Below, piece after piece: positions 1-28,946 of a DNA stretch of 28,946 bases. Every line of letters begins with the position of its first letter. Within the stretch, counting starts at the first letter, position 1. The stretch spans positions 1-28,946 of the IMG/VR virus record IMGVR_UViG_3300025108_000273; one strand, 5' to 3'. Position numbers and translations under genes: made by a program. This DNA comes from a virus. The notes beneath the pieces are model-generated. The model had not been told where the DNA came from. It saw nothing but the letters and a program-made list of their open reading frames with translations, and searched no databases.

Positions 1-33
1 CCAGGCGACAGCCCTGTCGTGACCTGGCGTCAC
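1..33. other. GC-rich nested inverted repeats at window edge
   Basis: Two overlapping hairpins can form. CGACAG (6-11) pairs with CTGTCG (14-19), flanked by CCAGG (1-5) pairing with CCTGG (23-27). Alternatively GTGAC (19-23) pairs with GTCAC (29-33). The two are mutually exclusive. The stretch is far more GC-rich than the AT-rich DNA beside it. No U-tract follows on either strand, so it is not a clear intrinsic terminator. It could be a 3'-end structure for an unseen neighbour, a protein-binding site, or near a genome or contig junction. Confidence 0.4.
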
Positions 34-42
34 AGCTGTCGT

Positions 43-67
43 ACTAACTATACTTACTAACTATACT
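43..67. repeat. Direct repeat, two copies of a 12-mer
   Basis: ACTAACTATACT occurs at 43-54 and again at 56-67, a 13-bp period, in the non-coding stretch beyond the 3' end of the minus-strand gene that stops at 138. The function is unknown. Short tandem repeats like this can be protein-binding iterons, but two copies are too few to argue for that. Confidence 0.5.
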
Positions 68-75
68 CATTAACT

Positions 76-89
76 AGAGATTAATCTCT
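76..89. other. Perfect 14-bp palindrome
   Basis: AGAGATTAATCTCT is self-complementary with no central spacer, which fits a dimeric protein-binding site better than an RNA hairpin. It lies between the direct repeat at 43-67 and the end of the minus-strand gene at 138. Nothing identifies a ligand. Confidence 0.35.
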
Positions 90-137
90 TTCTATAGGTA
101 TAGGAAATATCATTTAGGATTAAGGTATAGGATAATA

Positions 138-671
138 TTAAGAGCTAGTAAAAGGAGAATTGTCAAACATCTTTAATTCAAAATTCCAAACATTCCACTG
201 GTCTTGTCTTGAAATATAATTGTTCTTTCCAGATTTTGTTCCTCTTGGTATAAAACGATGTATTTCTTGAAACTCCTCATAATCTAAAAAGCCTTTCAAG
301 TAAGCAGAACTAGGTTCCTTGGAGGTCTTGTGGTCGTATACAATACTTATAAAAGCATACTTTTCTGGTTTCTGATGCTTACTAAAGCTACTTACTGTTG
401 ATTCATACTCTTTCAACGGTTTTTTGCCTTTATTTTGTCTTTGAGCTTTAACTTCTACTTTGATACCTTTAATTTTCAAGTCATAGTGAAATTTATCACT
501 ACCTTCAGAACTAACTAGCTTTGATTTTGTATAAGAAGCCAAAGCTTCTTCTGCTAAGAAACCATCAAAACGACCCTTTTGTTTGAGTATAGAGTTATCA
601 AAAGGTTTAAGCTCTTCATGTCTTTTCCTAGCCCTATCTATCATTTCTTGAGTTAAGGGAAGTTCTATCAT
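138..671 (-). CDS. Putative PD-(D/E)XK nuclease-fold protein
   Basis: The product is 177 aa. The central segment fits the restriction-endonuclease-like core: a helix with an acidic residue (GFLAEEAL, E41/E42), then D64 in FHYDLKIKG, then the E73-x-K75 half-motif in KVEVKA. This order of helix Glu, Asp, and ExK on a strand is what catalytic PD-(D/E)XK folds show. Two aromatic-rich segments follow. Its ATG overlaps the stop codon of the upstream gene as ATGA, so it is probably translationally coupled to that gene, which also looks like a nuclease fold. It could be a restriction-like enzyme, a Holliday-junction or host-DNA nuclease, or a non-catalytic relative. The fold is inferred from a short motif only. 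Confidence 0.5.
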   Translation of the reverse strand: MIELPLTQEMIDRARKRHEELKPFDNSILKQKGRFDGFLAEEALASYTKSKLVSSEGSDKFHYDLKIKGIKVEVKAQRQNKGKKPLKEYESTVSSFSKHQKPEKYAFISIVYDHKTSKEPSSAYLKGFLDYEEFQEIHRFIPRGTKSGKNNYISRQDQWNVWNFELKMFDNSPFTSS

Positions 672-1306
672 AATTCGGGTTTGTAGTTCAAAGGATTATC
701 AATAGGGTTCCAATCAGCAGTTCTTTTTCTTAAATATAAGAATTCATCTAAAGCACTTGTGTCATGTATGTCATTTTCTAACTCTTTCCAAGTGAATTGT
801 TTCACGACACTTCGAAACCACACATCCATCCTGCTAAAAGAAACGGGAACACCTTCTGAAACATAATCTTTGTTATTACCTTTTTTCTTTACTAGGCCTA
901 ATTCATTACGTAGGTTGTGAATAGCTTCAAACTCTGGCTTAAAAGCTTTAGATTGTGCAAAAAGTATACCCATAGGATTAATCCAAAAGATATATTTATT
1001 AGCTTTAGTTAGATTATCATCTAGGGCCCAACCAACTTTTTCCCAAAAGGGACTTCCTTCATGGTTTTTTTGATAAGTTTCAATAAAACAGTTAGGATAA
1101 GTTTCGACTTTTAACTGAACTGGTTGAATTTTGTCGTTTTCTCCAACTAAATAACCATCAATACCATCTAAATCAGTATCATCGTCAACATCACTATCGT
1201 AGTAATCAAAATTTTTAGATTTAGCTTTGACTACCTCTTTAAAAACTTTCACACCTAATGCTTCTATTTCTTTAGTCTCGTCCCAGCTGTGTATTTTATC
1301 CACCAT
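668..1306 (-). CDS. Putative PD-(D/E)XK-like protein, Q-x-K variant
   Basis: The product is 212 aa. A segment DLDGIDGYL (D47, D50) is followed 14 residues later by VQLKVE (Q64-x-K66). An Asp-Gly strand then QxK is the variant active site known from Mrr-like members of the PD-(D/E)XK superfamily, where Gln replaces the usual Glu. The N-terminus is short and helical. The C-terminal half is Trp- and Lys-rich and not recognised. Its stop overlaps the start of the neighbouring ExK protein by 4 bp, and its start lies inside the end of the preceding 97-aa gene. Two adjacent coupled genes with the same predicted fold suggest paired subunits or successive duplications. Biochemical activity is unproven. 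Confidence 0.45.
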   Translation of the reverse strand: MVDKIHSWDETKEIEALGVKVFKEVVKAKSKNFDYYDSDVDDDTDLDGIDGYLVGENDKIQPVQLKVETYPNCFIETYQKNHEGSPFWEKVGWALDDNLTKANKYIFWINPMGILFAQSKAFKPEFEAIHNLRNELGLVKKKGNNKDYVSEGVPVSFSRMDVWFRSVVKQFTWKELENDIHDTSALDEFLYLRKRTADWNPIDNPLNYKPEL

Positions 1307-1589
1307 TTTTCATCGTTTCTATAGAGTAAAGTATTCTATCTTGAATACCACTGAGTTCTTCTGCAAACAATTTCAATACTGCTTCTCTATCAGCAACTAT
1401 TTCATACAGATGGTCTAGAGCACTATATTCTCCATCTTCTCCACCTTCGTAGTAATATCCATAATTATCAACTAAATTATTGATACTAGCTTTTCGGGCT
1501 GTACCCCAAGCTTGTATTGTTTCATCTATATATTTATCAATAGTTTTTGTATTGATAAAAGTTTTTGTTATTTCTTCGTTTTCGGTCAT
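1296..1589 (-). CDS. Hypothetical acidic protein, first gene of minus-strand operon
   Basis: The product is 97 aa and not recognised. It is strongly acidic, with a central low-complexity stretch of Tyr, Gly and Glu (around residues 43-57) between two predicted helical parts, and no Cys-based metal site or membrane segment. The start is well supported: the sequence AGGAGG (complement of 1596-1601) lies 6 nt upstream of the ATG. Its 3' end overlaps the next gene by 11 bp, so three genes form one minus-strand operon ending at 138. A role assisting the two nuclease-fold proteins downstream, for example as an inhibitor or partner, is possible but purely contextual. Confidence 0.65.
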   Translation of the reverse strand: MTENEEITKTFINTKTIDKYIDETIQAWGTARKASINNLVDNYGYYYEGGEDGEYSALDHLYEIVADREAVLKLFAEELSGIQDRILYSIETMKNGG

Positions 1590-1634
1590 TCTATACCTCC
1601 TCTTTTGTATTGTATAACGTTAATCCGAAGTCAT

Positions 1635-1679
1635 AGTATAAAAACTATGTAAGACAGATTTTCTTTATAAAGCATTATA
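1635..1679 (-). promoter_or_regulatory. Candidate promoters for minus-strand operon, with dyad
   Basis: Two -10-like hexamers face the operon starting at 1589: TATAAT (complement of 1674-1679) and TATACT (complement of 1635-1640). Neither has a convincing -35. The second sits inside an inverted repeat, CATAGT (1632-1637) and ACTATG (1644-1649), which could be an operator. The rest of the 1590-1823 gap is an A/T-rich run and the promoter/terminator pair listed separately. Confidence 0.3.
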
Positions 1680-1752
1680 AGGGCTAGGTAGGACCGAAAA
1701 GACAAAAATGGGGTAAAAATAAAAATTTTTTTTTCTTCTGTAAGGATGAGGT

Positions 1753-1761
1753 TGATATAAT
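1753..1761 (+). promoter_or_regulatory. Extended -10 promoter TGATATAAT
   Basis: TG-A-TATAAT is a full extended -10 element. The region 17 bp upstream has no good -35. A transcript starting near 1768 would run only about 45 nt before the hairpin at 1783-1809. The same 9-mer followed by a terminator hairpin recurs at 17762-17823. Confidence 0.45.
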
Positions 1762-1782
1762 GAATTATACGTACGGAGCATT

Positions 1783-1812
1783 AAGGGGGCGTTTTGTAAT
1801 GGCCCCCTTTTG
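1783..1812 (+). terminator. Rho-independent terminator
   Basis: AAGGGGGC (1783-1790) pairs perfectly with GCCCCCTT (1802-1809) around an 11-nt loop and is followed by a T-rich tail on the plus strand. On the minus strand, just beyond the 1824 stop codon, the same stem lacks a good U-tract, so it may act in both directions but is better on plus. Confidence 0.65.
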
Positions 1813-1823
1813 CTTATCTTAAA

Positions 1824-2195
1824 TTAGAACGGTGCCTCATCATCTGGGATGTAAGTTTCTTTAACTATGTCTAAAAGATTTCTTTCTGTAGCCATAAATT
1901 TACCAACAGCGTTTGTTAGTGAATTTTCAGCATTATGAATTTTGTTATCAATCTCTTTCATAGCTATTTTGAACTCTTCCTCCATAAAATCAAAATGCAT
2001 ATAGAGTTCCTCAACATCTTGTCGTGATTCATACAATTGTGCTAAATCAGATTCAAGAACATTTTTTGCACGGTTAGGAATTTCTTCTAAGTGCTTTTTG
2101 AATATTTCTCTTTTCTGAAGTAAATCAGTAAGGTCGTTTATTCTTGTCCAAACAATTTCTTGTTCTATATTTCTATTTTTTGGTTTTTTTCGCAT
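1824..2195 (-). CDS. Coiled-coil hypothetical protein
   Basis: The product is 123 aa, not recognised, and almost entirely helical. It has a basic N-terminus (MRKKPKNRN), then long heptad-like stretches rich in Leu, Glu and Lys (residues about 15-105) and an acidic end, PDDEAPF. The frame stays open upstream to 2372, but the start chosen here has AGGAG 5 nt before the ATG, while the upstream ATGs have no properly spaced site and the extra N-terminus reads as non-genuine. It is a single-gene unit, divergent from the plus operon that begins at 2402. A rod-like structural or DNA-associated role is conceivable, with no further evidence. Confidence 0.6.
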   Translation of the reverse strand: MRKKPKNRNIEQEIVWTRINDLTDLLQKREIFKKHLEEIPNRAKNVLESDLAQLYESRQDVEELYMHFDFMEEEFKIAMKEIDNKIHNAENSLTNAVGKFMATERNLLDIVKETYIPDDEAPF

Positions 2196-2268
2196 CTCTG
2201 CTCCTAATGTTGTAACTACAAGGTTATGTAGTTTGTTATGCTGCATCTCCACCATTAGCAACAATTTC

Positions 2269-2298
2269 ATTATATGGTAAAGGTACGACAGAAAACAA
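2269..2298 (-). promoter_or_regulatory. Candidate sigma70 promoter for the coiled-coil gene
   Basis: On the minus strand TTGTTT (complement of 2293-2298) is followed 18 bp later by TATAAT (complement of 2269-2274). Transcription would start near 2262, giving a leader of about 65 nt that contains a 6-bp hairpin (2214-2219 with 2228-2233) ahead of the Shine-Dalgarno. Confidence 0.45.
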
Positions 2299-2330
2299 AT
2301 TTCGAGCATTTTTTTCTTTTTTAATGAAAC

Positions 2331-2359
2331 TTGACACACAAGACCTTTTACCTTACTAT
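2331..2359 (+). promoter_or_regulatory. Sigma70 promoter of the plus-strand early-type operon
   Basis: A perfect -35, TTGACA (2331-2336), is followed by a 17-bp spacer and TACTAT (2354-2359). It lies 43 bp upstream of the first ATG of the operon at 2402 and faces away from the promoter at 2269-2298, so this 206-bp gap is a divergent control region. No dyad operator was seen between the two. Confidence 0.6.
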
Positions 2360-2401
2360 AGATAATAAGCAATCAAAAAGTATATGACATTGGAGGTCAA
2401 G

Positions 2402-2503
2402 ATGCAAAACAGAGCACAGCGTAGAGCTGCGAAATCTAAGAAGAAAAGACAATATCGAGGCTTGAGTAAAAAACAAGTATTGATACCAGGCTCGGAGTTT
2501 TAA
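2402..2503 (+). CDS. 33-aa basic micro-protein
   Basis: This short gene is supported by an excellent Shine-Dalgarno, GGAGGT, 4 nt before the ATG and by its TAATG overlap with the next gene. The protein begins MQNRAQRRAAKSKKKRQYR and is extremely basic in its first 25 residues, with no acidic residue until the penultimate position. It is the first gene after the TTGACA promoter. Small Arg/Lys-rich phage proteins may bind nucleic acid or host factors, but no family can be assigned. Confidence 0.6.
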   Translation: MQNRAQRRAAKSKKKRQYRGLSKKQVLIPGSEF

Positions 2504-2874
2504 TGAAATCTTTATGGTTTCTAGTAGCTTCATTACTAGATGGTGGTTGGCACCTATCTAAATTTGATAAGAACACAATGCAAGGAACTTTTCCTTATGG
2601 TGTTTTATTTGAAGAAGATAAAGTAGCTTACCATTTTAGATTTCAATGGGTACAAGAACTTATGTTTAGAACTGGAAAGTTGTTAAATGTTGGAGTTAGA
2701 GGTCAATCAATTGTTTACTCTAATAAAGTCTGGAGAGCTTGGAAGTTAAAGCATAATATATTTTATTTCTTTCATTACAAGTACGATAGGCCATATGGTG
2801 TTGGTATAGGTGTGGATTTACCATATCGTTATACCTTCAAACAAAAAAATCCTAAGAAGGAGACATATGCCTAA
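2503..2874 (+). CDS. Hypothetical protein with hydrophobic N-terminus
   Basis: The product is 123 aa and not recognised. It opens with a short hydrophobic segment (MKSLWFLVASLL), which could be a membrane or signal-like segment but lacks a typical positive region and cleavage site. The rest is aromatic- and Arg-rich, with alternating strand-like stretches such as VGVRGQSIVY and YGVGIGVDL, suggesting a beta-rich fold. GGAG precedes the start at good spacing, and the ATG overlaps the TAA of the upstream micro-gene by one base. Its 3' end overlaps the next gene by 8 bp. Confidence 0.65.
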   Translation: MKSLWFLVASLLDGGWHLSKFDKNTMQGTFPYGVLFEEDKVAYHFRFQWVQELMFRTGKLLNVGVRGQSIVYSNKVWRAWKLKHNIFYFFHYKYDRPYGVGIGVDLPYRYTFKQKNPKKETYA

Positions 2875-3055
2875 CTATCCGACGATATTTAAACACTATG
2901 AAACCAAGTCAAAGAAGTGGGCTTGGTTCGAGTGTGCAATGTGTGATACTAAGTTTATGGAAGAGTACCAAACAGAAGAAGAAATGTGGGATATAGATAC
3001 TTGTGCAAAATGCAATCCCGAATATCAAGCAATGTTAAAAGAGAAAGGTTACTAA
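2867..3055 (+). CDS. Small four-cysteine zinc-ribbon protein
   Basis: The product is 62 aa. Two C-x2-C pairs, CAMC and CAKC, are separated by about 24 mostly acidic and aromatic residues, the layout of a zinc ribbon. The start is the ATG at 2867, which has AAGGAG just upstream inside the preceding gene; the longer in-frame reading from 2810 lacks such a site. It overlaps both neighbours, so it belongs to the tightly coupled operon. The family and partner are unknown. It is one of several tiny Cys-pair proteins in this phage. Confidence 0.65.
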   Translation: MPNYPTIFKHYETKSKKWAWFECAMCDTKFMEEYQTEEEMWDIDTCAKCNPEYQAMLKEKGY

Positions 3056-3120
3056 TGGCTAAAGGTTATTTTTATTTTATTGTTCTAGCAATAGCAGTAA
3101 AACTAGTAGGAGGATTCTAA
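3055..3120 (+). CDS. 21-aa single-membrane-segment peptide
   Basis: The ATG overlaps the preceding TAA by one base and the TAA overlaps the next ATG by one base, the same TAATG pattern as surrounding genes. The peptide MAKGYFYFIVLAIAVKLVGG is a single hydrophobic helix after a basic start and is probably membrane inserted. Because it is so short, it could instead be a translational bridge between flanking genes, and no function can be assigned. Confidence 0.4.
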   Translation: MAKGYFYFIVLAIAVKLVGGF

Positions 3121-3281
3121 TGAGCGTTAGAAAATTTGAGGTAGGCTTTGACGGGTATGTCACTGTTTTTGCATCAAGCTACGGTAAAGCAAAAGAAATG
3201 GTAGAAAAAGATTTGAAAACACTGCATCCTAAGTATCATGCAGAATTCACTTTTATATCAAAGATTGGAGAAGAAGAATGA
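3120..3281 (+). CDS. 53-aa hypothetical protein
   Basis: AGGAGG lies 6 nt before the ATG, strong support for translation. The protein opens with a strand-like segment, RKFEVGFDGYVTVFASS, followed by a helix with KAKEMVEKDL and another strand, EFTFISKIG, so it has a compact alpha/beta look, perhaps a small beta-alpha-beta unit. The stop overlaps the next start as ATGA. It is not recognised. Confidence 0.6.
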   Translation: MSVRKFEVGFDGYVTVFASSYGKAKEMVEKDLKTLHPKYHAEFTFISKIGEEE

Positions 3282-3412
3282 ACGGAGTTATAAATCATAT
3301 AGTCAAAGAATGTATGAGATTGATTAGGGACCATGGTCTCACTCAAACACAAATGGATACCTTAGTGACAGCTTTGTCTTTAGAGCTTTTAAAGTTGAAG
3401 GATGAATCATGA
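3278..3412 (+). CDS. 44-aa helical hypothetical protein
   Basis: The frame is bounded by ATGA overlaps on both sides, and GGAG sits at suitable spacing before the start. The sequence is predicted helical (HIVKECMRLIRDHGLTQTQMDTLV), with a short turn at DHGLTQ that resembles the turn of a helix-turn-helix, but it is too short to assign. No metal site or membrane segment is seen. Confidence 0.55.
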   Translation: MNGVINHIVKECMRLIRDHGLTQTQMDTLVTALSLELLKLKDES

Positions 3413-3933
3413 GAGATTTAATCTGGGAAATAGCTAAAGCAGGAGAAGAAGATTTAAGCAATACAGAGTTGCAATCTTTAGACGAACCTAACGATTTAGT
3501 AATTGCAAGAGGAATATCTATTGAAGCTAAAGACAGTGCTTATGGTATCAACAAGTTTGTAGATGTAAAAATTGCAAACAATGTTGAAGAGAGTGGTGCT
3601 CTTAAACTTGGTAACAAAGTTTATAACTATAGTAAAAGTTACAAGACCTTATCTGTTGATGTCAGAAGACTGCTTGAATGGGCAACTGATAAAAAACTAG
3701 ACAGTGATGATATAGATAATCTTATTGCAATAGTTGGACAGAATTTTGTACCCAAGCTCAGAGGACTTGATGCTGTTGCGTCTAAAAAAGGTATGGACCA
3801 ACAATTAGCTAGAGATACTTTCACTTACAAAGAGTGGGAGTCTAAACCAAAACTACAAGTAATAGATGCAGATTTAACTAGCGCACCTAAGTGGGCGAAG
3901 GAGATGGAAGATGGAACAAGAAGAAAATCTTAA
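3409..3933 (+). CDS. Hypothetical protein, 174 aa
   Basis: The product is not recognised. It has an acidic N-terminal helix, a central strand-rich part with KFVDVKIANN and KLGNKVYNYSKSY, then helical parts with RRLLEWATDKK and a run of DD pairs, and a lysine/tryptophan-rich C-terminus. No catalytic motif is visible. The start is coupled by ATGA to the previous gene with AAGGA upstream. Its 3' end contains the Shine-Dalgarno and start of the next gene, which overlaps it by 23 bp. Co-transcription suggests an early-phase accessory or DNA-metabolism role, but this is positional only. Confidence 0.65.
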   Translation: MRDLIWEIAKAGEEDLSNTELQSLDEPNDLVIARGISIEAKDSAYGINKFVDVKIANNVEESGALKLGNKVYNYSKSYKTLSVDVRRLLEWATDKKLDSDDIDNLIAIVGQNFVPKLRGLDAVASKKGMDQQLARDTFTYKEWESKPKLQVIDADLTSAPKWAKEMEDGTRRKS

Positions 3934-4405
3934 TTGGACAGAAGAAAATACTAAGGCTCTTTTATATTTTTTAGAAAATATCAGTGGGCCTTGGCACCCA
4001 AATCACTGGCATGTCTTAATTGAGTTTGCGTCACAGATACAATCTTGGAATGGCAAAAATCTACCTAAACTAAGTGCTTTGCCTAAAGCAAAGAGAGAGT
4101 CTCTACACGTAAGCACTATGATGCAGGGTTTCATTCAGTCATTGACAGAAGCAGATTATTTTGCAGACACAAAAGAGTTTTTTAAATTCATGTACTCAGC
4201 TCAATCTGATAAGAACTATGGCCTTTATAAGTTTTGGGTGAGGCTAGGTAATCCTATGGACGAGGATGACGAGTATTGGAACGATTTTGTGGAGCAAGTT
4301 GCTGAATACAAACAAAATGAAGAAAGTGATAATTTCTTAAATTACTCAGATGCAGAAATTGCAACAGAGATGGAGAGATTAAAAAAACGAATGGAGGAAG
4401 AATGA
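3911..4405 (+). CDS. Hypothetical acidic helical protein, 164 aa
   Basis: The product is not recognised. It is Trp-rich at the N-terminus (LNWTEENTKALLYF, then GPWHPNHWHVLIEF) with an acidic helical C-terminus ending in a charged stretch, MERLKKRMEEE. A His/Trp cluster at about residues 28-34 is notable but matches no known metal site I can name. AAGGAG at 3898-3903 sits 7 nt before this ATG, which decides the start over the ATG at 3904. Overlaps on both sides place it in the same operon. Confidence 0.65.
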   Translation: MEQEENLNWTEENTKALLYFLENISGPWHPNHWHVLIEFASQIQSWNGKNLPKLSALPKAKRESLHVSTMMQGFIQSLTEADYFADTKEFFKFMYSAQSDKNYGLYKFWVRLGNPMDEDDEYWNDFVEQVAEYKQNEESDNFLNYSDAEIATEMERLKKRMEEE

Positions 4406-4518
4406 TTGATTTAAAAAAAGTTTATGATATTCGGAACGAACTTGATAAACTATCAAAACAAATGGATAACTTTATAAAAGAGTTAATTACAGATAGATTG
4501 GAGAACGACAATGTTTAA
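4402..4518 (+). CDS. 38-aa helical micro-protein
   Basis: The start overlaps the preceding stop as ATGA, and GGAGGA lies 3 nt upstream. The sequence MIDLKKVYDIRNELDKLSK continues as one amphipathic helix with heptad-like spacing of Leu/Ile, so it may form a small coiled coil. The stop overlaps the following frame by 8 bp. It is not recognised. Confidence 0.5.
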   Translation: MIDLKKVYDIRNELDKLSKQMDNFIKELITDRLENDNV

Positions 4519-4600
4519 CTTAACAACAGAAGTAATTTTGATGGGGGTATTAGCACCAATAGGTTTTCTAACCATCTCAATGTTCATAGCGAGTAGATGA
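4511..4600 (+). CDS. 29-aa single-pass membrane peptide
   Basis: GGAG lies about 7 nt before the ATG. The peptide has a hydrophobic core (VILMGVLAPIGFLTISMFIA) and ends in SR, giving one predicted transmembrane helix. It is embedded by overlaps between two other small genes. Holin-like or membrane-modifying roles occur among such peptides, but length and context do not allow an assignment. Confidence 0.45.
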   Translation: MFNLTTEVILMGVLAPIGFLTISMFIASR

Positions 4601-4749
4601 TGTTGATTAAAGAACATAAGTCTACAAATCTCCCTAGTTTGATTGGAACTATTAGATTATCTAGAACTTGGGTTATGGACGAAGATATGCAAACTGGTAA
4701 GATTACAAATAAAGAATTGGAGAAGGTGACAATACAATGGACAAAATAG
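4597..4749 (+). CDS. 50-aa hypothetical protein
   Basis: It begins with two consecutive ATG codons overlapping the previous stop and ends 13 bp inside the next gene. The sequence has a basic N-terminus and strand-like segments (SLIGTIRLSRTW, EKVTIQWTK). There is no clear Shine-Dalgarno, so translation probably relies on coupling. It is not recognised, and the call rests on the continuous overlap pattern of this operon. Confidence 0.45.
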   Translation: MMLIKEHKSTNLPSLIGTIRLSRTWVMDEDMQTGKITNKELEKVTIQWTK

Positions 4750-5534
4750 ATAGAGTTCAAGAAAACAACTTAATGCCGTTTGAACAACAAAAGAAAGATG
4801 CTCTTGATGATAGAAAAACATCTAGACCAGATGATGTTGATGAAGTTGGTATTAGCCGAGAGTGGTGGATGGTTGACTTTAGGTCACAATGGCTTACTGA
4901 GTATCCCAAAACTGAAGAGACCATGAGCGAAGAACAATGGAAGACTTGGTACAAAAACTTTTCGGTCTTTACTAGACAAGATATTGATTATGCTTTTAAC
5001 GAAGTGAGGAAGACACCAAGAGATTACGGTGGTCCTAATTTGTCGCATCTTTACGACAAGCTTATGCAAACTGGTCAAAAGAGAATCAGAATGGATGATG
5101 TGACAAAGGTTACATCTGCTTGTGAAGATAAAACTGTAGGCCAATGTGTTTTCGGTGACCCCTTTTGGCAACTTAATCGATATGGTAAACATGATTTTAA
5201 AATGATGTGCATCATGGAGTGTTCTAAGCATGAAGATTCTTATGCTCAAGCTCATCATATGAAAGATAAGCCCGAACCAAAAACAAAAGGTGAATGGTTT
5301 GTTTTAGTTGCAGATTACATGAGTAATGATGATGTGACAAAAATTGCTGATACAGATAGAACTTCTAGAGATAGAAAGTTTGAAACATATCAATTCTCAG
5401 AATTATTTCCCGATGGAAATATCAAAGAAGTTCTTGCAAGTTATTCTCTAAGTCCAGACTTAGCTTTTAATGAACAATGTATAGCTATTAGTCAGCTACC
5501 AAAACAAAAAAACATTGCTGGGGACATTCTCTAA
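4737..5534 (+). CDS. Hypothetical protein, possibly replication-loader-like
   Basis: The product is 265 aa. Residues about 45-110 (VDFRSQWLTEYPK, then W68 and W71, QDIDYAFNEVRK and GPNLSHLYDKL) follow the general pattern of the N-terminal helical domain of phage replication loader proteins: an aromatic start, a central W, an 'I..A' helix, then a Pro-anchored final helix. The similarity is a loose impression, not a motif match. The C-terminal two thirds include four Cys (C129, C137, C158, C162) and an HH at 173-174 that might bind metal. It is the last and largest gene of the operon, and AAGGTG precedes the start. The extended -10 and small RNA begin right after the stop. Confidence 0.55.
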   Translation: MDKIDRVQENNLMPFEQQKKDALDDRKTSRPDDVDEVGISREWWMVDFRSQWLTEYPKTEETMSEEQWKTWYKNFSVFTRQDIDYAFNEVRKTPRDYGGPNLSHLYDKLMQTGQKRIRMDDVTKVTSACEDKTVGQCVFGDPFWQLNRYGKHDFKMMCIMECSKHEDSYAQAHHMKDKPEPKTKGEWFVLVADYMSNDDVTKIADTDRTSRDRKFETYQFSELFPDGNIKEVLASYSLSPDLAFNEQCIAISQLPKQKNIAGDIL

Positions 5535-5551
5535 AGTCGGGATTTTTAGAA

Positions 5552-5560
5552 TGTTATAAT
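5552..5560 (+). promoter_or_regulatory. Extended -10 promoter TGTTATAAT for the small RNA
   Basis: TG-T-TATAAT is an extended -10 with a perfect hexamer (5555-5560) and no strong -35. It begins 18 bp after the stop codon of the preceding gene. The predicted start, near 5561-5567, coincides with the first base pairs of the folded RNA downstream. Confidence 0.5.
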
Positions 5561-5653
5561 GGGTATGTCGGCTTCCCGTGAAGTGGAAACACTTCGAGCT
5601 GACTGCCCTCCCATCAACAGCTTTGTCTTATGGCAGAGCTGTATTTTTTTTTT
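5561..5653 (+). ncRNA. Small structured RNA, about 90 nt
   Basis: Between an extended -10 promoter and a strong terminator lies a sequence with a nearly continuous stem: GGGTA (5561-5565) pairs with TGCCC (5604-5608), and GTCGGCT (5567-5573) with AGCTGAC (5597-5603), leaving a one-base bulge. Inside, GAAGTG (5580-5585) and CACTTC (5590-5595) form a perfect hairpin capped by a GAAA (GNRA-type) tetraloop, with TCCCGT as an internal loop. The terminator hairpin follows after CTCCCATCAA. There is no open frame of note. It does not match a hammerhead core (no CUGAUGA). It could be a regulatory RNA, or a structured 3' UTR of the preceding gene. Confidence 0.6.
5618..5653 (+). terminator. Strong rho-independent terminator
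   Basis: CAGCTTTG (5618-5625) pairs with CAGAGCTG (5634-5641) through eight pairs (one G-U) around an 8-nt loop, followed by TA and ten consecutive T. It ends the preceding operon and the small RNA, and isolates the promoter at 5662. Confidence 0.85.
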
Positions 5654-5661
5654 AAATAAGC

Positions 5662-5690
5662 TTGACATCGAAATACTATTTCCATAAGAT
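5662..5690 (+). promoter_or_regulatory. Strong sigma70 promoter of the large RNA
   Basis: TTGACA (5662-5667), a 17-bp spacer, then TAAGAT (5685-5690) predicts a start near 5697. It begins 8 bp after the terminator U-tract, so it is an independent unit. No start codon with a ribosome binding site follows for over 400 bp, consistent with a promoter for a non-coding RNA. Confidence 0.7.
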
Positions 5691-5696
5691 TATATA

Positions 5697-6092
5697 TACA
5701 AGAGAAAAAACAATTAAATAAAGCTAATCGGCGGTCTTAAAGTATGAGCCATAAAACGGAAAGCTTGAATACTTAGGGTGGGTAGCCCAAAAAGGTCAAG
5801 TAAGTACTAATTAAAAATCCTACAATAAGGGCAAAATCGCTGACTTTTCAACAAAACAGCATAAGAACTATTTCGATGTGTCATCGGTAGGGAAAGTAAG
5901 TATTGCACTGACTTTGCGTTGTTGAAGAGTCGTTTGTCTAAAGAAAATATTAGGGGGGTGGCCGTTTAAAATTGTAGCGTTGCATAGGGAGCAATTGATA
6001 AAAAAGACTTAGGTCTCGACCCTTGTAAGTCACCGAAGTGCATTTAATTGTTTAAAATTAGATTCGGCCCAGTAGACATGCTGGGCTGTTTC
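5697..6092 (+). ncRNA. Large structured non-coding RNA candidate, about 395 nt
   Basis: The region has its own promoter and terminator and no credible gene. A 12-bp perfect helix joins its ends: AAACAATTAAAT (5708-5719) with ATTTAATTGTTT (6042-6053), 322 nt apart. Inside, GACTTTTCAAC (5842-5852) pairs with GTTGAAGAGTC (5921-5931) through 11 pairs with one G-U. Between these arms CGATG/CATCG (5874-5886) forms a hairpin, and AATTG/CAATT (about 5970-5996) and AGAC/GTCT (6005-6016) add others. TCGG (5728-5731) may pair with CCGA (6033-6036) next to the closing helix. It lacks tmRNA, RNase P and group I intron signatures that I looked for. Position just ahead of the packaging genes is notable. It could also be a long 5' leader of the gene at 6123. 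Confidence 0.6.
6065..6092 (+). terminator. Probable terminator at the 3' end of the large RNA
   Basis: CGGCCCAG (6065-6072) pairs with CTGGGCTG (6081-6088), eight pairs with one G-U and an 8-nt loop, followed by the modest tail TTTCT. The weak U-tract suggests partial readthrough into the gene at 6123, which has no other visible promoter. Confidence 0.55.
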
Positions 6093-6122
6093 TATAAGGA
6101 ATAAATTTATAAAAGGTGAAAA

Positions 6123-6785
6123 ATGTTAGAAGAAAATAATAAACTATATACGGAATGTGCAAAATGTGGATTACCGCTTGAATCAAACAATCAAGGTGCG
6201 CTAGATATCATGTATAACGGTGGTTATGGTGATTTTGTAGATAATTATGATAATGAAGAACTTTACTTTCGTCTATGTCATAAACACTCACATCAGTTTG
6301 CGTATTGGCTCAACAATGAGAATGCTTTAACTAAATATCATGGTCATGCTCATAATGGTTCCGAAAAGGGATTTTGGTATGGACACATTGGTTGGGACCA
6401 GTACACATGGTTATCGCATCTCAATATGTTTTTAATGCACTTCGTATTCGACGGGTTTAAATTCGCACGTCTAAATTTTGTGAGAAATGTCAAAAATAGA
6501 ATAAACTGGTGCCGTGAAGACATAAACGATTCATCTTCTCCAATACTATGGAAAACTGTATTTCGTAATTTATTTTTCCTTACCAATGTATATCGAGGTT
6601 TCTTTGTAGGTCTTTATAGAAAATTAAGCAGACGTAGATTTCTAAAAGCTAAAGCATTATATCGTAGTAAAAATTCGCTTTCTGGCGAATTATGGGACAA
6701 AGCCGTAAAAGGTGAATTTTCAGACTCCGAAAAAGCTTTGCTCATTAATATTGGTTCTGTATTAAAAGAACAAGAAGAGGAATAA
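6123..6785 (+). CDS. Phage zinc-ribbon protein upstream of terminase
   Basis: The product is 220 aa. The N-terminal domain has CAKC (C12, C15), a conserved-looking GGYGDF at 33-38, and LCHKHSH (C52, H53, H55), a Cys4/His-type zinc site of a kind found in small phage and actinobacterial hypothetical proteins. A His-rich patch (YHGHAH, 72-77) and aromatic segment follow. The C-terminal half is helical and basic (KLSRRRFLKAKALYR). AAGGTG precedes the ATG. It occupies the slot where a small terminase subunit would normally sit, directly before the large subunit, but its sequence does not look like a typical HTH-type small subunit. Its role is unknown. Confidence 0.65.
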   Translation: MLEENNKLYTECAKCGLPLESNNQGALDIMYNGGYGDFVDNYDNEELYFRLCHKHSHQFAYWLNNENALTKYHGHAHNGSEKGFWYGHIGWDQYTWLSHLNMFLMHFVFDGFKFARLNFVRNVKNRINWCREDINDSSSPILWKTVFRNLFFLTNVYRGFFVGLYRKLSRRRFLKAKALYRSKNSLSGELWDKAVKGEFSDSEKALLINIGSVLKEQEEE

Positions 6786-6800
6786 TCCCCTTCTTTTTGT

Positions 6801-6809
6801 TGTTAAACT
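6801..6809 (+). promoter_or_regulatory. Extended -10 just ahead of terL, possible leaderless start
   Basis: TG-T-TAAACT ends 7 nt before the terminase ATG, and there is no Shine-Dalgarno in front of that ATG. Transcription would start at or one base before the start codon. Three other genes here show the same geometry. Confidence 0.45.
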
Positions 6810-6816
6810 AATATAG

Positions 6817-8079
6817 ATGCCTAAAGATATATTAGAACCAGTTGGTGAGGCAAAGAAGAGGGTATTTGATATAAAGTTTCCTCCTTTGCATGACGCACAA
6901 AAAGAAGTACATGATAGCCCAGCTAGGTGGAAAATTCTTTGTGCTGGGAGAAGGTTCGGTAAATCTAGATTAGGCGTGCAAATGTGCATGGAGGTAGCTC
7001 TTAGAGGTGGTAGAGCGTGGTGGGTCGCACCTACCTTTGCAATTTCAAGAGTTGGTTGGAGAGACATTCAAGCAGCAGCAGCCTCATTCCCAAAAGAAAT
7101 GGGCGTAAACATCAAAGTTGGTGATATGCAGGTAGATTTTGGCAATGGTGGTTTTATCGGTGTTCGTTCTGCTGACAACCCACAAAGACTTCGTGGAGAA
7201 GGTCTTGACTTTCTTGTTATGGATGAGGCCGCTTTCGTTAAAGAAGAGACATGGACTGAAGTACTTAGGCCTACTCTTACTGAAAGAAAAGGTTCTGCAT
7301 TATTCATTAGTACTCCTAAAGGAATGGATAACTGGTTTTACAGATTATTTGAAAGGGCAAGTCAAGGTGGAGACTGGCAGAGATTTCAATTCCCATCTAC
7401 TTCAAATCCATTAGTTGAAGAATCAGAAGTACAAGCAGCCAAACAAGAAATAGGTTCTTTAGTCTTTGCACAAGAATATATGGCACAATTCATATCTGAA
7501 GGCTCTCAGATGTTCAAACAAGACTGGTTTAGATATTATCACGAAGGTGTAGGACAAGTTCATGTTGATGGTGAAACCTATGATTTAAACGATTTAGTGA
7601 AGTTTGGTACTGTTGACTTGGCAACTTCTACCAAAGAATCTGCTGACTATACAGTTATTGGTAGTTTTGGCCTTCATCAACCAACTAAAAAGCTTTTTAT
7701 TTTAGATATGCACATAGAAAGAATGGAAGCACCAGACATAATTCCAGCAATAAAGAGACAACTCATCAAACATAATCTTGAATGGGTAGGAATAGAGCGT
7801 GCTGGTTTCCAATTAGCCTTAGTTCAGTTTGCAAGAAGAGAGGGATTACCAGTTTTAGAATTAAGAGCTGATAGAGACAAGCGTCAAAGAGCCCTTCCTT
7901 TATCTGCTAAGATGGAAGCAGGATTAGTTTATCTTCCTAAGAATGAAGAGTACTCTTGGGTCGCCGACGTGGAGCGTGAATTACTGACGTTTCCAGTAGG
8001 TGCTCATGACGACATAGTCGACTGTTTATCCTATGCAGTAGTACAAGAACGACAACAAAGGAAATGGGAAGCTTATTAA
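6817..8079 (+). CDS. terL: Terminase large subunit
   Basis: The product is 420 aa, a normal length for this family. It is the ATP-driven motor and nuclease that packages DNA through the portal. The ATPase domain shows Walker A CAGRRFGKS (42-50), Walker B LVMDEA (133-138, with the catalytic Glu at 137) and the coupling motif STP (165-167). The RNase H-like nuclease domain has D267 (GTVDLATS), E327 (VGIERAGF) and D398/D399 (AHDDIVD), the expected acidic triad. The start codon has no Shine-Dalgarno but sits 7 nt after an extended -10, so the mRNA may be leaderless. It ends in a TAATG overlap with the portal gene. No typical small subunit lies next to it. Confidence 0.95.
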   Translation: MPKDILEPVGEAKKRVFDIKFPPLHDAQKEVHDSPARWKILCAGRRFGKSRLGVQMCMEVALRGGRAWWVAPTFAISRVGWRDIQAAAASFPKEMGVNIKVGDMQVDFGNGGFIGVRSADNPQRLRGEGLDFLVMDEAAFVKEETWTEVLRPTLTERKGSALFISTPKGMDNWFYRLFERASQGGDWQRFQFPSTSNPLVEESEVQAAKQEIGSLVFAQEYMAQFISEGSQMFKQDWFRYYHEGVGQVHVDGETYDLNDLVKFGTVDLATSTKESADYTVIGSFGLHQPTKKLFILDMHIERMEAPDIIPAIKRQLIKHNLEWVGIERAGFQLALVQFARREGLPVLELRADRDKRQRALPLSAKMEAGLVYLPKNEEYSWVADVERELLTFPVGAHDDIVDCLSYAVVQERQQRKWEAY

Positions 8080-10619
8080 TGGCTGAAGAAAAGAAAAGTT
8101 TTTATAGAAGAACCGTAGAGTATTTACAAGCTCCTTCGGAAAGACAAGTTAAAGGTTTTAATTATAACCAGAGTACAAATTCATCTCTGGATTCTTCTGT
8201 ATTCGGATATAACACAACATCTGGTTCCATACCTCAAAAATTACTTGAGGATATTGGAGAAGGCACAGGAAACTCAGCTGTAGTTGCATGTCTTAATGTT
8301 TTAGCAACTTCATATGCAGAACCACAACTTAAAATTTATAAAAAAGAAGCAGAGGGACCAAATGAACTTATATCACATCCAGTAGAACAATTACTACAAA
8401 GGCCTAATCCTTTTACTTCTGGTTCATTACTTTCACACTATATTGTTACAGCAATCAACGCTAGTGGTGATGCTTATCTTTTAAAAGTCAGAAACTCATC
8501 TGGAAGAGTTATACAACTTATTCCAATGATGCCTAACCGAGTAACACCAAGAGGTAATGAAGATGAATTAATTACTCACTATGAGTACTACGGAACATCT
8601 AAAACAATGGGTGAGTTTGTAGTTATCAAAAAAGATGATTTAATCCACATCCGACAAGGAATAGACCCAAATAATCACAGAAAAGGATTTGCCCCACTCA
8701 AATCAGTTCTTCGTGAATTACTTGGCGATGAAGCAGCAGGACAATACGCTACTGCTTTACTACACAATATGGCCGTACCTGGCGTTATCTTAAGTCCAAA
8801 AGATGACACAGCTGGTGGACCATCAAGAGAAGAAGCTGAAGGCATAGCTAAAATGTATAAATCTAAATTTGGTGGAGCCAATAGAGGAGCACCAATGGTT
8901 CTTACAGGAGCTATGGATGTTAAAACAGTTTCTTTCTCACCAGACCAAATGGACCTTAAAGAATTAAGAAGACTTCCAGAAGAGCGAGTATCTGCTGTTC
9001 TAGGTGTCCCAGCTATTCTTGCAGGACTAGGAGCAGGTCTAGATGCAGCAACTTATAACAATACAAAAGAATTAAGAGAGTTCTTTACCGAACAAAAACT
9101 TATTCCTTTATGGAAAACAGTTGCTAATGAGCTAACACATCAATTACTACTTGAAGATTTCACTAACGATGTCTCTAACTATTGTGCTTACGACTTAAAC
9201 GAAGTAAGAGCATTAGCTTCAGATAAAAACGATACTTTCAAAAGAGTCAACATGGGTGTTGCTGGAGGTTGGGTAACAATCGCAGAAGCACGAAAAGCTG
9301 CACAATTAGAAAGTGACGAAACACATGATGTTTACTTAAGACCATTAAACATGGTTGCAGTACCAATAGCTCAAGGTGACCAACCTTACCAGATACAAGA
9401 ACAACAAGATTCTGATAAAAGTATTTCAACAAAAGATACTTTATCTTCAGTAGATTATGGTGTCGAATCTGAAAGACAACCACTTATCGTTATGACAGAC
9501 GAAGCTAAGCATGATGAAAAATATGTTGCTGAGATGCCAAATGGTGCTTGGTGTGTATTGAATCACAATGATAATAAACCAATAAAATGTTTTGAAACAG
9601 AGGCAGAAGCAGAGGCGCACTTAGAAAGTATGAAGAAAGACTTCAAAGCGGCTTCAATATCTGCTAAAGTTAAAAAAACGTTACAAAAAAAGGTAAAAGA
9701 CCATAATGCAAAAAATCCAAAATATAGAGCAAGTTATGGAATGTTGGCAGCTGTCTTCAGACGAGGTGTCGGTGCCTATAGAACTAACCCAGCTTCAGTG
9801 CGAGGTAATGTCACAGGTGCAACCCAGTGGGGAATAGCTAGAGTCAACGCCTTTCTTAAAGGATTAAAAGGTAGATTTCCAAGAACAGCTTTTGACCAAG
9901 ACTTACTTCCAAGTGGTCATCCATTAAGTTCAAAAAAATCAGCTAAAGCTGCATCAGTAAAAACTGGTGACACTGTTAGCTGGTCAATCAATAAAGACCC
10001 AGACCCACCTTCAACAGTGCATGGCGTAGTTACTTCTGTCAATAGTGAAAAGAAAGAAGCAACTATGATGGTTTGGGCCATTATGGAAGATGGTTCACAT
10101 AAAAAAACAGATAGAAGCGTTAAGCAACCTATTTCAAAACTAAAAAAAATAAAAGACTGGCGAAAAGAGTCTAAAGCTAAAGATGATGTTACCAACTTTC
10201 CATCCTCTGGTGATAATCAAAAAGTTAGTTTGACTAACTCAAAATTTAAACAATTCCCAGACTATAAATATGCAAAAGACTTAAAAGAAAATTATCCAAC
10301 GATATGGAGAAGAGCTGGTAACGGAGGAAATCCACCTACTTCATTTACGGGTAATGACGCTTTTAGGAATTGGACTAAGTACAAATCTGGAGACAGAAGT
10401 GGCTCTGTATTGTCTTGGGTCAAAAGAAGAGAACGTTTCATGAACAGACATCAAAATAATAATCGTCTTAATGGCGCTATTGCTGTCTTGAAATGGGGCG
10501 GAGTCACAAACGGTGGCGTCTCTCAAATGAAGAAACTTATTAACGAACAGAAGAAAAAAGTTGATGCTCGTAAGAAAAAAGCTGAGTTTATCGTTGCAGA
10601 AAAAACAGGCAAAAAATAA
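8079..10619 (+). CDS. Portal protein with long multidomain C-terminal extension
   Basis: The product is 846 aa, about twice the usual HK97-type portal. Residues about 40-420 are the portal (ISHPVEQLLQRPNPF, then GFAPLKSVLRELLGD, LRRLPEERVSAVLGVPA and the clip/stem region), forming the dodecameric DNA channel. The extension reads as at least four modules: a short WCVLN...CFETEAEAEAHL motif (about 480-520); a segment with KNPKYRASYGMLAAVFRRG and TQWGIARVNAFLKGL ending DLLPSGHPL (about 530-618), resembling DUF5824-type domains; a Tudor/SH3-like unit (GDTVSW to KQPISKL, about 630-690); and a final module with YPTIWRRAGN and AIAVLKWGG (about 735-825). The ATG at 8079 overlaps the terL stop; a start at 8064 is less likely. 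The domain names are from memory. Confidence 0.88.
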   Translation: MAEEKKSFYRRTVEYLQAPSERQVKGFNYNQSTNSSLDSSVFGYNTTSGSIPQKLLEDIGEGTGNSAVVACLNVLATSYAEPQLKIYKKEAEGPNELISHPVEQLLQRPNPFTSGSLLSHYIVTAINASGDAYLLKVRNSSGRVIQLIPMMPNRVTPRGNEDELITHYEYYGTSKTMGEFVVIKKDDLIHIRQGIDPNNHRKGFAPLKSVLRELLGDEAAGQYATALLHNMAVPGVILSPKDDTAGGPSREEAEGIAKMYKSKFGGANRGAPMVLTGAMDVKTVSFSPDQMDLKELRRLPEERVSAVLGVPAILAGLGAGLDAATYNNTKELREFFTEQKLIPLWKTVANELTHQLLLEDFTNDVSNYCAYDLNEVRALASDKNDTFKRVNMGVAGGWVTIAEARKAAQLESDETHDVYLRPLNMVAVPIAQGDQPYQIQEQQDSDKSISTKDTLSSVDYGVESERQPLIVMTDEAKHDEKYVAEMPNGAWCVLNHNDNKPIKCFETEAEAEAHLESMKKDFKAASISAKVKKTLQKKVKDHNAKNPKYRASYGMLAAVFRRGVGAYRTNPASVRGNVTGATQWGIARVNAFLKGLKGRFPRTAFDQDLLPSGHPLSSKKSAKAASVKTGDTVSWSINKDPDPPSTVHGVVTSVNSEKKEATMMVWAIMEDGSHKKTDRSVKQPISKLKKIKDWRKESKAKDDVTNFPSSGDNQKVSLTNSKFKQFPDYKYAKDLKENYPTIWRRAGNGGNPPTSFTGNDAFRNWTKYKSGDRSGSVLSWVKRRERFMNRHQNNNRLNGAIAVLKWGGVTNGGVSQMKKLINEQKKKVDARKKKAEFIVAEKTGKK

Positions 10620-10620
10620 G

Positions 10621-10629
10621 TGTTAAAAT
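10621..10629 (+). promoter_or_regulatory. Extended -10 ahead of the prohead protease
   Basis: TG-T-TAAAAT follows the portal stop immediately and predicts a start near 10636, giving the protease mRNA a leader of about 26 nt that contains AGGGGA. It could provide extra transcription of protease and capsid genes. Confidence 0.35.
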
Positions 10630-10661
10630 ATAGTTTAGAGAAAAAAATTTAGGGGATTAAA

Positions 10662-11990
10662 TTGAATAAAGAATCAAAGAATTTTGAATTTAAAGCTATC
10701 GACGACGAAAAAGGTTCAGTCGAAGCAGTCTTTTCCGTATTTAATAATATGGATACAGACGGAGATGTTATGGTGCCAGGCTCAATAAAGTCTGGTTTCA
10801 AGGACAATCAAGTGCCGATGGTCTTCGCTCACAAGTGGGACCAGCCAATTGGAAAAGGAGTCATCTCACAAGATGAAAACAAAGCAGTATTTAAAGGTAG
10901 CTTTTTTATGGATACCGAGGCTGGTAAGGAGGCCTATGCACTGGCTAAAGGAATGGGAGATTTACAAGAATGGTCATTCGGTTTTAGGATTGATGAATCA
11001 GAAGTAAAAGGTTTTCAATCAGCAGAAATGGAAGAAGAAATTGACGCTCGTTTTATCAAGAGTGCAACTGTGTACGAAGTATCCCCAGTACTAGTTGGCG
11101 CTAATCGTGAAACTTATACTCTTGCTATAAAATCTGGCGAAGAAGCAGTCTATGAAGATGTTTCTAAAGCTCTTCCAAAAGATGTTTTCGAAACAGAAGA
11201 AGAAGCTAAAAAAAGAGCACAAGAATTAGGATGTGACGGAGCTCACTCAATGGATATGGATGGAAAAAAATATTTCATGCCATGCTCAAGTCACGAATCA
11301 TACCTAGCTTCAATGCAAAAATCTTTAGAAGAACAGGACGAAGTTAAATACGGAAAATGTTCTTATGAAGAAGATGGCAAATGTGCCAAAGAAAAAGAAA
11401 AAAGTTTGACTTCAGTTGATATCAAATCAATTGATGAGATTTCTGATGCTGACACTGGCATGACAGGTGTTAGATTTTCAGACGAGGTGAAGGATGTGCT
11501 TGCTGCATTAGAGAGCCTCATTGTAAGAGCAACTAGCATTAGCGAGTTGCGAAAGGGAGAGGGCAGAAAGTTGTCAGATAATGCAACTTCCGCACTACGG
11601 GCCGTAAGTGAAGACTTGAACGACGCTTGGGCTGAAATCGACCAACTCATAGAGGACGTCGCCGAAGTTCCAGCCGATTCAGACGAAGAAAAGACAGAAA
11701 ACCCAGCACCAGAAGCTGAAGCTACTGAAACTGAAGAGATTGTTTCAGAAGTTGAAGAATCATCTACTGAGGAACAAGTAGAAGAAGCTACTGCTGAAGA
11801 GGTTGTTGTCGAAGCTGAAACTGAAGAGGAAATAGCAGAAAATGAGAATTCCGAAGAATCTGAAATAGCTGAAGCTGAGGCTGAAGTTGTAGAAGAATCC
11901 GTAGAAGCGGTAGAAGATATTGATTCTGATTTATTTGAAGAGATTCAGCAAACACTTGCTGAAGCTTCAATAGCGGAAATCGACGAATAG
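10662..11990 (+). CDS. HK97-type prohead protease with accessory module and acidic tail
   Basis: The product is 442 aa, much longer than the usual 180-230. Residues 1-155 are the S78-type maturation protease: catalytic His57 in VFAHKWDQPIGK, Ser105 in EWSFGF, and E139 in VYEVSPV as a likely third residue. It cleaves scaffold and itself during head maturation. Residues 173-214 form a small module with DVFETEEEAKKRAQELGC and YFMPCSSHESY, a motif set I associate with portal/protease fusions in other phages and similar in style to part of the portal extension here. Residues about 335-442 are almost pure Glu/Ala/Val/Ser/Thr, strongly acidic, perhaps a scaffolding segment. It starts with TTG, preceded by AGGGGA at good spacing. 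Confidence 0.9.
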   Translation: MNKESKNFEFKAIDDEKGSVEAVFSVFNNMDTDGDVMVPGSIKSGFKDNQVPMVFAHKWDQPIGKGVISQDENKAVFKGSFFMDTEAGKEAYALAKGMGDLQEWSFGFRIDESEVKGFQSAEMEEEIDARFIKSATVYEVSPVLVGANRETYTLAIKSGEEAVYEDVSKALPKDVFETEEEAKKRAQELGCDGAHSMDMDGKKYFMPCSSHESYLASMQKSLEEQDEVKYGKCSYEEDGKCAKEKEKSLTSVDIKSIDEISDADTGMTGVRFSDEVKDVLAALESLIVRATSISELRKGEGRKLSDNATSALRAVSEDLNDAWAEIDQLIEDVAEVPADSDEEKTENPAPEAEATETEEIVSEVEESSTEEQVEEATAEEVVVEAETEEEIAENENSEESEIAEAEAEVVEESVEAVEDIDSDLFEEIQQTLAEASIAEIDE

Positions 11991-12019
11991 TATAAGCAAA
12001 AATTAAGGAGACTATTCTC

Positions 12020-13264
12020 GTGAACGATATTAAAGAACTCAGAGAAAAAGTCGCTGCTAAAAGAGCTGAATTAAAAGAGCTTTTCGAAGCTAAAGAAGGC
12101 GGCAAGTACACATCCGAGCAAAAAGGAGAAATCCAAACTCGTAATGATGAACTTGCAGGACTTGTAGAAGAAGTAAATCTTCTTTCCGCAAAATCTTCTA
12201 ACGAAAAAGCTATGAATGAAGATTCAGAGCCAGTTAGCGGTGGCTACGATGCACCACAAGAAGGTGTTAGCACAATTGGTGAGACATTTGTTAAATCAGA
12301 TGCATATAAAAACTACATTGAAAAAGGTGTAGGCGGAATCGACTCAACAGTCGCTTTCAACCCAATGAGCTATAAAACACTACTTGGTGCAGGTACAACC
12401 AACAACTATCCACCAGAGGTCTTAAGACAACCTGGTGTGTTAGAAACTTCCTTAAGGGACCCAAATGCTGTTATTGGACTTTTCGACCAAATCGAAACAA
12501 ACCAAAACGCATTTCAGTACCTAGAGGAATCAGTATTCACTAACGCTGCTGCTGAAGCTGCAGAAGAAGGAGCTGCTGCTGAAGCTGCTCTTGATTTCAC
12601 AGAGCAAACTGCTGCAATCAGAAAGATTGCTGTTTTCTTGCCAGTGACAGAAGAACTTCTTGCTGACGTTAGTGGTATCCAAGGATACGTAAACTCAAGA
12701 CTATCAACAATGATGAGATTGAGATTAGATGGACAGTTACTATCTGGTGATGGTACTGCTCCAAACTTAGAAGGTATCTTAGATGCTGGTAAAACAGGCG
12801 TTAATGCTGTTGATTATTCTTCATACGCTGGAGACTTAAACAGAATGGGCGCAATCTATGAAGCAATAACTGATATCAGAACTAATGCTTTCGTAGAACC
12901 AGATGCAATTGTTATGCATCCTAACGACTGGTTACAAGTTGTAACATCAGTTACAGACATTACAACAAGTGGTTCAAAGAACCCATTGTTCGTGGCTGCT
13001 GGTGGATTCAACGGTGCTGCACAAGCAACACTTTGGGGATTAAAAGTTGTTCCGACAACTGCAATCGCTGAAGGAACCGTTCTAGTCGGTAGATTTGGTG
13101 GCGGAGAAGCTGCTCACATCGTTATGAAACAAGGTATTGATATCGCTGTTTCTGACAGTCATTCTGACTTCTTTTCTAAAGGAAAAGTAGCAATCAGAGC
13201 GACAATGAGAGCTGGTTTCCCAGTTTATAAACAAGCTGCGTTTACCAAAATCACAAACTTCTAA
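12020..13264 (+). CDS. Major capsid protein, HK97 fold
   Basis: The product is 414 aa. Residues 1-75 are a charged coiled coil (IKELREKVAAKRAELKELF), the delta-domain scaffold that is normally removed by the protease. The rest has HK97 landmarks: AIRKIAVFLPVTEELLADV (E-loop to spine helix entry, about residue 195), LRLDGQLLSGDGT, the A-domain segment PDAIVMHPNDWLQV, then LWGLKVVPTTAI, and a C-terminal RATMRAGFPVYKQAAF. It starts with GTG, with TAAGGAG 9 nt upstream. An Ala/Glu-rich insert (about 176-192) sits in the E-loop region. A stable hairpin without U-tract follows the stop codon. Confidence 0.93.
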   Translation: MNDIKELREKVAAKRAELKELFEAKEGGKYTSEQKGEIQTRNDELAGLVEEVNLLSAKSSNEKAMNEDSEPVSGGYDAPQEGVSTIGETFVKSDAYKNYIEKGVGGIDSTVAFNPMSYKTLLGAGTTNNYPPEVLRQPGVLETSLRDPNAVIGLFDQIETNQNAFQYLEESVFTNAAAEAAEEGAAAEAALDFTEQTAAIRKIAVFLPVTEELLADVSGIQGYVNSRLSTMMRLRLDGQLLSGDGTAPNLEGILDAGKTGVNAVDYSSYAGDLNRMGAIYEAITDIRTNAFVEPDAIVMHPNDWLQVVTSVTDITTSGSKNPLFVAAGGFNGAAQATLWGLKVVPTTAIAEGTVLVGRFGGGEAAHIVMKQGIDIAVSDSHSDFFSKGKVAIRATMRAGFPVYKQAAFTKITNF

Positions 13265-13280
13265 GTTAGAAGTTAGTTTC

Positions 13281-13308
13281 GTAGTGGGGGATGAAAGTCC
13301 CCCATTAC
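13281..13308 (+). other. Stable mRNA hairpin after the capsid gene
   Basis: GTAGTGGGGGA (13281-13291) pairs with TCCCCCATTAC (13298-13308) through 11 pairs with one G-U and a 6-nt loop TGAAAG. No U-tract follows, so it is more likely an RNA-stabilising or attenuating 3' structure than a full terminator. A similar hairpin overlaps the end of the tail tube gene. Confidence 0.6.
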
Positions 13309-13328
13309 ACAATCAAAAAGGAATTTAA

Positions 13329-13580
13329 ATGGAATTTATTAAAGTAGAAAAAGACATCTGGAAATTACAAGATGGTTCAATCTTTGAAGGTTCAGCTAAT
13401 GAGCTTCCAAAGTCTAATGCTTCTAAAATTGCTAAAGCTGGCATGGAGTATAAAAAAGAATATCTTGAAGGCCAAGGCTGGGGTGCTAAGAAAAAAGAAG
13501 CAGCTCCTAAGAAAAAAGCTGCAGCTAAAAAAGCTCCAGAGACCAAAGCTGTAAAACCAGAAGACGTAGAAGACAAGTAG
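13329..13580 (+). CDS. Small basic protein between capsid and connector
   Basis: The product is 83 aa. The first 55 residues look folded (MEFIKVEKDIWKLQDGSIF, then a helix with ASKIAKAGMEYKKEYLE). Residues about 54-75 are a Lys/Ala/Pro-rich tail resembling histone-H1-like or DNA-binding tails, ending in acidic residues. AGGA precedes the ATG. Its place immediately after the capsid gene fits a minor head or decoration protein, and the basic tail could contact DNA, but the family is not recognised. Confidence 0.7.
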   Translation: MEFIKVEKDIWKLQDGSIFEGSANELPKSNASKIAKAGMEYKKEYLEGQGWGAKKKEAAPKKKAAAKKAPETKAVKPEDVEDK

Positions 13581-13587
13581 GTCCTAA

Positions 13588-14274
13588 ATGGCTCTAAGCT
13601 CAGTTTCTGATGTAGAAAAAGTTCTTGGCGTCGACTTGTCTTCAAATGATGAGACAAACGTAACAAACATCTTTATACCAGCAGCAGATGCTGCTATAGA
13701 AAATTATGTTGGTTATTCTTTAAATTATGAAGCATCGATTAGCGAGACCATAGACGGTAATGCCGATGATTCTATATATTTAAAAAGAATCCCAATAGTA
13801 TCTGTAACTTCTATAGTCGAAGATGGCGTGACTCTAACAGAGGGTAATAGTGAAGATTATGTTGTTTATAAGCAATTAGGGCTTATAAAAAGAACTGGTC
13901 TTCAACAATGGAGTACACAAAGGCTCCAAAACATAGTAATAACTTACGTTGCAGGATATTCTGATTCAGAAGCAACAGCAGAAGATATCCCCGAAGATTT
14001 AAAATATATCTCTGCAAGAATCGCTGGAAGGTTATTTATATCATCAGCCTCCCTAGCAACACAACAGTCAACAGGTGAAGTATCAACTAACATTGCAGAT
14101 AACTCCACAGATTCTAAATTTCAAATGGTTAAGTCTGAAAGCTTAGGAGACTATAAAGCTGAATACGAATCAGTATTAGACCAAATGAATCAAGAAGTGC
14201 TAAATCCAGCTGACAAACAGATTTTATCTAAATATAAAAAGCAATATTTCACATCCGCCAGTATTTTAGACTAA
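13588..14274 (+). CDS. Head-tail connector, HK97 gp6-like
   Basis: The product is 228 aa. The N-terminal part matches the helical adaptor family that binds below the portal: SVSDVEKVLGVDLSS, IFIPAADAAIENYVGYSL, then a beta-hairpin with IYLKRIPIVSVTSIVEDG, and NIVITYVAGYSD followed by PEDLKYISARIAGRLF. The C-terminal 70 residues are polar and helical, an extension relative to the roughly 100-residue core. It directly follows the small basic gene. The expected next connector gene is not adjacent: 3.5 kb of accessory genes intervene before the head-tail closure gene at 17846. Confidence 0.8.
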   Translation: MALSSVSDVEKVLGVDLSSNDETNVTNIFIPAADAAIENYVGYSLNYEASISETIDGNADDSIYLKRIPIVSVTSIVEDGVTLTEGNSEDYVVYKQLGLIKRTGLQQWSTQRLQNIVITYVAGYSDSEATAEDIPEDLKYISARIAGRLFISSASLATQQSTGEVSTNIADNSTDSKFQMVKSESLGDYKAEYESVLDQMNQEVLNPADKQILSKYKKQYFTSASILD

Positions 14275-14283
14275 ACTAAGATT

Positions 14284-14469
14284 ATGGATATTGAAGTAAA
14301 TAAAGCTAAAAGAAAACAATATTTTCAAGAAATTGAAATAGAAGATTTTCTAGAAGCTGTTATAGGGCAAATGAATGCTCTTAGGATGAATAAAATAAAC
14401 CTTATACAAGATATGGATGACATTGTTAATGATTATCTAGCCGTATGTAAAAAATACCCTATTAAGTAA
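14284..14469 (+). CDS. 61-aa hypothetical protein
   Basis: The product is not recognised. It is acidic and helical (QYFQEIEIEDFLEAVIGQM, then NLIQDMDDIVNDYL), without Cys pairs. There is no clear Shine-Dalgarno; it starts 9 bp after the connector stop and ends 1 bp before the next gene, so it is probably read by reinitiation. The gene density supports it, but it could be a non-coding frame. Confidence 0.55.
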   Translation: MDIEVNKAKRKQYFQEIEIEDFLEAVIGQMNALRMNKINLIQDMDDIVNDYLAVCKKYPIK

Positions 14470-14470
14470 A

Positions 14471-14710
14471 ATGGCAAGGTATGATTACAAGTGTTCTAAA
14501 TGTGAACATGTCTTTGAGGTACAACACTCTATACACGACGAACCAAAGGTGAAATGTGAAAAATGTAAAAAATTATGTATTAGACAAATTAGCGGTAGGG
14601 TTAATCTCTATGGAACTGTTGGCATTGACTGGAATAGCAATCCTAATGGTGCTAGCCAATCAATGAAAGACCGAGCTAGAAAAGCAGCTAACAGAAAAGT
14701 TAGGTTTTAG
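14471..14710 (+). CDS. FmdB-family zinc-ribbon protein
   Basis: The product is 79 aa. It begins MARYDYKCSKCEHVFEVQHS and continues to VKCEKCKK, the classic FmdB-type zinc ribbon with two C-x2-C pairs (C8, C11 and C29, C32). The C-terminus is basic (DRARKAANRKVRF). This family is widespread in bacteria and phage head-tail clusters as a small putative regulatory or structural zinc protein whose precise function is not established. It starts right after the previous stop. Its last 11 bp overlap the 3' end of a minus-strand mini-gene, so convergent transcription units meet here. Confidence 0.8.
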   Translation: MARYDYKCSKCEHVFEVQHSIHDEPKVKCEKCKKLCIRQISGRVNLYGTVGIDWNSNPNGASQSMKDRARKAANRKVRF

Positions 14711-14786
14711 ATAAGTTTTCGCAGACAGCACAGACTACTTTACCTTCTGGCACTGGTCTTCCGCAATCTAAACAATTAAACATCAT
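14700..14786 (-). CDS. 28-aa zinc-knuckle mini-protein
   Basis: The frame begins with two ATG codons and reads MMFNCLDCGRPVPEGKVVC followed by AVCENLSKT. The CxxC-GRPVPEG-xxx-CxxC spacing is just like a minimal zinc ribbon, which is unlikely in random sequence. It overlaps the 3' end of the SET gene by 11 bp on the same strand and the FmdB gene by 11 bp on the other. No clear Shine-Dalgarno is seen, so it would depend on coupling to the SET gene. Confidence 0.5.
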   Translation of the reverse strand: MMFNCLDCGRPVPEGKVVCAVCENLSKT

Positions 14787-15078
14787 ATAAAGTATATTTT
14801 AGCAGGATTTCTTCGTCTGGCATGACGTCTTTATTTATTAGTAAATAATAATATTGGCCGATTTGTATTAATTCACTATTAGGTTCGTTACTGTGGTTTA
14901 TAAAACCACCTAAAGGAGTTCTTATTCTCTTATCTTCAAAATCAGTGTTTTCTACATGAGACACACCCAAGTTTGTCCCTTTAGAAATTATTTGAGTCGA
15001 GAATAGGCCTAAGCCCTCAATAGGAGAGTTTTTAACGGTCACTTCATAAGGAAGGGGCCGATAGTTATCTCTTTCCAT
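14776..15078 (-). CDS. SET-domain protein (putative protein lysine methyltransferase)
   Basis: The product is 100 aa. SET enzymes transfer methyl from S-adenosylmethionine to protein lysines. Hallmarks are IEGLGLFS (20-27, cofactor-binding loop), GGFINHSNEPN (57-67, the NHS motif of the pseudoknot) and EEILLKYTLY (89-98, with the catalytic-site Tyr). It is shorter than cellular SET proteins and has no post-SET cysteines, so it is close to a minimal domain. The target is unknown and could be a virion or host protein. It is the fourth gene of a minus-strand cluster inside the structural region, 14 bp overlapping a 31-aa frame upstream, without a strong Shine-Dalgarno. Confidence 0.8.
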   Translation of the reverse strand: MERDNYRPLPYEVTVKNSPIEGLGLFSTQIISKGTNLGVSHVENTDFEDKRIRTPLGGFINHSNEPNSELIQIGQYYYLLINKDVMPDEEILLKYTLYDV

Positions 15079-15160
15079 TTTCTCTGTCTTTCAAAGATTT
15101 ATACATTTCTTTACTAAGAGATTTGTATAATAATTTCTTACTTTTTCTAGAATCCTTCAT
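15065..15160 (-). CDS. 31-aa lysine-rich micro-protein
   Basis: The start is set by GAGGTGGAG just before the ATG, a strong site located inside the 3' end of the transglycosylase gene. The peptide MKDSRKSKKLLYKSLSKEM and the rest are highly basic and helical. It overlaps genes on both sides by 14 bp. It may be a real peptide or mainly a coupling device that carries ribosomes from the lytic gene to the SET gene. Confidence 0.5.
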   Translation of the reverse strand: MKDSRKSKKLLYKSLSKEMYKSLKDRENGKR

Positions 15161-15686
15161 CTCTCCACCTCTTTTCGTAATACTTAGGATTTCCCCAACA
15201 CCACTTACTTGAATTCCAATCTCTAAAAGTAACTTTACTATAAGTATCTTCTGCAAGATGCGATGCCATTTTAATATTATAGTATGGAACATATTGAACT
15301 TGTTTAGCTTGCAAGAATCTTTCGTCTACACCAAGGAGTGGCCCTTCATACGGTTGCCCGTGATGAAGGATAACCCACTCGTCCCACGCAGGTAAATCAT
15401 TTTTCTCTGCTATCCAATTCCATGTTGATGGAATAAACTGCATAACACCAGAATCATCATCTTCACTACGGTAGGCATTTCCCTTACCGCGACTCTCACA
15501 CCAACCAATTCTTACGGCTGTGTATAAATTTTCTTTATCAAAGTGTTCAACATAATGTGGTAAATGAACCACCATAGAATATGGAACCTTATCAATACAT
15601 GTTCTAATTTGGTTCATATTATTAATTGAGGGTATACCATCCCCATTGCTAAAACTAGCTAAGAATATTAAACAACTTGTAATCAT
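15147..15686 (-). CDS. Lysozyme-like lytic transglycosylase
   Basis: The product is 179 aa. It probably cleaves peptidoglycan during lysis or entry. The fold is indicated by YTAVRIGWCESRG with the catalytic Glu at 64, followed by SGVMQFIPSTW (79-89), the standard SLT/goose-type lysozyme sequence, and a C-terminal Trp/Cys segment, DWNSSKWCWGNP. The N-terminus (MITSCLIFLASFSNG) is hydrophobic and could act as a weak signal or signal-arrest sequence, though it lacks Lys or Arg. The start codon has no good Shine-Dalgarno, lies 6 nt after a -10 element and falls inside a 9-bp hairpin, so expression may be leaderless or structurally controlled. Being alone on the minus strand within late genes is unusual. 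Confidence 0.85.
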   Translation of the reverse strand: MITSCLIFLASFSNGDGIPSINNMNQIRTCIDKVPYSMVVHLPHYVEHFDKENLYTAVRIGWCESRGKGNAYRSEDDDSGVMQFIPSTWNWIAEKNDLPAWDEWVILHHGQPYEGPLLGVDERFLQAKQVQYVPYYNIKMASHLAEDTYSKVTFRDWNSSKWCWGNPKYYEKRWRDEGF

Positions 15687-15721
15687 GCTTCTATGTTATG
15701 GTACTAGAAGCATTAAGTCAA
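15685..15721 (-). promoter_or_regulatory. Promoter at the transglycosylase start codon, inside a hairpin
   Basis: On the minus strand TTGACT (complement of 15716-15721), a 17-bp spacer and TAACAT (complement of 15693-15698) put the start site at about 15686, the A of the ATG. The same stretch holds a perfect 9-bp inverted repeat, ATGCTTCTA (15685-15693) and TAGAAGCAT (15705-15713). The repeat covers the start codon and -10, so it may act as DNA operator, or as an RNA hairpin in readthrough transcripts from the upstream gene. Confidence 0.5.
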
Positions 15722-15948
15722 GTATCTAATTTTTTAGTCGCATCAGCTAAAGCATTATCTTTAGAGTTACCGACACCGTAAGCTAGTTGCTTGTAATCAA
15801 CTTTGCCTCTAGCATTAGTAACTTTTTCGAAGATATTAGCTTCATGGCTCAGCATATAATCATTCCATTCTACGGAATACACTAAACCATCTTTTTCAAA
15901 ACTTTCGTCTTGAAAAACTGGTGCAACATCATGTCTCATGTCTACCAT
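15718..15948 (-). CDS. 76-aa hypothetical protein, first gene of minus-strand cluster
   Basis: The product is not recognised. It contains a strand-like region with FEKDGLVYSVEW followed by DYMLSHEANIFEKVTNARGK and a helical C-terminus with DNALADATKK; the overall charge is near neutral. The frame is open further upstream to 16026, but that part runs through promoter and operator DNA. The ATG at 15948 lies 6 nt after a perfect extended -10 and has no Shine-Dalgarno, so a leaderless mRNA is likely (a second ATG at 15939 is possible). It is controlled from the twin-operator region. Confidence 0.55.
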   Translation of the reverse strand: MVDMRHDVAPVFQDESFEKDGLVYSVEWNDYMLSHEANIFEKVTNARGKVDYKQLAYGVGNSKDNALADATKKLDT

Positions 15949-15954
15949 GCTTTT

Positions 15955-15963
15955 ATTATACCA
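15955..15963 (-). promoter_or_regulatory. Extended -10 promoter TGGTATAAT, leaderless geometry
   Basis: On the minus strand TG-G-TATAAT ends 6 nt before the ATG at 15948. The -35 region (about 15978-15983, TTATGT) is poor and is covered by operator O1 at 15967-15987. Confidence 0.55.
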
Positions 15964-15966
15964 TAT

Positions 15967-15987
15967 TTTGTTACATGACATAACAAA
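15967..15987. promoter_or_regulatory. Operator O1, 21-bp dyad
   Basis: Half-sites TTTGTTA (15967-15973) and TAACAAA (15981-15987) are perfect reverse complements separated by CATGACA. It covers the spacer and -35 of the leftward promoter. It matches O2 at 16 of 21 positions, and two of the differences (positions 6 and 16) are compensatory, preserving the dyad. Confidence 0.65.
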
Positions 15988-15996
15988 TAAAGATAA

Positions 15997-16017
15997 TTTG
16001 TCACATAATTTGACAAA
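15997..16017. promoter_or_regulatory. Operator O2, 21-bp dyad
   Basis: Half-sites TTTGTCA (15997-16003) and TGACAAA (16011-16017) are perfect reverse complements separated by CATAATT. It overlaps the whole -35 of the rightward promoter. Its centre is 30 bp from that of O1, roughly three helical turns, which would allow side-by-side cooperative binding. Confidence 0.65.
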
Positions 16018-16037
16018 CTTTATCATTTCCGTATAAT
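16010..16037 (+). promoter_or_regulatory. Consensus sigma70 promoter, rightward
   Basis: TTGACA (16010-16015), a 16-bp spacer and TATAAT (16032-16037) make this the closest match to consensus in the window. The predicted start is near 16044. The -35 lies inside operator O2, so a bound protein should repress it. Confidence 0.75.
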
Positions 16038-16070
16038 GGAATTATACATTAAATAAGGAGATACAAGGAA

Positions 16071-16343
16071 ATGACTGAAAATAACCAAATTGAAGTTGAG
16101 TATTATGTGACAAAAAACTCAACAGAACTAGAAAAATTACATCCATTTAGACCAGTTTCAAGCCAACTCTATGATAAAGGAGTTGCCTATATCGAGCGTG
16201 AGTCTCAGCAAGATATAGTTACCATTCAAGAATGGTTAAACAAACAAACGAGACTGCATAACAATAAAAGGTCTTCACAAGAAAAGAGTGAATTCCGCTT
16301 TGTGTATCGTCAAGGTACATATCTTTCAGAGGAGGAAGAATAA
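16071..16343 (+). CDS. 90-aa hypothetical protein under the rightward promoter
   Basis: The product is not recognised. It begins MTENNQIEVEYYVTKNSTELE and has a strand-rich N-terminal half, a central helix (DIVTIQEWLNKQT), a basic patch (HNNKRSS) and an acidic end. No convincing helix-turn-helix is visible. AGGAG (16056-16060) precedes the ATG. As the first gene downstream of operator O2, it is one candidate for an autoregulator, but only by position. The next gene follows after 1 bp. Confidence 0.65.
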   Translation: MTENNQIEVEYYVTKNSTELEKLHPFRPVSSQLYDKGVAYIERESQQDIVTIQEWLNKQTRLHNNKRSSQEKSEFRFVYRQGTYLSEEEE

Positions 16344-16344
16344 T

Positions 16345-16956
16345 ATGAATAAAAAATATACTTGGTCATCCGACGATGGCCCACAATCCGCAATAGTTGA
16401 CAGACTTGCAAAGCAAACCTTGCAAGTTCTTAAAACAGTAGAAGAGTCTGATGTAAAAGACTTATCTGTTGCTGGCTTAAAGAGAAGCATCTTTGATGTT
16501 AAATCTTTTGAGCTTTGGTCACAAGATGTGCCAGAAATAAAAGAGCTACAGATTGGTGACACCTTTGAAGTGCCTCACTATGTGTATCGTCCTTACAGTG
16601 GCAGGAAGGCAAGCTACGATGTTTGTAATGCTGAGTTCACAGTGTTGGACAAAAAGATTCACAAAAGCGTAACTGAGGTCTTGAATGCTGATGGCACCAA
16701 GTTCAACAAGCGTAAGTATGAGAAGACTTATGTTTTGCTTGAGTCCACTAAAGAAAGGCATAAAGGACCAGACACTTGGTTCGAAAGATGCTCTAATTTC
16801 TCTGCACGCAGAGAGAATGGTGGTTACTACTATCCGCTTAAGAAAAAGAAACAGCAATGGGTATCTCAAGAAGAGATTCTCAGAATGTTTCTAAAAGACG
16901 GTGGGTTGTGTCCACTAAAACGTCGTAAGCAGAGCTGTAGATATTGCGACGCTTAA
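16345..16956 (+). CDS. Hypothetical protein with C-terminal Cys cluster
   Basis: The product is 203 aa and not recognised. The N-terminal half is helical (VDRLAKQTLQVLKTVEE), the middle is strand-rich (IGDTFEVPHYVYRPY, FTVLDKKIHKS) and the basic C-terminus carries CPLKRRKQSCRYCDA, whose Cys residues (three within about 13 residues) could join another upstream Cys in a zinc site. AGGAGG (16329-16334) sets the start at 16345; the frame extends further upstream without such a site. A strong terminator follows at 16977, so this two-gene unit is self-contained. Confidence 0.65.
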   Translation: MNKKYTWSSDDGPQSAIVDRLAKQTLQVLKTVEESDVKDLSVAGLKRSIFDVKSFELWSQDVPEIKELQIGDTFEVPHYVYRPYSGRKASYDVCNAEFTVLDKKIHKSVTEVLNADGTKFNKRKYEKTYVLLESTKERHKGPDTWFERCSNFSARRENGGYYYPLKKKKQQWVSQEEILRMFLKDGGLCPLKRRKQSCRYCDA

Positions 16957-16976
16957 TTTACAAATCTAATAATCAG

Positions 16977-17005
16977 AGGGGCTTGCTTGACAAGCCCTTC
17001 TTTTT
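16977..17005 (+). terminator. Rho-independent terminator
   Basis: AGGGGCTTG (16977-16985) pairs with CAAGCCCTT (16991-16999), nine pairs with one G-U and a 5-nt loop CTTGA, followed by C and five T. It ends the 16071-16956 unit. Confidence 0.85.
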
Positions 17006-17035
17006 ACCTTAATATATAAATGATGAGAGGAGTAT

Positions 17036-17764
17036 ATGAGAGAATATACATTTAACAAAACAGACTTAATGGAAGATATTATGGTTAAGCCATGGGAAGA
17101 CAATGTTTCATTAGGAAATAAATATAACATATCAAGAGAACGAGTTAGACAGATGAGAATTTTATTTCAGCTACCTTCTGTAACTGAAGCAAAAGAAGAT
17201 TGGTTTAAACAAAACTTTAATATGTTTATTGAAAAAGCAAAAGATGGTAAGTTTGTGTGGAACAGTGATTTCATGTTGGAGTTTCCGTTATCTGCAAAGT
17301 TAGCTAAAGACTTACTAGAGAAAAATCCACAAATGAAGAAGTCTTATTATGATGAAGGCGTAGAGATTTACAAAGACAAAGTAGAAAATCCAACTGCTAA
17401 GAAATGTTTACTCTGTAAAGAAATAATAAACATAGAAAATTTCTATAAATCCCCTTCAGATAAAACAAAAGATGGTTATGCAAGAAGTTGTATTAGTTGC
17501 GTTAAAGAAAACGTAAGCAAGCATTATGAGATAAGAAAGCAGAAAGCAAAACTAATACCAGACTTTAAAAAATGTTCTGCAGTTCCCGAAGTAGGTGAGT
17601 TACCTAAATCAGAATTCAGAAAAATGTCTAGTGCTAATAGTGGGCTACAACCACAATGTTCTGTATTTCAAGACTTCTATATTAAGTTTAGAAAAAACAA
17701 TAATGCGGAAGGGGCTAGAGACTTAGCACGTCAAGCAACCATCTGGTATTACGAAAAAATATGA
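17036..17764 (+). CDS. Helix-turn-helix plus zinc-ribbon protein
   Basis: The product is 242 aa. Residues about 22-42 (DNVSLGNKYNISRERVRQMR) closely resemble the DNA-recognition helix-turn-helix of sigma factor region 4 (typically ..SRERVRQIE..). Residues 124-155 carry CLLC and CISC separated by 24 residues with FYKSPSDKTKDGYARS, the layout of HNH/endonuclease VII-type zinc ribbons, though no clear HNH catalytic histidine follows; only H163 is close. GAGAGGAG precedes the ATG. It stands alone between two terminators. It could be a transcription regulator, possibly acting at the dyad operators 1 kb upstream, or a sequence-specific nuclease. Confidence 0.65.
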   Translation: MREYTFNKTDLMEDIMVKPWEDNVSLGNKYNISRERVRQMRILFQLPSVTEAKEDWFKQNFNMFIEKAKDGKFVWNSDFMLEFPLSAKLAKDLLEKNPQMKKSYYDEGVEIYKDKVENPTAKKCLLCKEIINIENFYKSPSDKTKDGYARSCISCVKENVSKHYEIRKQKAKLIPDFKKCSAVPEVGELPKSEFRKMSSANSGLQPQCSVFQDFYIKFRKNNNAEGARDLARQATIWYYEKI

Positions 17765-17770
17765 TATAAT
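17762..17770 (+). promoter_or_regulatory. Extended -10 promoter TGATATAAT overlapping a stop codon
   Basis: TG-A-TATAAT begins within the TGA of the preceding gene. No good -35 is seen. A start near 17777 would give about 45 nt before the hairpin at 17795-17814, the same arrangement and 9-mer as at 1753-1812. Confidence 0.45.
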
Positions 17771-17794
17771 AGAAGTTCATCATGTCTATGTCAC

Positions 17795-17823
17795 AGCCGA
17801 CCCTATGGTCGGTTTTGGCATTT
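17795..17823 (+). terminator. Terminator-like hairpin
   Basis: AGCCGACC (17795-17802) pairs with GGTCGGTT (17807-17814), eight pairs with one G-U and loop CTAT, followed by TT-GGCA-TTTT. It separates the accessory block from the resumed head-tail genes. Confidence 0.6.
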
Positions 17824-17830
17824 TATGGCG

Positions 17831-17839
17831 TGCTAAAAT
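17831..17839 (+). promoter_or_regulatory. Extended -10 ahead of the head-tail closure gene, leaderless geometry
   Basis: TG-C-TAAAAT ends 6 nt before the GTG start at 17846, and there is no Shine-Dalgarno. It lies just after a terminator, so the tail operon needs a promoter here. Confidence 0.5.
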
Positions 17840-17845
17840 GATAAT

Positions 17846-18187
17846 GTGCCAAACATTACAACATCATTATTAAACGAAAGCGTTACTATCCAGAGACTCT
17901 CTGGTTCTTCTGTTGATGACAGAGGATTATCAACTGCAACGTTTGCTGACGTATCAACAACACAAGCTAGAATTGTTAGAAATAATTCTGTATCAGAAGC
18001 AAGAGGCACATCTAGAGTTTCAGATAACACGGAATTTGCAGTAATAGTACAAGGTAATGTTGATGTCACAGTTAAAGACCGAATCAAAGTTGGTTCTGAT
18101 TATTATGAAATAGAATCTGTAAATGATACAAAAGATAGATTTGGAAATACTTTTTATAAAGAAATAAGAATGCAGTCTGGTTTCTAA
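17846..18187 (+). CDS. Head-tail closure / adaptor protein
   Basis: The product is 113 aa. It is a small beta-rich protein with the head-tail joining family pattern: SVTIQRLSGSSVDDRG, then a strand-loop part, VTVKDRIKVGSDYYEIESVNDT and RFGNTFYKEIRMQ. In HK97/SPP1-type phages this protein closes the connector under the portal and gates DNA exit. It uses a GTG start with no Shine-Dalgarno but a -10 six bases upstream. It is the first gene of the resumed morphogenesis operon and ends in a TAATG overlap with the next gene. Confidence 0.75.
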   Translation: MPNITTSLLNESVTIQRLSGSSVDDRGLSTATFADVSTTQARIVRNNSVSEARGTSRVSDNTEFAVIVQGNVDVTVKDRIKVGSDYYEIESVNDTKDRFGNTFYKEIRMQSGF

Positions 18188-19152
18188 TGGCTAAATCAAT
18201 CATTAAAGGTGTAATCGTAAAAGCAGTAAATGAAAGACGCATACCTATGCGAACTCTCAGAAACTTAAATGGTTCTATACCTCGTTACATGAATGTACCT
18301 AGAAACATAAATGAAATATCAAAAGTCCGAAGTTCTTTGTATACATTTTCTGTTGCAGCTGGTGACGTTACTTCTATGGTGCCAGGCAAGTTTATGCCTA
18401 AAATTAGAAACAATTCATTACAGATAGCACGAGCACTTGGTGACTTTAATGCATTACAGAAAACCTACGCTAGAGCTATGGGACAAGATGTTGCGGGTGG
18501 TTTCGGACAAAGGTTTTTAAGAAGGACAACTGGTAGAGGAGCGGGTTCTATTGTTAGAAGAGTGCCAGGCGATAATCCAGCATCTCGTATGCTTAGGTCA
18601 AGAATGGGTGCTCATTTTCAGAGAGCACAAAATAAACTATTTAATACTGGTACTAAGTCCGTTCAAGTAAAAGGAAGAGCTCAAATAAACGGACCAAAAG
18701 CAAATCATTACATTGGAAATAAGTACGAAGACTTCTTATTTAAGTTTGCAACAGACTTTGCAACAGAAGTACAAAGATACACACCAATAAAAACTGGTGC
18801 ATTGATTAGGTCTATAAAAGTAAGTAATAAAAATTTATCAAGTAAAGAAAATGAAATAGCAGTCACAATGGGTGATGAAACAGCATTTTATGCACCAGCA
18901 GTTGAGTATGGTAGAGGAGCTGGATATGAAGGAACCTTTCCAGCTTTAGGAAAAACAGAAAACCCTCCAAGTGGAAGTATGGCTGGAAGATTATCAAACT
19001 ACAAAGGCTTTCAACCAGCAAGAGCACCTCTTCGTAAGGGTGCTATCTCTATTACAGCAAAATATAGAGGAAGACTAAAAGAAACAAGTGGGATTAAAGC
19101 TACAAAAATAGCTCCCCATTTACGAAGTAGTGTTAAAGGAGTATTCGGATAA
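18187..19152 (+). CDS. HK97 gp10-like tail/neck protein with N-terminal extension
   Basis: The product is 321 aa, about twice the usual size. The family core is at about 195-300: VQRYTPIKTGALIRSIKV, then FYAPAVEYGRG and FQPARAPLRKGA, the conserved YTPxxTG / YA..VEYG / PARP pattern. The first 190 residues are basic, Arg- and Gly-rich (QRFLRRTTGRGAGSIVRR) and not recognised; they may be a phage-specific insertion. It is overlapped by TAATG with the genes on both sides and likely helps join the tail to the head. Confidence 0.78.
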   Translation: MAKSIIKGVIVKAVNERRIPMRTLRNLNGSIPRYMNVPRNINEISKVRSSLYTFSVAAGDVTSMVPGKFMPKIRNNSLQIARALGDFNALQKTYARAMGQDVAGGFGQRFLRRTTGRGAGSIVRRVPGDNPASRMLRSRMGAHFQRAQNKLFNTGTKSVQVKGRAQINGPKANHYIGNKYEDFLFKFATDFATEVQRYTPIKTGALIRSIKVSNKNLSSKENEIAVTMGDETAFYAPAVEYGRGAGYEGTFPALGKTENPPSGSMAGRLSNYKGFQPARAPLRKGAISITAKYRGRLKETSGIKATKIAPHLRSSVKGVFG

Positions 19153-19601
19153 TGGCACAGAATTTACCAGACGCAGAAATCATAGCTAGAAGTTGGGCAT
19201 TAAGTAAAACTTCTATAACAGACTTAGTAGGAACTAAAGTCGCAACAAGACTACCTCAAGATGCAGAAATGCCTTTTCTAGTAATAACTAGATTAGGAGG
19301 AACTCCTCAAGCAGGAGAAGCACTTATTGATGAAGCCTTGTTACAACTTGATTGCTACGCAGGAAAATATGCAACATCAGATACAAAAGGTCAGCCAGAT
19401 TTTGCTAATGCTTATGCTTTGGCTAGTGCTGTTTATACAGAAGCATTTGACCAATATCCAGAAATATTTGAGTCTGCAGGTGGCGTTACAGCAAAGGTAA
19501 GTGGATTTACTGTTGCTAATGGTCCACAACGCATTGACGAGCCAGAGCTCGGATTAGCACGCTATACTATAGATATAGTAATGATTTACGGAGCGAAATA
19601 A
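19152..19601 (+). CDS. Tail terminator protein
   Basis: The product is 149 aa. The order of elements, MPFLVITRLGGTP, then ALLQLDCYAGKY, NAYALASAVYTEAF, and a C-terminal strand with ELGLARYTIDIVMIYG, fits the gpU/DUF3168-like tail terminator family, which caps the tail tube and provides the head-joining surface. Its position between the gp10-like protein and the tail tube gene is the usual one. It starts in a TAATG overlap. Confidence 0.78.
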   Translation: MAQNLPDAEIIARSWALSKTSITDLVGTKVATRLPQDAEMPFLVITRLGGTPQAGEALIDEALLQLDCYAGKYATSDTKGQPDFANAYALASAVYTEAFDQYPEIFESAGGVTAKVSGFTVANGPQRIDEPELGLARYTIDIVMIYGAK

Positions 19602-19894
19602 TGAAAAACGTAAAGATAAATCCGATGCTTAAGGGCGTCGATTTAGCAAGAGATGAGAAACTTGATGTTTTCTTTTCCCATACTGATTGGGTAGAAGTTA
19701 ACGAAGAAGAGTGGAAACGTCTTAAAGAGATGACGCACAAGTTAGGAGAAATGAAAGTTTCCCTTCTTGTCGCAGATGGTGAGGACTGGGGACAAATAAA
19801 AGAAGTAGTTTCTACTAAAGAGGTAGAGCCTATTGATGATGAGATGGAAGAAGTTATCTTTTGGGAAGAAGACGAAGTAGCAGAAGAAGAGTGA
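19601..19894 (+). CDS. 97-aa acidic hypothetical protein
   Basis: The product is not recognised. The first half has alternating strand/helix segments (KLDVFFSHTDWVEVNEEEWKRL). The last 30 residues are very acidic (EEVIFWEEDEVAEEE). ACGGAG precedes the ATG, which overlaps the preceding stop. Its place between tail terminator and tail tube suggests a minor tail or assembly role. Confidence 0.65.
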   Translation: MKNVKINPMLKGVDLARDEKLDVFFSHTDWVEVNEEEWKRLKEMTHKLGEMKVSLLVADGEDWGQIKEVVSTKEVEPIDDEMEEVIFWEEDEVAEEE

Positions 19895-19926
19895 CAAGCT
19901 CTTCCGTTTAAAAGTAGGAGAACATA

Positions 19927-20508
19927 ATGGCTAAAAGTATTAGCGAGGTCATGTTAGGAACTGGTGTTTTGTACATAGGTGACGAAGCAACAGCATTCCC
20001 AGCTGACCCAACAACAGCACCATCTGGTTCTGACTGGACAGATATTGGTTATTCTGAAAGTGGTTGGACTCTTGACTATGACAAAACATTCGAAGATGTC
20101 ATGGTTGCAGAAGAGATTGACCCAATTTTCACAATCAAAACTGCCCAAGAAGTTAGAATCTCTGGTGAGCTTGCTCAAGTTTCTTTAGCAAATCTAAAAG
20201 AAGCTATGGGTGGCGGAACAGTAACAACTGGAACACCATCGACTGGATTTTCAGAGTTAAAACCTCCTTCATCAGATTCTTTTTTAGAAAAGTCTTTGAT
20301 GTTGAGGATTGATGCTCCAGATTCAACACTCGGCGGAACTCTTAAAAAAAGAGACGTTTTAGTTCCTAGAGCAGTCAATGTCGGAGCTTTCTCAATGACT
20401 CACGCAAAAGCACCTCAAAAAGTGTTAGTAGCAGTTGAGTACAAAGTGTTAAAGCCAGGCAGCGGTGCTCAGTTCAGCGAATTATTTAAAATAATCGACG
20501 AAGTTTAG
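19927..20508 (+). CDS. Major tail protein (tail tube)
   Basis: The product is 193 aa. The N-terminal GTGVLYIGDEA, then WTDIGYSESGWTL and the DVMVAEEIDPI stretch, followed by QEVRISGELAQVSLANLKEAMG, match the tail-tube monomer pattern of siphophages (Trp-x-x-Ile-Gly, strand, helix with LxxxxG). The rest is beta-rich. It should polymerise in hexameric rings around the tape measure. TAGGAG precedes the ATG. A hairpin overlaps its stop codon. Confidence 0.82.
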   Translation: MAKSISEVMLGTGVLYIGDEATAFPADPTTAPSGSDWTDIGYSESGWTLDYDKTFEDVMVAEEIDPIFTIKTAQEVRISGELAQVSLANLKEAMGGGTVTTGTPSTGFSELKPPSSDSFLEKSLMLRIDAPDSTLGGTLKKRDVLVPRAVNVGAFSMTHAKAPQKVLVAVEYKVLKPGSGAQFSELFKIIDEV

Positions 20509-20513
20509 TCGAT
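20494..20513 (+). other. Hairpin at the end of the tail tube gene
   Basis: ATCGAC (20494-20499) pairs with GTCGAT (20508-20513) around an 8-nt loop that contains part of the TAG stop codon. There is no U-tract. As with the hairpin after the capsid gene, it may stabilise mRNA or lower downstream expression. Confidence 0.4.
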
Positions 20514-20528
20514 AGATAGGAGGGCGTA

Positions 20529-20864
20529 ATGCCGAAATTTGATTTTGACGAAGCAGTCAAAGAGAATAAGAACGAACCCTTGGAGGTAGTGCTCAATAAA
20601 AGAGAATATCTTTTACCAGCACAGTTACCAGCAAGGGTAGTTCTAACACAAATAGCACTTATGGATGAGACTGGAGGACTCGGTACTAACGATATTCCAA
20701 CTTGGTTAGGTGCGCTTGTAGGTGAGGATAACTTACAACAAATGTTAGACGATGGAGCTACATGGGAACAACTAGAAGCAGTAACAACAAAACTTTTAGT
20801 ATTCTACAATGTTATTCCAGAAGAACAAGAAATAGAGACTGGAGACGAAGAAGCCCCAAAATAA
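20529..20864 (+). CDS. Tail assembly chaperone, first frame (gpG-like)
   Basis: The product is 111 aa. It is an acidic helical protein (LPARVVLTQIALMDE, then WLGALVGEDNLQQMLDDG and LLVFYNVIPEEQE) in the position of the phage lambda G chaperone between tail tube and tape measure. These chaperones coat the tape measure during tail assembly. AGGAGG precedes the start. Its stop codon is directly preceded by the slippery heptamer C-CCA-AAA in the right frame, so a fraction of ribosomes may slip back one base and make a longer G-T fusion of about 206 residues. Confidence 0.78.
   Translation: MPKFDFDEAVKENKNEPLEVVLNKREYLLPAQLPARVVLTQIALMDETGGLGTNDIPTWLGALVGEDNLQQMLDDGATWEQLEAVTTKLLVFYNVIPEEQEIETGDEEAPK
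20855..20861 (+). other. Programmed -1 frameshift site
   Basis: C CCA AAA, read in frame as GCC CCA AAA TAA, is a legitimate X-XXY-YYZ heptamer touching the stop codon. A -1 slip continues as CCC AAA ATA AAC ATG into the frame of the next gene. That frame has no Shine-Dalgarno before its own ATG, supporting frameshift expression. No strong downstream pseudoknot was seen. Confidence 0.65.
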
Positions 20865-20866
20865 AC

Positions 20867-21148
20867 ATGTCCCTTAGTGACCTTGTGTACAACTGGGGGG
20901 CGGTAGAGGCAGACTTCAACAGATTCTATAACGTAAGAAATCCTTTGGAACTTACTTGGCGTAAGTTCAATATTCTTTTATTTAATCTTATTTCAGAGCA
21001 ATCAGCATTCTTTAGACCATTTATGGACGAAGCTAGGGAAGACGCTGAGCAACAAGCCGAATGGGATAAAGTAAAAAGAGGGGATAGGGCAGAAATACCT
21101 CGAAGTCAAGTTTCTCTAGGAGAAGCATTAAACGATATAGGATTGTAA
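20867..21148 (+). CDS. Tail assembly chaperone, second frame (gpT-like)
   Basis: The frame encodes 93 aa from the ATG, but more likely is expressed as the C-terminal part of a fusion with the preceding gene. It is helical with aromatic residues: DLVYNWGAVEADFNRFY, WRKFNILLFNLI, then a basic segment, KVKRGDRAEIPRSQ. The frame is -1 relative to gpG, as in lambda. The ATG has no ribosome binding site. It stops directly before the tape measure ATG. Confidence 0.72.
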   Translation: MSLSDLVYNWGAVEADFNRFYNVRNPLELTWRKFNILLFNLISEQSAFFRPFMDEAREDAEQQAEWDKVKRGDRAEIPRSQVSLGEALNDIGL

Positions 21149-24100
21149 ATGGAAAATTCAAGTGTTATAGGTAGGCTGTCGTTTCTAGCTAATGTAGTTG
21201 GAGACGGAGCAGTAGCTGGTATTCAACAAATGGCCAGAGGAACTGGTGCCGCTATGACAAAGTTGGCCTCTTCAGTTCCAGCCGCAGCCTTCGCGGCATC
21301 AGCAGGAGCAGTTGCTGGTATAGGTGCAGCTCTAATTGGTGGTACTATTGCAGCAGCACAATTCGAAGATTCTTTTGCTAATGTTAGAAAAGTTCTTGCA
21401 CGAGCTAGTGAAGAAGAATTAACAGCCATAAGAGAGGCAGTCTTAGACCTCTCTACAGAAATTCCAGTCGCAGCTGGACAACTTGCACAACTTGGTTCTA
21501 TTGCTGGACAGTTAGGTGTAGGAGTTTCTGATATTCCTAGATTCATAGATACAGTAGCTAAGTTAGGTGTAGCTACAAACATGTCAGCTGAACAAGCTGC
21601 TTTTTCAATTGCACGACTCGCTAATGTAACGGGTATTGGAGCTGAAAATGCAGAACAACTTGCTAATGTTTTAGTTAGATTAGGTAACAATACAGCAGCT
21701 ACAGAATCAGAGATTGTATTACTAGCAACAAGATTCGGTGCTGTTGGTAAAATCGCAGGATTATCAGCAGATGAAACATTAGCTTTCTCAGCATCGGTTA
21801 GAGCAACTGGTACAGAGGCCCAAGCTGGAGCTACAGCATTACAGAAATTCTTTTTAGCGCTGCAACAAGCAGCTGCTCAAGGAGGTAGTAAATTAAATGC
21901 TTTTGCTAACGCTATAGGAATGACAGGTGATGAATTTAGAAAGCTTGTAGAGGATGATATATCTAATGCTGCAGTGAAATTCGTAGAAGGTCTTGACAAC
22001 ATTGGTTCTTCTGGTGGCAATGTTCAGCAAGTACTACAAGATGTAGGATTAGGTTCCGTTCGTGTTTCTAAAGTTATGCTTTCTTTGTCATCAGACACAG
22101 AAGAGTTGAGAAGCAACTTAGATTTAGCTAACGATGAAATGGAAAGACAGTCTGCTCTAAACAATGAGGCAGAAAAAAGATTCGGAACTTTACTTAATCA
22201 AATGACAAGATTTAGAAATGTAATCAAAGCAGTAATGATTGATATTGGTGAAGGAATGGTTCCAGTACTTGCTAAATTTGTTGGTAACTTAGCTGATGCA
22301 ATTGCAGGTTTTAGAGAATTTCATGACGTATTAAATACTGATGTTTTTATAAAAGCAGCTAAAACTTTTGGATTACTTACTTTAGCTTTAGGTGCTAGCA
22401 GAATTCCAGCTATTGCACTAGCTTTTAAAACTTTGGCGACAGCAATTGGTCTTGTTGGTTCATCTAGCTTAGTAGCAGCTAATGCAATTGCTATGCTTAA
22501 AGTCGCATTTGCACCTCTTCTAGTAGGTGGTGCAATATTTATAGCAATAGGAGTAATAGTAAAACTTTTTGCAAATATGACCGAGAATATAGCTGGAGCT
22601 AAAAGAAACTTGGATGACTTTAAAAAAGTTATGGAAGAAATAGCAATAGGAGCAGATGAAGTTGATATTTCAGATACGTTAGCTGAAGGTTTATTCGAAA
22701 ACTTAGAAGAAGAAACACAGAATGCTTTTAAACAAGCTTTTGGTAGCAGAACAACAGAAGTCTTAAAAGAAATACTTGGTAATCAAAGTACCGAAGTTCT
22801 AGACAATGTTCGAGCACTTGTGAATGGATTGTCTTCAGTCATAGGTCAAAGTGCTTCTTACTTAGTAACCGATGAACAAGCGTCAGTAATGTTGCAAAAT
22901 CAAGTTAAAGCTGCAAAAGAAAATCTAGAAGTTATAAAAGAAGAGTTTGGAGAGAATTCTAAAATTTTCAATATTAATAAACAGATAATTGAAGTTTTAG
23001 AAAAAAGAATAACAGCAGGTGGAAAGCTTACAACTGGAGATATGGAAATTCTTAATTTGTTGTTAACACAAGTAGATGCTTATGAGAAAATATTGTTTTT
23101 TCAAGATGCGATATTAGACGACAAGATGGAGGACATAAAACAAGAAGTACAAAAAGTTTTAGAACTTTCACAGCAGATGAAATTTTATAATTCTATCAAA
23201 AATGACAACAAAAAAATTCTAGAATTCGCTATAGCCAATGCTGCTAATAATGAAAAATTAGCTAAATTACTTGGGATATCAGCTGATGAGACACAAGAGA
23301 TATTAGACAACACCAACGCTTTTTCTACCGTCCTTCAAAATGCTAATGACTTTGCTGCAGCTTTAAATAAACAACTCAAACCCCTTGAAACCTTGCAAGA
23401 TTTAGAAGAGGCTAAAGACGCTCTCGCAGATGCTAGAAGAGACCAAGTTGCCCTTAATAAAGAAGAAGTTGAACTTAATGAGAAACTTACATCTTTAGAG
23501 AGGGAAATGCAAGACCTTGTGAAAAATGGAAAATTTTTAGCAGAAGATATTATTTCAATAAAAGAAGAAGAATTAGAACTAGCTGAGCTTATAGCTTTAG
23601 CAAACGGTGAAATAGAATTAAGTGCTCAAGAGCAGCTCAGATTAGCTAAAGAAGAACGAGAATTAGAAAGACTGGAAAGAGCAAATGCGCAAGGCTCTCT
23701 TTTTAAGGGAGACCTCCAAATTGCAGCTAAAAAAGAAGAAATTCAAGCCATCAAAACACGTGGTACTACTGAAGAAATGGTTTCTAAAAAAGAAGAAGAG
23801 CTTGCAAAATCAAAAGCAGATGCTCAAATTAGTGCTAATGAAAGAATTATTGAAATTCAAGAGGAGCAAGAAAAAGTTGTAGATAGGCTTGTTGATTTAG
23901 AAGAAGATAGAGAAGATGCTGCTAGAAAAGTAGAAAAAGCTCAAATAGATATTCTTAAAAAGACTAACGATACAATTTTGGCTTTTGGTAATCTTAATAA
24001 TGAGAGTACAGAAGAACTTAGACAACTAGCCGAGGCTTTAGGTATGCCAGAAGCAGTAATAGATAGTATTTTAAAAAAAGTTTTAGCAACAACTTTAGCG

Positions 24101-24445
24101 ATAGAAGCAATGCCAGTTTTTTCGGTTCCTCAACTAGCAGCTGATATGGCTTCTCTTCAAGGGTCAACAGGAAATACACAAGTTGCACGAGCAAGTGGTG
24201 GACCAGTAAGAATAGGTCAAAGAGGACTTGTCGGAGAAAATGGTCCAGAGTTGATAAAGCCAATGCCTAACGGTGTAATGATTAAACCTCTAGCTGGAGG
24301 ACAAGCAGGAGGAGTAACTCAGAATGTAAGTCTTAATATTACTGGACTTCCTACTGACCCAATTGCTGCTAGAAAGATTGCGCAAAATATTCAAAGAGAA
24401 TTAAACAAACTTAAAGGTGATGGAAGAAGCGGAATAGTAAGATGA
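21149..24445 (+). CDS. Tape measure protein
   Basis: The product is 1098 aa. By family rule it sets tail length (roughly 1.5 Å per residue predicts about 165 nm) and helps DNA enter the cell. Residues about 75-330 carry the TP901-type tape measure core (AAQFEDSFANVRKVL, ALDLSTEIP-like helix, NMSAEQAAFSIARLANVTG). Hydrophobic segments lie at about 45-70 and 395-475 (including GGAIFIAIGVIVKLF). Residues about 740-950 are charged coiled coil with repeated KKEE/EELEL runs. The C-terminus has GGPVRIGQRGLVGENGPE near 1016, a typical tape measure ending. TAGGA precedes the ATG. Confidence 0.92.
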   Translation: MENSSVIGRLSFLANVVGDGAVAGIQQMARGTGAAMTKLASSVPAAAFAASAGAVAGIGAALIGGTIAAAQFEDSFANVRKVLARASEEELTAIREAVLDLSTEIPVAAGQLAQLGSIAGQLGVGVSDIPRFIDTVAKLGVATNMSAEQAAFSIARLANVTGIGAENAEQLANVLVRLGNNTAATESEIVLLATRFGAVGKIAGLSADETLAFSASVRATGTEAQAGATALQKFFLALQQAAAQGGSKLNAFANAIGMTGDEFRKLVEDDISNAAVKFVEGLDNIGSSGGNVQQVLQDVGLGSVRVSKVMLSLSSDTEELRSNLDLANDEMERQSALNNEAEKRFGTLLNQMTRFRNVIKAVMIDIGEGMVPVLAKFVGNLADAIAGFREFHDVLNTDVFIKAAKTFGLLTLALGASRIPAIALAFKTLATAIGLVGSSSLVAANAIAMLKVAFAPLLVGGAIFIAIGVIVKLFANMTENIAGAKRNLDDFKKVMEEIAIGADEVDISDTLAEGLFENLEEETQNAFKQAFGSRTTEVLKEILGNQSTEVLDNVRALVNGLSSVIGQSASYLVTDEQASVMLQNQVKAAKENLEVIKEEFGENSKIFNINKQIIEVLEKRITAGGKLTTGDMEILNLLLTQVDAYEKILFFQDAILDDKMEDIKQEVQKVLELSQQMKFYNSIKNDNKKILEFAIANAANNEKLAKLLGISADETQEILDNTNAFSTVLQNANDFAAALNKQLKPLETLQDLEEAKDALADARRDQVALNKEEVELNEKLTSLEREMQDLVKNGKFLAEDIISIKEEELELAELIALANGEIELSAQEQLRLAKEERELERLERANAQGSLFKGDLQIAAKKEEIQAIKTRGTTEEMVSKKEEELAKSKADAQISANERIIEIQEEQEKVVDRLVDLEEDREDAARKVEKAQIDILKKTNDTILAFGNLNNESTEELRQLAEALGMPEAVIDSILKKVLATTLAIEAMPVFSVPQLAADMASLQGSTGNTQVARASGGPVRIGQRGLVGENGPELIKPMPNGVMIKPLAGGQAGGVTQNVSLNITGLPTDPIAARKIAQNIQRELNKLKGDGRSGIVR

Positions 24446-24579
24446 GTTCACGAAATTTAAAAAGAGTTATTTATGGTAGAATGTTAAAAGGAGAAGATAT
24501 AAATTTTCTTATTGCTCCTTTAACTCCAAAACTAAAATACGAAGTACTTTTATATATAGAAAAGAAACAAAATGATTGA
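24442..24579 (+). CDS. 45-aa hypothetical protein
   Basis: The start overlaps the tape measure stop as ATGA, and it ends 8 bp inside the next small gene. The sequence is basic at the N-terminus (MSSRNLKRVIYGRML), followed by GEDINFLIAPLTPKLKYEVLLY. It has the look of a small tail-chaperone-like helix protein but is not recognised. No strong Shine-Dalgarno, so coupling is likely. Confidence 0.55.
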   Translation: MSSRNLKRVIYGRMLKGEDINFLIAPLTPKLKYEVLLYIEKKQND

Positions 24580-24694
24580 TAATAAAGAAAAACAATACTT
24601 AAAAGCTTGTAAATCAGATTTTAAATGCGGTAATTATTTTTATGGACCTAAATATCAGTACTGTGAAATATGTAGAGCAAAGGATATGTGCTAA
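24572..24694 (+). CDS. 40-aa cysteine-rich mini-protein
   Basis: It contains five Cys (C13, C19, C31, C34, C40) in 40 residues, including CEIC, enough for a small zinc site. It overlaps the gene before it by 8 bp and the one after by one base (TAATG). Comparable Cys-pair micro-proteins occur at 2867 and 14700 in this phage. The role is unknown. Confidence 0.55.
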   Translation: MIDNKEKQYLKACKSDFKCGNYFYGPKYQYCEICRAKDMC

Positions 24695-25938
24695 TGGCTA
24701 ATACTTTTACAGTAGGTAGATTAAGTTTTACTTCTCCCAGAGCTTTAGCAGAGTCTTCTATTCCATCTGATGGTAAAAACTCTTTAGAAAGAAATATTTC
24801 TATCAACGGTACTTTAGTTGCTGATTCTCTAGCTGATGCTAAAAATATAAGAGATGAACTTATTTCTTTAAGTAACTCAAACTTAATAGTCCCTTTTACT
24901 TATGAAGGAGACTCAACTTATGGAGGTTATTGCCAAGTAGATGCAGCAGATGTAAATACTAGTCATCTTTTTGGCAATGGTCTCTTTAAATACAGCCTAA
25001 ACCTTAGAATTAAAGGTAGAGCTGGTGAAACAAGTTTCGAATCAAACCTAACAGGGAGTTTGCTTGTAAATGCTCATAGCTATTCATCAAGCAATACTTA
25101 TGGACCTACACACGCTTTACCAGTAAATGCTTATAATTATGCTCACTCAGAGGCTCCTACAACTCATTCAAGAGCTTCAAACAACGGAACTGTTTATCTA
25201 TTTATAGACCAAAATCTAAGGGATGCTCAAGCAAATTGGCAAGTGGCACCAGAGAATTATTATAAAGGTGCAGCTCAAATAACAGTTGACAACTATGTAA
25301 AAAATGGATACTTAACTAAAGATAATCCAAATGCTGTTGTTTTAGATAATGGAATAATTCAAGTTACCTCTGGAAGTGTTTTAAATGAATCAAGACTAAA
25401 TTTGAAGTTTTATGATAACGGAGAATTTGTATCGGAAAGAGAAGTTTCTTTTTCAATGGGTGCAGGTTTTACTGAATGGAATACTTGGAAGTCAGTTCAG
25501 ATACTTAGAAATGATGCAGAAGAAGCCTCTGTTAGATTAGTCACATATTCTGAAGATGCTGGTGATGGTAAATTAACTTTAGACTTAACAGTAAAAAGAG
25601 GTATGCATCACGTATCTTTTGTTGCCACACAAAGTGGTACTTCAAGTCGTTCAGCTGCTTCTAGAATAAATTGTAAATTAGAAACTGCTAATACAGTAAC
25701 AACAAACTCTGTTGGTTATACAGAGACAGCATCTGATTCAGATGGACAAAAGTTTTTTGTAAAGTCACCACAAGGAGCAACAGCGAGCGCAAGTGATAAA
25801 AACCTTCATATAGCATCAGCGCAATTTAAAGGTATCTTAGGATATATCTATGGTACAGACGCTTTTGATGGTGAAGATGCAATATTCGAACAATATATGG
25901 AGTCAACTTACGAACAAGTGAGATTAGTGAGAAGCTAA
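24694..25938 (+). CDS. Distal tail-like protein
   Basis: The product is 414 aa. The first 110 residues resemble the N-terminal domain of distal tail proteins, which form the ring between tube and tip: TFTVGRLSF, SLERNISINGTLV, then DAKNIRDELISLSNSN, VPFTYEGDSTYGGYCQV. The remainder is a beta-rich, Ser/Thr/Asn-rich region consistent with a carbohydrate-binding or galectin-like insert (NGTVYLFIDQNL, LNLKFYDNGEF, KLTLDLTVKRGMHHVSFV). It follows the tape measure in standard order. A GTG at 24688 could be an alternative start, but the ATG in TAATG context fits its neighbours. Confidence 0.7.
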   Translation: MANTFTVGRLSFTSPRALAESSIPSDGKNSLERNISINGTLVADSLADAKNIRDELISLSNSNLIVPFTYEGDSTYGGYCQVDAADVNTSHLFGNGLFKYSLNLRIKGRAGETSFESNLTGSLLVNAHSYSSSNTYGPTHALPVNAYNYAHSEAPTTHSRASNNGTVYLFIDQNLRDAQANWQVAPENYYKGAAQITVDNYVKNGYLTKDNPNAVVLDNGIIQVTSGSVLNESRLNLKFYDNGEFVSEREVSFSMGAGFTEWNTWKSVQILRNDAEEASVRLVTYSEDAGDGKLTLDLTVKRGMHHVSFVATQSGTSSRSAASRINCKLETANTVTTNSVGYTETASDSDGQKFFVKSPQGATASASDKNLHIASAQFKGILGYIYGTDAFDGEDAIFEQYMESTYEQVRLVRS

Positions 25939-28900
25939 TGGCCATAACAGAAAGGTTGATGGGCGCAGGCAACTTTGGAGTAACTTTCCTTCAAGACCAA
26001 ACGCCATCAGAAGTAATAGACACAATTCAAGAATGGGGACATATTGTTGTTACTCCTCAAGAAATGAACCCAGCACTTTTTGATGACAATGCTATTCTCG
26101 CTGCAGCCAGATACACAGGTATTGTTTTATCTAAAACTTTAGAAGAGGGTGTTGTCCAAGTTTCTGGAAGTGGATTACAACTTTATCTTGGTGATGACCG
26201 TGGTAAAGGTATGGTTATTGCAGAAGATAAAAATGTTGGAAACTTAAGGTCATACACTGACTTACCCCTTTCTAGCGTTCTGTTTCAATCGTCAACTCCT
26301 TATGGAATTATGCGCAATCAAGCTGGTAGTTTACAAGCCATCACTCAAGGAACTATTTATGATGGTTCTTCTACTTACACAGGTACACACTTTGTTGAAA
26401 CTTCTTTACATGCATTAAAACATATTTGTGAAGATTTGGGTTATGAGTTTAGAGTTAACCAAGACGCAACAATAGACGCAGGTCCAGCATCAAATCTTTT
26501 TACTGGTGTTAATACAGACCCAACAACCGTAGTTGTTAAAACAGGTTATGGAGATGACCCAACTTATCAAGGAATAAGTCCTACAGGAGCTAGAACGGAG
26601 TTTAATGCTGCAGATTATGTAACAAAAGTTGACTTTATTGCTGAGATAGGTGCTTTTAACGACCCTACAGATTTTGAAGGAGAAGCTTCTAAGAGTGATG
26701 GAGATATTCCTTATTACGATATTCACGGCAATAAACTTTCAAGAACAGGCCTAGTCTCTGTTCCAGATATGGATAGTGATAAACTCGACGACCAAGCTGG
26801 ACTTATGCTCACTGAATTATCTAAAATTAAAAAAGTTCTTAACCTTGACCTTGAACAATATGAAGTAACTGGAGACTTAAAAGTTGGTGACTTTATATTT
26901 GCTTTTGACCCATTTATAGGATTCGCAGACAACTCAACAGATGCTGCTGCAGAATCAAGAGATATGTATGAGATTAGCTTTAGGGGACAACAGATAAATC
27001 CAGTCAAAGTAAGAGTTGTTGGATTAAGCTTTCCTATTGCTTCTGGAATGGGTGTTTATTTTAGAAAGTTTGATGGAACAAATGTTACTTATACTGATTT
27101 AACACCTTATGTTTCTTTCGAAAGTGGAGACACACAAGTAGAATTAGGTGACGTTCTAAGAGATATATCGGATGACTTACGATTTAATGAATATTCGATA
27201 GCTGCTAGAACAGCATCAGCCAAGTCTATACCAGACCTACCAAGTACTCCTACTTTGCAATCTGGTACTTACCAAGATGGTACAGGTGAATCCAAAGGAT
27301 TTATTCGTATTGTCTTTTCGAAACCATCCAACATTGATGGCTCAAATATAGTTGACGGAAGTCACTATAGAGTTAGATATCGCATATCGGATGGATTATC
27401 CACAAGTGGCGGCACCTCGGCGAATGAATATACCTTTAAGGATTTTCCTTTTACGGGGTCTTCCACTGAAAGCTTGGTCATATCAGACCTAACAGTTGGT
27501 AAAGCTTATAGAGTTGGTGTAGCAGCGGTAGATACATCTGGTTTCAGAAAAAAAGATGACTATACAGCTACTGGTGTTGATATATATACAGATACACCAT
27601 CGGTAAATCCAAACTTTACAACGAATGCAATTATTGAAATAGATAGAGATGGACAAGCACCTTCAAAGCCAAAACAGGCACAATCTATTGCAGCTGGCCC
27701 ACTTAGAGTTCAGCTTACACATTATTTAGGAAAAGAAGGAACAGACGGAAGTGGTAATCCTTTTGGAGACTTTACTTTAGAAGGTGATGTTGACCATTTA
27801 GATATACATGCAGTAACTCAATCTGGTAATACTGCTTCTTTCACAACAAACACAGCTAACAAAATTGGCGAGATAAGAGTTACTTCTGGAAATATACTTC
27901 AACAGATACCAGTTATAGGAACTATGGAGCTAGAAGATTCCCAAGACTACTACTTTAGAATAGTAGCTGTTGACAAGTCTGGTAATGCTTCTAATCCATC
28001 AGATGGACAAGCTGCTTTAGCAAATCTTATAGCAGAAGCAAATATATCAGATGCAACTATAACAACAGCAAAAATTGGTGATGCAGCTATAACTAATGCT
28101 AAGATTGCAGATGCAACAATAACTACAGCAAAAATAAATGATTTATCAGCAGATAAAATAACTTCTGGAATTATTACTGGTGGAGAAATAACAGTAGGAA
28201 CTTCAACTAATACAAACGGTTTTATAAAATCACATAACTACTCATCTGGTTCTGCTGGATGGATAATTAAACCAGATGGTACAGCAGAGTTTCAGAACGC
28301 TACCATTAGAGGAAGCTTGGATGCAGGAGATATAACCTCTGGAACACTTTCTGTTAATAGATTAGATTTAACACAAATATTGACTGTAGGAGAAGCAGCA
28401 GGAGATGTTAACTCTGGTTCAACAACAATAGATGGTGACAATATTACGACAGGAACTATTACTGCTACACAAATAGACTCAAATACGATAACAACTAACG
28501 AACTAAACTTTACTCCTTTTGCTGATGGAGATGATTTAACAGCAGGAACCCTTGGAGGCATTTCAATAAATGCAGCAAATATACAAGCAAACTATTCAGC
28601 GGGTTCTGCAGGATTTCTAATTGAATCAGATGGAGACGCATTCTTCAATAGTGTTACTGTAAATAATCCAATTATTACTTTAGGAACTCAATCCAGTGGA
28701 ACACCAACTTCTGCATCAAGTAGTGCAATAAAAATAGGTACATCAGTTATGTTTGAACAAAGCAATAAGTTAAAAGTTACTAAACCTTTTGTTGTTTTAC
28801 CAGATGGAAGTGAATCCGCACCATCTTTAACTATATCTGGGGATTATGATGAGTTAGGTTTTTTTGTAACTAACACAACATCAGAAGGTGGATATTCTAC

Positions 28901-28946
28901 ATTTTCAGCTTCTAATGGTACTGATGATATATTTGCTTTTAACACA
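25938..28946 (+). CDS. Tail-tip / fibre protein, partial (runs off the window)
   Basis: The frame is open from the ATG at 25938 to the right edge: 1003 codons, no stop, so it is 3' truncated. It overlaps the previous stop by one base. Residues about 30-430 look like a central tail hub (WGHIVVTPQEMNPALFDD, LHALKHICEDLGYEF, VGDFIFAFDPFIGF). Residues about 435-570 and 575-695 are fibronectin III-like (SNIVDGSHYRVRYRISDG, VGKAYRVGVAAVDTSG). Residues about 703-735 hold a short repeated motif, (A/T)I(T/N)xAKIxDA, typical of the start of phage tail-tip collar or beta-helix regions. The end is Gly/Ser/Thr-rich repeats. It probably binds the host surface. Confidence 0.8.
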   Translation, partial: MAITERLMGAGNFGVTFLQDQTPSEVIDTIQEWGHIVVTPQEMNPALFDDNAILAAARYTGIVLSKTLEEGVVQVSGSGLQLYLGDDRGKGMVIAEDKNVGNLRSYTDLPLSSVLFQSSTPYGIMRNQAGSLQAITQGTIYDGSSTYTGTHFVETSLHALKHICEDLGYEFRVNQDATIDAGPASNLFTGVNTDPTTVVVKTGYGDDPTYQGISPTGARTEFNAADYVTKVDFIAEIGAFNDPTDFEGEASKSDGDIPYYDIHGNKLSRTGLVSVPDMDSDKLDDQAGLMLTELSKIKKVLNLDLEQYEVTGDLKVGDFIFAFDPFIGFADNSTDAAAESRDMYEISFRGQQINPVKVRVVGLSFPIASGMGVYFRKFDGTNVTYTDLTPYVSFESGDTQVELGDVLRDISDDLRFNEYSIAARTASAKSIPDLPSTPTLQSGTYQDGTGESKGFIRIVFSKPSNIDGSNIVDGSHYRVRYRISDGLSTSGGTSANEYTFKDFPFTGSSTESLVISDLTVGKAYRVGVAAVDTSGFRKKDDYTATGVDIYTDTPSVNPNFTTNAIIEIDRDGQAPSKPKQAQSIAAGPLRVQLTHYLGKEGTDGSGNPFGDFTLEGDVDHLDIHAVTQSGNTASFTTNTANKIGEIRVTSGNILQQIPVIGTMELEDSQDYYFRIVAVDKSGNASNPSDGQAALANLIAEANISDATITTAKIGDAAITNAKIADATITTAKINDLSADKITSGIITGGEITVGTSTNTNGFIKSHNYSSGSAGWIIKPDGTAEFQNATIRGSLDAGDITSGTLSVNRLDLTQILTVGEAAGDVNSGSTTIDGDNITTGTITATQIDSNTITTNELNFTPFADGDDLTAGTLGGISINAANIQANYSAGSAGFLIESDGDAFFNSVTVNNPIITLGTQSSGTPTSASSSAIKIGTSVMFEQSNKLKVTKPFVVLPDGSESAPSLTISGDYDELGFFVTNTTSEGGYSTFSASNGTDDIFAFNT

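Follow-up and report, generated by a model that had tools for sequence, protein, structure and literature searches.

The 28,946-nt window examined in this study (the whole stretch analysed, positions 1 to 28,946 of IMG/VR record IMGVR_UViG_3300025108_000273, from an uncultivated virus) probably contains a self-contained non-coding RNA gene, with a predicted size of about 350-400 nt, that represents a new family and would act in trans in an accessory task of infection. Comparison of its homologues shows a conserved sequence with a predicted branched structure, closed by helix P1 and kept by compensatory changes, together with a long arm and A-rich unpaired segments that are likewise conserved (Table 1). 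The carriers of this RNA are uncultured, mostly marine viruses of microbes, and the window's own group consists of uncultivated tailed phages encoding TerL, portal, maturation protease, capsid, and tape-measure genes.

Table 1. Features of the window and related loci. Positions refer to the window unless a locus is named.
Feature	Position	Strand	Remarks
Structured RNA as proposed	5697..6092	+	conserved block from ~5706 in 17 other full-length loci and distant L066
RNA promoter, TTGACA-N17-TAAGAT	5662..5690	+	10/12 consensus matches
Closing helix P1, 5' strand (AAACAATTAAAT)	5708..5719	+	pairs with 6042-6053, perfect 12 bp
Closing helix P1, 3' strand (ATTTAATTGTTT)	6042..6053	+	perfect complement of 5708-5719
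Helix P2, 5' strand GGCGGTC	5730..5736	+	with 5960-5966; 3/7 pairs two-sided, 98.6% of cells paired
Covarying hairpin around near-invariant GGGTGGGTAGCCC	5763..5801	+	stem differs between loci
Long branched arm	5819..5954	+	inner helix 5841-5854 with 5919-5932; sub-hairpin 5868-5890
Small hairpin AGnC-TTnG-GnCT	6005..6016	+	middle pair seen as A-U, G-C, U-A
3' hairpin just past P1	6065..6088	+	terminator-like match; compensatory changes keep hairpin; T-run mostly absent in relatives
220-aa ORF (context)	6123..6785	+	kept beside TerL in G001 too; 47% homologue, G001 19885-20610
Terminase large subunit, TerL (context)	6817..8079	+	phrog_2, E 2e-43
Small upstream RNA (candidate)	5546-5652; G001 18091-18183 (L108); L046 751-823; L024 3730-3780; others
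ArdC-like anti-restriction protein, zincin-like domain	L108 8255-9175 (G001)		Pfam ArdcN 1.7e-08; phrog_7245 3.9e-14
Recurring promoter-like motif	L205 1229, 2990; L011 2372, 2542; L023 2019, 3781
Extra 5' hairpin	L011 2570-2690; L014 1385-1500; L017 3735-3850; L022 3735-3850

Distribution and conservation of the RNA

Fifty-eight viral contigs were found to encode a relative of the window's TerL, and 17 of these contain the full-length RNA besides the window, with TerL proteins 89-100% identical to that of the window. Three more contigs (L019-L021) contain the RNA in the same place, cut by the contig end. Wherever the contig reaches, the RNA sits between an ORF of 264-266 aa and an ORF of 217-234 aa that precedes TerL; in the window, the gap is flanked by an ORF ending at 5534 and the 220-aa ORF starting at 6123, for which searches of Pfam and PHROG found no family. 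No copy turned up in the relatives with 57-63% identical TerL, as far as their loci or whole records were retrieved; they include many fragments and four records of 34-48 kb. A motif scan picked up a single more distant homologue, L066 (122 bits and E 7e-36 in nhmmer, using a profile from which L066 had been left out), which lies on phage contig G001 and is 71% identical to the window RNA over aligned bases.

Further searches returned little else. In six exact-pattern scans of viral contigs, L066 was the sole homologue beyond the window's clade, with the remaining matches at or near chance with the model; a pattern match in L106 was rejected because it lies inside coding sequence. A scan of a genome collection with one motif yielded 56 stretches, none of them matching the model convincingly, that were taken as chance (best 16.9 bits, the E-values being rough), and two whole bacterial genomes yielded one weak match (16.4 bits). 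Distant blastn searches against cultured phages, run with the RNA region and with L066, and against plasmids, run with L066, gave short chance-level matches alone. Twelve records retrieved through the G001-type TerL gave no matches; since the fetched loci start at most 5 kb upstream of TerL, most of the 12 do not probe the position that the RNA occupies in G001. Separately, L071 (7239-7255) and L080 (5500-5516) have GGGGTGGGTAGCCC in common within a longer similar stretch, which scores low with the RNA model and is possibly another element.

Compared to the window, the RNA of L008-L023 is 88-92% identical, while TerL is 80-83% identical in nucleotides and 57-63% at third codon positions. L005 and L007 are the exception (RNA 79%, TerL 88% identical to the window), mainly because an arm of their RNA has been replaced. 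The window listing contains no ORF of at least 60 aa between 5534 and 6123, and no open frame is shared along the homologues, in which the longest stop-free segments span 36-62 codons and fall in different frames and on different strands. The sequence-only reading had seen no credible gene in about 395 nt and had held that a conserved protein frame would speak against an RNA; the translated homologues agree with the former and gave no sign of the latter. The 5' end of the RNA probably lies about 7 nt past the -10 element, and the 3' end is uncertain.

Secondary structure and covariation

The helices and promoter originally described could be read directly from the window: the two P1 strands are perfect complements over 12 bp, the inner helix (5842-5852 with 5921-5931) forms 11 pairs including one G·U, and TTGACA-N17-TAAGAT is present at its assigned position. 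The best supported helices are P2, with the variants CGGTC/GGCCG, CTGTC/GGCAG, and TAGTC/GACTA, the hairpin around GGGTGGGTAGCCC, and the long arm. Stems of the GGGTGGGTAGCCC hairpin read CTTGA/TCAAG, CTTGG/CCAAG, CTAAA/TTTAG, and CTAGG/CCTTG across loci, with two-sided changes at five of six pairs in the model-fitted alignment and three of six in the sequence-only alignment; the core of the inner-helix arm has such changes at 6/7 and 3/7 pairs, respectively. Covariation in both long helices had been proposed as a check, and the inner helix does covary, but P1 is nearly invariant within the close clade. In L066, a largely different sequence can form P1.

Roughly half of the unpaired positions in the RNA are A, and the A-rich segments left unpaired hint at tertiary contacts. 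Conservation in L005 is higher at unpaired positions (82%) than at paired positions (68%), and the bases of a pseudoknot candidate (AAUUG/CAAUU) hardly vary. Much of the distal long arm has been replaced in L005 (3668-4022) and L007 (1630-1984) with pairing largely kept, despite a TerL close to that of the window.

In the sequence-only alignment (A2; 11 sequences, 92 pairs of the model structure), 96.5% of pair cells hold standard pairs and 24 of the 92 pairs change on both sides, compared to 31-48% paired cells and 2-6 two-sided pairs in controls where the partners were slid by 1-3 columns. RNAalifold predicted 99 pairs from a 12-sequence alignment, 29 of them with compensatory changes, and the model-fitted alignment of 16 sequences, which leans to the structure, gave 96.8% paired cells and 31 two-sided pairs. 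Because the relatedness of the sequences had to be allowed for, 300 alignments were simulated without structural constraint along a maximum-likelihood IQ-TREE tree from a consensus root, both the root and the rooting being approximate. The simulated alignments averaged 84.7% paired cells (maximum 90.0, observed 96.5), 12.1 two-sided pairs (maximum 22, observed 24), and 13.8 two-sided cells (maximum 28, observed 46), and none of the 300 reached the observed values.

Positions 5697-6092 have a minimum folding energy of -103.3 kcal/mol (z = -3.97), with none of 100 shuffles as low. The z-score is weaker in relatives (-2.41 in L066, -0.85 in L005), and folding energy was dropped as a criterion for the family because L005 is no more stable than its shuffles. 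Covariation across the aligned homologues is the stronger evidence for a structured RNA than predicted folding energy. By these alignments the RNA is of the ornate type, combining extensive covarying secondary structure with the lack of a protein frame.

Promoter, 3' hairpin, and transcription

The RNA is probably transcribed during infection from a promoter of its own and would fold compactly. The window, L002, and L005 have a common TTGACA-N17-TAnGAT form upstream of the RNA, with TAGGAT and TATGAT as the -10 in L002 and L005 and a spacer that has otherwise diverged. A promoter-like TTG-N17-TAnnnT precedes the RNA in the loci examined, with lower scores in types beyond these three and weak matches (6-7/12) in the L009, L011, L014, and L023 types. 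The RNA of G001 is preceded by TTGACA-N17-CAATAT, the -10 of which fits the consensus at three of six bases.

A recurring promoter-like motif, TTG[AC]..AAA..ACGTC..TAnnnT, was observed upstream of both the RNA and another ORF, and it is duplicated in L011. A 52.8-kb relative has a similar TTGACA...ACGTC...TATGTT also upstream of another gene, and the motif possibly represents a phage-specific promoter class. Some loci additionally have a strong hairpin at the presumed 5' end of the RNA, with about -36 to -39 kcal/mol per stretch.

The hairpin past P1 that had been proposed as a terminator is present and covaries, but as a terminator it is weak: TTTCTAT follows it in the window, and most relatives lack a T-run. 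In the window's clade, transcription is therefore likely to read through, with the 220-aa gene and TerL co-transcribed.

A second, small candidate RNA lies just upstream of the large one. Its -10 is of the TATAAT type, and it comprises one hairpin that includes a GUCGGC strand and another that looks like a terminator (T9 in the window). Its linker CCUCCCAUC is invariant in 14 sequences, and six of the nine pairs of its 3' hairpin show two-sided changes. This small RNA keeps its place upstream of TerL in relatives with about 60% identical TerL as well, in which the large RNA was not found, and its CCUCCC resembles an anti-Shine-Dalgarno motif.

Relocation of the RNA in G001

G001 is a 71.8-kb phage contig with a TerL 68% identical to that of the window. 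It shares a collinear arrangement of portal, protease, capsid, and further genes with the window, and the 220-aa homologue stands beside TerL, with no such RNA ahead of these two genes. Instead, the RNA is found at about 9636-9976, approximately 10.7 kb upstream of TerL, with a 96-aa ORF that is itself preceded by the ArdC-like gene on its upstream side and opposite-strand ORFs downstream. Homologues of the two genes immediately upstream of the RNA occur in the accessory region of another phage from the wider group, whose TerL is about 60% identical, so that G001 is no obvious chimera. Given the position in G001, the promoter-like sequence of its own, and the opposite-strand genes behind it, the predicted RNA is probably a movable, self-contained RNA gene and more than a plain leader of the packaging operon, with the relocated copy known from one contig.

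This arrangement bears on the alternative of a long cis-acting leader of the late operon, which would fold co-transcriptionally and control downstream elongation, termination, or translation. The position of the RNA in the window's clade fits a leader, as had been suggested: in the window and 17 other loci it follows a promoter-like sequence and precedes the first operon gene, about 30 nt separate it from the next start codon, and most of the 3' hairpins have no T-run. The arrangement in G001 does not fit, since the 220-aa gene and TerL manage there without such an RNA upstream and opposite-strand ORFs follow the RNA. Known put elements are far smaller and less elaborate, which also counts against a leader. 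The put RNA of HK022 acts in cis on early transcription (PMC9378689), and like the window RNA it is a phage RNA element downstream of a promoter; however, the window-type RNA is larger and in G001 is not directly followed by a same-strand operon. A leader is considered unlikely.

Even less probable, and very much so, is a packaging RNA like the phi29 pRNA or a scaffold for capsid or terminase assembly. Both the window RNA and pRNA are phage RNAs, and in the window's clade the RNA directly precedes the 220-aa gene and then TerL, near the packaging genes. In G001, however, the RNA is unlinked to TerL, no Rfam pRNA match was obtained, and the RNA was not found in relatives with about 60% identical TerL, including the 34-48 kb records, an absence that incomplete records weaken. 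A necessary link to packaging is not supported, given the 10.7-kb distance in G001 and the longer records without the RNA. A fixed role in packaging, or in leading the packaging operon, becomes less likely in view of the relocation and the patchy presence, while a cis role may still apply within the window's clade.

Comparison with known RNAs and possible functions

Searching the whole window with the Rfam 15 covariance models, which cover GOLLD, ROOL, OLE, pRNA, group I/II introns, and self-cleaving ribozymes among other families, gave no match at the gathering score. Only chance-level matches below gathering were obtained for 5500-6130 with E up to 5, and none for L066, in keeping with the initial statement that no known RNA could be matched. 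A self-splicing or self-cleaving element is highly improbable: the large conserved fold, the conserved unpaired core, and the changed location in G001 would suit an intron or ribozyme, but no Rfam family of either kind was matched and the RNA interrupts no gene in the setting of the window or G001.

GOLLD is a large structured phage RNA of unknown function, found in marine metagenomes among other sources; many examples exceed 800 nt and are located near tRNAs (PMC12286853). ROOL is a structured RNA of phages and prophages without a known protein partner (PMC12286853). The window RNA is likewise large, structured, phage-borne, and without a known protein partner; however, it is about 350-400 nt long, matches neither Rfam family, and is not part of a tRNA island, no tRNA genes having been found in the window, the G001 contig, or five other loci. 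Judged from these comparisons, it is like GOLLD and ROOL in kind and not a member of either, because it is shorter, not near tRNAs, and unmatched by their models. The proposal of a phage ornate RNA stands in that the RNA is large, structured, covarying, unmatched in Rfam, and equipped with a promoter of its own, but a necessary link to packaging is not supported. It is possible, though doubtful, that the RNA is a further ornate RNA with no sequence relationship to GOLLD and ROOL, folding or assembling without protein partners and serving as a mobile accessory gene in takeover or counter-defence.

A role specifically in counter-defence, with the RNA serving as a decoy for a host defence system or inhibiting it, appears quite unlikely. 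The patchy presence of the RNA, its position one gene downstream of the ArdC-like protein in G001, and the wholesale arm replacement in L005 and L007 are consistent with such a role; however, no defence-related gene adjoins the RNA in the window, and neither a target nor mimicry was identified. The reading preferred here, a trans-acting RNA gene, would have the RNA act alone or as an RNA-protein particle, with a target task that is accessory during infection and is not packaging itself.

Large structured RNA families of phages are few, and their functions are open. A family of approximately 350 nt whose fold is defined and whose core is near-invariant, and for which nature provides a case of relocation, is compact enough for structural study in vitro, and its small size also suits deletion and complementation tests once a host is known. 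These findings indicate that viral metagenomes hold RNA genes that protein-centred annotation leaves blank.
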